Shown here: positions 1 to 64,000 of the stretch, piece after piece | Position numbering within the stretch: position 1 is the stretch's first letter | Layout: each line of letters starts with the position of its first letter | The notes under the pieces: generated by a model | What the model was told of the DNA's origin: nothing | Databases searched by the model: none | What the model saw: only the letters and a program-made list of their open reading frames with translations | Translations under genes and position numbers: made by a program | Assembly (NCBI GenBank): GCA_003225055.1 | Contig: QIAU01000135.1 | Span: forward strand, 1-64,000 | Reading direction: 5' to 3' | Origin: Acidobacteriota bacterium | GTDB taxonomy: Bacteria; Acidobacteriota; Terriglobia; Terriglobales; Acidobacteriaceae | DNA length: 64,000 nucleotides

Positions 1-454
<454 letters not shown>

Positions 455-813
455 ATAAAATTTACTCGGTGCATGGAAGCTTCTAGCTGCTAGCTTCTAC
501 TAGCTAGAACCTGAGCAGAAGTCAGAAGTTCAGCAGAAGCTTCGCGCCGACGAAAAATCCTTGTTATTGTCATTCCGAGCCGTCCGTAGCCTCTGGCGAG
601 GGCGAGCGAGGAATCTGCAGTTCTCAATCTATTCAGTTGTGAGGCATTGACCTCAGGTTCTTTCAGAATCCGCTATTAGCATTCGGCACCTAGAATTTAG
701 CCTCGTTTATTCGTTTGATTTTGTCATCCCGAGCGAAGCGAGGGATCTCGGTTTTGGCTCAGAGCTAGAGGCTAGTAGCTAGCGGCTTTCGCGCGCTCCG
801 CACGCGAACAAGT
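455..813. other. 23S-5S spacer, repeat-rich, no tRNA
   Basis: There is no gene or tRNA in this spacer. It is built of repeats: AGCT/CTAG-rich stretches at about 474-530 and 758-785, and two copies of the dispersed TCATTCCGAGC...GCGAGGAATCT type element at about 570-620 and 723-752. The length is large for a 23S-5S spacer, which is usually around a hundred bases, so repeats appear to have invaded it. rRNA processing stems were not identified. Confidence 0.7.
723..752 (+). repeat. dispersed repeat, TCATCCCGAGCGAAGCGAGG type
   Basis: This is a short interspersed element with the core CCGAGCGAAGCGAGGGATCT. Related copies lie at about 570-620, 18635-18666 and 42512-42540, all outside genes. Elements of this look are common in acidobacterial intergenic regions. 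Their function is unknown. Confidence 0.7.
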
Positions 814-932
<119 letters not shown>

Positions 933-937
933 TAAAT

Positions 938-970
938 AAAGGCTGGTCATGGAAACATGGCCGGCCTTTT
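938..970 (+). terminator. rRNA operon intrinsic terminator
   Basis: A 14-bp stem (AAAGGCTGGTCATG with CATGGCCGGCCTTT, including two G-U pairs) closes on a GAAA tetraloop and runs into a TTTT tract. It lies 6 nt after the 5S gene, exactly where an rRNA operon should end. Confidence 0.93.
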
Positions 971-977
971 CCGTCTC

Positions 978-1003
978 GTGTGGTGCGGACACTCCTGTAC
1001 GCG
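978..1003 (+). repeat. dispersed repeat, GCGGACACTCCTGT type
   Basis: GTGTGGTGCGGACACTCCTG is matched almost exactly at 52913-52938 (there ending CCGCG). Both copies are intergenic. The element carries an internal palindrome-like GCGGACA...TGTCCGC in the second copy. It is probably a REP-like element. Confidence 0.65.
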
Positions 1004-1149
1004 TGCCCGATGCCCTGGCCCGGCTGCCCTCCAGGCTGCAGTCCTCAAAACGGAGAAACGGAAGGATGCGCTCATCACATTTTCACGTTTTCACGGAACG
1101 TCTGCCGGAGACGACGACCCCTATCTATGCCCGCGCACACTCCGTATGG

Positions 1150-1430
1150 GAACAAGCGCTGCGCTCGTTAGGCAGAGTAAAATGGGTTTGCGACCCGCTC
1201 CGGGACGGCGAATACGACCTTCCCACGCCACCCCGGCTTCGATTTCATGGATCCCTTTGGCGATCGCCTTCCGCGACAGTCCACACGCCCGGGGCGCACC
1301 AAACTCACGCCCCCGTAGCCCATCTGCTTGGCCTCGCTGGCCGCCATGAGGCGTCGAGTGCGTTCGTCCAACAAGGGCCAGACCGCACGAAACTTCGCCG
1401 TCAGTTCGAGAAGGCTGCCCGTGCCGCGGT
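1150..1430 (-). pseudogene. ISAzo13-family transposase remnant (N-terminal part, frameshifted)
   Basis: Reading the minus strand, one frame gives LDERTRRLMAASEAKQMGYG followed by GVSLV. A second frame continues with CGLSRKAIAKGIHEIEAG and GRIRRPGAGRK. Together these match the start of ISAzo13-type DDE transposases: the 'LDER.RRL.A..EA...G.GG' block, the helix-turn-helix and the RRPGAGRK motif. The frame changes after the GG block and the catalytic part is absent, so this is a dead fragment. It lies just downstream of the rRNA operon beside another gene fragment. Confidence 0.75.
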
Positions 1431-1432
1431 GG

Positions 1433-1720
1433 CTAGTGTCTTAATACTCTTGCTGCGACGGCGCATGGGTGTGAGCCGGTTGCCTCGTCAACCGAACAGG
1501 TTTCGGAATCGTAGTCATCACCGATCCATTCGCGCATTTCCTCGTGCCGTTCGTGGTCGGGGTCGTTGATGGCCTCTACAAGATCGCAGAATCCGCAGAT
1601 GCCCCCCAATATGGTTCCCCGAGTAGCTTCCGGAATGTTACGAACACCGGCCGATCTGCCTTTTGAAAATGGGCCCTGGGGCAGCCTGGGCGGTATTCGT
1701 ATTTTCTGTAGCGCGCCCAT
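1433..1720 (-). pseudogene. plasmid pRiA4b ORF-3-like protein, C-terminal fragment
   Basis: The reading frame carries DLVEAINDPDHERHEEMREW followed by IGDDYDSETCSVDEA. This is the C-terminal signature of the pRiA4b ORF-3 family (usual form: D.LEA..DP.H.EHEEML.W.G..FDPE.FD...VN). Only the last third of the family's usual length of around 180 residues or more is present, and the conserved Cys-Pro-Pro-Glu-Asp-Cys segment upstream is degraded. No RBS was seen. It is a remnant next to the ISAzo13 fragment, so the stretch downstream of the rRNA operon looks like a graveyard of transferred genes. Confidence 0.75.
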
Positions 1721-1905
1721 GCGTAATGCCTGAGTGGCGAGAACAGTCTTGTCCCGCTCCTGCGGTAAGATCGTGGCTTCTGATTGCCAGCTATCTGTGG
1801 CGGGCTAGACTTAGACTATCTGACTGGTAGATCCTAAACAGAACTGGTAATGGATGCCGCGCGCGCAGACAAGAGTGCCCGCGCCACACACTCACCGGAG
1901 AACTC

Positions 1906-2223
1906 ATGATCATCGAAATGCGCACCTATAGGACCAAGCCCGGCATGCGGGAGGAATTTCTTGCCATCTTCAAGGCGGAGAGCATGCCGGCGCACCGCGA
2001 GATCGGGATGAAGATTATGGGGCCGTTTCCCTCGATCGAAGATGCCGACACGTTCTTCTTCATGCGCGCCTTTCCCAACCTCGCAAGGCGTGAACCGATG
2101 AAGGCGCAGTTCTACGAAGGCGAGCTCTGGAAGCAGGAGCTGGAACACAAACTTATGCCCATGTTGGAGAAGTATGACGTCGTGCTGGTCGAAGCCGACG
2201 AAGATCTTGGAGGTTGGCAGTAA
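1906..2223 (+). CDS. NIPSNAP family protein
   Basis: This 105-residue protein is a single alpha/beta-barrel domain of the NIPSNAP/dimeric ferredoxin-like type, typical of small bacterial members. The start IIEMRTYRTKPGMREEFLA is the hallmark strand-turn-helix, and a long second helix carries the ELWKQELEHKLMPMLEK segment. The family has no firmly assigned reaction in bacteria. The ATG is preceded by GGAGAAC at a workable distance. It lies directly upstream of a MarR-type regulator with operator-like repeats between them, so the regulator may control it. Confidence 0.85.
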   Translation: MIIEMRTYRTKPGMREEFLAIFKAESMPAHREIGMKIMGPFPSIEDADTFFFMRAFPNLARREPMKAQFYEGELWKQELEHKLMPMLEKYDVVLVEADEDLGGWQ

Positions 2224-2229
2224 TAATAT

Positions 2230-2273
2230 GCAATTATTTGACATAGGCAACTAATTGCTTGATATTGGCAACT
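2230..2273. promoter_or_regulatory. putative operator for the MarR-GNAT regulator
   Basis: Two signals overlap between the NIPSNAP stop and the regulator start. An inverted repeat GCAATTA (2230-2236) / TAATTGC (2252-2258) is present. There is also a direct repeat TTGACATAGGCAACT (2238-2252) / TTGATATTGGCAACT (2259-2273), spaced exactly 21 bp apart, i.e. two helical turns. AT-rich repeats in this position are typical of MarR-family autoregulatory sites. Binding is inferred. Confidence 0.5.
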
Positions 2274-2299
2274 TGCGTTCCCGGGAGCAGGAGGCGCCT

Positions 2300-3241
2300 A
2301 TGCCCACGTCGGCTCGGTCCGACATCGATCAGCTTGTCCAATCAGTTCGCCGCTTCAACCGCTTCTACACCCGCCAGATCGGAGTCCTCCACCAAGGACT
2401 GCTGGGCAGTCCGTTTTCCCTCACCGAGGTGCGCGTGCTCTACGAGCTGGCTCACCGCGACCAGCCTACGGCCTTCGAACTCTGCAAGGACTTGGGCCTT
2501 GATCCGGGCTACGTGAGTCGCCTGCTTAGCAACTTCGAAAAACGCGGCCTGATTCAACGGTTGCCTTCGCAGGCCGACGGCCGGCAAAGCCTGCTCGCTC
2601 TCACCCGCAAAGGCCTACAGAAATTCGCCGAACTCGACGCCAGGTCCAGCGCAGAAGTAAAGGCCATGTTAAGCAACGCCGCACTCCAAGGGCAGCGCCT
2701 GCGCGATGCCATGCGCACGATCGAAGAACTGCTGGGAGGAGCCGCGCCCGATCCAGGCAAGGCGCCGTACCTGCTGCGGCCGCATCAACCCGGCGACATG
2801 GGCTGGGTCGTGCATCGCCATGGCTTGCTCTATTCCCAGGAATATGGCTACGACGAGCGCTTCGAAGCCCTGGTTGCCGAAATAGTCGCGCTATTCATCC
2901 AGCATTTCGATGCCAAGCGCGAGCGCTGCTGGATCGCGGAGCGCGAAGGTGAGATCGTGGGCTCGGTCTTCCTGGTTAAGAAATCGAAGACGGTTGCCAA
3001 GCTGCGCCTGCTGCTCGTGGAACCCAAGGCGCGAGGCCTGGGCATCGGCAAGCGCCTGGTCGAGGAGTGCGTCCGCTTCGCTCGCCAGACCGGCTACAAG
3101 AAAATCACCCTGTGGACGCAGAGCGACCTTCACGCTGCCCGTGGGATATACGAGAGGGCCGGCTTCCGCCTCGTCCATCACAAGCCGCACCACAGCTGGG
3201 GAAACGACTTGGTCGCGGAAACCTGGGAACTAAAATTATGA
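2300..3241 (+). CDS. MarR-type HTH regulator fused to GNAT acetyltransferase
   Basis: The protein has 313 residues from the ATG at 2300, chosen because AGGAGG sits 6 nt upstream; a longer TTG start at 2255 would lie inside the repeats. Residues about 5-145 form a winged helix of the MarR family (FSLTEVRVLYELAH, GLDPGYVSRLLSNFEKRGLI, wing ADGRQSLLALTRKG). Residues about 160-313 form a GNAT N-acetyltransferase with the acetyl-CoA-binding motif VEPKARGLGIGKRLVEE and the C-terminal ARGIYERAGF. This two-domain architecture is known in many bacteria. The acetyl acceptor is unknown. It may link a small-molecule acetylation to control of its own operon. Confidence 0.9.
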   Translation: MPTSARSDIDQLVQSVRRFNRFYTRQIGVLHQGLLGSPFSLTEVRVLYELAHRDQPTAFELCKDLGLDPGYVSRLLSNFEKRGLIQRLPSQADGRQSLLALTRKGLQKFAELDARSSAEVKAMLSNAALQGQRLRDAMRTIEELLGGAAPDPGKAPYLLRPHQPGDMGWVVHRHGLLYSQEYGYDERFEALVAEIVALFIQHFDAKRERCWIAEREGEIVGSVFLVKKSKTVAKLRLLLVEPKARGLGIGKRLVEECVRFARQTGYKKITLWTQSDLHAARGIYERAGFRLVHHKPHHSWGNDLVAETWELKL

Positions 3242-3428
3242 TTTGCTCAAGATCGCGCCGAATACCACTCAGCAACGTAATTTCCGACATGGGGCACTCA
3301 AAGAAAGGATCTAGAACCGAGCAAAACTGATCCTTGCAGCCCACTTTTTACTATTCTGATTCCTGTTAACGAACTTGATCCTCTAGGCGATAAGGAAGGC
3401 GCCCAGCCGGCCGCCCGCTCACTACCAA

Positions 3429-4385
3429 CTACTCGCCTTTCCCTTTCAGCGTTTCCAACACCCGATCAAAGTCCTCGAGCGTGGCGTATTCGATCACGAT
3501 TTTTCCCTTGCCCTTGCGATCACGGATACGCACCCGCACACCCAGGACCCGTTCGAGTTCCTGCTGGGCGGCGCGCACGTTGGGATCGACCCAACGCGCC
3601 TGCGGTGTCCCCGCACCCTTTTCGACCGGGACATTGATCTCGAACACAAGATCTTCCAGCTGCACAACCGACAGGTGCTCTTTGATCGCCCGCTCTGCGA
3701 CTTTAACGATCTGGCTGGGATCGACGAGGGTGAGCAGCACGCGCGCCATGCTGAAATCGAGCTGGCCTTCGATCAGCAGCTTCTGCACTTCAAAAGGCAG
3801 CTTGAGCAGACGCGTGTAGTTGGAGACCGACTCGCGCGAGCAACCAGTGCGCTGCCCGATCTGCTCCTGCGTGAGGCCGAATTCCTGGCTGAGCCGTGCG
3901 AAGGCGCGCGCCTGCTCCATGCAGTTGAGGTCGGCGCGCTGCAGGTTCTCGATGATGGTCATCTCGGCGGCTTGCTCGTCGGAGACCAGGCGCAGGATGG
4001 CCGGAATTTTCTCTTTGCCCGCCAGCTTCGACGCCCGGCAGCGCCGCTCTCCCACAACCAGCACGTAGCGTCCAGCTTTCGGGCGCACCACGATAGGCTG
4101 AAGCACGCCGCTGACTTTGATCGAGTCGGCCAGTTCGCGGAGTTCGTCTTCGCGGAAGATGCCGCGCGTCTGGTAAGGATTGTTGTCGATCAGGTCGAGG
4201 GCGATCTCCAGGATCTCGCCGTCAGCGGGCTTGTGCGGCTGCGGTTGAACCGCAACTGCGCCCGCCACCACGGGCGGTGGCGGCGTGGTGGCTACGATGG
4301 TACCAGGTACGCGTGGCGCTACCGGCAGCAAGGACTCCAGGCCGCGCCCCAAGGCTTTGCGTTTTTCAACTGTCGTGGTCGTCAT
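3429..4385 (-). CDS. parB: chromosome-partitioning protein ParB
   Basis: ParB binds parS sites, loads as a CTP-dependent clamp and directs origin segregation with ParA. From the ATG at 4385 the protein has 318 residues: a basic N-terminal KRKALGRGLESLLP segment that stimulates ParA, the ParB/Srx CTPase domain with ELRELADSIKVSGVLQPIVV and GERRCRASK (the GERRxRA motif), the ENLQRADLNCMEQA motif, an HTH (LTQEQIGQRTGCSRESVSNY) and a C-terminal dimerisation segment. A longer frame runs to a TTG at 4466, but the family homology begins at MTTTT. It lies just downstream of parA, with 107 nt between. Confidence 0.95.
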   Translation of the reverse strand: MTTTTVEKRKALGRGLESLLPVAPRVPGTIVATTPPPPVVAGAVAVQPQPHKPADGEILEIALDLIDNNPYQTRGIFREDELRELADSIKVSGVLQPIVVRPKAGRYVLVVGERRCRASKLAGKEKIPAILRLVSDEQAAEMTIIENLQRADLNCMEQARAFARLSQEFGLTQEQIGQRTGCSRESVSNYTRLLKLPFEVQKLLIEGQLDFSMARVLLTLVDPSQIVKVAERAIKEHLSVVQLEDLVFEINVPVEKGAGTPQARWVDPNVRAAQQELERVLGVRVRIRDRKGKGKIVIEYATLEDFDRVLETLKGKGE

Positions 4386-4492
4386 GCTTTGCGGAGCCTC
4401 TCCTCCTGTTTCTCCCCGGCGATCTCGGCGGTGAATAAATCCCGCGACTACATCGATGATGGTCAATGTATTATATATCGACGAGCGTCAAT

Positions 4493-5329
4493 CTAAGCCG
4501 GCTTGTCCATCTCGATCGGGGCCGGCATTTCTCTGGGCGCCGGCAACTCTGCGGCAGCCTGCGCGGCCATGTAGTGCGCGATGATTTCCTTGGCCAGGCG
4601 GATATAACTTTCCGCACCTCGGGAGCGTACGTCGTACATGAGCGCCGGCTTCCCATGGCTGGGCGCTTCAGCCAGCCGGATATTCCGCGGGATCGACGTC
4701 GTGCACAGCTTGTCGGCAAAGAATCGCCGCAGCTCTGCTGTCACCTGTTGAGCCAGGTTGGTACGCTCGTCGAACATGGTGAGGACCACGCCCTCGATCC
4801 CGAGATCCGCGTTGAAGCTGCCGCGGATGCGCTCAATCGTGTCGAGCAGCTCGCTGATGCCCTCCAGCGCGAAATACTCGGCTTGCATCGGAATCAGCAC
4901 GGTATCCGCTGCCACCAGCGCGTTCAAGGTGAGCAGGTCGAGCGCCGGCGGACAGTCCAGCACGATGAACTGATAGCGCTCCCGCAGCGACGCCAGGGCG
5001 TTGCGTAATCGGAATTCGCGCTGATTCGCATCCACCAGTTCCAGATTGGCACCGATGAGGTTTTTGTGCGAGGGAATCAGCCACAACTGCTCGAGTTCGG
5101 TCTTCTGCAGGGCTTCTTCGGCCGAAGCTGCCCCCATAAGCAGATGATATGTGCTGATTCGTTCGGGGTCTTTGGCCAAGCCCAAGCCGCTGGTGGCGTT
5201 GGACTGCGGATCGCAGTCCACAAGGAGGCAGTTCACTTCCGCCGCAGCAAAGGATGAAGCCAGATTGATAGCGGTCGTCGTCTTACCCACACCGCCCTTC
5301 TGGTTGGCTACCGCGATAACGCGTCCCAT
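4493..5329 (-). CDS. parA: chromosome-partitioning ATPase ParA (Soj)
   Basis: This is a 278-residue deviant-Walker ATPase. KGGVGKTTTA near residue 11 is the signature Walker A with the extra lysine. VDCDPQSNATSG is the A' motif, and VLDCPPALDLLTLNAL holds Walker B. ParA forms an ATP-dependent DNA-bound gradient that ParB-parS complexes follow. The C-terminus has a Pro/Ala-rich tail of about 20 residues. The parS cluster lies directly upstream (5465-5622). The pair parA-parB is in its usual order and reads leftward. Confidence 0.96.
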   Translation of the reverse strand: MGRVIAVANQKGGVGKTTTAINLASSFAAAEVNCLLVDCDPQSNATSGLGLAKDPERISTYHLLMGAASAEEALQKTELEQLWLIPSHKNLIGANLELVDANQREFRLRNALASLRERYQFIVLDCPPALDLLTLNALVAADTVLIPMQAEYFALEGISELLDTIERIRGSFNADLGIEGVVLTMFDERTNLAQQVTAELRRFFADKLCTTSIPRNIRLAEAPSHGKPALMYDVRSRGAESYIRLAKEIIAHYMAAQAAAELPAPREMPAPIEMDKPA

Positions 5330-5464
5330 TTAGTTTTTGGAGAATCCAGATGGGCGCAGCATAAGGCAAGTCCGCCTGTGATTGCAACGCGCAAATGTTG
5401 TGCAAAACGAAAATTCCTGTGCAAGCTGTGGTGAGAATTAGATTTTCGTGCTGTTAATCACCGA

Positions 5465-5480
5465 TGTTCCACGTGGAACA
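5465..5480. promoter_or_regulatory. parS: parS site 1
   Basis: Perfect 16-bp palindrome TGTTCCACGTGGAACA, the chromosomal ParB-binding consensus (a variant of TGTTTCACGTGAAACA with C/G at the inner position). It is 135 bp upstream of the parA start codon and is one of four copies. Confidence 0.95.
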
Positions 5481-5517
5481 TTTTTGGGACAGAGGAGCAA
5501 CAAGTCACAGCTCAAAT

Positions 5518-5533
5518 TGTTCCACGTGGAACA
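5518..5533. promoter_or_regulatory. parS: parS site 2
   Basis: Second perfect copy of the same 16-bp ParB-binding palindrome, starting 53 bp after site 1. Confidence 0.95.
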
Positions 5534-5558
5534 CCAGAGTTCCGGTGCGCAGGCAGAT

Positions 5559-5574
5559 TGTTCCACGTGGAACA
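5559..5574. promoter_or_regulatory. parS: parS site 3
   Basis: Third perfect copy of the ParB-binding palindrome, starting 41 bp after site 2. Confidence 0.95.
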
Positions 5575-5606
5575 CCGCGTTAGCGAGTAGTGGCGTTGAA
5601 CGAGGT

Positions 5607-5622
5607 TGTTCCACGTGGAACA
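5607..5622. promoter_or_regulatory. parS: parS site 4
   Basis: Fourth perfect copy of the ParB-binding palindrome, starting 48 bp after site 3. The sequence between the four sites is unrelated, so only the palindromes are under selection. Confidence 0.95.
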
Positions 5623-6111
5623 TCGCTTTCCCGCCTCAGCCGCATTTTCTCCCGATCCACTGCCCACACGAGAGCCGCCGCTGCTCACCCGATTCGTGGG
5701 AATCGAAGATTGGTCGATATGATCCGGGAAGTGGGCCGCTCGAAAGCAGCCGAGCATTCCGCTTCCTTAACAAAGGACTCAGTTCCTCGCCCCCCCCACG
5801 ATCTCTCCGTGCTCGGTTAAAAAGGATTACTGAGGAAATTCGGACTCCCTTGAGCGCCATCCATGAGAAAAGGCTGGCCGACTTCAGAGTTTGCCATGGG
5901 ACTGTGGCCCACCCGTATAGATGAAAGTGCGTTGCTAAGGTTGATTGATTCCAAACAGGTTACCCAGCGACTTTCGACGGAGTGCCCCACTGATTCGGGC
6001 TAGGGGAGCATCCAGAAACACGGGTTTCGGCGAATTCTCGGGCCATAAGTCGTTTGTTTCCATCGCAAGAATTTCACAAATGGCCTTTCTGGAATGGGCC
6101 TCTAGAGCCCG
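5623..6111. other. intergenic stretch between parS and rsmG, no gene seen
   Basis: Nearly 490 bases lie between the parS cluster and the end of rsmG. All open frames here are short, overlap each other on both strands and show no family resemblance or good RBS. No tRNA or terminator hairpin was seen. Confidence 0.5.
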
Positions 6112-6774
6112 CTATCTGTCACGACGGCCAACGAGCAAAATCCGTTGCGATGACAGCGGCATCACTAGCCGTTCGCTCCAATTGAAACCGGCAGCAACTT
6201 GGGGGACACCAGAGGCCTGGCTTGCTCCGATGAACAGCGCCAGACGGCCGCCAGGCGCAACCAGGTGCATTGCAACCGGCAGTGCGGAGTCGAATTGCTC
6301 GACCGCGCGCAAAGTGACCACCTCAGCCGAGCCGTGTGGCAGTTCTTCGGCTCGCCCTGAGAATACATCGGCGTCTGCCAAGGCAAGAAGGCGCACCACC
6401 TCGCGCAAGAACGTCGCTTTCTTGTGATTGGACTCGATCAGCGTCAAATGGACCTCAGGAACGAAGAGCTTGATCGGAAGTCCCGGGAATCCGGCGCCCG
6501 ATCCGACATCCGCGACACGCAATGGCGAGCGGCGCTCTGCCTGGTCAGGTCCGAGACCGGCTCCCACACGCGGAAACAGGTGCTGCGCCGCGAATAGCGA
6601 TTCCCCGAAATGGCGCATCGCGACCTGTTCCGGATCACGCACCGCCGTCAAGTTCAGCTTCTGGTTCCACCGCAGTAATATATCGATATACATCGATATA
6701 TATTCCAGCTGCGATTCAGACAGTGGACGCTCCAGGAACGAGGCCAGCAGTTCGGCGATTCGCGCGCTGTCCAT
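6112..6774 (-). CDS. rsmG: 16S rRNA (guanine-527 N7) methyltransferase RsmG
   Basis: RsmG (GidB) methylates N7 of G527 in 16S rRNA using S-adenosylmethionine. The 220-residue protein has the N-terminal WNQKLNLTAVRDPEQVAMRH block, the SAM-binding VADVGSGAGFPGLPIK motif, LIESNHKKATFL and the late VVTLRAVEQ segment. Its usual partner mnmG (gidA) is not beside it; parA and parB are. A TACAAT -10 box lies 12-17 nt upstream of the ATG (6786-6791), so the mRNA leader would be only a few bases long. Confidence 0.96.
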   Translation of the reverse strand: MDSARIAELLASFLERPLSESQLEYISMYIDILLRWNQKLNLTAVRDPEQVAMRHFGESLFAAQHLFPRVGAGLGPDQAERRSPLRVADVGSGAGFPGLPIKLFVPEVHLTLIESNHKKATFLREVVRLLALADADVFSGRAEELPHGSAEVVTLRAVEQFDSALPVAMHLVAPGGRLALFIGASQASGVPQVAAGFNWSERLVMPLSSQRILLVGRRDR

Positions 6775-7242
6775 GCAGACTTCAGATTGTAATCGCTCGC
6801 CCTATCCGTCCTGCACAAGCAGCGCGCAGACTGCGCACTCGCTGAATCCTTCACTCTACATTCCGAACGCGTGGTTGCAACGCGCCCGATAGTTCTCCCC
6901 CCGGCGCCCGGCGGGGTTGGGGCGACGTGTCATGAAATAAACGAACCGAAGGAACAGCCGCGCCAACGGCCCTTTGCTGGCCGGATCAACGGGAGAGATA
7001 CGAGGCCAAGTACCTCCCCTGCGGAACACGTTTACTTGATTACACAGCGGACTCCCGGTCGCGGCACCAAGTTTGGCAAGCATCAGAAGAGTTACACGTG
7101 GGACAACGCTGACTGTTTTCGCGTCCAACTGCGTTTAGAGTCTCTTTGAACAGCTCGCGAACCCATTGAAACTGGGAATGCAATCTGGCTCTTCGGCCCT
7201 GCTCTGGATAAAATAACTGGTTCATCATTCATCGCCCTATCT
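6775..7242. other. intergenic region between rsmG and a hypothetical gene
   Basis: No convincing gene lies in these 468 bases. The left end holds the rsmG -10 box. A GC-rich run (CCCCCCGGCGCCCGGCGGGG, about 6897-6916) can fold as a hairpin but is not followed by a T tract. The rest is featureless to inspection. Confidence 0.45.
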
Positions 7243-7896
7243 ATGCCCGAAAAAAATGGTTCCAAGAAGATTTATGTATCCTTAACCGGCCTGCCGCTGA
7301 CGTTTGATCTCAAGTGGCCGTTCCACGCCTCGACCTCCGGCGCGGACTGGTGGGTATTGCACGGCACCATCCGCGTTGAGAGCAGCAACGGCTTGCACGC
7401 ACTCGTCGCCGTGAACCTTTCAGCCACGATTAAGGAAGTCATGCCGTCGCTTGATCCCAAAGACGGGGAAGGCCCGGTGATTAACGCGCTCCGTAAAGAG
7501 ATAGACCGAAAGCAGATCGAGTTCGTGAAGTCACCAAAGCTCTTGCCCGTGCACTTCTCGAGTCGTCACTACAATTTCAAGCGCAACCAGTTCATCTTTG
7601 AGAAGGCCGCTGACGGGCAAATTGCTACCTTCCTCGAGCGCAAGGTGTACTGGCAGACTCGCGCCACTGGTGGAGACATCTGGATCGCGGACGAGACCGA
7701 GGCGCAGTACCTGGAGACCACGGCTCACCATCTTTCCGAAGTCGCCGGCCAACTGGCAAAGCAAGGCCTGTGGCGGATGGAGCGGGCTTACCTTACGGCG
7801 ACCGACCTACTAATGTCGCAATCAGCGCGCTTTGAAGCGGATGTGAAGTGCGCTCTGGAAGAACTGGAGAGAAAGCACGTGTTCGAGCGCGGGTAA
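7243..7896 (+). CDS. conserved hypothetical protein
   Basis: This 217-residue soluble protein has no signal peptide or membrane segment and belongs to no family I can name. It is compositionally normal, with a beta-rich first half (KIYVSLTGLPLTFDLKWPFH; ADWWVLHGTIRVESSNG) and a helical C-terminus with ETTAHHLSEVAGQLAKQGLW. The end of the protein carries several acidic/basic helices (FEADVKCALEELERKH). A short possible gene starts 11 bases after its stop, so the two may be cotranscribed. No function is assigned. Confidence 0.75.
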   Translation: MPEKNGSKKIYVSLTGLPLTFDLKWPFHASTSGADWWVLHGTIRVESSNGLHALVAVNLSATIKEVMPSLDPKDGEGPVINALRKEIDRKQIEFVKSPKLLPVHFSSRHYNFKRNQFIFEKAADGQIATFLERKVYWQTRATGGDIWIADETEAQYLETTAHHLSEVAGQLAKQGLWRMERAYLTATDLLMSQSARFEADVKCALEELERKHVFERG

Positions 7897-7907
7897 GCAC
7901 TCTCTCG

Positions 7908-8201
7908 ATGTCAGTCACGGAGCTATTACAGTCAATTGCCGCACAACTCGCTCGCGGCACTGAAGTCGGGGTAGGGGGCGAGACCCTGCCTGCCAGCCGC
8001 ACCAGCACGCGTTTGAAGTCACTGCGGTTTGAGACGAACGCTCGCGCTTACCAGGCTATTGAACAGAATCCACGCAAGATCCTTCTCGGCCAGAAGCTGG
8101 CTCGGGATGACGCCATGCAGGATTGCCTGCATCCCGCTCATGCGGCCGCCTTCTCCAGTTCCTTGCGATTCCACTTTCCCAGGTCGGCGCCTGCGTCATA
8201 A
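7908..8201 (+). CDS. possible small protein, 3' end antisense to DUF5996 gene
   Basis: A frame of 97 codons starts with MSVTELLQSIAAQLARGTEV and contains LRFETNARAYQAIEQNPRK. These look like genuine protein and remind me of a short acidobacterial family. The last ~20 codons run antisense through the end of the convergent DUF5996 gene and look random, so the gene may be truncated or frameshifted near codon 65. There is no clear RBS. Confidence 0.4.
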   Translation: MSVTELLQSIAAQLARGTEVGVGGETLPASRTSTRLKSLRFETNARAYQAIEQNPRKILLGQKLARDDAMQDCLHPAHAAAFSSSLRFHFPRSAPAS

Positions 8202-9058
8202 GTGCTCTGCAGAAATTCCAGCAGCGTCCCGCGAGGCGAATAGGAACGGCGCACGTCGTCGTACATCAAGAAGAATTCCTTCATCTGGGGATGATAGAAC
8301 GCCTGCGGTGGTCTGACCGGATGCTGGACAAATCCGGGCGGCTCGGGCGCGGCATATGCGTAGAAGGCAGCTCCTTTGATGTCGCCGCCGCCTGGCCAGA
8401 AACCATGGCTGATTACCTCGTGCGAGTAGGCCTCCCGCGTGATGCTGTCGGCGCCTTCGCGCTCGGGTGCGCGGCGTCCCGAGAAGCGCGTCACGGCCAG
8501 GTCGAAGCTGCCCCAGAAAAAATGAACGGGGCTCACTTTGCCGATAAAGGCGGCGCGGAACTCCTTAAGAATTGCGTCTACGAGCACCAGAATCCGCCAG
8601 AACCGGTGGACATACTCCGGATCGTACGAGGCATGTTGCATGTCCTGATCGAACGGAATCGGGTTCGGAATTTCCACCGGCATCTTCCAGATCTTCACTT
8701 GAATACCAAGCTCGCCTAAGGCTGCCATGAACTGCCGATAGAAATCCGCCACCGGCCGCGGCGCCAAGGCAAGGATTCGGCCATCACCATCATTCTTTTG
8801 AATCGTAAGCTGGTGATGGAGAAAATCAAACTGGATCTCAAATATGCCGCCTTTATAAGGAATGGGGGAAGTAGTCAGCCCGAAACAGTTGACGTACAGC
8901 GGCACTTCCCACCAATGATTGATCTTCGGACTCAAGGCCAGCCGAACTTTGCCCACAATCTGTGACCACATGTGCAGGGTGGCGTACGTGTCCTGCCAAG
9001 CCTCCAGAGGCAATTCCGGCCAACTGTCATGGGCCGGACTCTGCGATGTCGCCTTCAA
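8138..9058 (-). CDS. DUF5996 family protein
   Basis: The 306-residue protein matches the DUF5996 pattern: the opening WPELPLEAWQDTYATLHMWS, the segment KINHWWEVPLYVNCFGLTTS, and the closing block with VSPVHFFWGSFDLAVTRFSG and the SHEVISHGFWPGGG motif. Conserved His and Trp residues suggest an enzyme, but no reaction is known. A TTG start is used, supported by GAGGAGG 6 nt upstream. The gene reads leftward, convergent with the small gene before it. Confidence 0.85.
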   Translation of the reverse strand: MKATSQSPAHDSWPELPLEAWQDTYATLHMWSQIVGKVRLALSPKINHWWEVPLYVNCFGLTTSPIPYKGGIFEIQFDFLHHQLTIQKNDGDGRILALAPRPVADFYRQFMAALGELGIQVKIWKMPVEIPNPIPFDQDMQHASYDPEYVHRFWRILVLVDAILKEFRAAFIGKVSPVHFFWGSFDLAVTRFSGRRAPEREGADSITREAYSHEVISHGFWPGGGDIKGAAFYAYAAPEPPGFVQHPVRPPQAFYHPQMKEFFLMYDDVRRSYSPRGTLLEFLQSTYDAGADLGKWNRKELEKAAA

Positions 9059-9189
9059 AGGTGCCTCCTCGGAGAGCCCACCCGCCGAGCTGTGCGATCC
9101 GGTAATTGTAAGTCAGCCCGAATAGAAGCGGTTGACTCGTCTTCAAAGTTGGGGACTGCCACTCTCTTCCGCTATGCTAAGGTGGCAAC

Positions 9190-9930
9190 ATGTCCCCTTC
9201 ATTCTACGTGATCGTCCAACTGAATACGGCCGCATGGCTGCTGATGGCGTTCTGCCTGGCGCAGGAGGTCAATCCCGCACCCGGCCATCAAACCAGCCCG
9301 GAAACAAACAAGCAAGAATCCCGGCGGCAAGAGATTCGCGATCTTCCCGCCGAGTGGCTCATCGGACCTTATGTTCCCAACGCGGGTCCTCTCCAGCCAC
9401 TAACCAATCGAGAACGCGCAAGTATCTATGTCCACCAGACCTTTCTTAACGTCGGGACTTATGCTGCCCGGATGTTCACCGCAGGCATCCAGCAGGCGCG
9501 GGGCGTACCTCGTGAGTGGGGTGGCGGAATGCGCGGTTATGGACGCCGCTTCGGCTCCGACTATGGCCAGTTCGTTATCGCCAACAGCCTTCAGTCAGCG
9601 GGCAACGCCGCCTTAGGTTACGAGGCACGTTACGACGTTTGTCGCTGCGGCGGGTTCTGGCCGCGTACCCGACATGCGATCGCGCGAAACTTTCTTACCT
9701 ACACCCGAACCGAACGTGAACGGCGTCCCGCGATCCCGCTCTATGTCGGATCGCTTGGCGCGGGCATGATTTCCAGCGTATGGCTGCCCGGCCACCGCAA
9801 TCCATGGAAGGAAGGCGCTTATAGCGCGCTGATTCAGGCGGGGCTTGGCAGCGGCGTGAACTGGGCGAGCGAGTTCGCGATCGAGATCCTGCGCAAAATC
9901 ACCGACAACCGGCATCCGAAAGAAAAGTAA
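9190..9930 (+). CDS. hypothetical secreted protein
   Basis: The 246-residue protein has an N-terminal hydrophobic stretch (YVIVQLNTAAWLLMAFCLAQ) that looks like a signal peptide or anchor. A mature part follows with ERASIYVHQTFLNVGTYAAR, a paired-Cys segment YDVCRCGGFWPRTRHAI and a Gly-rich SLGAGMISSVWLPG stretch. This resembles a class of acidobacterial secreted hypothetical proteins without known function. An AAGGTGG RBS precedes the ATG. It converges on the DsbA-like gene 18 nt downstream. Confidence 0.75.
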   Translation: MSPSFYVIVQLNTAAWLLMAFCLAQEVNPAPGHQTSPETNKQESRRQEIRDLPAEWLIGPYVPNAGPLQPLTNRERASIYVHQTFLNVGTYAARMFTAGIQQARGVPREWGGGMRGYGRRFGSDYGQFVIANSLQSAGNAALGYEARYDVCRCGGFWPRTRHAIARNFLTYTRTERERRPAIPLYVGSLGAGMISSVWLPGHRNPWKEGAYSALIQAGLGSGVNWASEFAIEILRKITDNRHPKEK

Positions 9931-9948
9931 GACGGGCGAGCGCCCGCA

Positions 9949-10548
9949 TCATTCTCCCCGCTTCATCGCGTCTATCAACTGGAACAACTGGCTGCGATCG
10001 GCCACTTCCACAAACGGTTTTGCCACATTCTTGCTGGAGACTACGTAAATTGTCGGAGTGTGGCTCAAGCCGAGGCTGTTGCCCAGATTGCGATCTTTCT
10101 CAATTTCTGCTGCCAGCTTGCCCTGTGGATCGATGACAAAGGGCAACTCGATTTTGCGCTCGGCGGCAAACTTCTCGGCGAATGCTCGCAGATTATCTTT
10201 GCTGATTTCCAGCTGGTTCTTGAAAACAGTGTCGCGAAAATCGTTGCCGATCTTCTTCGAATGCGTGTCGAAGTAGCGGGCCAGTATGGCGGCGTCCATC
10301 GCCCAGGGATGCATCGCCAGCGGAAAATCATGGCGTACGACCGGGATGTTGTAAGTCCGGGCGGCCTCTTCCAGCAACGGCGCCGCCCGGGCGCAGTCGG
10401 GACATTCCAGGTCCTCGAAAACCACGATGGCAACTTGCGCCCCCTTGGGCGGCTTGAGCGCCGGATGGCTGTCCAGGTTCTCGTTCTGGGCAAAGGCCAA
10501 TGCGGCCAACCCTAGAACGCAGACGAGTAGGCTAAGTTTCATTCTCAT
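9949..10548 (-). CDS. DsbA-like thioredoxin-fold protein, secreted
   Basis: A signal peptide (MKLSLLVCVLGLAALAFAQ) precedes a thioredoxin-fold domain of the DsbA/DSBA-like type. The active site is DLECPDCARAAPLLEEAA (CPDC), VVRHDFPLAMHPWAMDAA is the helical insertion, and the cis-proline loop is SHTPTIYVV. It probably exchanges disulfides on exported proteins or supplies electrons in the cell envelope. The frame is open further upstream, but the signal peptide begins at one of two ATGs (10548 or 10542). The protein has about 199 residues, normal for the family. Confidence 0.88.
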   Translation of the reverse strand: MRMKLSLLVCVLGLAALAFAQNENLDSHPALKPPKGAQVAIVVFEDLECPDCARAAPLLEEAARTYNIPVVRHDFPLAMHPWAMDAAILARYFDTHSKKIGNDFRDTVFKNQLEISKDNLRAFAEKFAAERKIELPFVIDPQGKLAAEIEKDRNLGNSLGLSHTPTIYVVSSKNVAKPFVEVADRSQLFQLIDAMKRGE

Positions 10549-10674
10549 ATTGTGAATAGATGCAGGATTGGCGGCATTTTGGCCGCAGTTTGCATAGTTC
10601 ATAGTAACCGAAGTTTGCGTCGTCTCGCCGTCCTTTCCTCCGGTCCCGTTTGGCGCCGCTGCGGGCTGTGTGAA

Positions 10675-10694
10675 GGCGGGTCTCTGAACCCGCC
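10675..10694. repeat. palindromic repeat GGCGGGT...ACCCGCC
   Basis: The hairpin GGCGGGTCTCTGAACCCGCC has a 7-bp stem and is preceded by GTGTGAA. A close relative sits at 58584-58602 (loop CAAAG, flanked by CCACAC). It lies between the DsbA-like gene and the TonB receptor gene. It could act as a bidirectional terminator or be a mobile REP. Confidence 0.6.
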
Positions 10695-10819
10695 TGATCC
10701 CACAAAAACCGTTAACTCCCCCGGGTTGTCGTTCGGAGCGCAGCGAAGCACCTGCTTTGCCCAGCCGCTTCGAAACAACAGTGCTTCACTTCGTCCAGAA
10801 TCACAATTGTGAGGTCCCA

Positions 10820-13030
10820 CTAATACCTGAATCTGTACTTCAACTGCACCGACAGCTCTCTCGGATTGGCATAGTGCGTTCCACCGAACGTGTTGCTGTT
10901 ATCCAGCAAGTAGCGGCTGTTATTCAGATTCAGCGCGCTGAACTGCACCTTCCATTTCTCTCCCCAAGACTTGCCCAGCGACCAGTCAAGACTGAGATGT
11001 GCCGGCAGATGAGACGGTCCATCGCGGTTGAGGAATCCGGAGCCGTAAGAAAAGTTTCCAGCCGTCCATGAGTTCCACGGCAAGTCCAGGCGGAAGCCGG
11101 TTGAAACGGTATTCCGCTGATCATGATCGAGAAAGTAATAGCCGCCGTCCGGGAGCGTGAAATCAGTCAGACCACCGGAGACGCCGCCCCTCCCTTGTAC
11201 GTACTGATGCGAATACGCCACGTGGAACTGGGCGCGGCCCGCGAAGCGCGCTGAACTTACGCTGGCCTCCCAGCCTCGTATACGAGCGCGTTCCAGGGTC
11301 ACAGGAAAGAAGATATTGGAGTTCCCCAGCACGTCATGGTCGAGAAAGTTCCGGGCGCCGGTGCGGAAGTTGCTGAGGTCAAGCGTCCATCCGCGGAAAG
11401 GCACCGTCAGCCCGAACTCATGCTGTTCGTCGCGCTCGCCGTGCAGCGGCAGGAAGCTGAAACCCTGCTGGACAGCAAGGTCGAGCACCGGTCCGGTAAC
11501 GGTAAGAAGAGGAGGCGCCTGGTAATAACGCCCCCAGAACCCACGCAACACCCAACCGAGGCGCGGGATTCGTATGGCCGCCCCCAATCGCGGATCGGCT
11601 GCATTCTCGCTCAGCGATCCGGAGAAGTGCGTCAGGCGTAAACCGCCGTTCAGAGTCAGCCAGTAGGTGATCTTGAACTGATCTTCCAGAAATACCGTTT
11701 CCTGGTTTCCCCATTCGATTGCCCGCCGCGGCTGCGCCCCGGTCTCACCCGCAGTGAAAATCTCGAGCCAGTGATTGTCGCGTTGCCCCACGACCTGTAA
11801 ACCGACATGCGCGTTATGGCGTCCGCGCACCACCGCCAACGAGGTGAGGCCACCCACATAGTTGGAACCCCGATCATCCGTAGGGAAAGCCGAGGTGTCG
11901 CTCGCGCACAGGATGCAATGCGCACGATTGAAATGATAGAAGGGCGAGACGGTGAGCACGACTCCTTCTCCCGCCGTGTGCAGCCAGGAAAAGTTCACAA
12001 AGTCGTCGCGCTCGTTCTCTACACCACGAATGCCGTCGCTCTGCTGTTCGGGCGTGTTTGGGATCTGATAATGATCGCCACGCACTGAAGTGACCAAACG
12101 CAATTGGTCATTCGGCGTCCTATTAAAGATGATGGAGCCAAAGCCGCTCAGGCCGCTCGCCTGGCCATGGAAAACCCGCGGACCGGGAGTCTCCAGACCC
12201 AGGTCGGCGCGATTGCCCGAGAGGCTGCCGTAATAGGCAAACCGTTGCGAATGGTCGCCAAAGCTGATCTGGTCATTGGTGCCGTTATAGCTGCCGTAGC
12301 TGGCCACCAACTCGCCCTGGCGGTTGCGTTCGAACCCGGAACGCGTGACCACGTTGAACACGCCGTACGTACGGTCTCCATATTCCGCCGAATAGCCGCC
12401 GCGCTGCACTTCCAGGTAGTCGATGTCCTTGGGATCGAACTGCGGGCCGACGTTCGACGCGATATTGGTGTTGGGTACGGGAACGCCGTCGAGCAGCCAC
12501 GTGACCTGGTGTCCGCCGCGAATATGCAATTGGTCGTGGACCACGTACGCGCCCGGAGTGTAATCGGTGATCATCGTCAGGCTGTTGGTTCGGTCGGCCC
12601 CGGGTGTCTCCGCAATCTGCTCGCGGCTGACCACGCTTGACGTCGTCGAGGACTCAGGATTTACTCCCGGCGCGGTCTCGGCGATTTGGATGGTTTCGCT
12701 TTGGGTCGCCAGACTTAACCCGAAGTGCAGCTTGGCATCGCGACCGGAGGTGAGCGTCAACTTTTGTTCCTGCAGAGTGAAACCGGGCATATCGACGGTC
12801 ACGATGTACGCGCCCAGAGGAACGGCCTCGAAACGAAACTCGCCCGCATCGTCGCTGATGACCGTCTTGCTCCAATCGGAATCGGCGGACCGCAGGGTCA
12901 CCTGGGCACCCGCTACCGGCCGGTGTTGCGGATCGTGAATAAGCCCGCCAATGCTTCCAAAAATTGCCGCGTTCAAGGTGGCGGCGAAAACCAGCAATCC
13001 CCCAAGAACGGCCTTGTGGATGATTTTCAT
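10820..13030 (-). CDS. TonB-dependent outer-membrane receptor with carboxypeptidase-regulatory domain
   Basis: This 736-residue protein has a signal peptide (1-22), a carboxypeptidase-regulatory-like beta-sandwich (about 24-110: GGLIHDPQHRPVAGAQVTLR), a plug domain (about 125-225: VVSREQIAETPG, LHIRGGHQVTWLLDGVPVPN, GGYSAEYGDRTYGVFNVVTR) and a beta-barrel ending in an aromatic C-terminus (LKYRFRY). Such receptors import iron complexes, vitamin B12, metals or glycans using TonB energy. The ligand is unknown. The RBS GGGAGAAC lies before the ATG. A small Cys-rich secreted protein is encoded 145 bp upstream on the same strand, hinting at a metal-related role. Confidence 0.93.
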   Translation of the reverse strand: MKIIHKAVLGGLLVFAATLNAAIFGSIGGLIHDPQHRPVAGAQVTLRSADSDWSKTVISDDAGEFRFEAVPLGAYIVTVDMPGFTLQEQKLTLTSGRDAKLHFGLSLATQSETIQIAETAPGVNPESSTTSSVVSREQIAETPGADRTNSLTMITDYTPGAYVVHDQLHIRGGHQVTWLLDGVPVPNTNIASNVGPQFDPKDIDYLEVQRGGYSAEYGDRTYGVFNVVTRSGFERNRQGELVASYGSYNGTNDQISFGDHSQRFAYYGSLSGNRADLGLETPGPRVFHGQASGLSGFGSIIFNRTPNDQLRLVTSVRGDHYQIPNTPEQQSDGIRGVENERDDFVNFSWLHTAGEGVVLTVSPFYHFNRAHCILCASDTSAFPTDDRGSNYVGGLTSLAVVRGRHNAHVGLQVVGQRDNHWLEIFTAGETGAQPRRAIEWGNQETVFLEDQFKITYWLTLNGGLRLTHFSGSLSENAADPRLGAAIRIPRLGWVLRGFWGRYYQAPPLLTVTGPVLDLAVQQGFSFLPLHGERDEQHEFGLTVPFRGWTLDLSNFRTGARNFLDHDVLGNSNIFFPVTLERARIRGWEASVSSARFAGRAQFHVAYSHQYVQGRGGVSGGLTDFTLPDGGYYFLDHDQRNTVSTGFRLDLPWNSWTAGNFSYGSGFLNRDGPSHLPAHLSLDWSLGKSWGEKWKVQFSALNLNNSRYLLDNSNTFGGTHYANPRELSVQLKYRFRY

Positions 13031-13175
13031 CTGTTCTCCCGTTTTGCTGCAGCGGAGCGCCGTCGCGCTGGACGGATTTCATTGCCTCGGAGCCGAAGCC
13101 CTCGAATCCGTCACCTGAGGGATCCGCTCCTCAAGGAGGCACGGATGCAGCGGTCTAGAGATTCCCTACTCGGAA

Positions 13176-13514
13176 TTATTCAGGAGAGGAGACGACGGGA
13201 GGTGCACGAACAGCATGGGAATTCCGCTGTTCGAAGGTGCGTGGATGCCTGTCGCTGAGAAGAACTGCGATATCTCGATACTCTGCGGCCGAAGGAAAAA
13301 TCGATGGCCGCGGTTGCGCCCACTGGTTGGCAGCCAGCAAGCGGCAGCAGTCCTCGCCATAATGCCGGGAATCGAAACTCGACTCCGGGGAGCTACCTGA
13401 GTGTTTGCGGAAGCAACAGGCGTGCGGCGGGGTCGCGGAAAAGGCCAGCGCCACCGGGGTATAGCTTCCCGCCAACAAGGCGATCAGCAGCAATCTGGCA
13501 GTCAGGCGATGCAT
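13176..13514 (-). CDS. small Cys-rich secreted protein upstream of the TonB receptor
   Basis: From the ATG at 13514 the protein has 112 residues. A signal peptide (RLTARLLLIALLAGSYTPVA) precedes a mature part with PHACCFRKH and GEDCCRLLAANQWAQP. Two CC pairs flanked by His suggest metal or disulfide chemistry; I know no family name. A longer frame reaches 13622 but begins with non-signal sequence. It reads in the same direction as the TonB receptor and probably shares its operon. Confidence 0.65.
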   Translation of the reverse strand: MHRLTARLLLIALLAGSYTPVALAFSATPPHACCFRKHSGSSPESSFDSRHYGEDCCRLLAANQWAQPRPSIFPSAAEYRDIAVLLSDRHPRTFEQRNSHAVRAPPVVSSPE

Positions 13515-13864
13515 GATTAGGCCCCACACCCCGCCTTCACAAGAGGCTTGCTGCAGTAAGGATAGGCTAGACAAAGCCGGGGTGCAATAGGGCCGAAGTG
13601 CCATAAGTGGCATCAACGGCATTTAGCAATCTGCTTGAGAACCGCCTTTGTATCAGGCACATCTCCAGAGGTGCCGCAAGCGCCTTAAAACATGTGCGGC
13701 TTCCAGGGCTGGGGAAAAAAGTCTGGGCTTGGTTGGCACCGCGCTTTATTTTCGTTTGGCGGCTTTCAGCCGCTGCCTGCAAGAAATTTGAATTTTCCAC
13801 AGCTGGTTAGCCTGCGTGAGCCCGGGGTTTGACCCAGGCAGGTCGTGGAACCCGCCCCCCACGG
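13515..13864. other. intergenic, no gene seen
   Basis: This 350-base stretch separates the Cys-rich secreted protein from the DoxX gene. It probably contains the promoter of the leftward operon. It shows short GC-rich inverted repeats (for example GTGCCGCAAGCGCC near 13672) but no recognisable riboswitch, RNA or coding sequence. Confidence 0.4.
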
Positions 13865-14254
13865 CTATCTGAGCAACACATACTTTCCCCCGCCGGTGAA
13901 CATGATAAGCAGGTTCATCACCACCAGCATCAGTTCGTAGTGCCAGCCGGAAGCCTTCTCGCCCCAGAACCCTGTGTGCCAGACAAATATCTTCTTCTCG
14001 ATGGCGCCCAGCATCACCAGGATCAGTCCCAGGGCCGCTATTTGGGTCAACACCCCGAACATCACGCCCAGGCTCCCCGCCATTTCGGCGGCACCCAGGA
14101 AGAGCGTGAACCCTTTGCTCATCCCGATGCTCTTGCCGCGCTCCCCGGGATTGCGCAAATGACTCCACCCACTGGTGATGAAAATGACGCCCACCATCAA
14201 CCGCAGCAGCAGAAGCCCAAGCTCAGTCAGGCGGGCAAGTTGCGGGAAGACCAT
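13865..14254 (-). CDS. DoxX family membrane protein
   Basis: The 129-residue protein has four predicted membrane helices: LGLLLLRLMVGVIFITSGWS, a second around FLGAAEMAGSLGVMFGVLTQ, a third around ALGLILVMLGAI and a fourth around LMLVVMNLLIMF. The pattern matches DoxX/YphA-type proteins, the membrane part of quinone-linked oxidoreductase or redox-homeostasis complexes. GGAGGAAG precedes the ATG. No soluble partner gene is next to it. Confidence 0.88.
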   Translation of the reverse strand: MVFPQLARLTELGLLLLRLMVGVIFITSGWSHLRNPGERGKSIGMSKGFTLFLGAAEMAGSLGVMFGVLTQIAALGLILVMLGAIEKKIFVWHTGFWGEKASGWHYELMLVVMNLLIMFTGGGKYVLLR

Positions 14255-14401
14255 GGCGTTCTTCCTCCGATGGCAACAGATCCTCGAAGATTGCAGATTC
14301 TAGATTTGAGATTGAGCCTGAGCCTGAGCCGAGGGGGAACCTGAAATCTGCAATCTCAAATTACGACTGCCTTCGAGTACAGCTACAGGTATCCTTTAAA
14401 A

Positions 14402-14743
14402 ATGCACTTCCAATTCGACGCAGTCTTCTACTACGTTTCCGATCTCGAACCCGCCGATCATTTCCATTCGGACGTCCTCGGTTTCAAGCTGCGCTCTCGG
14501 TGAGATTGTTGCTCGGTTTGACCTCGATGGCATTCTATTCGAAATTGTCCCCACTCACGATAAGAGCAGGCTCAGTGGGCTGTCTGCAGGTCGACAACCT
14601 GCAGCGGACTATCGAGGAATTGCACAACAAGGGGTACCCACATCCGCCCCGCAGAATAAAGAGAACGGCGGCCTCGCCTCATGCCAAGATGCGGACGGCA
14701 ACGAGCTTTGTATCTGGCAATACTCGCGAGCCAGGAAACGCTC
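14402..14743 (+). pseudogene. VOC/glyoxalase-like protein, multiply frameshifted
   Basis: Four consecutive pieces of one vicinal-oxygen-chelate domain appear in different frames: MHFQFDAVFYYVSDLEPADH and HSDVLGFKL, then RFDLDGILFEIVPTHD, then CLQVDNLQRTIEELHNKG, then CQDADGNELCIWQYS. The order and content follow the beta-alpha-beta-beta-beta fold and the closing 'D.DGNEL.LWQ' motif with its metal-binding glutamate. Three frame changes make it a pseudogene unless the sequence has indel errors. Confidence 0.75.
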
Positions 14744-14751
14744 GCTATGGA

Positions 14752-14910
14752 TCAGGCCGCCCTTCCATGGACAACATGACCCTTACGGATTTCGCTGATC
14801 TGTTTTTGCCGAATCTTTTCTTGCTGCAGCCGGTCTACCAGTTGCTTGGGAGCCGGCGAATTCCATTCGACCCGCACTTTCTGCGGGATCTTGCCTTGAT
14901 CCTCAGTCAT
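14752..14910 (-). CDS. small basic hypothetical protein (52 residues)
   Basis: A 52-codon frame begins with MTEDQGKIPQKVRVEWNSPA and continues with KQLVDRLQQEKIRQKQISEI. It is preceded by a strong Shine-Dalgarno AGGAGG seven bases before the ATG. The protein is rich in Lys, Arg and Gln, has a likely helical middle and no signal peptide. The strong RBS and protein-like composition argue that it is real, but no family is recognised. It is antisense to the tail of the VOC pseudogene. Confidence 0.55.
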   Translation of the reverse strand: MTEDQGKIPQKVRVEWNSPAPKQLVDRLQQEKIRQKQISEIRKGHVVHGRAA

Positions 14911-15178
14911 GGTATGCCTCCTGCCGTGCGTGGGGCACTTCGCCCAAAAAAAGATTGCGGCACATTCTTGCGCATCGGGAGCTGTTCACTAAGGCTGCGC
15001 GCGCCGCGCGGCAATCCCGAGTTGAGCCCCTAAATTCTGGTGTGTTAGCATCTTAGGTTTTCGCACGCTCTCTTGCGTTGGCCTTCTTTCCTGTCCTCTC
15101 TTTTCAAGGTCCACCGGGGTTCGCCAATTGCCGGGAGTGGAGCAGTCGGGCGAAAAAGCTTAACTAAGGAGTGAACCC

Positions 15179-17281
15179 GTGAAAGTCTACGAAGGGGCAA
15201 ACATCCGCAATCTTGTGCTGGTCGGTCACGGACACGCGGGCAAAACCTCGCTGGTGTCGGCCATGCTGTTTACCGCGGGCGCGACGCAGCGACTGGGGCG
15301 CGTGGACGATGGCTCCGCCGTGACCGACTATGACGACGAGGAGATCGCCCGCCGAATGTCGATTTCCACCGGCGGGGCTTTCGCCGAGTGGAACAAAGCC
15401 AAGATCAACCTGCTCGACACCCCCGGGTTCAACATGTTTGTGCACGAGGCCAAGATGGTGCTGCCTGCAGTCGAGGCGGCGCTGGTTGTGGTGGACGGCG
15501 TAGCCGGCGTGGAGGTCGTCACTGAGCGCGTGTGGGGCTATTGCGAGGAAGCCAGCATGCCGCGCGTGATCGTGGTCAGCCGCATGGATCGCGAGCGCGC
15601 CGATGCCAGCCGCGTTCTCGAATCGCTGACCAAGTCTTTTGGCCGCAGCGTGACTCCACTGCAGTTGCCCATTGGAAGCGAGAAGAATCTCACAGGCGTC
15701 GTCGACCTCGTGCGCGTGAAAGCGCATACCTACGAGCTTGGCGGGAGCGGTAAAGGCAAAGAAGACGAGATCCCCGCCAACATGGCCGATGCGGCCAAGG
15801 AAGCGCACGAAAAGCTGGTCGAACTCATCGCCGAGGGCGATGACAAGCTGATGGAAGAGTTCTTCGACAAGGGGACGATTCCAGAAGAAGACTTGATTCC
15901 CGCCCTGCACAACGCTATCCGCGAAGACAAGCTGTTCCCGGTGTTGTTCACTTCCGGCTTAGGCAATGTCGGCGCCGACAAGCTCATGGATTTCATTGTC
16001 GACTATGCCCCCACCGCGGTCGAGCGGGGAAGCGTGCAAGGTGGGCCGGGCTCCAACGGCGAACCTCCCAGTCGCAAGGTCGCCGACTCGGAACCGCTTT
16101 CGATGTTTGTCTTCAAGACTGTTTCCGATCCCTTCGCCGGGCGCATTTCGTATTTTAAGGTTTATTCCGGGGTCTTGAAGAACGATGCCGCGGTTCAGAA
16201 CTTCACCCGCAGCTCGCAGGAGAAGCTGGCCCACATTTCCATTATGCAGGGCAAAAATGCGGTTCCGGTTACCGAACTTCACGCCGGGGACATCGGAGCC
16301 GTCGCCAAGCTGAAAGACACGCTCACTGGCGACACTTTGGGCGACAAGTCCGCCCCGATTCAGTATCCGCCGGTAAAACTGCCGGAGCCAGCCATCACGT
16401 TTGCGATCGAACCCAAGAGCCGAGCCGATGAAGACAAACTCAGTGTCGGCGTTCACAAGCTGATGGAAGAAGATGCCATGCTGCGCTTCTTCCGCGACCC
16501 GCAAACTAAGGAGTTCCTCATCGCGGGCACGGGACAGCAGCACATCGAAGTCGCTGTCTCGAAGATGAAGAAGCGCTACCACACCGAAGTGAATCTGAAG
16601 GCGCCCAAGGTGCCCTACCGCGAGACCATTCGCGGGCGCGCCGACGTGCAGGGCCGGCACAAGAAACAGACCGGCGGCCACGGCCAGTTCGGTGATTGCA
16701 AGATCAAGATGGAGCCCCTGCCTCGAGGCGGCGAATTCGAGTTCGTCAACGACATTTTTGGCGGCGCCATTCCCAAAAACTTCATCCCGGCAGTCGAAAA
16801 GGGAATCAAGGACGCGGCTGCCCGGGGTTATCTCGCCGGATATCCGGTGGTGGACTTCAAGGTCGTCCTCTACGACGGTTCTTACCACGAAGTCGACTCC
16901 AACGACCTGTCGTTCCAGTTAGCCGGGCGTATCGCTTTCAAGAAAGCCATGGAGCAAGCCAAGCCCACGCTGTTAGAGCCCATCATGTCGGTTGAGATCA
17001 GTGTCCCGGATGAATTCGCGGGCACCATCATGGGCGACCTGAACAGCCGCCGTGGTCGTATTCAAGGCATGGATAACAAGGGCGGCACGACTGTGATTAA
17101 GGCCGAAGTTCCAATGGCCGAGATGCTGACCTACGGCGCCGACCTGACCTCGATGACCCAGGGCCGTGGCAGCTTCAACATGGAAATGCACCACTACGAC
17201 ATCGTGCCGGCACAGCTACAAGAAAAGATCATTGAAAAAGCCAAGGCAGCCCGTGGGGAAGAAAAAGAAGAGGAAGAATAG
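15179..17281 (+). CDS. elongation factor G-like translational GTPase
   Basis: The 700-residue protein has all EF-G domains: a GTPase domain with G1 GHGHAGKTSLV, G3 LLDTPGFN and an S-R-M-D where canonical EF-G has NKxD; domain II (about 300-390); domain III with GTGQQHIEVAV; domain IV with KKQTGGHGQFGDCKI; and domain V with the DLNSRRGRIQGM motif. It catalyses ribosomal translocation or is a specialised paralogue of the EF-G2 type. The GTG start follows TAAGGAG. It is monocistronic and not next to rpsL/rpsG/tuf, as expected for a second EF-G. The C-terminus is Glu/Lys-rich. Confidence 0.88.
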   Translation: MKVYEGANIRNLVLVGHGHAGKTSLVSAMLFTAGATQRLGRVDDGSAVTDYDDEEIARRMSISTGGAFAEWNKAKINLLDTPGFNMFVHEAKMVLPAVEAALVVVDGVAGVEVVTERVWGYCEEASMPRVIVVSRMDRERADASRVLESLTKSFGRSVTPLQLPIGSEKNLTGVVDLVRVKAHTYELGGSGKGKEDEIPANMADAAKEAHEKLVELIAEGDDKLMEEFFDKGTIPEEDLIPALHNAIREDKLFPVLFTSGLGNVGADKLMDFIVDYAPTAVERGSVQGGPGSNGEPPSRKVADSEPLSMFVFKTVSDPFAGRISYFKVYSGVLKNDAAVQNFTRSSQEKLAHISIMQGKNAVPVTELHAGDIGAVAKLKDTLTGDTLGDKSAPIQYPPVKLPEPAITFAIEPKSRADEDKLSVGVHKLMEEDAMLRFFRDPQTKEFLIAGTGQQHIEVAVSKMKKRYHTEVNLKAPKVPYRETIRGRADVQGRHKKQTGGHGQFGDCKIKMEPLPRGGEFEFVNDIFGGAIPKNFIPAVEKGIKDAAARGYLAGYPVVDFKVVLYDGSYHEVDSNDLSFQLAGRIAFKKAMEQAKPTLLEPIMSVEISVPDEFAGTIMGDLNSRRGRIQGMDNKGGTTVIKAEVPMAEMLTYGADLTSMTQGRGSFNMEMHHYDIVPAQLQEKIIEKAKAARGEEKEEEE

Positions 17282-17560
17282 AAGCGGTGATGGGTCTCCG
17301 ACGCGTTCAGCGCGGGGTTAAAACCATGGGCGCGTAGAAGAGATCACCGCTGTCATTAATCGCTGGGTCTCTATGTTGATGCTCATGGCAAGGAGGAGCC
17401 GCAGTCTGTGTTCGCCCCCAAGGCAAGGTAGTAGTTGATTACACGTCGCTATTTGGTGGGACCATCAACCATAGACCGCGGCCGACCTGGTCGCCGGGGG
17501 GGAACAGTTTCCTGCCAAACTTCACCGCAACGCAGCCCGTTATTTCCAATCGTCACTTTT

Positions 17561-18298
17561 TCATTTTCCCGCTGCCGGCTCAGTTTTTGCGTAGTGCTGT
17601 ACCTTGCTGGTATCGGATAAGGTCGTCAACGCCTCACTGGCAACGCTCAACAACCACGCTCCCTTCTTGTGTGAGCAACTCGGCGACGCCTGTACTTCCT
17701 CCTCTTCCGGACTTAGGGGTTGGGTTTCAATCACCACTTTTGCCTCCGGCGAAAACCCGACAACGTGCACATCCAGCGAACACTCCAACCCAAAATGCCG
17801 GCTGAAAATATGATTGAGGTCGGGCTGCTGGAAGACTCCGTAGTTGACATCGTAGATGACCGGCGTCCGGCCGACGCCGGGCGAGTCGTACTGCCACTGG
17901 GCCAACTCGAATAGCAGTCGCCGGCTGTCGGCCGACCAGTCCACCACTCGCAAGGAGTTCCCGGCTTCCACATCGCTCGGTTCCTCCAGGAAAACAACCT
18001 TGAAGTCCGAAGCTTCCGACCGCACCAACAGCCGCGAATTGTTCACGCATAATGGTCCGGCATATCCGACGGTGCTGGGTCGGATGGCCCGTGCCTCGAC
18101 TTCGGAATAGGCGCGGTGCTTGTTGTCGGGCGAGATAAAGACGTCGCCGCGGACCATGCGCGAGTTGCCGGGATTCTCGCCGCAGGTGACATAGGCGGTA
18201 TCGGCGGTGTTCACGGGACCTTGAGCAGAGAGTTTGGCTTGCGCCCACACCCCTGACACGGCAATAAGAACCAGGACGCAGCTCGATGCCCATGTCAC
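17561..18298 (-). CDS. hypothetical secreted protein
   Basis: The 245-residue protein has a signal peptide (ASSCVLVLIAVSGVWAQAKL) and a mature part reminiscent of single beta-propeller blades: RGDVFISPDNKHRAYSEVEA, LRVVDWSADSRRLLFELAQW and VHVVGFSPEAKVVIETQPLS. These repeats resemble the 'SPDG' turns of TolB/WD40-like propellers, although too few are present for a closed propeller. Four cysteines may form disulfides. The start is a GTG with a weak RBS. Its function is unknown. Confidence 0.7.
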   Translation of the reverse strand: MTWASSCVLVLIAVSGVWAQAKLSAQGPVNTADTAYVTCGENPGNSRMVRGDVFISPDNKHRAYSEVEARAIRPSTVGYAGPLCVNNSRLLVRSEASDFKVVFLEEPSDVEAGNSLRVVDWSADSRRLLFELAQWQYDSPGVGRTPVIYDVNYGVFQQPDLNHIFSRHFGLECSLDVHVVGFSPEAKVVIETQPLSPEEEEVQASPSCSHKKGAWLLSVASEALTTLSDTSKVQHYAKTEPAAGK

Positions 18299-18724
18299 GA
18301 CGGAATTGTAGAACAGTGCTTTGCCGTTGCAAGTTCCCGACGTCCCAGGGGAACGGTCGTGAAAACCTGGGCACGGACAAATCGGGCTGCCGGCGGGTTC
18401 GACGGTTGCCTAACCTGAAGCTGGTCAATCCCGTCCAGCGAGCGCGTTCTTTGGGCGAGTCGAGGGACCTGCTGTTGGTGAAATTGAATTAGTTTCGTAT
18501 CAGGGCGCGTTTGCCGACGTGCCGAACTCGCCCGCCAATCATGTGCATCTGTTCCTAATGTAATGTCCATAACTTATGCCCGGATCTGGCTTACTGCAGA
18601 CCGTTCAGCCGCGCCGCCCAGACTCCATTGTCTTTTCATTCCGAGAGAGGCGAGGCATCTGCTTTTCCTCGCCACAAAATCACAAAGCTCGGAACCGCAC
18701 CGAGGTCGTGGTACTATCCGCCCA
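18299..18724. other. intergenic with two dispersed repeats upstream of ruvB
   Basis: No gene lies here. At about 18427-18480 is the element CCAGCGAGCGCGTTCTTTGG followed by GCGAGTCGAGGGACCTGC, which is repeated at 26919-26975. At 18635-18666 is a CATTCCGAGAGAGGCGAGGC copy of the other family. The ruvB promoter lies at the right end. Confidence 0.65.
18712..18717 (+). promoter_or_regulatory. -10 box of ruvB, probably leaderless
   Basis: TACTAT preceded by TGG makes an extended -10 element, with a weak TCGGAA at the -35 distance. Seven bases separate it from the GTG of ruvB, so transcription would begin at or next to the start codon. There is no Shine-Dalgarno sequence in that space. Confidence 0.45.
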
Positions 18725-19768
18725 GTGGCTTCTATCGAAGAAAATCCCAACCTGAAGGAGCGGCTGGTTTCCGCCGCGCCGGTCGAAGGCGACTCTTCCT
18801 TTGAGCTCAAGCTACGTCCGAAGCGCCTGGCGGAATTCATTGGCCAGCCCAAAGTCAAAGAAAATCTTGCGGTGGCGATTGAGGCCGCCTGCTCCCGCAG
18901 CGAAGCGCTGGACCACGTGCTGCTCTACGGACCTCCCGGACTGGGTAAAACCACGCTGGCCACCATCATTGCCAATGAGCTGGGCGTGGCTTTCCAGCAG
19001 ACTTCCGGTCCGACCCTCCAGATCAAAGGCGACCTGACCGCGATCCTGACCAACGTCCGCGACAAGCAGGTTTTGTTCATTGACGAAGTTCACCGCCTGC
19101 AGCCAGCGCTGGAAGAGATCCTGTATTCAGCGCTCGAAGATTACAAGCTGGACATCATCATCGGACAAGGCCCGTCAGCGCGTACCCACACCATGGATGT
19201 CAAGCCATTCACGTTCATAGGCGCGACCACTCGCGCCGGCCTGCTCTCGGCGCCGCTCCGTTCGCGCTTCGGGATCGTTCTGCGCCTCGAGTTTTACAGC
19301 CACACCGATCTGCAAATCATCGTGGAGCGTTCAGCCGAAATTCTGGGCGTGCAAATTGACGAAGCCGGAGCGCTGGAGATTGCCAGCCGTTCCCGCGGTA
19401 CACCACGCATCGCAAATCGCCTGTTGCGCCGCGTGCGGGATTACGCGCAGGTGCGCAGCACCGGCAAGATCGACCTCCCCACCGCGCAAGCCGCGCTCCG
19501 AATGTTGGAAGTCGACCGCCACGGTTTTGACGACATTGACCGCAAGCTGCTACTGACGATTATCGAGAAATATGAGGGCGGACCCGTCGGCGTGAACACA
19601 TTGGCCGCAGCCCTCGCCGAAGAACCCGACGCCATCGAAGAGATCTACGAACCCTTCCTGATCCAGATCGGATTCTTAAATCGCACCCCTCGCGGGCGCA
19701 TCGCCACCCAGCTCGCGTACGAACACTTCGGAATTATTCCCAGCCGAAGGCAGAGCGCGTTGTTCTGA
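18725..19768 (+). CDS. ruvB: Holliday junction branch-migration ATPase RuvB
   Basis: RuvB is the hexameric AAA+ motor that, with RuvA, drives branch migration of Holliday junctions. The 347-residue protein shows [18 protein letters not shown], Walker [12 protein letters not shown], Walker [11 protein letters not shown], sensor 1 [20 protein letters not shown] and the C-terminal winged helix ending [16 protein letters not shown]. The GTG at 18725 is chosen because the frame upstream runs through a dispersed repeat; the family starts here. ruvA lies 7 kb away rather than beside it, and ruvC is absent. Confidence 0.97.
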
Positions 19769-19785
19769 GGCCACTGAGCGCAACC

Positions 19786-20910
19786 CTAGGCTGCCACCGA
19801 CTTCGCCACCCAGCTCTTTACAATCTGTCGCAGTCGGTCGAGCGCCTTGGGGAACTCCTCACCACTGGCAGCAAAGCCCAGCCTGAAATGGGAGGGCATG
19901 TCGAAACAATCTCCCGGCACCAGTAGAACGCCGCCGGCGGCGGCTAGTTTGCAGAACCCCCTTGCATCCCCGCCGCTCACGAGCCAGGGAAAGGCAGTCA
20001 CTCCACCGCGCGGACGGACCCAGCCCAAAACCTCGCGATGTTCGGCCATGAACCGGTCCAGGTGCTCGAGATTCCGGCTCGCCACATCTTGTGTCTTCCC
20101 CAAAAGAACATCGCGCCGGCGAACTGCGATCTCGGCCAGCATCTCGCCGGCGGTGTTGTTGGTGACGGAAAAGTAGGCGCGAGCATTCCAGTATTGTTGC
20201 CGCCGCTTGGGGTCAGGCTCGATCATCCATCCCGTCCGGACTCCAGCCAGCGGAAAAGCCTTGGAGAAATCGTGGATCACGGTCGCGTGCGGCAGCCGTG
20301 CCGCAGACTTCGTCTCTCGTCCATGGTAGATCGGATGATAGACCTCGTCACTGACGAGCAGGATACCCCGCGCTGAGGTGAACGCGTGCAAACTGTCCAT
20401 CTCCTCGTCGCTTACTGTCGCCCCCGTGGGATTGTGCGGGCTGTTCACGAGAATGAGTTTGGTTCCGTCATCCGCCAGGCTTTTGATCTCCTCGAGGTCG
20501 ACGCGGAAATCGTTTTCTCTTCGAAGACGGTAGAAGCGGGTTTCGAGGCCAAGCGACTCAGGAAGAGCCGAGAACGTCGTGAACCCCGGGAGCGGAGTAA
20601 TGACGTTGGCTCCAGGTTCTGCCGCCAGCCATAGCAGGACGAGCAGCGCCTCGGACGCGCCCGTTACCACTTGCACCGACTCCACACTCACGCCTTGCAT
20701 TTCGGCAATCGCCGCACGCAAGCTGTCTGCTCCTGCCGGACGACTATAGACCAGCTTATGATTCAGGAACCGCCGCCGCTCGGCCTCGCCCCCCAGCCTT
20801 AGCAAGTCGTTCACCGTCCAAGTCGGTCCCGTGCTGGCCGCCAGGTTGAACTCAATATCATGCTCATGTGCGTCCAGCCATATGTCCAGCAAGAAAGGCT
20901 TCAATTGCAT
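19786..20910 (-). CDS. PLP-dependent aminotransferase, class I/II
   Basis: This 374-residue fold-type I aminotransferase shows VTGASEALLVLLWLAAEPGA for the cofactor phosphate, LILVNSPHNPTGATVS, the Asp-Tyr pair LLVSDEVYHPIYHG, the Schiff-base lysine in HDFSKAFPLAGVRTGW and a C-terminal arginine in SHFRLGFAAS. The substrate cannot be told; the protein resembles small-molecule or amino-acid transaminases of the AspC/VioD-like branch. It converges with ruvB (17 nt apart). No biosynthetic neighbours point to a pathway. Confidence 0.9.
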   Translation of the reverse strand: MQLKPFLLDIWLDAHEHDIEFNLAASTGPTWTVNDLLRLGGEAERRRFLNHKLVYSRPAGADSLRAAIAEMQGVSVESVQVVTGASEALLVLLWLAAEPGANVITPLPGFTTFSALPESLGLETRFYRLRRENDFRVDLEEIKSLADDGTKLILVNSPHNPTGATVSDEEMDSLHAFTSARGILLVSDEVYHPIYHGRETKSAARLPHATVIHDFSKAFPLAGVRTGWMIEPDPKRRQQYWNARAYFSVTNNTAGEMLAEIAVRRRDVLLGKTQDVASRNLEHLDRFMAEHREVLGWVRPRGGVTAFPWLVSGGDARGFCKLAAAGGVLLVPGDCFDMPSHFRLGFAASGEEFPKALDRLRQIVKSWVAKSVAA

Positions 20911-21023
20911 GAGTCACCTCGACCCAGCTCAGGCGTTTGGATTCTGTGGCTAAGTTCCAGGATGCGAAAATTGCTCGGTTGATCGAACAAAGGCGTGCGT
21001 CGGGCTGCGAACGGCCGCACTCT

Positions 21024-21364
21024 TCAACCGGTGGCGGCGAGCGTGTAGTCGAAATCGCAAAACGGCTTTCCGTCGGCGATCTTGATCGTCATGGCGCCCG
21101 CAAGACCCGCCAGCTGACCGGTACCGGAATCTGGAAGGTGCCGCTGCGGCCCGGCAGCGTGCCCGTGACCCGCTCGATTGCAACGTAGCCAGCCGAGCCC
21201 TTAACCTCCGTGGCGGCCCTCAGCATCTGGCCGTTGCTCGTACCCTCCAGGTCGCCGTGGAACCGTTTCTCGATTGACATCCTTGCCAAGCTCACGCCTT
21301 CGCTTTCGTTGTCGGGCGGCTGGGGTATGAGTTTTACCTCAAACGTTCCGCTTGCATGCGTCAC
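21024..21364 (-). pseudogene. DUF3224 family protein with internal deletion and frameshift
   Basis: From a GTG at 21364 (RBS AAGGAG) the frame reads THASGTFEVKLIPQPPDNES, GVSLARMSIEKRFHGDLEGT and GSAGYVAIERVTGTLPGRSG, which is DUF3224. After GTFQ the normal segment of roughly 25 residues (HSGTM...VVP) is missing and the match resumes in another frame with DSGTGQLAGLAGAMTIKIAD then FDYTLAATG and a stop. So an internal deletion that is not a multiple of three destroyed the gene. Intact homologues are around 130 residues. Confidence 0.78.
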
Positions 21365-21531
21365 AACCTTCTCCTTCTGAACCTGGTGAACCTGTGCGTG
21401 CGTGGTTAGGTAATAGGAGACCGGGGATAGCATGAGGACCGCGATAACACTCCCATACGACCTGAGATCGGACCCTCATGGTCAGTTATGCCCTGTGCCC
21501 GGCAATGGGCCTAATGGTCGTCTCTGTCATG

Positions 21532-21696
21532 GCAGTCGCGCTGGCGGTGGGTCGGCAGGAATGGCAGCCGCAGCAGCTCCCGCGCAACCAAGTTTACCGT
21601 CTATTCCGGATGCTCTTGCCGAATCCGCTCGCGGGCCAGATCCCGGGCGCACGCACTCATTTCAAATGCCAGCCCCACGCGTTGCTCTACTGTCAT
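21532..21696 (-). pseudogene. possible remnant of a small helical protein (antitoxin-adjacent family)
   Basis: The minus strand reads TVEQRVGLAFEMSACARDLA followed by RERIRQEHPE, a stop where a Trp is expected, then VNLVARELLRLPFLP. It resembles a family of about 90-residue proteins ending '...R.RIR..HP.WSD..V.RELLRLAFLPEPLP' that often precede nucleotidyltransferase or PIN toxin genes. No partner gene is here. The call rests on recognition of a short pattern. Confidence 0.4.
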
Positions 21697-21783
21697 CCGC
21701 CATGGAAATCCGGAGCTGCACTGTTTTTGCCGTGGGGGGTATCGAGGGTGGCGACGGGCAGAATGTTAGCATTTCTCGTCTGA

Positions 21784-22080
21784 CTAGCCGCCCGCAATGG
21801 CGCCCAGAACCACAAACGGCTCTTTCCCCGACGCGACGGCCTCGGGTAGCGGAGCGTCTGGCGGCTCATGCGTCAGGTCTTCCTCGCAGGCAAAGAACCG
21901 CAAGAAAGGCCGGCGCTGGAGGGTGACGTGGTCGCGGATCGTGCCGCGCAGCATCGGATAGTGAGCTTCGAGCGCATCGAGGACCGAGCGCTGCGTCGCC
22001 TGGCCCTCGACCTGGAGCTTGACCTCGCTGTCGACCTTGGCGAGGGTGCGCAAGTGTGGTGGAAGTATGACGCGGATCAT
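21784..22080 (-). CDS. MoaD/ThiS-like ubiquitin-fold sulfur-carrier protein
   Basis: The 98-residue protein begins [15 protein letters not shown], has the beta-grasp pattern [20 protein letters not shown] and ends in the diglycine GAIAGG that is adenylated and thiocarboxylated in this family. Its ATG overlaps the stop of the upstream gene (ATGA), so translation is coupled to a beta-propeller protein rather than to moaE, thiG or a JAMM protease. It could supply sulfur to an unknown pathway or be conjugated to a target. This pairing recurs in other genomes as far as I recall, but its role is undefined. Confidence 0.88.
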
Positions 22081-23264
22081 GGCAACGTCTGGACCTCAAC
22101 CGAAAGCACGGCTGGAAGATCTCGCACAATCGGCGCCCAACTGTCCCCCGCATCCGGCGACACGTACACCTGCCCGCCAGTGGTGCCGAAATAGATTCCG
22201 CATTTGTCGAGCGAGTCGACAGCCATTGCGTCGCGCAGCACATTGACGTAACAGTCCTTTTGCGGCAAACCCTTCGTTAACGCTTCCCACTCGTTTCCGC
22301 CCGTCCGGCTGCGGAAGACGCGCAGCTTGCCCCCGTGCACGTAATGTTCGCCATCGCTCTTGATGGGGACAACGTAGATGGTCTGCGGCTCGTGCGCGTG
22401 CACATCAATGACAAACCCGAAGTCAGTGGGCAAGTTGCCGCTGACCTCCTGCCAGGAGTCGCCGGCGTTGTCACTGCGCATGACGTCCCAGTGCTTCTGC
22501 ATGAACAGGACACCCGGGCGCGATTTGTGCATGGCAACGTGATGAACGCAGTGACCGATCTCCGCGTTCGGGTCGGGGATGTATTGGGAGCGCAAGCCGC
22601 GGTTGATCGGCTTCCATGTCTTGCCGCCGTCATCGGTGCGGAAGGCGCCTGCGGCGGAGATGGCAATGTAGATCCGGCCCGGGTCTTGGGGATCCAGGAT
22701 AATGGTGTGCAGGCACATGCCCCCGGCGCCGGGCTGCCATTTCGGACCGGTGCCGTGGCCGCGCAACCCGGGAAGTTCGTGCCAGTTTTTGCCACCATCA
22801 GTCGAGCGGAACAGCGCCGCGTCTTCCACTCCGGCGTAGACCGTATCAGGATCGGTCAGCGACGGTTCGAGATGCCAGACGCGCTTGAACTGCCACGGAT
22901 GTTGTGTTCCGTCGTACCACTGGTGCGTGGTGAGCGGCTTTCCCGTCTCAGCCGACGTGTCGTAAACGAACTTATTGCTCTCGCCTTTCGGCGTGCCATC
23001 CGGCCCAGTGGTCGGTTCTCCCGGAGGCGTTCCCGGTTGATGCCAGGTTTTGCCGCCATCGTCTGAGCGTTGAATAACCTGCCCAAACCAGCCGCTAGTC
23101 TGCGACGCATACAGCCGGTTGGGGTCAAGGGGCGAACCTTTGAGGTGATAGAGCTCCCAGCCCGCAAAAAGTGGGCCGTTAACGTCCCACTTTTCGCGCC
23201 TGCCGTCCGAGGTCAGAATGAATGCGCCCTTGCGTGTGCCCACCAGTACTCGTACCTTGCTCAT
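22077..23264 (-). CDS. BNR/sialidase-type beta-propeller protein
   Basis: The 395-residue protein lacks a signal peptide, so it is probably cytoplasmic. It has repeated BNR/Asp-box motifs: [48 protein letters not shown] and [12 protein letters not shown], each in a propeller blade with a following 'DP..VYAG' or 'DPGRIYIA' strand. True sialidase catalytic residues are not evident, so it is more likely a binding scaffold of the VPS10/YVTN type. AAGGAG precedes the ATG. It overlaps the MoaD/ThiS-like gene by four bases. Confidence 0.85.
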
Positions 23265-23322
23265 GCTTGCTCCTTTCAGAATTTAGGGACTGGGTCCGTT
23301 GAACCTCTCTCGGGGTAGAAGA

Positions 23323-23744
23323 CTATAAATCCGCGAACCAGCTCGACTGGCTTCTCAGGGGAATCAGTGCGCGCAGTCGTTCATCACGCAAGAAAGGCCC
23401 CTGCCCAAACCAGCACGCCGAAAAACAACCGGAAGGACGAACGATGGGTCCTTGACGCCCGCGTTGGTAGCCGTGGCGCCGCCCAGAAAGCCTGTCATCA
23501 GAATCGTGCCCAGAACAGAGGTGCGTGGAATGCGATACAGGACAGTGCAGGCGACCTCGACAACTCCGATGACGCCGACGAGACTCTCGGCGTAGCCGTA
23601 GTGAGCGAGCCCCTGCACCATGGAAGGCGGCTTGATCAGTTTCATGATGCCGGCGAAGAGCAAGGTCAGCACCGGAATGGCGCTCATGATGCGGCCCGCC
23701 CAGAGTCTTCCCTTCGAGGCGGGGGCCGTTTCTGCTGCTTGCAT
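23323..23744 (-). pseudogene. DoxX-like membrane protein, frameshifted near the C-terminus
   Basis: From the ATG at 23744 (RBS AAGAGGA) the protein runs QAAETAPASKGRLWAGRIMS, VLTLLFAGIMKLIKPPSMVQ and on to ATATNAGVKDPSFVLPVVF, a DoxX-like family. The expected last helix and tail (GVLVWAG.FLRDERLRALIP) are present but split between two other frames, so two indels occur within about 30 bases. The first is at a run of five T, the second near GGGGCC. Read as it stands, the protein ends at 23364 with a wrong tail. It may be decayed or the assembly may be wrong. Confidence 0.7.
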
Positions 23745-23897
23745 ACGTGTCCTCTTGAGGTTTGGCTGTTCCCCACATCCAGACGATTGGACGGTCTCAA
23801 AATCGACAGGTCGCAAAACCTACGCTGTGAAAACCCGGGCTGCCCTCTGCCTTGAAATCAGGCAAGACTTAAGAATGTCCCGCGAGTTCATTCCCCA

Positions 23898-24371
23898 CTA
23901 CTGTTCCAGATGTCCACCTCCGAGCCACGGCAGCAGCGGAGTCGAATCGCGTTCCCGCCACCGTCGCCGGGCCTCGGCGAGTACTTGTTCGCGGTTCTTT
24001 GCCATCTTCTCAATCACAGCGCAGGGCGTTCCCGTCTGTTCATGGCGCGCTCCCCAAATGAGCAACTCTAGAAGCACCCCTACCAAGTCAATCCCCTTCT
24101 CAGTCAGGCGATAGTTGACCCGTCGCCCATCGGACTTTTCCGCTTCCTGCCTGATGATCCCGGCCGCTTCCAGCTTTCTTAGACGGTGCGCCAGGATGTT
24201 GCTGGCAATGCCTTCACCCGCTTTCTGGAACTCCTTAAATGTCCGAAAGCCGCGGACCATCAGATCGCGGACGATCAGCAGCGACCAGCGGTCTCCAAAC
24301 GCTTCGAGCGAGATGCTGACCGGGCAGCCGGATCGCCGCTCTGACTTAGGCCTCCCAGGCACGCCGGACAC
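23898..24371 (-). CDS. HxlR-family winged-helix transcriptional regulator
   Basis: The 157-residue protein has the HxlR signature GCPVSISLEAFGDRWSLLIV, the recognition helix GIASNILAHRLRKLEAAGII and the wing KSDGRRVNYRLTEKGIDL. HxlR proteins sense redox or electrophile stress and usually repress a neighbouring gene. The GTG start lies 11 bases after a perfect palindrome (24383-24401), the likely autoregulatory operator. The DoxX-like gene downstream and the divergent DUF5916 gene are candidate targets. The extra C-terminal 30 residues are not part of the core domain. Confidence 0.92.
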   Translation of the reverse strand: MSGVPGRPKSERRSGCPVSISLEAFGDRWSLLIVRDLMVRGFRTFKEFQKAGEGIASNILAHRLRKLEAAGIIRQEAEKSDGRRVNYRLTEKGIDLVGVLLELLIWGARHEQTGTPCAVIEKMAKNREQVLAEARRRWRERDSTPLLPWLGGGHLEQ

Positions 24372-24382
24372 CTTATCAACCT

Positions 24383-24401
24383 AACTTGCAAAATGCAAGT
24401 T
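24383..24401. promoter_or_regulatory. palindromic operator upstream of the HxlR regulator
   Basis: AACTTGCAAAATGCAAGTT is a perfect 8-bp inverted repeat with a 3-bp centre. It sits in the divergent region, 11 bases before the regulator's start codon. Size and symmetry fit a winged-helix dimer. Binding is inferred. Confidence 0.65.
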
Positions 24402-24569
24402 AAAGCTCGATTTCGCGGCAGCATTGCGGAGGGCTGCCGGTCATCTTCGTCTGTTCCGATACTGGAACAACGTACTAGTTCTTATTCCGGGTAGCCAGGA
24501 TTGGTGTATCTTCCCCCATAACGCTATCTGCCGGTCTGCTGAGGAGGCGCGCTGGGCGGTTCGGGCCAA

Positions 24570-26897
24570 TTGTTGGGGAGGAGACTGGGTCTCCTTTGGG
24601 TGTTGGCTTTGTTGTCCGTCTGCTCCTGGGCCGAGCCCGAAGCGGGGCCGCCAATTGTGGTCATTCCCCAACTACCTAATCCGCCAGCCTTGGAAAATTT
24701 CCTGACCATGCAGCCTGACGGGGAAACCGCCCGGCAAATGGTCAGGGTGACCGGCTTCGTGCAGCGTAACCCGCACGACGGCGAGCCGGTGTCGCAACCC
24801 ACCGAAGCCTATCTCGGCTACGACCATAAAAACCTGTATGTGGTTTTTGTCTGTTTCGATGACCCCTCCAAGGTCCGTGCCCGCCGCGCCCGCCGCGAGA
24901 ACATTTTCGAGGATGACCAGGTCGAAATCATGCTCGACACCTTCCACGACCAGCGGCGCGCCTACGCTTTTCAGTCCAACCCGCTCGGCGTGCAGTGGGA
25001 TGCCATCTGGACCGAAACCTCGCAGAGCGCTTTCGGTGGCCTATCCGATATCGGTCACTTTGATTCCAGCTTCGACACGCTCTGGTACTCCCACGGCCGC
25101 CTCACCGATCAGGGTTATGTGGTCTGGATGGCCATACCCTTCCGCAGCTTACGGTTTGCCGGCGAATCGGACCAAGGCTGGGGAATCATCCTATACCGCG
25201 GGATCGTTCGCGAAAATGAGGACGCTTTCTGGCCGGCTCTATCCAGCCGGGCGGAAGGGCGACTCGGTCGCGCTGCCGTTGGTAACGGCATGCACGGCAT
25301 CGAACCCGGGCGTAACCTGCAGTTCATTCCTTACGGACTGTTCAATTCGTTCCGCACTCTCGACACTACGGATTTCACCAACCCCCATTTTGAAGGCCGC
25401 GCCGCCGGCGGCAGGCTTGGTCTCGACTCCAAGTTCATCTTCCATGACAGCCTGGTGCTGGATGTTACCGGCAATCCCGACTTCAGCCAGGTGGAATCCG
25501 ACGACCCGCAGGTCACGGTCAACCAGCGCTTTGAGGTGTTTTTCCCGGAAAAGCGCCCTTTTTTTATTGAGAACGCCGACTACTTCCGCACGCCTATTGA
25601 TCTTCTCTTCACTCGTCGCATCGCCGATCCGGAATTCGGCACGCGCCTGAGCGGACGCGCCGGCCATTACGCGCTGGGCCTGCTCCTCGCGGACGACAAG
25701 TCACCCGGAGAAATCGTTCCCCGCTCTGACCCCGACTTTGGGCAGAAAGCTTATTTCGCCATCGCCCGCCTTAACCGGGATATCTCTCGCCAATCTAGTG
25801 TCGGAGCTATTTACACCGACCGGGAGTTGCATGGCTCTTTCAACCGGGTTGGTGGCCTCGACAGCCGCCTAAAATTCTCCAACAACTGGACCGGAGCTTT
25901 TCAGGGAGTGGTAAGCTCGACGCGGGACGCGTTTGGTTATCACGCCGGTCCCGGCTACAAGGCTGACGTCGTTCGCAGCGGTCTCCACCTAAATTACGAA
26001 GGTATTTACAACGACTTCAGCCCCGGTTTCGTCACCGAACCCGGCTTCGTGAACCGGGTGGACGTCCGCGAAATGCAGCACACGCTGACTTACCGCTTCC
26101 GTCCGAGGAACAGCATATTAGTGGACTGGGGTCCGAACCTGCTCACCGACCAGATCTGGGATCACAGGAATCTGCGCTTGGACGCGCAATACTTCACAGG
26201 CCTGAGTTTCGATTTCAAGAGACAGACTGCCTTGAAGCTGAGGCCCTATGTACCTTATCGCCAGCGCTTGCGGCCCTCGGAATTCCCCACCCTCTCGCAA
26301 AATCACGATTACAACGAGAGCTATCGCGAAGCGTACTTTTCCACCGCCTTCTTTAAGCAGGTGACGATTAACGCTGGCTATCTGTGGGGCGGGCAGATCA
26401 ATTTCCTGCCGCTGCAGAAGGAGCCGCCAAAGCTCGTATCGGGAGATGCGGGCAGTGCCGGAGTCACGATGCGTCCGACTACCGGCTTTACTCTCGAGAA
26501 TACTTATTTATTTAGCCGTTTGAGAGATAAGGCTGCCGGTCACGCAATTTTCAACAACCACATTATCCGCAGTAAAGCCAACTGGCAGCTCACCAACGAG
26601 CTGTCGCTGCGTTTCATCCTGCAATACACCACCGCTCTGACCAATCCCAGCTTCACTTGGTTGCCGACCTCCAAGCGATTGAGCCCGCAATTCCTGATAG
26701 CCTACCTGCTGCATCCTGGAACCGCGGTCTACGTCGGGTACAACAGCGACCTCCAGAATCTTGAGCCTCGCCTCTGTACGCGGCTGGCCACGGGCTCTTG
26801 CGACCTGACCCAGCCCATCCTGCCGCGCACCCGCAGCCGCCTGATCAACGCCGGCCGCGAATTCTTCGTGAAAGTCTCCTACCTGCTGCGCTTCTAG
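24570..26897 (+). CDS. DUF5916 outer-membrane protein with CBM9-like N-terminal domain
   Basis: The ~775-residue protein starts with a signal peptide (LGLLWVLALLSVCSWAEPEA), then a carbohydrate-binding CBM9-like domain (about 55-230: AYLGYDHKNLYVVFVCFDDP; DDQVEIMLDTFHDQRRAYAF; VWMAIPFRSLRF) and the DUF5916 beta-barrel (QVTVNQRFEVFFPEKRPFFI). It ends in an aromatic residue (KVSYLLRF). Such proteins are probably outer-membrane barrels that handle surface glycans. The exact start is uncertain: no ATG fits, and a TTG at 24570 or 24573 or a GTG at 24600 is possible. Confidence 0.87.
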   Translation: MLGRRLGLLWVLALLSVCSWAEPEAGPPIVVIPQLPNPPALENFLTMQPDGETARQMVRVTGFVQRNPHDGEPVSQPTEAYLGYDHKNLYVVFVCFDDPSKVRARRARRENIFEDDQVEIMLDTFHDQRRAYAFQSNPLGVQWDAIWTETSQSAFGGLSDIGHFDSSFDTLWYSHGRLTDQGYVVWMAIPFRSLRFAGESDQGWGIILYRGIVRENEDAFWPALSSRAEGRLGRAAVGNGMHGIEPGRNLQFIPYGLFNSFRTLDTTDFTNPHFEGRAAGGRLGLDSKFIFHDSLVLDVTGNPDFSQVESDDPQVTVNQRFEVFFPEKRPFFIENADYFRTPIDLLFTRRIADPEFGTRLSGRAGHYALGLLLADDKSPGEIVPRSDPDFGQKAYFAIARLNRDISRQSSVGAIYTDRELHGSFNRVGGLDSRLKFSNNWTGAFQGVVSSTRDAFGYHAGPGYKADVVRSGLHLNYEGIYNDFSPGFVTEPGFVNRVDVREMQHTLTYRFRPRNSILVDWGPNLLTDQIWDHRNLRLDAQYFTGLSFDFKRQTALKLRPYVPYRQRLRPSEFPTLSQNHDYNESYREAYFSTAFFKQVTINAGYLWGGQINFLPLQKEPPKLVSGDAGSAGVTMRPTTGFTLENTYLFSRLRDKAAGHAIFNNHIIRSKANWQLTNELSLRFILQYTTALTNPSFTWLPTSKRLSPQFLIAYLLHPGTAVYVGYNSDLQNLEPRLCTRLATGSCDLTQPILPRTRSRLINAGREFFVKVSYLLRF

Positions 26898-26918
26898 TGC
26901 CATCATCCACCTTAACCT

Positions 26919-26975
26919 TGTCATCCCGTCAAGCGAGCGCGTTCTTTGCGCGAGTCGAGGGGCCTGCTCTTGGGC
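26919..26975. repeat. dispersed repeat GCGAGCGCGTTCTTTGCGCG type, upstream of ruvA
   Basis: This copy reads TCATCCCGTCAAGCGAGCGC, then GTTCTTTGCGCGAGTCGAGG, then GGCCTGC. It is nearly identical to 18427-18480, upstream of ruvB. It ends about 30 bases before the ruvA -10 box. Confidence 0.65.
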
Positions 26976-27005
26976 AGTGCAGGTGAACGAATGAGTCGAT
27001 GCGAC

Positions 27006-27011
27006 TACAAT
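27006..27011 (+). promoter_or_regulatory. -10 box of ruvA, probably leaderless
   Basis: TACAAT lies nine bases before the ruvA ATG, with GTGAAC at the -35 distance. Initiation about 7 bases after the box would leave a leader of at most a few bases. No Shine-Dalgarno sequence is present. Confidence 0.45.
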
Positions 27012-27020
27012 GCTCGCAGC

Positions 27021-27611
27021 ATGATTGCCCATCTTCGCGGACGTCTGCTCGCCAAGCATCCCAACCAGGCTGTGGTCGAAACCGGCGGCGTGGGGTACGA
27101 CATCACCATCACCGTACCCACGTTCTCCGATCTGCCAGCCGCCGGTAGTGAGGTGGCTCTGCACATCCACACCCACGTGCGTGAAGACTTGATCGCCCTC
27201 TACGGATTTCTGCATCCGGCAGAGAAACAACTCTTCGAAAAGCTGATCGCGGTCAGCGGCATCGGTCCCAAGCTGGCCATCACCATCCTGAGCGGTATGC
27301 CAGCCGATGAGATGGTCAGTGCGATCCGCAGCAACGACGTCGCCAAGCTCACCCGTATTCCGGGAATCGGTAAAAAGACCGCGGAGCGCATGGTCCTGGA
27401 ACTCCGTGACAAGCTGCCAAGCGAGGCGTTCGGGGAAATGGCGGCACTGCCGGCAATATCTTCGATAGAAGAAGATGTCCTTTCTGCCCTGATGAATTTG
27501 GGCTACCCGCGTCCCGCAGCCGAGCGCACGCTGGCCACGGTGTCACGGAATGGGAAGGGTGGGTCGTTCGAGCTGCTCTTCCGCGAAGCGCTGGCAGCGC
27601 TGTCCAAGTAA
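27021..27611 (+). CDS. ruvA: Holliday junction DNA-binding protein RuvA
   Basis: RuvA forms a tetramer that holds the four-way junction flat for RuvB. The 196-residue protein has the OB fold (MIAHLRGRLLAK, VGYDITITVP), HTHVREDLIALYGFL with the acidic pin region, two helix-hairpin-helix motifs (VSGIGPKLAITILSGM; IPGIGKKTAERMVLELRDK) and the C-terminal RuvB-binding domain (EEDVLSALMNLGYPRPAAER). The ATG at 27021 fits the family start; the longer frame upstream runs through a dispersed repeat. Confidence 0.97.
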   Translation: MIAHLRGRLLAKHPNQAVVETGGVGYDITITVPTFSDLPAAGSEVALHIHTHVREDLIALYGFLHPAEKQLFEKLIAVSGIGPKLAITILSGMPADEMVSAIRSNDVAKLTRIPGIGKKTAERMVLELRDKLPSEAFGEMAALPAISSIEEDVLSALMNLGYPRPAAERTLATVSRNGKGGSFELLFREALAALSK

Positions 27612-27615
27612 TTCA

Positions 27616-27945
27616 TTAATTCATCACGCATATCTCGGCGGCGCAGTCTTTCTCGTTCCCTGCGAATCGCAAGTACAGGTCACGATCGCGTTGGCAGCGC
27701 TGCGCCATGTCTTTCAGTTTCTGCCAGGCCTCGCGCTGCGACTCATCCTTCGCGCGCGGCCGCACCCGTTCCCACTCGCCGAGGAAAGCTTCCATCTGCG
27801 GGTGATTGAAAACCGTTTTGCCGTAAGGATCAATGCCACGCAGGATAGGGAAGTCCATCTGGTCGCGCGCGGGGATCACGCCGTACAGCATATTCCATTC
27901 GCCGTGTTCCCCAAGATCGTCTTCCAGCTTTACCACCAGCGACAT
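27616..27945 (-). CDS. hypothetical protein
   Basis: The 109-residue soluble protein begins MSLVVKLEDDLGEHGEWNML and contains RGIDPYGKTVFNHPQMEAFL, then a basic helical region (AKDESQREAWQKLKDMAQRC) and a short beta tail ending in two cysteines. It has no signal peptide or membrane segment. The composition is normal for a real gene and I recall related short acidobacterial proteins, but no function. It is convergent with ruvA, whose stop is four bases away. Confidence 0.65.
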   Translation of the reverse strand: MSLVVKLEDDLGEHGEWNMLYGVIPARDQMDFPILRGIDPYGKTVFNHPQMEAFLGEWERVRPRAKDESQREAWQKLKDMAQRCQRDRDLYLRFAGNEKDCAAEICVMN

Positions 27946-27982
27946 GGCTAACTAGTCCCCCGCCGCAGTCAGGCTGTGCGTC

Positions 27983-28381
27983 TCACGAAACAAGCCGCGC
28001 TCCTGCGATCCCTGCCAGCATAAGCTTGACCACCCTGCCCAGCCAGTGTGCGACCACGGTCAAGAGGATGCATTTTAATGAAAAGCGAGTTCGTGATCAG
28101 AAGAGGCAAAGGCGCGATCAACCAGACGGCCAAGGTGAATCGAATCGCCGCTATCCGTGGAGCCGAAACGAGGAATACGTCAGGATAAATACCCCGCATG
28201 TCAGAAAGCCGAGCACCATCGACCAGGCGATGGCCTTGCTTTCCCCAGCCGCTTCTCTCACCCGGCGCCAGATTTCCGGATAAGCCGGATGCTTATCGTG
28301 AAACAGCACTCCCCCGAAAAACCAGTTAGTCACAGTGGCGGCCGCACCGGAGAGCAGAATCGCCAGCACGATGTGCTCCAT
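27983..28381 (-). pseudogene. small integral membrane protein broken by two frameshifts
   Basis: From the ATG at 28381 (RBS AAGGAG) the protein begins EHIVLAILLSGAAATVTNWF, then HPAYPEIWRRVREAAGESKA and WSMVLGFLTCGVFILTYSSF, then hits a stop. A neighbouring frame continues with IAAIRFTLAVWLIAPLPLLI and NSLFIKMHPL. A third frame continues with LTVVAHWLGRVVKLMLAGIA followed by a stop at 27983. Put together this is a four-helix membrane protein of about 135 residues, possibly DUF1761-like. Two frame changes are needed. Confidence 0.65.
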
Positions 28382-28414
28382 ATAAACGGCTCCTTGTGCG
28401 GTGCGCATTCTTCT

Positions 28415-29827
28415 TCACTTGCCGATACAGAAAGTGCTGAAAATCAGGTTCAGGATGTCGTCTGTCGTCGTGGCTCCCGTGATCTCATCCAGAGGCCGCA
28501 ACGCGTTATAGAGATCGAGTAGCAGCATTTCGTGCGGAACTTTGTTCCGAACTGCGTTGCTCGCCGCGGCCAAGGCCAACAACGAGTCGCACACCAGGCC
28601 TCGATGCCTTACGCTGGTTAGCAGTCCGCTCTCGACCTGGACCCCGGAGTCACCCTCGATGTGCCGCAGGATCTGGTTGCGCAGTTCAGCGATTCCAGCA
28701 CCCGTTGTCGCCGAGGTTCGCACGCGACACAACTGAGAACTGCGAACTGAGAAGCGATAACTTGCAATGTCCGTCTTGTTTTCCACCGCAATGGCTGGCC
28801 GGCGTGCCGCCTGCTCGAGCAACTCCTCATCCTCGCTGCTAACCGCCTGAGAAGCATCGAGGACAACCAGAACCATGTCGGCCTCAGCCAAGGCCTCCAT
28901 GGATTTGCGAATGCCGATGTTCTCCGCTTCATCCAGGGCCCGGCGAATTCCGGCCGTGTCCACCAGCTTGACCGGAATACCGCCCAGCGCAACCGTTTCA
29001 CTGACCAGGTCTCGCGTGGTTCCAGGAGTCGCCGTGACAATCGCCCGTTCGTGTTCAACCAGGCGATTGAAGAGGCTCGACTTACCCACGTTCGGGCGTC
29101 CGACGATGGCCAGCGTGAGACCTTCGTGAACAATCTTTCCGTAAGAGAAGCTGCCGGCCAGTTCTTCAAGCGGAACCCGCAGTTCGGCGATGTCCTTTAG
29201 AATCTGTTCTCCGGGGAGCACCGAGACGTCATCCTCGGCGAAGTCTATTCCCGCTTCGAGCAGGGCAATCAATTCGACCAGCTTCTGCTTGATTGGCTGT
29301 AGCCGCTTAGACAGTGCCCCTTCCAACTGCTGCGCCGCGACTTTGGCCTGAAACAGGGTCTGCGATTCGATCAGGTCGCGGACCGCTTCGGCCTGAGTCA
29401 GATCAATACGCCCATTGAGGAACGCCCGCATGGTGAACTCGCCCGGTTCTGCCACCCGGGCTCCGCGCGAGACGGCCATCTCCACCATATGTCGAAGCAC
29501 AACGGGTGATCCATGCGCGGAGATTTCGACGATGTCGTCGGTTGTATAGGAGTGCGGTTTCTCGTAATAAGTGACGACAACCTCATCAATCCGGCTATCC
29601 CGGGCCTGCCTAGGGCCAGCCGCCCCCGGCTGTCCAGCCGTGCGGAGCTCGGCTTCCGCCGGCTCGACCAGCTCTCCAAATACGGCTCGCCGCGCTTCGA
29701 GAGGATGCTTCAGCCGAAGCATGGGCTCGGTGATTGCTTTAGCCTCAGGCCCCGCCAGGCGTACGACCCCTATCCCGCCGCGGCCGGGCGGGGTTGAGAT
29801 CGCAACGATAGTGTCGTCGAGGTTCAC
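28415..29827 (-). CDS. mnmE: tRNA uridine-5-carboxymethylaminomethyl GTPase MnmE
   Basis: MnmE with MnmG modifies U34 of several tRNAs. The 470-residue protein has the tetrahydrofolate-binding N-domain (IVAISTPPGRGGIGVVRL; FTMRAFLNGRIDLTQAEAV), the G domain with G1 GRPNVGKSS near residue 243, and DTAGIR, and the invariant C-terminus FCIGK with its catalytic cysteine. The GTG at 29827 starts the family homology. Residues about 57-78 (AEAELRTAGQPGAAGPRQAR) are an insertion absent from ordinary MnmE, encoded by a dispersed palindromic repeat. A TACAAT box sits seven bases before the GTG. Confidence 0.96.
   Translation of the reverse strand: MNLDDTIVAISTPPGRGGIGVVRLAGPEAKAITEPMLRLKHPLEARRAVFGELVEPAEAELRTAGQPGAAGPRQARDSRIDEVVVTYYEKPHSYTTDDIVEISAHGSPVVLRHMVEMAVSRGARVAEPGEFTMRAFLNGRIDLTQAEAVRDLIESQTLFQAKVAAQQLEGALSKRLQPIKQKLVELIALLEAGIDFAEDDVSVLPGEQILKDIAELRVPLEELAGSFSYGKIVHEGLTLAIVGRPNVGKSSLFNRLVEHERAIVTATPGTTRDLVSETVALGGIPVKLVDTAGIRRALDEAENIGIRKSMEALAEADMVLVVLDASQAVSSEDEELLEQAARRPAIAVENKTDIASYRFSVRSSQLCRVRTSATTGAGIAELRNQILRHIEGDSGVQVESGLLTSVRHRGLVCDSLLALAAASNAVRNKVPHEMLLLDLYNALRPLDEITGATTTDDILNLIFSTFCIGK
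29617..29657. repeat. dispersed palindromic repeat inside mnmE
   Basis: The core CCCCCGGCTGTCCAGCCG followed by TGCGGAGCTCGGCTTCC is matched by intergenic copies at 32347-32385 (CCACCCTCGGCTGTCCGGCC then GAGCGCAGCTCGGCTTCC) and, more loosely, at 63960-63995. It contains the palindrome CGGCTGTCCAGCCG. Here it is translated in frame as part of MnmE. Confidence 0.7.
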
Positions 29828-29834
29828 GAAAAAG

Positions 29835-29840
29835 ATTGTA
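29835..29840 (-). promoter_or_regulatory. -10 box of mnmE, probably leaderless
   Basis: On the minus strand TACAAT lies seven bases before the GTG start, with GGGACA about 18 bases upstream as a plausible -35. There is no Shine-Dalgarno sequence; the gap is CTTTTTC. Confidence 0.45.
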
Positions 29841-29915
29841 GCGAAATCGAGAGAAGTGTCCCGCCACGGATCGGGGCGGATCCAGGTGAATCCGCGCAAA
29901 TCGGTGGGGTAGTCT

Positions 29916-30452
29916 TTACGGAATTGTTTTGGGGGCAGACCTTCCTGCCGGTCGATAATTCTTAGGAGAAACCACCACGAATCTCCGTCCACCTTCGCCC
30001 TGGCTTTCAGTTTGCAGGTCGTCATGCTCGCGCAGCGCCAGATGCACAATCCGCCGCTCACGCGAAGACATCGGCGCGAACTTGTAAGGCACACCGCTCT
30101 TACGGACACGCTCCGCGGCTACGCTAGCCGCCATGCGCAATTCTTCCAGCCGCATCGAGCGGTGATTCATGCAGTCGAAACAGATCTTCTCGTGCTCGTT
30201 GGCGGGCAGGCGAAGCATTTCCATGGCCAGCAATTCCAGAGAGCGCAGCAACTCCGCGCCTCGCTCCAGCAACAGAGGACTGTCTGGCCCTGAGAGTTCT
30301 ACGAGAATCTCCGGCTTCTCCCAGTCGCGATCCTCGGCCATGGGAGGGTCGACCGAAATGCGGTACTTCAGACGCAAGCCGGCGTTGGCCACAACACCGC
30401 GCAGAAATTCGTTGATCCGTTTGGCGGCAGCGATTTTGTCGGGAATGGCCAT
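29916..30452 (-). CDS. jag: RNA-binding protein KhpB (Jag), R3H domain
   Basis: The 178-residue protein has a KH-like domain (about 5-95, with LKYRISVDPPMAEDRDWEKP and SPLLLERGAELLRSLELLAM) followed by an R3H domain (MSSRERRIVHLALREHDDLQ and EGGRRFVVVSP). It lacks the N-terminal Jag_N domain found in Firmicutes. KhpB proteins bind RNA and influence cell division and envelope. It sits in the classical position between mnmE and yidC. A region of 120 bases separates it from yidC. Confidence 0.9.
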   Translation of the reverse strand: MAIPDKIAAAKRINEFLRGVVANAGLRLKYRISVDPPMAEDRDWEKPEILVELSGPDSPLLLERGAELLRSLELLAMEMLRLPANEHEKICFDCMNHRSMRLEELRMAASVAAERVRKSGVPYKFAPMSSRERRIVHLALREHDDLQTESQGEGGRRFVVVSPKNYRPAGRSAPKTIP

Positions 30453-30572
30453 AAAAGCACCTGTTAGCTCTTACCCTTTAGCTATCCAAACCAAGTGACC
30501 TCGACAGTATTCGTCGGGTGAGCGAAACGCTCGGGCAACCAACATCTGGATACGGCGAGCTAACGGCGAATA

Positions 30573-32300
30573 CTACTTTTTGTTCTTCCTCGCCCGCTTT
30601 TCCATCATCTCGCGCATTTCCTGGCCCAACGAACTACGATTCAGAAACACCTGTTGCACGATTCCGATTAAGGTGCTCTCCGCCCAGTACAGGCACAGCC
30701 CAGCTGCCAGGTTCCAGCTGATCACGCCCAGGAACACCGGCATCATGAAGTTCATCATCTTCTGCTGTGCCGGATCCATGCCCGTCTGCGGGGTCATGCG
30801 CTGGGTCAGGAACATGGTGATGATAATGCCGACGGGCAGCAGACGCCACGGGTCCGCCGCCGATAAGTCGCGAATCCACAGCCAGTGCGCGTGCCGCAGG
30901 TCGATCGCCACGCCCAGCATCGCGTAGTAAGCATACAAAAAGGGCAGCTGGATCAGCATTGGCAGGCAGCCTCCCACCGGGTTCACGCCTTCCTTCTTGT
31001 ACAAAGCCGACATCTCCTGCTGCATTTCCTGCTTGCGGGGGTCGCGCATGCTGTACTTCTTGTATTTTTCCTGGATGGACTTGATCTGCGGCTGGATCTT
31101 CTGCATCTTCAGCATCGACTTCATCTGCGAGATGCGCAGCGGTAGCAGTGCGATGTTGATGATCAGCGTTTGGATGACGATGGCCCAGCCCCAGTTGTGC
31201 ACCAGGTGTTGGAATGTCCATTTCAGCCAAATGAACAGGGCTCGGGCGATTATCCCGAAGAACCCGAAGTTGACCAGGTCGCGCAGGTCAGCATGGCTGC
31301 CCGCGCCCGGCGCGCGCACCGACTCCAGCACGTCGAGCGCCTTGGGCCCGACAAAAATCCGCTCTACCGTCGGGCCATGCAGGTTCCCTACTCCTGCACC
31401 CAACACTTCCACCTTGTTTGTCTCCTGCGGATTCTTGGGATCCTTTGGCAGATCGAGCCCATTGCGCAGAGTAACCATAGCCGCGCTCTGCGGGTCCTCC
31501 GGCAGGAAGGCGGCGGCGAAATACTGGTCAACGACGCCGGCCCAGTGAAACGGCCCGTTCAAGGTGTTGCCGCCACCGATCTTCTTGATCGCCAACCGTT
31601 CAATCTTGTCGTTGTACTCGTATTGAATCTGGGCGGCAGCGTAAGCCGCTGGATTAACCTCGTCTCCCAGTCCCGAAGGCCAGATGGGAAAAGCAGCCAG
31701 ATCGCCGCCCTTGTAGCGCACCGACGTTTCAACCCGAACCACGTAGCTGTGATCGAAGCTGAACTGCTTGACCACTGCGAGGTCCTGGTCGCCGTACTCG
31801 AACGTGATGTTCCCGGGCGCCGTCAGGCTTCCAGATTGTGACGCTACGTACAAGGCCGAATTCAACTTGTCTCTCAGCCTCTCCTCGTAAGTCCACAGCG
31901 AGAGCGGAAACCCATATTTCGGCGCCGCCGCCAGGTTTACCAGCTCAAGCGGTTTGCCCTGATCGTCGTCATATTTCTTGAGAATCCACGACTTGACCTG
32001 GCCGCCGCGGTTGGTGAATGTGATTTGGTAAAGGCCGTTCTCGATGACCGTCTCCGACTCGGAGCTCGCCTGCTTCGTCACTCCTTTGACCGGGGCCGGC
32101 GCCTCTGTCTTCGGCAGAGAGGCGGGAGCTGCAGGGGTCGCGGCAGGCTGAGTTTTCTTCTCAGGCTCGGCAGGAGGCTGCGGCCCATACTTCTTGAGCA
32201 GGGGCTGAAAGAGTAAGATCGCCAGGAACGTCAACGCAAACACGAGCAGCAGCTTGCGCTCCATTCCGGGTTCTTGCTGAGGATTGCGATATTCGGGCAA
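30573..32300 (-). CDS. yidC: membrane protein insertase YidC
   Basis: YidC inserts and folds inner-membrane proteins. The 575-residue protein is of the Gram-negative type: an N-terminal anchor (MERKLLLVFALTFLAILLFQ), a large periplasmic beta-domain (about 75-350) and the conserved five-helix core (WGWAIVIQTLIINIALLPLR; ALYKKEGVNPVGGCLPMLIQ; MMNFMMPVFLGVISWNLAAG) ending in a Lys/Arg tail. The frame starts at a TTG with MPEYRNPQQ, similar to other acidobacterial YidC; the ATG at 32264 is the alternative. It is followed by jag and preceded by yidD. Confidence 0.96.
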   Translation of the reverse strand: MPEYRNPQQEPGMERKLLLVFALTFLAILLFQPLLKKYGPQPPAEPEKKTQPAATPAAPASLPKTEAPAPVKGVTKQASSESETVIENGLYQITFTNRGGQVKSWILKKYDDDQGKPLELVNLAAAPKYGFPLSLWTYEERLRDKLNSALYVASQSGSLTAPGNITFEYGDQDLAVVKQFSFDHSYVVRVETSVRYKGGDLAAFPIWPSGLGDEVNPAAYAAAQIQYEYNDKIERLAIKKIGGGNTLNGPFHWAGVVDQYFAAAFLPEDPQSAAMVTLRNGLDLPKDPKNPQETNKVEVLGAGVGNLHGPTVERIFVGPKALDVLESVRAPGAGSHADLRDLVNFGFFGIIARALFIWLKWTFQHLVHNWGWAIVIQTLIINIALLPLRISQMKSMLKMQKIQPQIKSIQEKYKKYSMRDPRKQEMQQEMSALYKKEGVNPVGGCLPMLIQLPFLYAYYAMLGVAIDLRHAHWLWIRDLSAADPWRLLPVGIIITMFLTQRMTPQTGMDPAQQKMMNFMMPVFLGVISWNLAAGLCLYWAESTLIGIVQQVFLNRSSLGQEMREMMEKRARKNKK

Positions 32301-32346
32301 ATTTAGTTCCGTTCAACTTCGGGGCGCACAGCCCAGGTGGGGACAG

Positions 32347-32385
32347 CCACCCTCGGCTGTCCGGCCGAGCGCAGCTCGGCTTCCT
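32347..32385. repeat. dispersed palindromic repeat between yidC and yidD
   Basis: This is an intergenic copy of the repeat found inside mnmE: ACAGCCACCCTCGGCTGTCC followed by GGCCGAGCGCAGCTCGGC. It holds nested palindromes (CTCGGC...GCCGAG; GAGCGCAGCTC). It lies just upstream of the yidC start on the minus strand. Confidence 0.65.
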
Positions 32386-32389
32386 TGTC

Positions 32390-32641
32390 CTACAACTTGA
32401 CCTGTTCCGAATGGTGAGCTCGTACAACCGGATCGTACCCACCCTTCACAAACGGATGGCAGCGCAGCAGGCGCCCGATCGCCATCACTCCGCCGCGCAG
32501 CACACCGCGCCGGTCAATCGCCTCCATTGCGTACTCGGAACAGCTCGGCACATAGCGGCAAGCCGGCGGCAGCATGGGCGAAATCAGCCACTTGTATCCG
32601 CGTAGCAGCTGAATCATCGCTGTCTTGGCAATCTGTTTCAT
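32390..32641 (-). CDS. yidD: membrane protein insertion efficiency factor YidD
   Basis: The 83-residue protein from the ATG at 32641 matches Yid[41 protein letters not shown] and [16 protein letters not shown]. The conserved Cys and Pro pattern is complete. It helps YidC-dependent membrane insertion. A longer frame to 32683 adds unrelated residues. A tandem duplication of TGATGATCCG (about 32648-32667) lies directly upstream of the start. Confidence 0.95.
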
Positions 32642-32683
32642 GTGCGTGATGATCCGTGATGATCCGTGCCGCTCCGAGGCCAC

Positions 32684-33034
32684 TTATGTCTTGCTCTTCT
32701 GCCGGACAACTTCAAACGCTCGCCCTACTTCCTTCAACAAATCGTCAAATTCGGCCCGGAGCAACGACTTCTTGGGATTGATGACGACATCCACGGGGCA
32801 ATTGTTCGCCGGACGTCGCAGCCGAACCGCCTCGCGCAAGCGTCGCTTCATCCGGTTGCGGTCCACTGCGCCGCCCAGCGTCCGGCCGACGGTGAATCCC
32901 ACGCGCAGTCCTTCACCCGTCTCCCGCCGCAGGTAGAAAACCGTCATGTGCGCCGAGAAGTGCCGACGGCCCTGCTGGTACACGCGTTCGAAATCCGCGT
33001 GCCGGAGCAGCCGCATGCGGCGCGGAAACTTCAT
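32684..33034 (-). CDS. rnpA: ribonuclease P protein component RnpA
   Basis: The protein subunit of RNase P helps the RNA subunit trim tRNA 5' ends. The protein shows MRLLRHADFERVYQQGRRHF, LRVGFTVGRTLGGAVDRNRM and the RNR-type motif KRRLREAVR, followed by VDVVINPKKSLLRAEFDDLL. The ATG at 33034 gives 116 residues, standard for RnpA. The frame is open to a TTG at 33118, and the extension of 28 Ser/Gly-rich residues is probably not translated. rpmH is 106 bp upstream. Confidence 0.94.
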   Translation of the reverse strand: MKFPRRMRLLRHADFERVYQQGRRHFSAHMTVFYLRRETGEGLRVGFTVGRTLGGAVDRNRMKRRLREAVRLRRPANNCPVDVVINPKKSLLRAEFDDLLKEVGRAFEVVRQKSKT

Positions 33035-33140
33035 TCCCGCGCCGCCGGAATCTCCACTTGTTGCAAGCGCGCTCACAACAATCACGCCGCCAGACTCAGT
33101 TGATGAACTCCCCGTCAAGGAATGGGAACTTTCTTGTCAG

Positions 33141-33296
33141 CTATTCGCGGAACCCGGGCTTGACCGAAATCCGCTTGCGGCCCTTCGCGCGCCGGCGCGA
33201 GATGACCGCTCGCCCGCTCTTGGTCTTCATCCGGGTGCGAAATCCATGCGTCTTCGAGCGGTGACGCCGGTTGGGTTGGAACGTGCGCTTGGGCAT
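33141..33296 (-). CDS. rpmH: 50S ribosomal protein L34
   Basis: The 51-residue basic protein begins [19 protein letters not shown] and continues with [20 protein letters not shown], unmistakably L34 with the usual RT.MKTKSGR.V centre. An AGGAG lies 11 bases before the ATG. The rpmH-rnpA-yidD-yidC-jag-mnmE order is the ancestral one, but the gene is not adjacent to dnaA as usual: an ankyrin gene intervenes. Confidence 0.97.
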
Positions 33297-33421
33297 GAAA
33301 CGTACCTGCTCCTAATTGGAAAAATAGCGACAGAACAAACAAAAAGTATAAATGAGGGGCGAACTCACGGGCAAACCACCGACTTGCCAAAGCGGATTAT
33401 CCGCTGGTCACGGGATCATTT

Positions 33422-34528
33422 TCAATCCCGCTTCTCGTCGCCTTTCTCTTGCGCACGAAGATAAGACTCAATTTCTGTCCCGCCCCCATATCGTGCCCAG
33501 TCGGCCGGAGTCGCTTGCCAGAGAATATCCTTCATATCCAAGCGCGCGCCGCGCTCGACGAGAAGTCGGACCAATTCGGTGTGGCCGGACCCGGCGGCCT
33601 GATGCAAGGGTGTCGTATGGGAATGGCCTCCAATTGGGTTATATCGGTTTGGATCTTCGCCCGCGTCCAGCAACATTCGAACAATCTCGATACGACCAAA
33701 CTGCGCAGCCAACGCGAGCGCCAGGTGGCGGTCGCGCCCGTCGGCTCCTGGAAGTAACTGCCGGAAATCCTCGATGCCGCCCAGGGCCGCCGCTACCGGC
33801 AAGTTAATCCGGGCTCCTCGCCCAATCAAAGTGCTCACTGCTTCCAGTTCGCCATGCAAAGCTGTTGCCTCGATGGCGCTGTCGGGATTCGCCCCGTGAT
33901 CGCAGAGGAGATCGATTAACCGAAGTTGTACGCGACATTCTCGCGGCACCCTGCCGGTCGACACCAGCTTGAGCGCCTCATTCAGTACGGATTGTTCCAC
34001 GCCGACATCGAGAATGGCCTGAGTTACCTCAACAATGTTCTGCGGCAGAGTGCCATGGCGAACCGGATTCTCCGCCACAAATTCCAACAGTGCTGGATTT
34101 CGAAAATAATTTCCGCCCTCAAAGACAACTCGCTGATGCGCTAGATTCGGATGTCGGCTCAGGTGTTCCCGCAAACCTGAGACGTCCCCGGCATCGAGAA
34201 GCTCCACGGCACGCCGAAATGTGACGTCTTCAATTCGCTGGTGGTGAGGCAAATTCAGCTGATCGGAGAGCGCTGGTCTCTCAATGTGGGCCGTTAGTCT
34301 CGCCCAGCCCGCAAAGCCATACTCGCGAGCGATTGCGAGCTGCGCGTCACTAAGGCTCAAGTGGGCAGCGAAGATTTCAGCATCGCTGGCCCGCTTCAAG
34401 CGCGGATAAAATTCCCTGATTCGCTGGGCCACTCCTAAATTGCGGGCAGCATGCCCCTTGAGCAGATCCTTCGCTTCATACCTGAGATGCTCGAGGTTTG
34501 GACTCGATGGAAGTCTCTTTACCGGCAT
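33422..34528 (-). CDS. ankyrin-repeat protein
   Basis: From the ATG at 34528 the protein has 368 residues. An N-terminal helical region (LEHLRYEAKDLLKGHAARNL; FAAHLSLSDAQLAIAREYGF) is typical of a group of ankyrin proteins with a short N-terminal motif. Ankyrin repeats follow, including AIEATALHGELEAVSTLIGR, LALALAAQFGRIEIVRMLLD and TTPLHQAAGSGHTELVRLLV. It has no signal peptide and probably acts as a cytoplasmic protein-binding module. Its place between rpmH and dnaA suggests insertion into the ancestral origin cluster. Targets are unknown. Confidence 0.88.
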   Translation of the reverse strand: MPVKRLPSSPNLEHLRYEAKDLLKGHAARNLGVAQRIREFYPRLKRASDAEIFAAHLSLSDAQLAIAREYGFAGWARLTAHIERPALSDQLNLPHHQRIEDVTFRRAVELLDAGDVSGLREHLSRHPNLAHQRVVFEGGNYFRNPALLEFVAENPVRHGTLPQNIVEVTQAILDVGVEQSVLNEALKLVSTGRVPRECRVQLRLIDLLCDHGANPDSAIEATALHGELEAVSTLIGRGARINLPVAAALGGIEDFRQLLPGADGRDRHLALALAAQFGRIEIVRMLLDAGEDPNRYNPIGGHSHTTPLHQAAGSGHTELVRLLVERGARLDMKDILWQATPADWARYGGGTEIESYLRAQEKGDEKRD

Positions 34529-34708
34529 GACGAATTTCTTTCCTGCGCCCGAGCTCCGCATGGACGGGCACAAAGTCAGTTCGTTGAGGACGGGTTGTTC
34601 CGTTCAGGTGGACTTCTGTCCGTTCCGCGGACCGGATGTGCCCGGCTGCGCGAAATCAACATAGCATGCGGACTGGACTCCAGCCCTCTTCTTGAAGGAG
34701 AAATTCAC

Positions 34709-34948
34709 ATGGCGGACGATCAATCGTTCGCCAACCTGCACCCATTCAGATTCATCGCTCGATTCGCGGCACCACTTGCACCACTCGCGCGGCATTTACC
34801 GACTCGCTACTTGACAACAACTTTGCTTCACGTTCTGAGTTGGGAAATCCCAAAATTTTTGCTAAGAAGATTTCCACACAGACAAAAATTTTGTGCTAGT
34901 ATGCGACTCTGTTCTCCAATTTCGGAAATTCGGAAATTTTTCCGCTAA
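34709..34948 (+). CDS. possible small basic protein upstream of dnaA
   Basis: A frame of 79 codons begins MADDQSFANLHPFRFIARFA and contains LARHLPTRYLTTTLLHVLSW. The ATG is preceded by GAAGGAG eight bases upstream, a strong RBS. The protein would be basic and rich in aromatic and Arg residues, with no family resemblance. Its second half overlaps the AT-rich region before dnaA, so the codons there may be accidental. It may instead mark a regulatory leader. Confidence 0.3.
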   Translation: MADDQSFANLHPFRFIARFAAPLAPLARHLPTRYLTTTLLHVLSWEIPKFLLRRFPHRQKFCASMRLCSPISEIRKFFR

Positions 34949-35036
34949 GTATCTAATCATACGAAGGCCGCTCTACTGAGAAACGTCGTTTTTATATCGC
35001 AATATTATAAAGGCGCGCACTGTCGCAGCTGAGCTG
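34800..35036. promoter_or_regulatory. AT-rich region upstream of dnaA (promoter, possible origin part)
   Basis: The region is much more AT-rich than its surroundings (AAATCCCAAAATTTTTGC; CAAAAATTTTGTGCTAGTAT; ATATCGCAATATTATAAAGG). TGCTAGTAT (34894-34902) is an extended -10 candidate for dnaA. The only DnaA-box-like site is TTTCCACAC (34871-34879), two mismatches from consensus. The direct repeat TTCGGAAATTCGGAAATTTT lies at about 34921-34940. The coding-strand switch of the chromosome occurs here. Confidence 0.5.
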
Positions 35037-36428
35037 ATGGTTTTTATGTCTGTTCCGAGTACAACTTTTGCTCCCAATCCGTGGATTCGCATTCTTGACG
35101 CGCTGGAAAAGAAAATTAATCGGCACTCTTACGATACCTGGCTGAAACCTACCCGCTACAGCCATGCCAGCGGAAGCATTTTGTTTGTCCGAGTTCCCAC
35201 CGCAGAGTTTCAGCATGTAGGCGACAAATACGCCGATCTGATCCAGGAAGCGATCGACAACCTCGGTCTAGAATTTGAAGACGTGAAGTTTGTGACCCCC
35301 GAGGATGATCCCGCTGCCACTCCGATTCGTCACGACGGCGGCCTGTCCGGCCCGAGCATCGTTCCTTCTCCGGCCTCGGCGAAGCAGGCGCGTTTCGACT
35401 GGGACGGGGCTGCGCAATTGAATCCGCGCTACACCTTCGACGCCTTCGTCATCGGTAACGGTAACCAGTTTGCTCATGCCGCCTGCCAAGCAGTCGCGGA
35501 GCGTCCTTCAAAGGCCTACAACCCGCTGTTTCTGTACGGTGGTGTCGGTATGGGCAAGACCCACCTCATGCAGGCCATCGGCCACGAAATCAGGCGCCGC
35601 CTGCAGCAGTCATCGATTTGCTACGTCTCCAGCGAGAAGTTCACCAACGAGATGATCAACTCGCTGCGTTACGACAAGATGACCAGCTTCCGAGACAAAT
35701 TCCGCAATGTCGACGTCCTGCTCATCGATGACATCCAGTTCCTCGCTCAGAAGGAGCGTACCCAGGAAGAGTTCTTCCATACGTTCAACGCGCTGCACGA
35801 GTCCATGAAGCAGATCGTGATCGCCAGCGACCGTCCGCCCAAGGAACTGGCTGAGGTTGAGGACCGCCTGCGCAGCCGCTTTGAATGGGGTTTGATCGCC
35901 GACATTCAGCCGCCGGACCTGGAAACCAAGGTTGCCATCCTGCAGAAGAAGGCCGAGCAGGAAAAGGTTACTCTGCCCACCGACGTAGCCCTCTACGTCG
36001 CCTCCAACATCCGCTCCAACGTTCGTGAGCTGGAAGGCGCACTGATTCGGCTGGTCGCGCACTCCTCGCTGATCGGTGCCTCGATCACGCTGCCTTATGC
36101 GCAGCAGGTTCTGAAGAATTTCATCGACTCGCAGGCCCGCAAGGTCACGATCGAGGCCATTCAAAAAGCCGTTGCCGAGCAGTTTGGTCTCCGCCTGGTC
36201 GAGATCAAGGCCAAAAACAATTCCCGTGCGATCGTTTACCCTCGCCAGATCGCCATGTACCTGGCCAAACATCTGACCGAAGCCTCGCTGCCCGAGATTG
36301 GACGTCAGTTTGGCGGCAAGCATCACACGACAGTTCTGCACTCAGTCGAGAAAATCGATGAAGTGCGCAAGACCGACAAGGATTTGAACAGGTTGATCAA
36401 CAAACTTACCGAGCAGCTAGGCGGATGA
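35037..36428 (+). CDS. dnaA: chromosomal replication initiator protein DnaA
   Basis: DnaA binds DnaA boxes and opens the origin in an ATP-dependent way. The 463-residue protein has domain I (about 12-85: WIRILDALEKKINRHSYDTW), a linker, the AAA+ domain III with Walker A GGVGMGKTHL near residue 168, Walker B VLLIDDIQFL and DRLRSRFEWGL, and domain IV with the signature LPEIGRQFGGKHHTTVLHSV that contacts DNA. ATG codons at 35037 and 35046 are both possible starts. It is followed by dnaN and reads away from the strand switch. Confidence 0.98.
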   Translation: MVFMSVPSTTFAPNPWIRILDALEKKINRHSYDTWLKPTRYSHASGSILFVRVPTAEFQHVGDKYADLIQEAIDNLGLEFEDVKFVTPEDDPAATPIRHDGGLSGPSIVPSPASAKQARFDWDGAAQLNPRYTFDAFVIGNGNQFAHAACQAVAERPSKAYNPLFLYGGVGMGKTHLMQAIGHEIRRRLQQSSICYVSSEKFTNEMINSLRYDKMTSFRDKFRNVDVLLIDDIQFLAQKERTQEEFFHTFNALHESMKQIVIASDRPPKELAEVEDRLRSRFEWGLIADIQPPDLETKVAILQKKAEQEKVTLPTDVALYVASNIRSNVRELEGALIRLVAHSSLIGASITLPYAQQVLKNFIDSQARKVTIEAIQKAVAEQFGLRLVEIKAKNNSRAIVYPRQIAMYLAKHLTEASLPEIGRQFGGKHHTTVLHSVEKIDEVRKTDKDLNRLINKLTEQLGG

Positions 36429-36732
36429 ATCGCGGCTCACCCGCACATTTCCACTCAGGAATCCACTCTTCCTCGACCCTGACTGTGGAGCCCCTGTGGA
36501 ACCTGTGTAAGAGCCGGAAGGAATGTCTCAGCCCAGCCCTGATTCACCCTCTCCTCCGCCAGAACCAGACCCGGTTTTAGAAAACTTTCCCAGCCGGAAG
36601 GTGAGGGTAGAGAGCAATTTGGGAATAATTTCCACTTTTCCCTTGCTCCTTCTGTTACTGCTGGTTTTATAGGTTTTTCTTTTGATATAAGGGAGTGTTC
36701 AACAGTAGCGCCGCCGCCAGGGGGATCCGCAT
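36429..36732. promoter_or_regulatory. oriC: dnaA-dnaN intergenic region, candidate oriC
   Basis: Three DnaA-box-like elements in one orientation are clustered: TGTGGAGCC (36484), TGTGGAACC (36495) and TGTGTAAGA (36504), the last one mismatch from TGTGNAWAA. Two ATTTCCACT motifs flank (about 36448 and 36630). A T-rich stretch GGTTTTATAGGTTTTTCTTT with GATATAAG (about 36663-36690) could be the unwinding element. The dnaN promoter must also be here. Many bacteria place oriC in this gap, but the boxes are weak. Confidence 0.5.
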
Positions 36733-37890
36733 ATGCCGGTCGAAGCTGTGGCTACTCCGACAGGGACAACGACCATGGAGATCACGGTCAGCAAGTTTGA
36801 ACTTTTAAGAGAACTCACCGCGACCCAGGGCGTGGTCGAACGTAAAACCACCATACCGATCTTATCCAATTATTTATTCGAAGCTGTCGGGGACAAATTA
36901 TTTCTGACCGCCACCGATCTTGATCTGAGCTTGCGTACTTCCTGCACGGCTAAGGTCAAAAAGGAAGGCTCCTGCACGATCCCCGCGCGCAAGCTGCACG
37001 ATTACGTAAAGCTACTGCCCGACGCCGACATCACCATCAAGCTGCTGGAGAACCACTGGGTCAGTATCCGCTGCGGCCGCTCCAACACCAAGATGGTTGG
37101 CATGGCGCGCTCCAACTTCCCCAGTCTGCCGGCATTCCCCACGGCCGGGGTGGTGAAGATTCCCTCTGGTGTCTTACGCCAGATGATTGCGAAGACAACT
37201 TTCGCGATTGCGAACGAAGAATCGCGCTACACCCTGAACGGCGCGTTGATGGTCTTGAAGCCAGAGTCGATAACCATGGTGGCAACGGATGGCCACAGGC
37301 TCGCGCACATCGAGCGCAGCGGAGAGAAGTTTGACGGCGTCTCCGGCGAGATGAAGACCCTCGTCCCTAAGAAGGCGATGGATGAACTGAAGACGCTGCT
37401 CGATTCGGCCGACGTCGAGTCCATCGACTTTGCCAAAGACGAATCCACGCTTTATTTCCGGGTCGATCCCCGCTTGCTGACCTCGCGCCAACTCACCGGC
37501 CAATTCCCCAACTACGAAGCTGTGCTGCCCAAGGACAACAACAAGTCGGTCACGGTGAATTGCGAAGACCTGAGCGCAGCCATCCAGCGCGTAGCCCAGT
37601 TTGCCGACGAGCGCTCCCGCGCCGTCCGCATGAAACTGGAAAAGGGAGAGCTGAAGATCGCGGCCTCGTCCACCGAGACCGGCGAGTCGGAAGATTCAAT
37701 TGAGACCAACTACCAGGGCGACCCAGTCACCATCGGCTTCAATGCCGCCTACCTGCTCGACTTTCTGAAAGCTACCGGCTCCGGCCAAGTCCGCCTGGAA
37801 TTGAAAGACGCCCAATCTGCCGGCCAACTCCGCCCCGGCGAAGGGGATGACTATCATTACCGCTACATCGTGATGCCGATGCGGATCTGA
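36733..37890 (+). CDS. dnaN: DNA polymerase III beta sliding clamp
   Basis: The clamp is a ring dimer that tethers DNA polymerases. The 385-residue protein has the three repeated clamp domains: TVSKFELLRELTATQGVVER with TTIPILSNYLFEAVG, then ATDGHRLAHIERSGE, and the C-terminal YHYRYIVMPMRI. The frame starts at an ATG with GGGGGA nine bases upstream, adding 14 residues before MEITVSKFEL, where most clamps start; the inner ATG at 36775 is a fair alternative. It follows dnaA in the standard order. Confidence 0.97.
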   Translation: MPVEAVATPTGTTTMEITVSKFELLRELTATQGVVERKTTIPILSNYLFEAVGDKLFLTATDLDLSLRTSCTAKVKKEGSCTIPARKLHDYVKLLPDADITIKLLENHWVSIRCGRSNTKMVGMARSNFPSLPAFPTAGVVKIPSGVLRQMIAKTTFAIANEESRYTLNGALMVLKPESITMVATDGHRLAHIERSGEKFDGVSGEMKTLVPKKAMDELKTLLDSADVESIDFAKDESTLYFRVDPRLLTSRQLTGQFPNYEAVLPKDNNKSVTVNCEDLSAAIQRVAQFADERSRAVRMKLEKGELKIAASSTETGESEDSIETNYQGDPVTIGFNAAYLLDFLKATGSGQVRLELKDAQSAGQLRPGEGDDYHYRYIVMPMRI

Positions 37891-38012
37891 AAAGCTTCTC
37901 TCGATCTCGAATATACGCGAGTGCCCTGATTCCCATCCCTGATTTCCGTCCTTGACCTGACCTCAGCCAAGACGTACAGTGACCGCCAACTGAGCTTCTC
38001 GGGAGGGCGTTT

Positions 38013-38432
38013 ATGCTCAAGGGTTTCAAGCAATTCATCCTGCGCGGCAATGTAGTGGACATGGCGGTGGGCGTGGTTATCGGCGCGGCTTTTGCCAGTG
38101 TGGTAGGTGCCTTCACTAAGGACCTTCTGACGCCCTTCATTGCAGCCCTCGTAGGCAAGCCGGACTTTTCCGCCATCAAATTCACGATTAACGGCAGCAT
38201 GTTCGCTGTGGGCGACTTCATCAACGCGCTTGTCTCGTTCCTGCTGGTGGCCGCGGCCGTCTACTTTTTCGTAGTCACGCCGATCAACGCTCTGGTCTCG
38301 CGGATGCGCAAGGCGCCGGCACCCGCCGATCCCACCACCAAGAAGTGTCCCGAGTGCCTGAGCGAGATTCCGATTGACGCCAAGCGGTGCGCCCACTGCG
38401 CTCAGCCCCAGGTGCTGGGGCGCGCGGCCTAG
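38013..38432 (+). CDS. mscL: large-conductance mechanosensitive channel MscL with C-terminal zinc ribbon
   Basis: The 139-residue protein has the MscL core: FKQFILRGNVVDMAVGVVIG (N-terminal helix and TM1), FASVVGAFTKDLLTPFIAAL and the second membrane helix LVSFLLVAAAVYFFVVTPIN. Instead of the usual C-terminal bundle it ends with KKCPECLSEIPIDAKRCAHC, a two-CxxC zinc ribbon. MscL opens under membrane tension to release solutes. The ribbon is found in some acidobacterial and other MscL proteins and may assemble or regulate the pentamer. GGGAGG precedes the ATG. Confidence 0.95.
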   Translation: MLKGFKQFILRGNVVDMAVGVVIGAAFASVVGAFTKDLLTPFIAALVGKPDFSAIKFTINGSMFAVGDFINALVSFLLVAAAVYFFVVTPINALVSRMRKAPAPADPTTKKCPECLSEIPIDAKRCAHCAQPQVLGRAA

Positions 38433-38455
38433 ATTGAGTCCGGTAGCATAGATGC

Positions 38456-39097
38456 ATGGCATTCTTGCGCGTGGCCTTCGCCGTTCTGGTGTTGACTGCC
38501 CTGCCGGTTGCAGCCCAGCACGCCCAGGGTCAGTCTTCCTCTTCAAAACCCCGCGCACACTTCGGTGCGTCTCCCGCCCCCGGCAAAGTCCGCGACGGTG
38601 TCTATCGAAACCCGACCTTCGGCTTCACCTACAAACTTCCCTTTGACTGGGTGGAGCGCACCGACCAGATGCGCCAGGACTCCGCTGCGCCCCAATCCCT
38701 CTTGCTTCTGTCTGCTTTCGAACGTCCGCCCGAAGCCGCCGGCGACACCGTGAACTCCGCGGTGCTGATCGCCGCCGAGAGCGTCTCGTCCTACCCCGGC
38801 CTGAAGACCGCAGAAGATTACTTCGGTCCGCTGACGGAAGTCGCGACCAGCCAGGGTTTCCAACTCGCCAAGCAGCCCTATAAAGTTGAACTAGGCGCCA
38901 AGCGCATGATCCGCAGCGACTTCAGTAAGGAACTCGGCAAGCTGACCATGCACCAGGCCTCGTTGGTCACTCGCGAGAGAGGATACCTTCTGTCGTTTAC
39001 TTTTATTGGGAGCAGCGAAGACGAGGTGGAACAATTGATCAGAGGTCTTCAGTTCCCTAGCTTGCCCAAGGTCCACGCCACCAAACCAGCTCACTGA
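38456..39097 (+). CDS. hypothetical secreted protein
   Basis: The 213-residue protein has a signal peptide (LRVAFAVLVLTALPVAAQHA), a Ser/Pro-rich linker and a globular part with YRNPTFGFTYKLPFDWVERT, FERPPEAAGDTVNSAVLIAA and a closing GYLLSFTFIGSSEDEVEQLI. It resembles PsbP/DUF1795-like lipoprotein domains with a 'YRNPTFGF.YKLP..W' start, a fold common in acidobacterial envelope proteins. The start codon follows a TAGCAT -10-like box (38444-38449) by six bases and no RBS is seen, so the mRNA may be leaderless. Confidence 0.72.
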   Translation: MAFLRVAFAVLVLTALPVAAQHAQGQSSSSKPRAHFGASPAPGKVRDGVYRNPTFGFTYKLPFDWVERTDQMRQDSAAPQSLLLLSAFERPPEAAGDTVNSAVLIAAESVSSYPGLKTAEDYFGPLTEVATSQGFQLAKQPYKVELGAKRMIRSDFSKELGKLTMHQASLVTRERGYLLSFTFIGSSEDEVEQLIRGLQFPSLPKVHATKPAH

Positions 39098-39159
39098 CCC
39101 CGGTCGCCCCGAGCGAACGCCCGGCTCCCGCCCCACAAGAGCCGACACCCACCAGAAAC

Positions 39160-39509
39160 CTAGCCACCATTTACCAAGACGGCGAGTTTGGCGGTCGGCC
39201 AATCGTCGGGAATTTTGTGAGCACTGGCAACCGCCACCAGGTCCCGAATCAGATCACCGCCAATACAAACTACGAAGAAGAGGGAGTACAGCACCAGAAG
39301 TCTTCCTTCCACTCGGCGCCGCAAGAGAAGCAAGACGATGGCGCCGATTCCGCACCTGCCAACCGGCACCGTTACCCACAGCGCTGCACGCCCGCGCACC
39401 TGAAGCAACCCCAGCCGAGAGTGAACTCTGACTCGCGCACCCTAAACCGGGAGCTAAGCAGCACCACGATGGCCGTGAACCCGGTCGACAGGCAAACAAA
39501 AGCGGACAC
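39160..39509 (-). pseudogene. possible frameshifted membrane protein upstream of gyrB
   Basis: One minus-strand frame reads SAFVCLSTGFTAIVVLLSSR and stops. After a G run another frame continues with WVTVPVGRCGIGAIVLLLLR, LVLYSLFFVVCIGGDLIRDL and AHKIPDDWPTAKLAVLVNGG. Together this is a possible three-helix membrane protein. The first part starts at a GTG (39509) and no strong RBS is seen. The call rests only on hydrophobic pattern; it may be chance. Confidence 0.3.
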
Positions 39510-39666
39510 CGCATCCCCACCACCACGGCTTAATTCAGACCTCCTTGAGGTCGCAAGGTCTGTAATTAATAAAACGATCTGCCATCACGCGGAATACGAT
39601 GAACCGAGCCCCATAACCTTACCGGAACAAGCACAAAAATCAAGGGTTACGGTCCCAGTTCCGGGC

Positions 39667-39695
39667 TCGAAAGAGGCCCCCCTTTGTGGTACAAT
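39667..39695 (+). promoter_or_regulatory. candidate gyrB promoter
   Basis: TACAAT (39690-39695) with TG three bases before it and TCGAAA 17 bases upstream at the -35 position. It lies about 118 bases before the gyrB ATG, leaving room for a leader that could serve supercoiling control. Confidence 0.4.
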
Positions 39696-39812
39696 TTGTT
39701 TAGCTCTGGATGCCCATAAGTAGGAATAATTTCAATAATTTGAACATCATCCATGGGCGCTCGCGAAGCATCCAATCCCAGGGCTGAGATCGGGCATTCT
39801 CCACGGAGTTGA

Positions 39813-42443
<2,631 letters not shown>

Positions 42444-42798
42444 CCAGAGGCGGCGAGGAATCTGCTTTTTCTCTCAATCCTAAGGCCCCAGTTCTTGTCA
42501 TCAGCATTCGTATCATTCCGAGCGAAGCGGGGAATCTTCTTGGTTTTCTGTTGTTCAAAGTACAAGCGACATTTCCCGATCCCGCGAAGCGGCGGTATAG
42601 GAAAGCCCCCCGACGGAAGCCCTGGGTAGCGATGAGAAAAATGTGCCGAGTCCCGTCAGGGACGTCACCTGCCGGTTACCGCACATTACTTCGGTGCCCT
42701 CCCGCGCGAGTGCAAGGACTCTCCACTCGCACGTTCTACTCACAGGACCGGAAACCTGCCTCCTCCTTCCCGTCCGGCGCGAACCAAAGGGAACCCAT
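42444..42798. other. intergenic, several dispersed repeats
   Basis: No gene is seen in these 355 bases. A TCATTCCGAGCGAAGCGGGG copy lies at 42512-42540. A second element at about 42583-42668 (GCGAAGCGGCGGTATAGGAA ... AAAATGTGCCGAGTCCCGTC AGGGACG) resembles repeats at about 53162 and 60116. The GAGGCGGCGAGGAATCTGC at 42446 is a degenerate end of the first family. Confidence 0.6.
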
Positions 42799-44289
42799 AT
42801 GAAGAGACTTTTCCTGGCCGTACTGTTCTTGTGCATCTCTGTTGCCGGGGAGCAGACCCCAGCTCAGCCCTCTCTGACCATCTACAACCAGAACTTCGTC
42901 GTCGTACGCGAGCATCTACCAATGGACCTGAAGCCTGGCGTGAACCATATCGAATTCAATGGCATAACCGGGCACCTTGAGCCCGACTCGGTCCTGCTGC
43001 GCGATCCCGCCGGCCGCGCGCTCGAAGTCCTGGAGCAGAACTATCGCAACGACCCCATCTCCCAGGAACTCCTGCTTTCGCGCTACGTGGGCAAGACCAT
43101 CGAGTTCATCGTCCTGAACAATGGCTCCAAAATCGAAACCCTCAAAGGCAAGATCATCCGCAGCGGCTACATCCCCAGTTCGGCCTACAACCAGGGTTAT
43201 CCAACGCCCGGTATGGGCCAACCCATCATCGAAGTAGACGGTGTGCTGCGCTTCGGACTCCCGGGTCAGCCGCTCTTTCCCGCGCTTGACAGCGACTCGA
43301 TCCTGAAGCCCACGCTGAACTGGCTGCTTCAGACCAACCTGCCCGGAGCCTTCGATGCCGAGATTTCCTACGTCAGCGGCGGCATGGGCTGGCAGGCGGA
43401 CTACAACCTCGTCATTGCCGACAAGAATGAGGTCAAAAGCAATGTCAACTCAGTTGACCTCGTGGGTTGGGTCACGCTGCACAACCAGAGCGGGAAAACC
43501 TTCGAGAACGCCCGTATCAAGCTGATGGCCGGGGACGTCAACAAGATTGCAGGCCAACTCGCAGTGCCGAGGAACGCGGTGGCTATGAAGATGGCCGATG
43601 AAGCGGCGATGGCGCCTGTGGTTCGCGAGAAGTCGTTTGACGAATTCCATCTCTACACGTTGGAGCGGGCCACCACCTTGCGCGACGAGGAGACCAAGCA
43701 AGTCGAATTCGTACGGGCCACCGGTGTTCGCTCCCAGCGTCTATATGTCTACGATGGAGCCGCCCTCGGCTACTATTCCTACTACAACTCCGACCAGATC
43801 CTGCAGGATCCCAACTATGGCACGCAGTCCAACCCGAAGGTCTGGGTCATGCAGGAGTTCAAGAATTCCGAAGGAAATCATCTCGGCATTCCGCTACCTA
43901 AAGGTCGTCTGCGCTTTTATCGCCGCGATAGCGACAGCCATTTGGAATTCATCGGCGAGAACACGATTGACCACACGCCCAAAGACGAAACCATCCGGGT
44001 TTACACCGGCAATGCTTTTGACGTGACCGGCGAGCGCAAGCGCACCAACTTCCGCACCGACTCGCACCAGCGCTGGATGGATGAGTCGTTCGAAATTCGT
44101 GTGCGCAATCACAAGAAGGAGCTGGTGCAAATCCACTTGGTCGAGCACCTCTATCGCTGGACGAACTGGAAAATCGCCGAGAACTCCGATGACTATCGCA
44201 AGAAAGACGCACAGACCGTCGAGTTCCCGGTGACGATCGCACCGGATGGCGAGCAGGTGGTCACCTATACGGTCCATTACTCATGGTAG
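42799..44289 (+). CDS. DUF4139 domain-containing secreted protein
   Basis: The 496-residue protein starts with a signal peptide (MKRLFLAVLFLCISVAGEQT) and then LTIYNQNFVVVREHLPMDLK, typical of DUF4139 proteins. The core has WQADYNLVIADKNEVKSNVN, SVDLVGWVTLHNQSGKTFEN, IKLMAGDVN and a closing YTVHYSW. These are predicted beta-rich envelope proteins without assigned activity. The ATG at 42799 (RBS AAAGGGA) is chosen over upstream codons because the signal peptide begins there. Confidence 0.9.
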   Translation: MKRLFLAVLFLCISVAGEQTPAQPSLTIYNQNFVVVREHLPMDLKPGVNHIEFNGITGHLEPDSVLLRDPAGRALEVLEQNYRNDPISQELLLSRYVGKTIEFIVLNNGSKIETLKGKIIRSGYIPSSAYNQGYPTPGMGQPIIEVDGVLRFGLPGQPLFPALDSDSILKPTLNWLLQTNLPGAFDAEISYVSGGMGWQADYNLVIADKNEVKSNVNSVDLVGWVTLHNQSGKTFENARIKLMAGDVNKIAGQLAVPRNAVAMKMADEAAMAPVVREKSFDEFHLYTLERATTLRDEETKQVEFVRATGVRSQRLYVYDGAALGYYSYYNSDQILQDPNYGTQSNPKVWVMQEFKNSEGNHLGIPLPKGRLRFYRRDSDSHLEFIGENTIDHTPKDETIRVYTGNAFDVTGERKRTNFRTDSHQRWMDESFEIRVRNHKKELVQIHLVEHLYRWTNWKIAENSDDYRKKDAQTVEFPVTIAPDGEQVVTYTVHYSW

Positions 44290-44619
44290 GAAGTCCGCCG
44301 CGCTCCCCGATTGGTCGTCCTGACCGAAGCCAGAAACAGCGTCAAGTCTTCATCCTGAGCAGGGCGCGAGTCTGCGAGGAGCCGGTGTGCCCAAGCTAAC
44401 TAAGGGTCATCCGCAATCAACCATTTGCCGGCGCCAACAAGCGGGCTGGATTCGTGGCTGGATTCGTGGCCGCCGGCCTGTTCCTGGCGTGGCATGGTTT
44501 TGGGCTGGTCCGGGATCAGATGGAAACTTTCCGAACCGTCATGAGCGTTGCGCCCGGTAAGGTGAGCGAGAAGGCTCTAGCGAACTGGATTCGCACTCCC
44601 GCGCACGCCAGAAATGACT
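44290..44619. other. intergenic, 12-bp tandem duplication
   Basis: A 12-bp unit GCTGGATTCGTG is duplicated in tandem at 44445-44456 and 44457-44468. The plus-strand frame through it (AAGLFLAWHGFGLVRDQMET) looks mildly protein-like, but it runs antisense into the CPBP gene and has no RBS. I see no other feature. Confidence 0.4.
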
Positions 44620-45558
44620 TCAGACGTGGTATCGCACCTCGGGATACATCCGGTCAAATGCCACCCACAGCACCGCAATCAGCACGAACACCAGGACACT
44701 GCCTTCTGGGCCGACCGTGCCGCCCGACAACCACTTCGGCCCTTGCAGAGATGAACTCAGCAAATGCCCAGGAAACCTATTTCCACTATTGGGGACGGAG
44801 TAAAGAAATGTCTCTCCCCAGTCAAATGCGGAATGGAATCCGACCGCGAACCACAGGTTTCCCGTTCGGCGCAAGGTCAAGCAAAAGAAAAAGCCGATTA
44901 ATCCCGCGCTAAGAGCACCGACCCAAGCCTCGCCCTGGTTCTCAAGGTGAATCCGTCCGAATAACGCCGACAGGAGCACGGCGGACGGCCAGAAGCCTAT
45001 TCCCGTGGTCAGCGCGAACTGCGCGTATCCTCGGAACAGAAACTCTTCAAAAAGTCCTACTAGCAGAAAGAATAGTCCCCAGAAGAAGGCGAATTTCAAA
45101 ATACGTACACCGTGTAATTCCACGTAGCCGAAGTAGAAGGCGTGGAAGCTGCGCATCCCTCCGAGCAGCACCGTAATTGACAACAGCCCCCAAATGGCGC
45201 CCGCCCAGAAGAGCTTCCCAAATGCGTTTTGCCCAGGCAGTCCATAATCGCCGAACGCGTGCTTCTCGATGCGACCCATCACGATTGCTGGGATCAGAGC
45301 TGCCAACAGACTGCCAAATTCGATAATCTGCTGCATCCACAATCTGCCTGTCCCGTGGGGATTCCACGGTCCGAGGAGGAATCCAAGGATTAGGACCATG
45401 GCTCGGAACATTAGCGCGTACAGCACGAATCGCCACCCGGCACGGATTCCGTGTGGGCCGACGAAAATGCGGCGAATCCCGGACGGCTTTTCAGGCGGCA
45501 AAACCTTGGGCGGCAGAGCACTAGACGCGGGCACCGGCGAGGGATTCACGTCGTCCAT
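44620..45558 (-). CDS. CPBP family intramembrane glutamic endopeptidase
   Basis: The protein has a short cytoplasmic N-terminus rich in Ser/Pro and about seven to eight membrane helices. The conserved motifs are the EExxxR in FEEFLFRGYAQF, FxxxH in ALFGRIHLENQG and the third motif VGFHSAFDWGETF, the Glu/His catalytic set of the CAAX protease/bacteriocin-processing (Abi) family. The ATG at 45558 (312 residues) follows GGGGGA; an ATG at 45591 is possible. It is divergent from the next gene, 54 bases away. The substrate is unknown. Confidence 0.88.
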   Translation of the reverse strand: MDDVNPSPVPASSALPPKVLPPEKPSGIRRIFVGPHGIRAGWRFVLYALMFRAMVLILGFLLGPWNPHGTGRLWMQQIIEFGSLLAALIPAIVMGRIEKHAFGDYGLPGQNAFGKLFWAGAIWGLLSITVLLGGMRSFHAFYFGYVELHGVRILKFAFFWGLFFLLVGLFEEFLFRGYAQFALTTGIGFWPSAVLLSALFGRIHLENQGEAWVGALSAGLIGFFFCLTLRRTGNLWFAVGFHSAFDWGETFLYSVPNSGNRFPGHLLSSSLQGPKWLSGGTVGPEGSVLVFVLIAVLWVAFDRMYPEVRYHV

Positions 45559-45612
45559 TGCAGAACTTCCCCCAGAAGAGCGACCAGACATGGTAAAACA
45601 GCGTTTCACCGC

Positions 45613-46842
45613 ATGAGCACCTTTTTCACCCGGGAGCGTTTCGGAAAGCCGCAATTTCTTGCTGCTTTGCTGCTGCTGGTGTTTCTGGGGCAGTGCGTGT
45701 GGCTGGCGTCACGTGTCGCGCGCGATCCGCGCGCCGATCCGGCCGAGATGAGCCGCACCGCTCGCGGTCTAGCCTTTTGGCATGACAAGACCCCGGGCTT
45801 CTTCTTCAATCCGCGCCCAACCTCGCCGAATAGCAAACCTGATCTGGAGTCCCAAATCGTTGGCGAGCCCGACCCTTATCATTCCCGTTTGTATTACCTG
45901 ATCGCCTCCGCGCCTTTACTGCTATGGCCGGGACCATTCGCGCCGAATTCGCGGCTGTCCTGGTTTTGGCTGGCCCGCGTCCAATACTTTTGCTTCGGCG
46001 TTTTGCTGGGTGCTTCTCTTTGGTACGTTGCCCGTCGCCTTTACGGCAACGCCGGCGGATATGTTGTGCTCACTTTGTACTGCTTTTCTCCCGGCATGAT
46101 CCGCAGCAGCGTCCTTTGGCTGTCTCCGCCCGAAGTGGGAGCGGTTTGGGGTGCGTTCGGAGCGGTGTTCACAGCCATTGCGGTTGCGCATACGCTCTAT
46201 GCTCCGCGAGAAGTCGTGCTCTGGAACTGGCGACGCATCGTGCTGCTCGCAGTCTCGCTTGCTCTGGGGGTCGGCTCACAGTTCTCTCTGGTGATTTTGA
46301 TCCCGATAGTACTCGCGTTTCTGCTTTACCTCGCGCCCAGGCGAAGGAAGGCAGCCATTGTAATCTGGGCAGCCGCCTGTGCGCTCGCCTGCGCTCTGCT
46401 GTTCGCGTCCTACTTTTTTCATGCCACGGTATTCTGGCAAGCCTTGGCTCACGCCCGCTCTTTCGGAGGGACCTGGCAAGCCTTTGCGATGTCCGGTGCT
46501 TATCAGCAGCTGCTTGCCCAACTGGGGCAAACTTGTCCGGCGCTGTTCATTGCATTTCCGGCAGCGCTGATCGTCTACTTCGCCTGGCCGCGCACCCGCT
46601 ACTTCGGCAACACGACTCCCTTGATGCTCGCTGTCCTTTTCTTGATTCTGGGACTGGCCACGCCCCACTATCCCGGCTTGGGTTTCAGGCTGGTAGCTGT
46701 TCCTTTCCTGTTATTGTTTGTTTCCGGAATTGCCGCTGACCTGTTGGAAACCCGTCAGCACTCTGTCGTGTCAGCCTGCATTTCCGGGTTGCTTGCGGCC
46801 GATGCAGTCTTCAGCCTGATGGGACTGTCCAGGATGGGTTAG
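45613..46842 (+). CDS. polytopic membrane protein, glycosyltransferase-39-like
   Basis: The 409-residue protein has a start that fits a membrane anchor (FLAALLLLVFLGQCVWLASR), then a periplasmic segment with DKTPGFFFNPRPTSPNSKPD and EPDPYHSRLYYLIASAPLLL and about nine further hydrophobic helices. The pattern (acidic residue in the first loop, many membrane helices) resembles the ArnT/PMT GT-C fold, but no clear catalytic DE motif is seen. It may act on a lipid-linked sugar. The ATG at 45613 begins the hydrophobic part; the longer frame upstream lacks it. Confidence 0.65.
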   Translation: MSTFFTRERFGKPQFLAALLLLVFLGQCVWLASRVARDPRADPAEMSRTARGLAFWHDKTPGFFFNPRPTSPNSKPDLESQIVGEPDPYHSRLYYLIASAPLLLWPGPFAPNSRLSWFWLARVQYFCFGVLLGASLWYVARRLYGNAGGYVVLTLYCFSPGMIRSSVLWLSPPEVGAVWGAFGAVFTAIAVAHTLYAPREVVLWNWRRIVLLAVSLALGVGSQFSLVILIPIVLAFLLYLAPRRRKAAIVIWAAACALACALLFASYFFHATVFWQALAHARSFGGTWQAFAMSGAYQQLLAQLGQTCPALFIAFPAALIVYFAWPRTRYFGNTTPLMLAVLFLILGLATPHYPGLGFRLVAVPFLLLFVSGIAADLLETRQHSVVSACISGLLAADAVFSLMGLSRMG

Positions 46843-46948
46843 CCCAGGGCGGGCCAAAGCCCCGCTCCCCATAGACTAGATAGACATAACCGAATAACAT
46901 GCTCACTTAAGGCTCGGCAGCGCGTCTGTAAACGGGAAGGAGTCGCCC

Positions 46949-47731
46949 ATGAAATCGAAATCCCGACTCGCCCTATTCGTCACACTGGCATTCACACTGG
47001 CCTCGGCAGCTTCCGCCCAGGACCTGGGCCGCGAGTTCCACTGGTCTGGCAAGCTCGCTCCCGACCAGGTGGTTGAGATCAAAAACGTAAATGGAACCAT
47101 TGAAGCGGAAGCCGCCAGCGGCGACGAGATCCAGGTCAGTGCCGAGAAAATCGGCCCGCGCGCCGAAGAAGTGAAGATCGAAGTCGTGCCCAGCAGCCAG
47201 GGTGTGACGATTTGCGCCATTTATCCCGCGGGTTCCGGCACCTGCGAACCTGGCACTCACTGGCACTCCGGCAATGTCCACGGCGATCGCGCGCAAGTCC
47301 GATTTCACGCGCGCATTCCCCAGAATCTGCGCTTCACCGAGATCAGCGTAAACGGCAACGTGTCGGCCGAGGACATGGGCCGCTTCGTATATGCCGAGAG
47401 CGTTAACGGCTCGGTTCGCGTTTCCACCACCGCCTGGGCGCACATGCAGACGGTGAACGGTTCCATAAAAGGCCGGATGGGAAATGCCGGGTGGGATGGC
47501 AGCTTGAAAATTGCCAGCGTCAATGGCTCCGTCGAACTCGAAATGCCCGACGACTTCAGCGCCAACGTGGATTTCAAATCAGTGAATGGAGGAATTAATT
47601 CTGATTTCCCCATCAGCATCAGCGGTTTGATCGGCCGCAGCGCTCACGGTCAGATCGGCGGTGGCGGCCGCGACTTGGAGATCAGAACCGTAAACGGAAG
47701 CGTGACCCTTAGAAAATCCAGCGGAATCTAG
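46949..47731 (+). CDS. DUF4097 family secreted beta-repeat protein
   Basis: The 260-residue protein has a signal peptide (RLALFVTLAFTLASAASAQD) and a right-handed beta-roll of repeats marked by VNGTIEAEA, VNGNVSAED, VNGSVRVST, VNGSIKGRM, VNGSVELEM, VNGGINSDF and VNGSVTLRK. This is the hallmark of DUF4097 'putative adhesin' proteins. Two cysteines (ICAIY, GTCEP) could bond. AAGGAG precedes the ATG. The 3' end overlaps the convergent next gene by four bases. Confidence 0.92.
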   Translation: MKSKSRLALFVTLAFTLASAASAQDLGREFHWSGKLAPDQVVEIKNVNGTIEAEAASGDEIQVSAEKIGPRAEEVKIEVVPSSQGVTICAIYPAGSGTCEPGTHWHSGNVHGDRAQVRFHARIPQNLRFTEISVNGNVSAEDMGRFVYAESVNGSVRVSTTAWAHMQTVNGSIKGRMGNAGWDGSLKIASVNGSVELEMPDDFSANVDFKSVNGGINSDFPISISGLIGRSAHGQIGGGGRDLEIRTVNGSVTLRKSSGI

Positions 47732-48255
47732 CGCAGCCGGGCGCCCTGGATCAGATTGTTGGTCACGCACGCCGACTCAACCCCGATGGCCACGTTTTCA
47801 AAGATGCGCTCCATCTTGTGGTGACCGGTGCGGTGGAAGAAATATGAGGTTCCGATTCCGAATGCGTATCCAAGGGAAGACGCAGCCAACTGTCCCGCGG
47901 CACCATGGGTGACAAACGGCCTAGCCAGCGGATTCAGCTCTCTGGTACCAGCCATGCTCAATACGCGCTGAGTGGTAATACCGTCGGCGGCGATCAGGCC
48001 GGCGAGAACGGAAAACCGAATCCCGGCTGGACGGTCCAGAAATACCTGGTGCGCCTCAGGCACAGTTTGCACCTTAGCAGCGCTCGCCACGACCGGAAGA
48101 ACCGGCTGCATCCATGCAGCGCTCGGGGCTTTGGACAGGGAAATTTCAATGCTGGCATTGTTCAGCTCGGCAGCCCCAACTTCCGCGATCTGAGCGGCTG
48201 CCGGAAGTACCATTAACAGACCGACCATTAAACCGACGGCCCAGAAGCATTTCAT
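47728..48255 (-). CDS. hypothetical membrane/secreted protein
   Basis: The 175-residue protein has a signal peptide (AVGLMVGLLMVLPAAAQIAE), a mature region with two or three hydrophobic helices (VLAGLIAADGITTQRVLSMA; GQLAASSLGYAFGIGTSYFF) and the conserved-looking ELNPLARPF motif. The pattern 'ADGITT...GTRELNPLARPF' is found in a family of small acidobacterial envelope proteins, to my recollection, similar to DUF5658-like sequences. GAGGAC precedes the start. Its function is unknown. Confidence 0.75.
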   Translation of the reverse strand: MKCFWAVGLMVGLLMVLPAAAQIAEVGAAELNNASIEISLSKAPSAAWMQPVLPVVASAAKVQTVPEAHQVFLDRPAGIRFSVLAGLIAADGITTQRVLSMAGTRELNPLARPFVTHGAAGQLAASSLGYAFGIGTSYFFHRTGHHKMERIFENVAIGVESACVTNNLIQGARLR

Positions 48256-48414
48256 AAGTGCGTCCTCGCCCGCCTCTTCGCCCGCATCCCTAATTCCTTA
48301 AAGCGGGTATCGATTGCGCGCCCTCGGGGCGCATATCTCATCAGGAACCGCATCGATCTACTGCCATAAGAGTAGGGTTGGGGTCATCAACCGACAATGG
48401 CAGGAACGCGCTAT

Positions 48415-48457
48415 GAGGTAGTAAGTCAGTAACTTGGAGGTAGTAAGGCAGTAACTT
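48415..48457 (+). repeat. tandem pair of 21-bp repeats
   Basis: GAGGTAGTAAGTCAGTAACTT is followed one base later by a copy with one mismatch (AAGGCAG in place of AAGTCAG). GGGTTACTCGTGTTACTCGCG just after it resembles an inverted version of the TAAC core. It may be a REP-type element. Confidence 0.65.
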
Positions 48458-48706
48458 GCGAAAAGGGTTACTCGTGTTACTCGCGTGGCTGGCGCGATAG
48501 CACCGATGGGCCATACCCGACAGCCACCCACCAGCGAGGTTCGTCAAAACCTGCAACCGTTACCGCGGCGAGGCAATCCTTCGAGCGTGCACAGGCAGGT
48601 TGAGCGACGAACCGTGGCTCTCTCCAGCTATCCGGACTGGGTTGGTGATTTATCTCGGGAGGCGAGTGAATCCATCACCGGAATCAAGACACCACTCGGT
48701 TTTGGG

Positions 48707-48773
48707 CCAAAGACCAAAGACCAAAGACCAAAGACCAAAGACCTTTAAAGACCAAAGACCAGAGACCAAAGAT
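48707..48773 (+). repeat. 7-bp tandem repeat CCAAAGA
   Basis: Five perfect tandem CCAAAGA units (48707-48741), a short break, then three more (one imperfect) to 48773. It lies in a gene-free stretch of about 700 bases between two gene remnants. Such arrays expand by slippage. Confidence 0.9.
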
Positions 48774-48956
48774 CTCGTCCTCGGTTACGGCACAGCCCGA
48801 TGGGCTTCTCCGGCACGAGACGATCATCTATTTCCTGTTTCCCGTGCACCTCGGCATGCGGCAGTCCTGGCATGACGCCGACTCGCTGTAGCGGAGCTTT
48901 CTGAAGAATTCTGGCGGGACCGGGTCCTATTTTCGGCGGGGAGGTATGGAGGCGAT

Positions 48957-49304
48957 CTACGATGATGTGCTGCAGCCAATCGGGTTTATGGGATTCGCCC
49001 CGGTTTTACCGGCTCGCGCCCCAATGTTCGGTGGTTCGGTGAGATGGTTAATGTGCAGCTTGCGGTGTTGAGCATTGTAGAATTCCGTTCTCCGATCCAC
49101 GAATTTCATCCCGTAAACGAAGCTCAGCCGCCGATCGCACTCGGCGTTTTGCTTCTGGCAGAACTGGTAACCGTCCTGTTCCTGCTTCAGCACAAACAGC
49201 AAGTCTTTTTGCCAATCGTCCTCCAGACTGCGCGCGATTTCCTCCTCGCCCGGCTTCATCCGCCGATCGCGAAACGCAGCTAACTTTCGTGGTCTGGGCT
49301 GCAT
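48957..49304 (-). pseudogene. IS110-family transposase remnant
   Basis: The frame carries KLAAFRDRRMKPGEEEIARS, LEDDWQKDLLFVLKQEQDGY and FCQKQNAECDRRL. This matches the middle of IS110 transposases, the stretch between the RuvC-like (DEDD) domain and the transposase_20 domain ('...RD.R...SE.EIA..L.G.WR.EHLF.L.Q....YDFYQ..IA.CD..I'). Both catalytic ends are missing. The tail (HRKLHINHLTEPP) could be the adjacent linker. It is a dead fragment in a region of repeats and decayed genes. Confidence 0.7.
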
Positions 49305-49529
49305 CTGTTCGGCAATGGAGTCGTGTTGACCCCAACAGGGGTGGCCAGGTGCTGAGAAGGAAAGGACTTATGGCCCGAGAATTCGCCGAAACCCCTATTG
49401 GGAGATCACCTGGGTTCTGTTAAACGCTCAAGCTGCTTGCGGTTTCAGGTGTTCTGCGTCGAAACATTTCAGGTTGATGTATTAGTGGGGCACCACTGAG
49501 TTGTTGCAGGACAGGAATCAACCACGAGA

Positions 49530-49872
49530 GGAGCCGGTGGCCCGCGCGAAGGAGACATAACAAGCCGTAGGTATCCAGCTTCATCAGCCATTGCAAGGTC
49601 GTGTCACGGCCCGAACCGATGTGCAGGAGAGTCGATGGCTGATGAAGATAATCGCATCAATGGTGAAGGCAACGGCTCGAATCCAGAATCCTCCATATCC
49701 ATATCCAACTGCGGCGCTGACGGGCGCGTAGGAGCTCGCCCCAGCCGGGGCCGAAGCAACTGCTGTAGCCGTGCGCGGCGCGAACGGGATTCAGAGCGCC
49801 GCCACAGCGGCTGCAGAATTGCGCATCAGCAGAATTAGGCGCGCCACACTTATTGCAGTACAGAGTGTTCAT
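49530..49872 (-). pseudogene. zinc-ribbon/RDD-family membrane protein, decayed
   Basis: From the ATG at 49872 the protein begins MNTLYCNKCGAPNSADAQFC and SRCGGALNP, a double-CxxC zinc ribbon. A shifted frame continues SAAVGYGYGGFWIRAVAFTI and DAIIF, the start of an RDD domain. A third frame carries YVSFARATG, the conserved RDD 'ISFARATGR' motif. Zinc-ribbon plus RDD proteins are common, so the pieces come from one gene. At least two frameshifts and a deletion have removed most membrane helices. Confidence 0.72.
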
Positions 49873-49983
49873 GGTGCGCACTATTAAAGAGGGGTGCGAT
49901 CGATGTAAACCGGAATCTCCTTTTTGAGTTGAAGATGATGGTAGAGAAGCGTGGCAGGACTACGCTGCTTTTTGTGTTTGCTC

Positions 49984-50460
49984 TTAATTAACTACTCTGC
50001 CGCCTGGGACAGCGACGAGCCCGAGGCTCTGCCGGACCACCCGCCAGATCAGTACTTCTCCTTCCAGGACGCCGCAATCATCCAGGTTCAGTTCCGAGAC
50101 CATATCTAATTTGTCCCAGACATCTCTGCTTTCCGGACGCAGGAAGCGGCCAAAGGCATCGCTTCCATAAGGCTTCCATGAAGCGGCAGTTTGCAGGGTT
50201 TCAAGAAATCCTAGAGCGGCCAACTCCCGGACTTCGGCGGTGCCGTCGGTCAGGAATAGTTCGATTAGCTCGAAAGCTGCGCGTACTTGCTGATACAGCC
50301 CTTTTTCGTACAGGTCATCGATTACGAAGCGCACGAAACTCAACATGTCAAGGTATTGTCCCCCATCCCGCCGCCACTTCTTAGAGTCTTGTTCCCACCG
50401 GCTCCGGAACTGAGGAAACTCGCGTAGCAGATGCGAGATGACGTGCTGCTTCTCCAGCAT
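49984..50460 (-). CDS. hypothetical protein, DUF7674-like
   Basis: The 158-residue soluble protein starts LEKQHVISHLLREFPQFRSR and continues with DMLSFVRFVIDDLYEKGLYQ, FELIELFLTDGTAEVRELAA and LGFLETLQTAASWKPYGSDA. This fits the DUF7674-type small helical proteins ('...LL.EFP.F...W', 'FV...V..L', 'VRELI.VGFLE.LQ'), some found as immunity-like genes. The C-terminus is variable. There is no neighbour that explains it. The family name is from memory. Confidence 0.6.
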   Translation of the reverse strand: MLEKQHVISHLLREFPQFRSRWEQDSKKWRRDGGQYLDMLSFVRFVIDDLYEKGLYQQVRAAFELIELFLTDGTAEVRELAALGFLETLQTAASWKPYGSDAFGRFLRPESRDVWDKLDMVSELNLDDCGVLEGEVLIWRVVRQSLGLVAVPGGRVVN

Positions 50461-50755
50461 AATTTTTGGAGACTTCTTCTCGATTAATTTCGGACCTCAA
50501 ATCATGGGCCGGCCCGTGGATCACACCATTGAGAATCTGCCCAGAATAAGCCTAGTGGTTGCCGGAACCGAGGGGAATGGCTCCTACAGGCCACTGCTTG
50601 CCCCCTACATTGTACAACTTACCTTACTTTTCATGGCTTTGTGAAGTTGCCGCTGCCGGAATCCGGTTCCTCACGCGGCACGACTTTTGATCCTTTCCCG
50701 GGTTCATGCCATCTAAACGGAATCAGCAGTGGTTCGCCCAGAATCGAGGCGCCGC
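50461..50755. other. intergenic, no gene seen
   Basis: This 295-base stretch separates a leftward gene from a rightward one and likely contains both promoters. The frames here are short. I see no hairpin terminator, tRNA or repeat copy. Confidence 0.4.
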
Positions 50756-51511
50756 ATGTCCCCTGAAAAGCGCTATCATATCTTTGTGAGTAGCTGGCTT
50801 GCTCCCTCGACCGTGCTTCTGGCATTGGTTCTTGCTCCCGCGCTCCAAGCGCAAATCCAAGCTGGGGGTCTGCCGCCGTCGGTAACCTCCATCGGGTTCA
50901 GCCCGAGCCCGGTTGCCCCCGGTATTCCTCCCAGCGTGACCTCGCTTGGTTTCGGACAGCCAGGCGGGTTCTTCAGTCATCGTTTCTGCTGCCAGCACTC
51001 CCCTGGCCCACCGCGTCCTTTCTTTCATGAGCGGCGTCACTTTCCAAGGTACGGGGGAGTAGTTCTGCCGATCTACTCCATGCCTTACTACTATCCCCCG
51101 GCGATCATCGAACCGGTCGACGACACCATGGAACAGGATTACGGCCCAGGCCCAACTATCTTTGACCGCCGTGGTTCAAGCCGGAGTAATACAACTATCG
51201 AGCAGTTCGACGAGCGCCTGCATCGGCTCGATCGCCTCATCGACGAAGCCGAAGCCAAGACTCAGCCCGCCTCTCCTGGGCCCGCAGAGGAACCGAAGGC
51301 GGCTGCCGATCAACCGCCAACCGTACTGGTCTTTCACGATGGCCACACGTTGGAAGTGAAGAACTACGCGATCGTTGGCGACGTACTCTATGACTTCTCC
51401 GCGGATCGCCGTAAGAAGATCGCTTTGGCCGACCTCGACCTGACCGCCACACAGAAACAGAATGAAGATCGCGGCATAGATTTCCGCCTGCCTGCTCGTC
51501 CGGGAAATTGA
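50756..51511 (+). CDS. secreted hypothetical protein, paralogue 1 of a tandem pair
   Basis: From the ATG at 50756 the protein has 251 residues: signal peptide (PSTVLLALVLAPALQAQIQA), a Pro/Gly-rich low-complexity section with two copies of PPSVTSxGF, an acidic helical linker (EQFDERLHRLDRLIDEAEAK) and a C-terminal domain with VLVFHDGHTLEVKNYAIVGD, VLYDFSADRRKKIALADLDL and EDRGIDFRLP. The last domain is shared with the next gene, so the two arose by duplication. A GTG at 50729 is an alternative start. The function is unknown; it is probably an envelope protein. Confidence 0.78.
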   Translation: MSPEKRYHIFVSSWLAPSTVLLALVLAPALQAQIQAGGLPPSVTSIGFSPSPVAPGIPPSVTSLGFGQPGGFFSHRFCCQHSPGPPRPFFHERRHFPRYGGVVLPIYSMPYYYPPAIIEPVDDTMEQDYGPGPTIFDRRGSSRSNTTIEQFDERLHRLDRLIDEAEAKTQPASPGPAEEPKAAADQPPTVLVFHDGHTLEVKNYAIVGDVLYDFSADRRKKIALADLDLTATQKQNEDRGIDFRLPARPGN

Positions 51512-51514
51512 GCT

Positions 51515-52180
51515 ATGAGTCAACGTGTCGCTCACGCCTTCATAGCGGCGGTACTCCTTCTGCCGTTGCGAGTGGCGGCGCAGGTGCGAGGCCCGGGATT
51601 TACGGGCGTGCCCCCGCGCACGGTCACCCTTGGTTTCGGCGCACAATCGCAATTGCGGAACGCCTTCTCTCGTCAGGCTATTTTCCTGGGGGGACCGATG
51701 TTGTACCCCGACTACTATCAACCGCCGCCACTTCCTCCGCCGCAAGTGGTAGTGCTGCAGGTTCCAGCGCCTTCTCCGGAGAATAAGTCTGAGCCGAGGG
51801 GTGTCCATCCCTTGCTGATCGAATGGCAGGACGACCGCTTCGTGCGCCTCACGGCCGCGGAACAGAACGCGACTATCCGCCGCCGCGTGCTGCCGGACCA
51901 TACGGCTGAAACCACCGCGAGCAGCAACTCGCGACTACCAGCTCGGGAACTCGCACCGGCGCTGCTGATTTTTCGCGATGGCCACTGTGAAGAAACCGCG
52001 AATTATGCCATCACCGATGGCGTCCTTTACGCCTATCCGGATTACTGGACAGGCGGCGCTTGGGCGAAAAGAATTCTCATTTCCGATCTCGACCTGCCTG
52101 CGACCTTCCAGCAAAACCGGGAACGTGGCGTGAAGTTTACTTTGCCTGCCGGACCCAACCAGGTAGTCACCCGTCCTTAA
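51515..52180 (+). CDS. secreted hypothetical protein, paralogue 2 of a tandem pair
   Basis: The 221-residue protein has a signal peptide (VAHAFIAAVLLLPLRVAAQV), a TVTLGFGAQ segment, a Pro-rich section (DYYQPPPLPPPQVVVLQVPA) and the C-terminal domain ALLIFRDGHCEETANYAITD, VLYAYPDYWTGGAWAKRILI, SDLDLPATFQQNRERGVKFT. The domain aligns with the upstream paralogue residue by residue (FxDGHxxExxNYAI.DGVLY...K.I...DLDL.AT...N..RG..F.LP). It begins three bases after the upstream stop, so the two are one operon. Confidence 0.78.
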   Translation: MSQRVAHAFIAAVLLLPLRVAAQVRGPGFTGVPPRTVTLGFGAQSQLRNAFSRQAIFLGGPMLYPDYYQPPPLPPPQVVVLQVPAPSPENKSEPRGVHPLLIEWQDDRFVRLTAAEQNATIRRRVLPDHTAETTASSNSRLPARELAPALLIFRDGHCEETANYAITDGVLYAYPDYWTGGAWAKRILISDLDLPATFQQNRERGVKFTLPAGPNQVVTRP

Positions 52181-52315
52181 GTTCAAGGACCACATCGGAC
52201 GGCTAATCAGCCCTTACAGAACATTTACCGTTGAACTAGGGCATTCTCCCGATGTCTACGGCAAACAATTATACGAACAATAGATTGGCGAAGTTGTAAT
52301 CACGGGGGATACAGA

Positions 52316-52900
52316 ATGTCAGACCAGAGTCTTGCAGGGATGCGTGTTGCCATTCTGGCGACCGATGATTTCGAACAGGTGGAACTCACTGAACCTCGCA
52401 AAGCACTCGATGAGGCGGGTGCACGCACTACTCTCATCGCGCCCAAATCCGGGAAAATCCAGGGAATGAAGCACGACGAAAAAGCCGACCCATTCGACGT
52501 CGACATGATGCTTGATCACGCCAACCCCGAGGAATTCGACGCCGTACTCCTCCCCGGAGGCGCCCTCAACGCCGACGCTCTGCGCGTAAACAATGAAGCG
52601 CAGGAGTTCGTCCGCTACATGGACGACAGCGGTAAGCCCATCGCCGTGATTTGCCACGGCCCCTGGCTGCTGGTTTCAGCCGGCCTGGTTGATGGCCGCA
52701 CTCTCACCAGCTATCACACCATCCAGGACGATATCCGCAACGCCGGCGGCCAGTGGCTGGACAAGGAGGTTGTTCGCGACCAGAACTGGGTAAGCAGCCG
52801 CCGGCCCAGCGACATCCCGGCCTTCAACCGTGAGATGATCCGGCTTTTCGTCGAGCACCGCACAAAAACCGGAGTGCCGTCCACACCAAAAGCCGCGTAA
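52316..52900 (+). CDS. PfpI/DJ-1 family intracellular protease or glyoxalase III-like protein
   Basis: The 194-residue protein has the DJ-1/PfpI fold: AILATDDFEQVELTEPRKAL (Glu of the nucleophile dyad), DAVLLPGGALNADALR and the nucleophile cysteine in AVICHGPWLLVSAGLVDGRT (GxCHGPW), followed by TSYHTIQDDIRNAGGQWLDK. YhbO/PfpI proteins act as deglycases, glyoxalase III or peptidases in stress defence. GGGGGA precedes the ATG. It is monocistronic as far as visible. Confidence 0.93.
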   Translation: MSDQSLAGMRVAILATDDFEQVELTEPRKALDEAGARTTLIAPKSGKIQGMKHDEKADPFDVDMMLDHANPEEFDAVLLPGGALNADALRVNNEAQEFVRYMDDSGKPIAVICHGPWLLVSAGLVDGRTLTSYHTIQDDIRNAGGQWLDKEVVRDQNWVSSRRPSDIPAFNREMIRLFVEHRTKTGVPSTPKAA

Positions 52901-52912
52901 CGCAAATCAGTT

Positions 52913-52938
52913 GTGTGGCGCGGACACTCCTGTCCGCG
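52913..52938 (+). repeat. dispersed repeat, GCGGACACTCCTGTCCGCG type
   Basis: GTGTGGCGCGGACACTCCTG is followed by TCCGCG. The second copy is at 978-1003. It holds the inverted repeat CGCGGACA...TGTCCGCG. The rest of the 52901-53264 gap holds no gene; a GTTCCGGGTCCCGCCAGAGG stretch at about 53167 is a degenerate copy of the 42640 repeat. Confidence 0.6.
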
Positions 52939-53264
52939 CCCGCCGGGAACCATCCCGCAATCTTCCTGTGGCAAGAAGCTTGTTATCCTAATCATAATCA
53001 AGCAGCGTCGGCGGCGAAGCGTCCCTGCCGTTCTCGAATCATCAGGTTCGCAATGTGACAACCCGTTTTCATCATCGCGTAGACTCCTCGTGACAAGCTG
53101 ACCCCAGCTGCTTAGTGGCGATATCCGTTAGACCGGGCGTAAGCGCGGGGGGAATGCCAAAAAAATGTTCCGGGTCCCGCCAGAGGCGCCACTTTTCACC
53201 CCACTCTTTCCCAATCCGTAAAATCGCGTGACAATAGGCTGCACGGAAATCCCAGGAGCCGAGC

Positions 53265-54131
53265 GTGGAGAAATCGAGCAAGTATTTCCCCATCCGGCGG
53301 AGCACGCGTCTACCGCTGGAAATCCCGCTGCGTGTCACCAGCCTTGACCCCAAGATCGAGTTTGCCGAAGACTGCACCACGGTAACAGTCAACGCTCACG
53401 GCTGCGGGGTCATCTCTCCCCGGCGTCTCGCGGCAGGAACCCGTGTCCAACTTGAGATCACCACCGACAAACAGGCCGCCAACGCTCGCGTCCACGACGT
53501 TGTTCCCCTTAATGAAGACAATACTTCCTGGCTCCTGGGCATGGAAATGGAGCACACGGGGAACTTCTGGGGTATCAAGTACGCCCCCGCCGATTGGACC
53601 GAAGAAGACGCCACGCACGCAGGCGGGCCATCGCGAGCTGCCGGTGATGCCACCCCGAAGCCTGCTCCCCCTCTGAACAAGGAAATACCCGAGGCTGTCC
53701 TGAAGCACCTGCGTTCCGAATGCCGTCTCGCCGCCGTCAGCTTGGGTGCCTGCTATGTGCAAACCGGCAGGACCTTTCCTATGCACGCTCCCGTGAAAGT
53801 CACCGTTCATGCCGGCGATTCCGAGCACAACTTCCACGGAAACGTACGCGTGGAACACGTAGGCTCAGGTATGGGAATTGAATTCACCGGTCAAGGCGAA
53901 GAGCACTACAAGCGCATCGCCGCTCTGATTGAAGACCTGAGCAAGAACGGAGATAAGATGCCCGAGGTTCGCGTTGCCCTCGCGCCACCCGAAAAAGTTG
54001 CCGCACAACCGAAAGGCAAACCGTCGGGCACGGTTCAATACGACAGCCTTTTGGCCCTAATCCTGGTGGGCGGCGCCCTCAGGCGAAGCGACTTCTTGCG
54101 CGAGCTGGAAAAACAGCGCCGCCACGGCTAG
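53265..54131 (+). CDS. tandem PilZ-domain protein
   Basis: The 288-residue protein has two PilZ-like domains. The first (about 8-110) has the c-di-GMP-binding RRSTR (RxxxR) and the N-A-H-G-C-G motif, close to [D/N]xSxxG, followed by VHDVVPLNEDNTSWLLGMEM. The second (about 145-235: SLGACYVQTGRTFPMHAPVK; HVGSGMGIEF) lacks the RxxxR arginines. PilZ proteins read the second messenger c-di-GMP and change motility, exopolysaccharide or type IV pili. The GTG start is uncertain. The C-terminus (LILVGGALRRSDFLRELEKQ) is helical. Confidence 0.85.
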   Translation: MEKSSKYFPIRRSTRLPLEIPLRVTSLDPKIEFAEDCTTVTVNAHGCGVISPRRLAAGTRVQLEITTDKQAANARVHDVVPLNEDNTSWLLGMEMEHTGNFWGIKYAPADWTEEDATHAGGPSRAAGDATPKPAPPLNKEIPEAVLKHLRSECRLAAVSLGACYVQTGRTFPMHAPVKVTVHAGDSEHNFHGNVRVEHVGSGMGIEFTGQGEEHYKRIAALIEDLSKNGDKMPEVRVALAPPEKVAAQPKGKPSGTVQYDSLLALILVGGALRRSDFLRELEKQRRHG

Positions 54132-54336
54132 CTGCCGGCCCGAATCTGTATCAGGGAATGCTTCAGCCCTGCCGTAAGTCCTTTGAAACATCGGCGAACT
54201 TCAGCCCCTGCACTTTTCACGTTGTAGGGTTGGCGCAAAAACGGCAAGACAGCGCTTCAGCGCTGGGGAAATGTGAAGAAATGTGCAAGCCCGTAGGGGC
54301 GACAGACCACCTGCTGCTCATCTCGACCTCGCGACA

Positions 54337-55077
54337 TCAACTCATATACCATCCGCCATTCACATTGATGGTCTGTCCCGTGATGTACCCATTTTGCGCC
54401 AGCAACACCACAAGCGACGCCACCTCCTCCACAGTCCCGAAACGTCCCACGGGGATAAGCCCGGGATTGGCCCGCGGATTCGCCGTGACCATCTCCGTCT
54501 CAATCAGAGCGGGCGCAATGGCGTTGACCGTGATTCCTTCTTTGGCCAACAATAACGCAAATGAGTGCGTCAAACCCAGCATGCCTGCCTTGGAAGCGGC
54601 ATAGTGCGGTCCGACGACTCCGCCCGTCTGCGCTGCGACCGATGACATATTGATAATCCGCCCCCACCCTTGCGTCCGCATACCCGGCAGCGCTGCTTGT
54701 GTGAGCAGGAAAGTGGCCTTCAAATTCGTATTGAGCGCCTCATCCCAGTCCTGCTCTGTGATCTGGTCAACGTTCCGAGACTGTGCGACCGCGGCGTTGT
54801 TCACGAGAATGCTCACCGTCCCAAGTTCCTTTTCAACTCGCGAAAGCATCTCCCGGATCTTGGCACTCTGAGAAACATCCGCCGGAATCGCCATCACGCG
54901 ACGTCCCAACTCGCGAATTGCGGAGCACACTGCCTCGGCCTGTTTCGACCGGGTCCGGTAATTCACTGCGACATCCGCTCCCGCTTTCGCCAATGCGATC
55001 GCCGCCGCCGCCCCGATTCCACGGCTACCTCCCGTGACCAGCGCAACTTTGCCGAGCAGATCGTGCATGGGTTTCAT
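54337..55077 (-). CDS. SDR-family oxidoreductase (FabG-like)
   Basis: The protein has 246 residues from the ATG at 55077. The Rossmann-fold SDR motifs are complete: cofactor motif ALVTGGSRGIGAAAAIALAK, ILVNNAAVAQ, catalytic Ser and Tyr-Lys in NMSSVAAQTGGVVGPHYAAS with KAGMLGLTHSFALLLAKEGI, and the C-terminal YITGQTINVNGGWYMS. It resembles 3-oxoacyl-ACP reductases, NADP(H)-dependent. No fatty-acid genes are nearby, so the substrate is unknown. It is divergent from gyrA. The longer frame to 55266 is unrelated. Confidence 0.92.
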   Translation of the reverse strand: MKPMHDLLGKVALVTGGSRGIGAAAAIALAKAGADVAVNYRTRSKQAEAVCSAIRELGRRVMAIPADVSQSAKIREMLSRVEKELGTVSILVNNAAVAQSRNVDQITEQDWDEALNTNLKATFLLTQAALPGMRTQGWGRIINMSSVAAQTGGVVGPHYAASKAGMLGLTHSFALLLAKEGITVNAIAPALIETEMVTANPRANPGLIPVGRFGTVEEVASLVVLLAQNGYITGQTINVNGGWYMS

Positions 55078-55143
55078 TATCCACCCGCAGCGCGCTTGCC
55101 CCTTCGTGAACGCCTTCCAATGTCCCCGAAACGTCGCTCCTCG

Positions 55144-55152
55144 TGCTATAAT
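55144..55152 (+). promoter_or_regulatory. extended -10 promoter upstream of gyrA
   Basis: TGCTATAAT is a perfect extended -10 element on the plus strand, about 172 bases before the gyrA ATG. No good -35 is present, as is common with extended -10 promoters. The leader between them contains AGCT-rich repeats. Confidence 0.5.
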
Positions 55153-55323
55153 ATCTGCAGCTCTCAGTGTGATTAAACTCCTGTAAATGCAAGTATTTAC
55201 GAAATTCCTGGCGGCCCCAAATTGGCCCGCACCTTCGCCTGAATCCGCCCCTGCATCCGCGCCCATCCGGGAAACTCCGTGGCGCTTTTTTCTGAGAGCT
55301 GAGAGCTAGGAGTCAGCAGCTAA

Positions 55324-57981
55324 ATGCCAGACGAACAAAATCCCCAGCTTCCCCTACCACCCGGCGACGGCGGCGGCCCCGGTGCCGCCAACATTCAGCC
55401 CATCAACATTGAAGAGGAGATGCGGCGTTCGTATCTCGACTATGCAATGTCAGTCATTATCGGCCGCGCCCTGCCCGACGTGCGCGACGGTCTCAAGCCC
55501 GTGCATCGCCGCATTCTCTATGCCATGCACGACATGGGCATCCTGCACAACCGTAAGCACGTGAAGTGCGCCAAGGTGGTCGGCGAATGTCTCGGCAAAT
55601 ACCATCCCCACGGCGATACCGCGCTCTACGACGCGCTGGTACGCATGGCGCAGGGGTTTTCCATGCGCTATCGGCTGGTCGATGGACAGGGGAATTTCGG
55701 ATCCGTAGACGGCGATCCGCCCGCAGCTTACCGATACACCGAGTGCCGCATGACGGCTATCTCGGAAGAGATGCTGACCGACATCGACAAAGACACCGTC
55801 GACTACGTTCCCAACTTCGATGAGACCACGATGGAGCCAGTCGTTCTCCCCACACGTGTTCCCAATCTCCTCATCAACGGCTCCAACGGCATCGCGGTGG
55901 GAATGGCGACCAACATCCCGCCGCACAACCTAACCGAAGTAGTGGACGCGACCATGACGCTGGTCAACAATCCGCAGGCCACGTTGGCCGACCTGCTCAA
56001 GTTCGTGCACGGCCCCGACTTCCCCACCTATGGAATCATCCATGGCAAGAGTGGAATTCGCCAGGCTTACGAAACCGGGCGTGGCCGCTTCGTGATGCGC
56101 GCCAAGGCCGCCATCGAGAACATCACGAAGGACCGCCAGGCGATCATCGTCACCGAAATTCCCTACCAGGTGAACAAGCGCTACCTGATCGAGCGTATTG
56201 CCGAGCTGGTTAACAACAAGCACATCGAAGACATCTCCGACATCCGCGACGAAAGCGACCGCGACGGCATGCGCATCGTGCTCGAACTCAAGCGCGGCGC
56301 CGAGCCCCAAATCATTCTCAACCAACTTTTCAAGCACACCCAGATGCAGGAAAGCTTCAGCATGATCTTCCTGGCCATTGTGCATGGCCAGCCCAAGGAG
56401 ATGGGCCTGAAGCAGGCGATTCAGCACTTCATCGACTACCGCGTCGAGGTCGTGCGCCGCCGCACCATCTTCCTCCTCACCAAAGCCAAAGACCGCGAGC
56501 ACATCCTCGAAGGCTACCAGATCGCGCTCGAGCACCTCGACAACGTGATCACCATCATCCGCGGCAGCGCCAACCGCAGCGACGCCCGCGACAACTTGGT
56601 TGCCTACTTCGCCGGCAGGAAGATCGACATCAACACGACGGGACGTGCTCCCAAGCTCGATCCCGAAAAGCCATTTACCAGCAAGCAGGCCGACGCCATC
56701 CTAGAACTCCAACTGCACCGCCTCACCAAACTCTCGATTGACGAGATCACCAACGAGTTGAAGCAGGTGCGCCAGAACATCGCCGAGTTCGAATCCATCC
56801 TCGCCTCGGAAAAGAAGCTGCGCGGCGTGATCGTGGAGGAACTCGGGGAGATCAAGAAGCAGTACGGCGACGCCCGCCGCACCGTGATCGAGGACGAAGC
56901 TGCCGAGATCAAGCTGGAAGACCTGATCGCCGACGAACAGGTTGCCGTGACGGTTAGCCACTCCGGCTACTTCAAGCGCACCGCGATTTCCACCTACCGC
57001 ATGCAGCGCCGCGGTGGAACCGGCCGCACCGGCATGAAGACGCGGGACGAGGATTTCGTTGAGCATCTGTTCATTGCTTCGACCCACGCCTACATCTTGA
57101 TCTTCACCAACACCGGCCGGGTTTACTGGCTGAAGGTGTACGAGATCCCGGATGTAGGAGCCGCTGGTAAGGGCAAGCACGTCGGCAACCTGGTCGCCCT
57201 GCAACCCGGCGAGAGCGTCCGCACCATGCTCGCCGTGCGCGATCTCGAGGAACAAGGCAAGTACATCTTTTTCGCCACCCGCAACGGCACGGTGAAGAAG
57301 ACTGAACTAAAGGACTTCTCCAACGTGATGTCGCGCGGCATCATCGCCATCGGCATCGACAAGGACGACGAACTGGTCGGTACCACCCTCACCGACGGCA
57401 ATCAGATCGTCTTCTTGGCTTCGCACGACGGCCAAGCCATCCGTTTTGACGAAAACGATGTGCGCTCTATGGGACGGCCAGCCTACGGTGTGCGCGGCAT
57501 GAATCTCGACAAAGGCGACTACATCGTCGGTATGGCTACGACCCCGAAGGACGCCAAGAAAGCCGAGGCCGATGCCAAGAAGGCTAAGGTGAAAGCCGGA
57601 GTTCCAGAAGCTACCGCCACCGATGAAACCATCCCGGTCAAGGGCTCGCTCATTCTGTCGGTCACGGAGAACGGCTTTGGCAAGCGTACGCCGGCAGACG
57701 AATATCGTCTCCAGGGACGCGGCGGCTCCGGTGTGATCAACGTTAAGACCACTGAGCGCAACGGCAAGGTCGTAGGCATCGCGCAGGTCACCGAGGATTC
57801 GGAAGTCATGCTGATCAGCCAATACGGCAAGATCATCCGCATGGACTCGAGCACGATTCGCGAATCGGGCCGCGCCGCCCAGGGTGTTCGCCTGCTGCAA
57901 CTGGAGCCCGGCGACCGCGTAGCCGCCGCCGTAGTCATTCCGCTGCAAGAAGAAGGCGGCAACGACTCGTTAATTCAGTAA
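55324..57981 (+). CDS. gyrA: DNA gyrase subunit A
   Basis: GyrA makes and rejoins the double-strand break. The 885-residue protein shows [20 protein letters not shown], the quinolone-determining region [17 protein letters not shown] (Thr at the position of E. coli Ser83, Asp at 87), the catalytic tyrosine in [11 protein letters not shown] and a C-terminal beta-pinwheel with the GyrA box QRRGGTG (usual QRRGGKG). The lysine/alanine-rich stretch [20 protein letters not shown] (about 740-770) is an insertion in the pinwheel. The ATG follows AGGAG. It stands alone, 13 kb from gyrB. Confidence 0.98.
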
Positions 57982-58003
57982 CGCGTGCATTAAGGGAAGG
58001 ACT

Positions 58004-58138
58004 GTGTGGAGGCGGGTTTTCGGCGAATCTGTCAAACCTTTGCTGCTACAGCTGGACCGCCATCTTGACGCCGTGAGACACTACTTAGATGACTTACGAG
58101 CTGCGATTGCAGATAAAGATTTTCCGCCTCATGCTTAA
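58004..58138 (+). CDS. possible 44-residue protein after gyrA
   Basis: A GTG with GGGAAGGA five bases upstream opens a frame of 44 codons: VWRRVFGESVKPLLLQLDRH then LDAVRHYLDDLRAAIADKDF and PPHA. It looks like an amphipathic helical peptide. It starts 22 bases after gyrA and could be cotranscribed. Another overlapping frame (58089-58394) is open but less protein-like. No family is recognised. Confidence 0.3.
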   Translation: MWRRVFGESVKPLLLQLDRHLDAVRHYLDDLRAAIADKDFPPHA

Positions 58139-58838
58139 GCAAAATCGAAAGGAAGCACGCAAAATAGGCGCCTTGAGCCGCCAGATGCGTGAGCGGGCAA
58201 CAGCCCTGCGGCTAGCGACGCACGCCGAGACGGCTGAGCAGATAAAGTGTTTGCTGGCGGCCCAACCGATCGCGACCATATTTTATTTTAGCGAACCTTC
58301 CAGCTTGCTTTCTCCGGTTTGGACAATCGAGCAGTCCGGAACCTCGGAGACGGTCAAAAAGTACGAGAATGCCGCCGCAGCGGGCCGGAGCTGACTGACC
58401 AAGAAACATCTTGTCCTTCGATTTTGACTACCGCCTCCGAAGACGGGCCCAGTCATTACTCGGCGCACCTGCACAGGGAATGGAAATCCTCCTTTCGACG
58501 GGCTTCGCTTGCTTCACAAAAAAGGAGAATCGTCGCCGCCTTGGGTTACCGCTGCGGGTTTGTGGCCCTGGGTCTCTGACCTGGGCGGGTCAAAGACCCG
58601 CCTCCACACGAAGGGTTTGCCAGCCCTGAGAGTTCATGATCTTTTCGTTTTCTCGCACGGAGTGATGCTGAGAACAAGCAGCTTACGGGCCCGAAAAGTC
58701 GCTTAAACTTAAAGCAAGAAAGTCAAAAACTCTGATTCAAGCGAAGGACCTGCTATTCCTTCACCTCGCAAAACAATAACAATAGAGAGCGCGACCGGCC
58801 CCGCCCTTCATTCAACCGGGGGGGGTTGGTACCTAGTA
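58139..58838. other. intergenic stretch before the IS element
   Basis: About 700 bases without a convincing gene. It contains the palindrome GGCGGGTCAAAGACCCGCC (58584-58602), related to 10675-10694, and poly-G next to the IS end (58818-58826). A 101-codon frame at 58089-58394 has no RBS or family match. Confidence 0.45.
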
Positions 58839-58839
58839 T

Positions 58840-58865
58840 TTTGATTCCTAAATAACATAGCAATA
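58840..58865 (+). repeat. IS630 left terminal inverted repeat
   Basis: TTTGATTCCTAAATAACATA followed by GCAATA. It is the mirror of the right end with one mismatch. Confidence 0.88.
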
Positions 58866-58872
58866 TGATCGG

Positions 58873-60024
58873 TCATGGCGACGCGACCGACTCTGCTGCC
58901 AGCGTCTCCAGTTTGTATTTCCACTTGAAGACGGTTGGCTCTTCGTTCACTTCCTGCAAATACAACTCAATCCGAGCCCGCAGCTCCTGCTTCGAGTTCA
59001 CTCGGATGCCGCGCAGCAGGGTCCGTGCCAGTTTCCCAAAGAATGACTCCACCAGATTGAGCCACGACCCGTGCTTGGGAGTGAAAACGAACTCGAATCG
59101 ATTGGGTACACTCGCTAGGTAAGCTCGAGTCTCCCGGGAGATATGCGCCGAGTGATTGTCCAGCACTAGTCGAATGCGAGCGCCCGGGGGATAGTGCTGG
59201 TGGGTCAAGCTTAGAAACTCCACAAATTCTCGGCTGCGATGTCGGTCCCGTACCAAACCCAGCACCTCCCCGCTCAGCAGATCAATGCCGGCCAGCAGCG
59301 ACAAGGTGCCGTAGCGCTTGTATTCGTGATCCCGCCCGATGGTGGCGTGGCGGCTCGGGACTGGGGGCAAATCCGGAGCCGTGTTGCCGATGGCCTGAAT
59401 CCCAGGTTTCTCGTCATAGCTCAGCACCCCCACCACCTCCCCGGGAAGGCCCGTTTTTCGCCACACGGCTACATCCCGGTAAACATGTAAAACTTCAATC
59501 ATTTTGGCCTCGAACTCCGGGTCGCGGCGCTCCAGATAGTACTCGATTTTGTGCGGCCGAACCGGGTGCGCCGCCAGAATCTTCGATACCGTCCCTCGTC
59601 CCAGCTTCCCTAAGTTCCCGTGGCCGGCTTGCCGACAATGTTTCCGCACGTGTTGGGCCAGCAGCCGTGTCGTCCACAACTCCTGGGCATAGCCCAGCTC
59701 CTTGGGTTTCTGGCAAGCCAGGTTGACCACCCAGGCCTTATCTTCCTCGCTGAGGCGCGCCCGCCGACCTCGACCCGGCAAATCTTGCAAGGCCGCCCGT
59801 ACCCCCAATTGCAGGGCTTTGGAAATGCACCGTTCGACTTTGGGACGATTGGTGTCCAGAGCCGCAGCGATCGCCGAGACGGTCTCCCCCTGGGCATAGC
59901 GGAGAAGAATCTGAGCTCGTTGAACACGCGCCACCGACTCTGATCGGGACTGCGATAACTGGCGGAGCCAAGCCTCCTCTTCTTGGGCGAGGCTCAGTTG
60001 GGCCCGAGTGCTAACAAAGGGCAT
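58873..60024 (-). CDS. IS630-family DDE transposase
   Basis: The 383-residue protein (from the ATG at 60024) has an N-terminal HTH (VARVQRAQILLRYAQGETVS; IAAALDTNRPKVERCISKAL) and the linker DLPGRGRRARLSEEDKAWVV. The catalytic DDE set is LSYDEKPGIQA, IRLVLDNHSAHISRETR and VFTPKHGSWLNLVESFFGKL, of which the last contains the third acidic residue. All motifs are intact, so it may be active. A longer frame to 60084 enters the terminal repeat. Confidence 0.95.
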   Translation of the reverse strand: MPFVSTRAQLSLAQEEEAWLRQLSQSRSESVARVQRAQILLRYAQGETVSAIAAALDTNRPKVERCISKALQLGVRAALQDLPGRGRRARLSEEDKAWVVNLACQKPKELGYAQELWTTRLLAQHVRKHCRQAGHGNLGKLGRGTVSKILAAHPVRPHKIEYYLERRDPEFEAKMIEVLHVYRDVAVWRKTGLPGEVVGVLSYDEKPGIQAIGNTAPDLPPVPSRHATIGRDHEYKRYGTLSLLAGIDLLSGEVLGLVRDRHRSREFVEFLSLTHQHYPPGARIRLVLDNHSAHISRETRAYLASVPNRFEFVFTPKHGSWLNLVESFFGKLARTLLRGIRVNSKQELRARIELYLQEVNEEPTVFKWKYKLETLAAESVASP

Positions 60025-60076
60025 CGACAGTTCCCCCACAGGTGGGATGTCGATAAGCCTACACCACAATAAGTAG

Positions 60077-60102
60077 TATTGCAATGTTATTTAGGAATCA
60101 AA
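60077..60102 (-). repeat. IS630 right terminal inverted repeat
   Basis: TATTGCAATGTTATTTAGGA followed by ATCAAA. It is the reverse complement of the left end except at one base. Confidence 0.88.
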
Positions 60103-60110
60103 CTTACTAG

Positions 60111-60501
60111 ACCATGTTCCGAGTCGCGCAGGGACGGCACAGACCTCAGGAACCACTGCCCTTGACCCGTTCCGTCGGACAGCTGACTACCCTACCTAAT
60201 AGTTAGGCCGCAGCGCGGGGCGGGGCGAGTAGCTAAGTTACCTCGATGTTTTCATCGATCGCGAGAGCAAGCTCTTTAAAATCTTATATTTGGAACTTTC
60301 CCCCACCCAACTGATTGATTCTCCAAGTCCGCTCCGGGAAGGGGTCACAACGACCAGCCTCGTTGTTGGAGAACAGGAATTTTGCAACACGAGCACAGCT
60401 CCCCGAATCTGAAACCTCATAAGGGATTCACGGCCAAAGACTAGCCCTGCTCTTGCATCGAATGAAAGTTTCGACACTTTGGTGAGAAGGAGAACGAATT
60501 C
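60111..60501. other. intergenic with a dispersed repeat, no gene seen
   Basis: The segment CCATGTTCCGAGTCGCGCAG followed by GGACGGCACAGACC (60113-60146) resembles the 42640 and 53167 repeats, directly abutting the IS end. The rest, including the promoter of the YtxH gene, is featureless to inspection. The large minus-strand frame here is antisense to genes downstream and is rejected. Confidence 0.45.
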
Positions 60502-60861
60502 ATGAGAGGAAACACTCGGAACAATCTTCTTAAGGTATTGCTGGGCGCTGGGCTCTACATGCTGGACCCCATGCGCGAACGTTTTTCCGACCGTCTCGAC
60601 GACCTGAGCGAGCGCGCCCACGACACCTACGAAAGCGCTCTCGACCGTCTCCGCGGCCGCCGCACCAGCAGCTGGAACAGCGCCATGTGGGCACTGCTCG
60701 GCGTGGGCGTGGGCGTGGGCGTCGGCATGTTGCTTGCACCCGCTAGCGGCGAGGAAACCCGCAGCACGCTGTCGGACAAAGCGCAGGAGGTAGGCGGCAG
60801 AGTCCGCGGCCGCTTCAGCTCCGGCCCGAAGTCTCCGACCGGAACCTATGGTGGCGTATGA
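60502..60861 (+). CDS. YtxH domain-containing protein
   Basis: The 119-residue protein has a polar helical N-terminus (YMLDPMRERFSDRLDDLSER), one Gly/Val-rich membrane helix (WALLGVGVGVGVGMLLAPAS) and the YtxH motif GxLLAP.SGEETR, then a Gly-rich tail. YtxH proteins are small stress-linked membrane proteins, usually of unknown role. GAGAAGGAG lies in front of the ATG. Its stop overlaps the next start (ATGA), so translation is coupled. Confidence 0.85.
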   Translation: MRGNTRNNLLKVLLGAGLYMLDPMRERFSDRLDDLSERAHDTYESALDRLRGRRTSSWNSAMWALLGVGVGVGVGMLLAPASGEETRSTLSDKAQEVGGRVRGRFSSGPKSPTGTYGGV

Positions 60862-61265
60862 GATTTTTTCTGAACCTATTGCCACTGGGGGCGCTGTTAA
60901 CGAGCCTGCTTGCTTTTGCACAGCAGCCGCAACCGTCGCAACCGGTTGATCCGACGCAGCAGGCTCCGGCTACGCCGCCACAGCAGAGTACGCCACCCAC
61001 ATTTCCGCCGACGGCCAAGCAGCCGCCCGATGAAAGCCAGCCGAACTCGACGGAAACTTCGCAGGACACAAGTAGAACTTTCATGGGGACGATTATTCGC
61101 AACCGCGGTTCCTACCTGCTGCGTACAGGTGACAAGGAGTACAAGCTCGATGATCAATCAAAAGCCCAAAAATATGCCGGCAAGGACGTGAAGGTTCTCG
61201 GCAGACTGGATAAACAAAACAACGTTCTTCACGTGGTGAACATCGAGGTCCACCCCTCAATGTAA
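60858..61265 (+). CDS. small secreted protein, DUF5818-like
   Basis: The 135-residue protein has a signal peptide (RFFLNLLPLGALLTSLLAFA), a Gln/Pro-rich linker of about 50 residues (QPQPSQPVDPTQQAPATPPQ) and a small OB-like domain: FMGTIIRNRGSYLLRTGDKE then LDDQSKAQKYAGKDVKVLGR and LHVVNIEVH. The domain 'G.I....G.Y.L.....Y.LDD...A..Y.GK.V.V.G.LD....LHV..I' is widespread in Acidobacteriota and close to DUF5818. It overlaps the YtxH gene by four bases and ends just before a terminator. Confidence 0.75.
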   Translation: MRFFLNLLPLGALLTSLLAFAQQPQPSQPVDPTQQAPATPPQQSTPPTFPPTAKQPPDESQPNSTETSQDTSRTFMGTIIRNRGSYLLRTGDKEYKLDDQSKAQKYAGKDVKVLGRLDKQNNVLHVVNIEVHPSM

Positions 61266-61281
61266 AATTGAAACGGAAGGT

Positions 61282-61309
61282 ATAAAGGCGCGAGCAATCG
61301 CGCCTTTAT
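61282..61309 (+). terminator. intrinsic terminator of the YtxH operon
   Basis: ATAAAGGCGCGA and TCGCGCCTTTAT form a perfect 12-bp stem with a GCAA tetraloop, 16 bases after the stop. The trailing T run is short (TTTATCCTT on the 3' side), so it may also work on the opposite strand. Confidence 0.75.
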
Positions 61310-61541
61310 CCTTAAAGCGATGGACCGAGTTGGGCACATCCGTCAGGCCAGCAAACAGCCGATGACGACGCGACCAAGACTAGTGGTATACGAAAGCTAG
61401 CAGGCTGGCGAACAGTTTGCGGAAGGTTTCCATCGGTCCTCCTCCCCGGCGTACTTGCCTTGAACAACGAGACGATCGGATAGGGGGCCGGTCGAAATCC
61501 AGAGATACGGCTGGAGAGTGTTGGCCGGTACAGGCGGTGAG

Positions 61542-61843
61542 GTGAAAGACTTTCGCGAACTCTTTCCGCACCAGCAGTTCTATGGGTTGACGACACAGAT
61601 GCGACGCGCGGCACTTCGATCGCTGCCAACTTGGCGGAAGGTTGCGGAAGAATGGGAGACGCGGAGCGGAGCCGATTCTGTGCGATAGCTTTGAGCTCTG
61701 CCAGCGAACCGCAATACTTCCTGTTGCTGGCGGGAGACTTGCAACTTCTCCAAACTAGCGGTTACGACCGACGGGCAGAGAAGACCACGGAAGTCAAGCG
61801 CCGGCTCACCGGTTTCCCGCAGAAGCTGAAAGCTGCCGGCTGA
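61542..61843 (+). pseudogene. four-helix-bundle (S23/IVP-type) protein, truncated and frameshifted
   Basis: A GTG at 61542 begins VKDFREL, then jumps over the usual first helix (WQKAH...VY..T) to FPHQQFYGLTTQMRRAA. In another frame follows MAEGCGRMGDAERSRFCAIA, LSSASEPQYFLLLAGDLQLL and KTTEVKRRLTGFPQKLKA, the rest of the family (usual pattern 'NIAEG.GR....E..RFL..A.GS..E...L...A'). So the gene has a deletion of about 25 codons and a frameshift. The family (PF05635) is often inserted in or near 23S rRNA genes. Confidence 0.75.
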
Positions 61844-62027
61844 GCGCTGAAAGCACTGCAATCAAAATCCCAAATATCTTTGGCTATGTTTAGGTTCAGG
61901 CAACAGGCGCGGCCCTATTCCCGGGATGAATTCGGTATGAGCTTGCGTCGCCATAGGCTCTCCTGAAGAAGGCTATGGGACGGCCTCGCCGCTGCCTGTG
62001 ACTTAGTCACGGCCAGTTTGGCGGTAG

Positions 62028-62047
62028 AGACGCGGCTTGCCGCGTCT
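62028..62047. terminator. hairpin at the end of the NTF2-like gene
   Basis: AGACGCGGCTTGCCGCGTCT is an 8-bp stem with a 4-base loop, 13 bases after the stop on the minus strand. No T tract follows on either side, so termination is uncertain. Confidence 0.35.
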
Positions 62048-62060
62048 TCTTCGGCGGGCA

Positions 62061-62555
62061 CTACTGCATGGGCGCGGACACGTGCTCATGCACGATCAGC
62101 CATTTGCCACCTTGCTTCTGGAACACCGCAGTCCACCGGAACGTGGACAATTCCCGCTTGCCATTGTTTTTCTCCATGTCGGACCTTATGGTGGCCGCTG
62201 CCCAGCTGTACTCACCTGCGGGATGGATCTCGGCATCATCATTCACGGTAAATTTGGCGCCTTTGTAGTCGGCAAGCTCTTTGGCTACCCCGGTCTCGTA
62301 CTCTTCCCAACCGTTGTACTTGAGGGGTGCGATGTCGAAGAACATATGCTTGCCTTTGGCGTAAAACTGCGCTTGTTTGGTCGCATCAAGCGCATCCCAA
62401 CCATCCCAGATCTTCTGGAGATAGGCCTTGTCGATACCAGCCGCACGGCTCGACTTGTTTGCGGCGGACTTCTTGGTCTGGCTGAGACCGATTCCGCTGA
62501 GCGCAAGCACGCAGACCAGGACTGCCCAAAGGCGCGCCTGATGATTACTTTGCAT
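62061..62555 (-). CDS. secreted NTF2-like (SnoaL/DUF4440) protein
   Basis: From the ATG at 62555 the protein has 164 residues: signal peptide (ARLWAVLVCVLALSGIGLSQ), then an NTF2 fold with YLQKIWDGWDALDATKQAQF, HMFFDIAPLKYNGWEEYETG, FTVNDDAEIHPAGEYSWAAA and a closing WTAVFQKQGGKWLIVHEHVS. The family includes ketosteroid isomerase-like enzymes and simple binding folds; no catalytic site can be assigned. GGAGGGA precedes the ATG closely. It lies upstream of rplU, divergently. Confidence 0.85.
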   Translation of the reverse strand: MQSNHQARLWAVLVCVLALSGIGLSQTKKSAANKSSRAAGIDKAYLQKIWDGWDALDATKQAQFYAKGKHMFFDIAPLKYNGWEEYETGVAKELADYKGAKFTVNDDAEIHPAGEYSWAAATIRSDMEKNNGKRELSTFRWTAVFQKQGGKWLIVHEHVSAPMQ

Positions 62556-62875
62556 AGTTCCCTCCGAATTTGGCGGAGCATTGTCGCACAAAATACCCAC
62601 CACCGAGCCACGAAGGCAGTGTAGGAGAAGGCACTTGAGGAGAAGACGTTTGCTTCCACTTTCTCCCGCGTGCCTTCGTGGTCTTGTGGTTTGACCATCT
62701 TCCGCAGCGCACGCTAGAATGATTGAGTTTGCCTGTACCTGCGGCTCCGTTCTGGAGCCCGCCCGCGTCCGCAGCTAAATCAGCGCCGAGGCGGTAACAC
62801 AGCAAGCGCCAAGAAATCACCAGGTTGCCCGCGAGCGCCTGTTTGCGCCGGGTTTAGGGTTCAGGAGGAATGCGT
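62556..62875. other. divergent intergenic region before rplU
   Basis: This 320-base gap should hold the rplU promoter and the promoter of the NTF2-like gene. I see no structured L21 leader hairpin and no other gene. The frames present are short antisense ones. Confidence 0.4.
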
Positions 62876-63352
62876 ATGTACGCGGTGATCCGCGCTGGCG
62901 GTAAACAGTATCGAGTGGCCCCTGGAGATGTGATCCGGGTGGAGAAGCTGGGCACTGCTGCCGACGCCAAGGTTCAGTTTAGCGATGTGCTTGCAGTCGC
63001 AGCCGGTGAAGGCGAGATCGCCAAGCCGCAGTCGGAAGCGCTCGTAACCGGGCAGGTGGTCGAGGAAGGCCGCGCCGACAAGATTCTCGTCTTCCACTAC
63101 AAACGCAAAAAGCAGTACAAGAAGCTGCGGGGGCATCGGCAGCCGTTTACCGCGGTGCGCATCACCGAAATTGCTTACGACGGCCATAGATTCACTGCGC
63201 CGGATCAGCCGAAGAAGGAAGTAAAGCCGAAGAAAGCTGCCCCACCGGCTGAAGCCGAGACGAAAGTCGAGGCTAAAGCTCCGGCTCCGGCTAGGAAGGC
63301 CGCCAAGAAGAAGGCCGTGGCAAAGAAGGCCGCTCTGAAAAAGAAGAAATGA
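62876..63352 (+). CDS. rplU: 50S ribosomal protein L21 with C-terminal extension
   Basis: The first ~103 residues are L21: MYAVIRAGGKQYRVAPGDVI, ILVFHYKRKKQYKKLRGHRQ and PFTAVRITEI. About 55 further residues form an Ala/Lys/Pro-rich tail (KKEVKPKKAAPPAEAETKVE through AKKKAVAKKAALKKKK). The ATG at 62876 is chosen because AGGAGG lies seven bases upstream; the ATG at 62870 is too close. L21 binds 23S rRNA and may use the tail for extra RNA contacts. rpmA follows after about 230 bases. Confidence 0.95.
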   Translation: MYAVIRAGGKQYRVAPGDVIRVEKLGTAADAKVQFSDVLAVAAGEGEIAKPQSEALVTGQVVEEGRADKILVFHYKRKKQYKKLRGHRQPFTAVRITEIAYDGHRFTAPDQPKKEVKPKKAAPPAEAETKVEAKAPAPARKAAKKKAVAKKAALKKKK

Positions 63353-63584
63353 TCCGGCTCGGACAAGTCGAAATGCAAATTCTTCGACTTCGGCGATCAT
63401 TCGCAAGCGAATGACGTGCGTCGCTCAGGGTTCGTGATTTTTTTGGATTTAAGCCATTTTTCCCGGTACCTAAGCGGCCTGTTTCCAGCGTCACCCTGTG
63501 CGAGAAGAGAAAACGAAAAGGTCACAGACTCGCAGGAATGGACCAGTTGTTCTTAACTGAGAACTAGGAACTGAGAACTAAATC

Positions 63585-63854
63585 ATGGCACACAAAAAAG
63601 GATTAGGCAGTTCGCGAAATGGGCGCGACTCCAATGCGCAGCGCCTTGGATTCAAGGCCTTTGGCGGTCAACTTGTGCCCGGAGGAACGATCATTGTTCG
63701 CCAGCGTGGCACGCGCGTCAAACCCGGCCTGAATGTCGGCCGCGGCAAAGATGACACCCTGTTTGCCAAAATCAGCGGCCGCATCAAGTTCCTGGATAAG
63801 GGCTCGATGGGCAAGTTTGTGATGATTGAGCCGGTGGAACTCGCGAAGAGCTAG
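63585..63854 (+). CDS. rpmA: 50S ribosomal protein L27
   Basis: The 89-residue protein is L27: [40 protein letters not shown] and [20 protein letters not shown]. The N-terminus reaches the peptidyl-transferase centre. There is no N-terminal cleavable extension of the Firmicutes kind. The upstream AGGAACTGAGAACTAAATC includes the AGCT/GAGAACT-type repeat rather than a clean RBS. obgE, its usual next neighbour, may lie beyond the window. Confidence 0.97.
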
Positions 63855-63903
63855 CTTTTGATCAACGAAACGGCCGCGTGAGGAATCTTAAGAGCTGGTC
63901 TCC

Positions 63904-63930
63904 GCCTCGCCTCCGGGTCGAGGCTTTTTT
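63904..63930 (+). terminator. intrinsic terminator after rpmA
   Basis: GCCTCG (63904-63909) pairs with CGAGGC (63919-63924), loop CCTCCGGGT, followed directly by TTTTTT. It lies 50 bases after the rpmA stop. Confidence 0.85.
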
Positions 63931-63957
63931 GTGTTTTGATTTAGTCCCGTTGGCGCA

Positions 63958-63995
63958 GTCGTCCTCGGCTGGGCGGCTGAGGGCAGCTCTGCTCC
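63958..63995. repeat. degenerate copy of the mnmE-type palindromic repeat
   Basis: GCAGTCGTCCTCGGCTGGGC followed by GGCTGAGGGCAGCTCTGC resembles the 32347 and 29617 copies (CTCGGCTG...GAG.GCAGCTC). It lies just before the window edge, after the rpmA terminator. Confidence 0.5.
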
Positions 63996-64000
63996 GTGAA

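Follow-up and report, generated by a model that had tools for sequence, protein, structure and literature searches.

How does a conserved tRNA modification gene come to hold, in frame, a stretch of DNA that resembles an intergenic repeat? The question is raised by mnmE in a 64,000-nucleotide stretch of DNA from an Acidobacteriota bacterium (assembly GCA_003225055.1, contig QIAU01000135.1, positions 1–64,000), hereafter called the window. A sequence-only reading of this stretch had proposed that a mobile palindromic element landed in the gene and stayed translatable, as with the palindromic elements of Rickettsia (RPEs). Since the discovery of the Rickettsia elements there has been debate over whether selfish repeats contribute new protein sequence, and the window offers a testing ground in a bacterial group far from Rickettsia.

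The Insert and the Predicted Turn of MnmE

The mnmE gene, which encodes a tRNA modification GTPase, occupies positions 28415–29827 on the minus strand, as judged from its open reading frame (ORF), Pfam and PDB matches, and alignment. The listed ORF is longer (28415–30109, minus strand); homology starts near 29827, and on this basis the GTG at 29827 is taken as the probable start. The window MnmE has the Pfam domains TrmE_N, MMR_HSR1, and MnmE_helical. Between GELVEP and RIDEV, the translated ORF contains exactly 22 extra codons, AEAELRTAGQPGAAGPRQARDS (29594–29659, minus strand), and a Thermotoga MnmE chain (PDB: 1xzp_A) has a 20-residue gap at this position in the alignment, so the original description of these bases as in-frame extra residues holds. 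A stretch in the G domain, IASYRFSVRSSQLCRV, was considered as a second insert and rejected because a congener has a similar stretch.

An AlphaFold2 model of the window MnmE (m497339f8ca86), built from 41 of 81 MnmE sequences as input, is mediocre overall, with a mean pLDDT of 73.7 and a pTM of 0.57. In this model, strands 49–56 and 81–90 flank the insert, and the blocks comprising residues 61–70 and 71–80 have mean pLDDT values of 47 and 52, respectively. Values below 50 also occur outside the insert, for example at residues 134–143 and 261–278, so that low pLDDT alone does not single out the insert as a loop; its position between two strands does. The insert is predicted to occupy a β-hairpin turn of the MnmE N-domain as a flexible-looking loop, in agreement with the earlier suggestion that modeling might place it in one.

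Copies of the Element in the Window

Within mnmE, a REP-like copy is recognized at 29611–29652 (plus strand), both by a profile match (E = 4e-9) and by blastn to an intergenic copy. The tag end of the element, which reads CTAG here, lies at the low coordinate, and the gene reads the element antisense, in the frame that we call a1. The intergenic copy, at 32336–32379 (plus strand; profile match E = 6e-13), adjoins a yidC-like ORF, assigned by eye, at 30573–32300 on the minus strand. By blastn, 29613–29657 matches 32340–32384 over 45 bp at 86.7% (E = 2.7e-9), meaning that 45 of the 66 insert bases align to the intergenic repeat. Each of the two copies folds better than all 200 of its shuffles (z = −3.1 in mnmE and −3.4 between genes). 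The proposed resemblance of the insert DNA to a repeat near 32347–32385 is therefore well founded. The proposed loose match at 63958–63995 fares less well: there is similarity, over 31 bp at 83.9% (E = 0.002), marking a weak and uncertain third copy at 63963–63993 (plus strand), but its fold is unremarkable, as 57 of 200 shuffles do equally well (z = −0.5).

A separate GTGG-tagged hairpin, GCGCGGACA-CTCC-TGTCCGCGC, lies at 52913–52941 of the window. The MnmE insert of locus L055 matches it at 96% over 25 bp, and by eye it belongs to the same family as the CGAGAPARE-type MnmE inserts described below.

A Dispersed Two-Hairpin Element with Compensated Pairing

The element is 44–47 nt long and comprises two hairpins in a row plus a GTAG or GTGG tag. 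Hairpin 1 is GGACAGCCG-CCCT-CGGCTGTCC, with compensated variants, and hairpin 2 is GCCGAGC-GAA-GCTCGGC. Among 80 ungapped copies the tag is GTGG in 38, GTAG in 37, and different in the remaining 5. In a set of 60 copies picked by hand from these 80, the two-hairpin structure has 96.6% of its cells paired and nine pairs with changes on both sides; these amount to 61 double-change cells, compared with 14.6 in shuffles, none of 500 of which is as high, and versions of the structure slid along the same copies reach at most 39.1% pairing. The first stem, formed by nine pairs directly after the tag, is 97.2% paired and includes six double-change pairs in the 60 copies. When all 80 copies and both stems are considered, 94.0% of cells are paired (shuffle maximum 88.6%) and there are 77 double-change cells (shuffle mean 18.2, maximum 29). 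The element is a structured DNA or RNA, beyond mere similar coding sequence.

The window's own genome (7.41 Mb in 301 contigs) holds at least 35 distinct profile matches at E < 0.05, a count confined to the loci fetched with the insert and the intergenic repeat. The profile was seeded from the own-genome consensus and refined once on copies from relatives, some of them from mnmE. Similarity searches of the whole genome gave 7 matches at E ≤ 2e-5 with the insert and 17 at E < 1e-4 with the repeat at 32326–32390, the query itself included in each case. Of 100 genomes from the same family, 28 contain a strict hairpin pattern, at 50 places in genome G082 and 33 in G048, and none contains its reversed form. 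Likewise, around the mnmE genes of 80 relatives (799,346 bp) the plain consensus has 24 matches at E < 0.01 and its reversed form none. The view of the insert as part of a dispersed palindromic repeat is thus borne out by whole-genome copies, covariation, and DNA similarity: the element is a real and reproducible GTRG-tagged, two-hairpin REP-like family of Terriglobales and their relatives.

The MnmE Turn as a Repeat Hotspot

We aligned the window MnmE with the 80 relatives that were kept. Of these 81 sequences, 69 have extra residues at the turn, and in the other 12 the turn has up to five residues. The contents of the filled sites differ among relatives, with neither sequence, nor length, nor orientation conserved. 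The alignment, which had been suggested as a way of seeing whether the insert is strain specific, therefore shows a site that is commonly occupied and variously filled; the alternative that all relatives would have the same 22 residues, with no DNA similarity to intergenic repeats, is not what is found. The idea of a landing in mnmE stands in that the element is present in frame, but not as one single event, since most of the 81 sequences are filled and other genes are occupied too.

We compared 68 of the 69 inserts (that of L100 was unparsed) with 1.37 Mb of collected sequence in which mnmE was masked. Forty match repeats elsewhere at E < 1e-3, whereas none of 204 control segments of equal length from the same genes does. 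This collection is enriched in the element, many loci having been fetched with it, and the controls faced the same collection; the matches between inserts and repeats are therefore not due to chance. For the other 28 inserts, no repeat match was found in the 1.37 Mb. By profile, 20 of the 68 contain the element at E < 0.01. The profile has 25 matches inside mnmE (115,684 bp) versus 18 in the flanks (683,662 bp), and the plain consensus 15 versus 9, some of the mnmE matches being common by descent. All 25 profile matches in mnmE fall either at residues 59–93 (18 matches) or at residues 342–407 (7 matches), the latter being a variable stretch after the NKxD motif of the G domain.

Copies at the turn occur in both orientations. 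Sense copies encode HVGTAAPGCPAEQSSA-like peptides (L110, L111, and L063) and antisense copies mostly AELRSAGQPGAAVPT-like ones (the window, L058, L066, and L128); by eye, L091 and L075 use different frames. We mapped orientation classes based on DNA, which include L075 and leave out L059, L089, and L134 (peptide evidence only), onto a quick maximum-likelihood tree of 445 core columns from which the insert was excluded. Support on this tree comes from SH-aLRT alone: of its 78 inner branches 11 are starred and 29 are weak, and no starred set contains the window row. The 9 sense rows need 7 changes on it and the 11 antisense rows 9. The starred branches alone force at least four sense and at least three antisense changes. 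Shuffled labels give counts as low in 20 of 500 trials for sense and 41 of 500 for antisense, and the rows are thus only mildly clustered. One starred pair of sisters, L063 (sense) and L130 (antisense), has opposite orientations.

Other hairpin families are found by eye at the same site. A second family encodes the peptide EVKxPTLxAKxAxRMGHP, and a GTGG-tagged family encodes CGAGAPARE. A third (SASSGQA, FDSAQGR) is nested inside the first element in L083, L130, and L092, and two tandem copies of the first element are seen in L110 and L124, both of them scored in L110. The congener G059 has a different 17-residue stretch at the site, and for L077, which has the same residues there, no repeat match was found in the 1.37-Mb collection. 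The turn has apparently been hit repeatedly by separate insertions, in both orientations and by several families.

In-Frame Copies in Other Genes and Their Reading Frame

We looked for in-gene copies among the 35 own-genome copies, 30 of the 50 strict places in G082, 30 of the 33 in G048, and one locus of G092. ORFs were chosen by length and composition rather than by frame and were checked with Pfam. Of the 46 copies (35 ORF loci), 35 are bracketed by the outermost Pfam matches of their gene and are distributed over 25 gene loci; 7 of these 35 copies have an E value above 1e-3, and the spans of MnmE, UbiD, and the G048 DusB were set by hand. The remaining 11 copies, outside the stretch from first to last Pfam match, were set apart as terminal and probably untranslated, and five further ORFs spanning repeats were dropped, having no Pfam match.

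We named the genes by their Pfam families and by eye. In the own genome, at least 11 of the 35 copies sit between Pfam matches of a gene: NrdJ (2), MnmG (2), SelD, DusB, agmatine deiminase (2), a GHMP kinase, PurL, and MnmE. In G082, the genes are UvrC, MutS, a molybdopterin enzyme, UvrD (2), an alcohol dehydrogenase, and a hydantoinase. Those of G048 comprise ValS, an ABC transporter (2), LipB (2), a MiaB-like enzyme, a kinase, DusB (2), RecG, a peptidase (2), UbiD (2), and SelA, and G092 contributes ValS (2). The position of the DusB insert is nearly the same in the own genome as in G048, and that of the ValS insert nearly the same in G048 as in G092; by eye, UvrC of G006 has the beginning of the element where the G082 gene carries it.

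Several of these genes merit individual comment. MnmE and MnmG, which are partners in one tRNA modification, both have in-frame copies in the same genome (window 28415–29827 and L007, respectively). In ValS of two genera (L225:1311–4001 and L190:625–3024), an antisense copy sits at about the same site and is read in the less common frame, giving TAEGGCPY and TAEGGCPH; the G092 gene has a second copy, in sense orientation, further upstream. The UvrC linker of G082 (L233:1499–1700, compared with L304) has the element and a CHPERSEG-coding repeat absent, by eye, in G006, which is of the same genus.

Five of the six frames of the consensus are usually open, and 39 of 80 copies have a stop in the remaining one. 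Sense copies within genes are read in frame s2 (VGTAALGCPAERSSA) in 18 of 21 cases (p = 1e-6 against an expectation of 1/3 and 7e-4 against 1/2). The preference of antisense copies for frame a1 (AELRSAGQPRAAVPT) is modest, at 9 of 14 (p = 0.017 against 1/3); in these counts DusB and ValS each come from two genomes, and not all cases are independent. Among the terminal copies, 3 of 7 sense and 2 of 4 antisense ones are in these frames, which is no clear preference. The favored frames give small residues where the other frames are arginine rich or aromatic, a preference that purifying selection at the peptide level would account for.

Relation to Known Repeats

By its tag and hairpins, the element resembles GTAG-type REPs rather than RPEs. 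The account of REPs by Di Nocera et al. (2013; PMC3733652), in the portions drawn on here, describes 24 GTAG and 4 CGTC families and presents RAYT transposases as the presumed movers of REPs. Like the element, the GTAG repeats have an unpaired GTAG end (GTGG in most O. terrae GTAG-20), stems of 5–13 bp, short loops in many families, and compensatory variants. They differ in being 20–40 bp long, compared with 44–47 nt and two hairpins; the element is either a variant form of such REPs or one whose second hairpin is fixed. Their reported hosts are Proteobacteria, Cyanobacteria, Chloroflexi, and the PVC group, a list of phyla from which, in the same portions, Acidobacteria are absent. At the 60 Y1 loci examined, we found no RAYT flanked by the element.

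In-frame REPs are themselves known. The portions of PMC3733652 drawn on here report intragenic GTAG REPs in uvr genes, uvrD, tRNA synthetases, and tRNA pseudouridine synthases, and at about the same site in recB of two Xanthomonas species, and suggest that an insert could be neutral where it falls in a flexible linker or loop; neither a frame preference nor a hotspot of many families in one gene appears in them. RPEs share with the element a palindromic nature and an occurrence both between genes and in frame in conserved genes, and one RPE-bearing protein is translated and active (PMC2229807, PMC3733652, from the parts available), an active guanylate kinase with an insert being among the Rickettsia cases (PMC2229807, same scope). 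Compared by description only, RPEs measure 105–146 bp (PMC2229807) or are CGTC tagged (PMC3733652) in those parts, in contrast to the 44–47 nt and GTRG tag found here.

For Acidobacteria themselves, the available sections of PMC3733652 name tyrosine transposases flanked by terminal inverted repeats (TIRYT). These share the phylum and are Y1 transposases with end repeats, but their long terminal inverted repeats are unrelated to GTAG repeats, and we found no link to the element. A 2025 tool paper (PMC12306157) gives, in the part consulted, generic REP counts for three Acidobacteriota genomes. Among the matches listed in a search of open-licence literature (titles and the starts of abstracts), we found no report of in-frame REPs in Acidobacteriota. 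The host group, the frame preference, and the multi-family hotspot thus appear to be new, while in-frame REPs and RPEs are known elsewhere. With many related species, one enzyme site, and both orientations, the tolerance of REP peptides, the choice of frame, and a possible function become testable.

Origin and Maintenance of the Insert

We consider, with a probability of roughly 0.78, that the MnmE insert is one copy of a REP-like hairpin element that is dispersed and non-autonomous, was spread by a transposase, and is kept in tolerant in-frame loops. Most likely, the element would spread as single-stranded hairpins through the action in trans of a tyrosine (HUH/Y1) transposase. Copies would land widely, and selection would retain the intergenic ones together with a minority inside genes, in frame and in tolerant loops or linkers, where they would yield small, linker-like peptides. 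The turn of the MnmE N-domain hairpin may tolerate extra residues, which would account for the repeated hits, in both orientations and by several hairpin families, and for the nesting. The earlier analogy with RPEs, a mobile element in frame in a conserved gene, draws support from similarity, copies, covariation, orientations, and the predicted loop, but we infer the movement, as we do mobilization by a transposase and near-neutrality for the enzyme.

Other accounts of the turn can be set against this one. It could be a fast-evolving GC-rich linker grown by slippage and drift, its likeness to repeats reflecting chance or codon bias, and the lack of a dispersed-repeat match for 28 of 68 inserts would fit, as would the hypervariable linkers of MutS and UvrC; the clean result with all 204 control segments, the compensated pairing that is kept, and the two orientations at the site make it very unlikely. 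An ancient insertion, inherited once and overwritten by gene conversion between copies, would agree with a tree on which the “empty” state needs only four changes and filled sites are clustered, and with the common inserts of some neighbors (L110, L111, and L124). Conversion does not easily invert an element or replace one family by another, however, and the opposite orientations in the starred sisters L063 and L130, the different families at the site, and the nesting in L083, L130, and L092 therefore disfavor this scenario, which we judge unlikely. Least credible of all is an artifact of metagenome assembly: the relatives are metagenome assembled according to their titles, the window assembly has 301 contigs, and repeats can mislead assemblers, yet the extra residues of 69 of 81 MnmE sequences fall at exactly one site, and a stop occurs within the matched stretch in only 1 of 80 relatives, near its start.

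A different possibility is that linkers encoded by REPs were recruited and kept because they improve or regulate their host enzymes. The filling of 69 of 81 MnmE turns and the frame bias are in its favor, as is the recurrence of nucleic-acid enzymes among the hosts, judged from the gene list and in line with the portions of PMC3733652 used here. We regard such exaptation as rather unlikely, given that sequence, length, and orientation of the insert are not conserved between relatives, that 12 of 81 MnmE sequences do without it, and that purifying selection also yields a frame bias. An extension of the preferred reading, spread by a transposase and retention in tolerant loops, is unlikely: at the MnmE turn and at similar sites in DusB, ValS, and UvrC, beyond mere tolerance, hairpin elements might be preferentially targeted to earlier hairpins. 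Conserved enzymes of one bacterial order would then have self-renewing linkers made of successive translated-REP families, and selection for an element that can be translated would have shaped both favored frames.

Candidate Transposases and Insertion Sites

We searched for a transposase associated with the element. The own genome has 42 Y1_Tnp (PF01797) matches, and at the 30 loci examined there we found no Y1 gene flanked by the element, the one match obtained having an E value of 5.6. Five repeat-rich genomes have 38 Y1_Tnp matches, and at the 30 loci examined there we found no Y1 gene flanked on both sides; L224 has one copy of the element, and L196 has weak matches only. The MPxHxH motif was found at none of 144 repeat-centered loci, in a blunt test, as just 35 of the 60 Y1 loci have this motif. 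We looked for a clean empty site and for a target duplication in G059, which has the different 17-residue stretch, and in MutS and UvrC of G082 compared with same-genus G006, where the sequences differ along the whole variable linkers, but could define neither. In the own-genome loci L135–L164, many Y1_Tnp matches are of 142-aa IS200-like length and several are cut at contig ends; Y1 copies may therefore break the assembly.

Three candidates for an element-transposase unit were rejected. The repeat pair at L225 holds valS with its two in-frame copies, and that at L227 contains no transposase-like ORF recognized by eye. At L224 (genome G051), a possible RAYT partner has just one copy beside it, on the groEL side, and we found none on the far side of the transposase. 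This copy (L224:1156–1210) starts right after the groEL stop codon, beside the RAYT-like gene; by eye, a different palindrome, GGCCCACTCAAGCC, is repeated in the surroundings of that gene.
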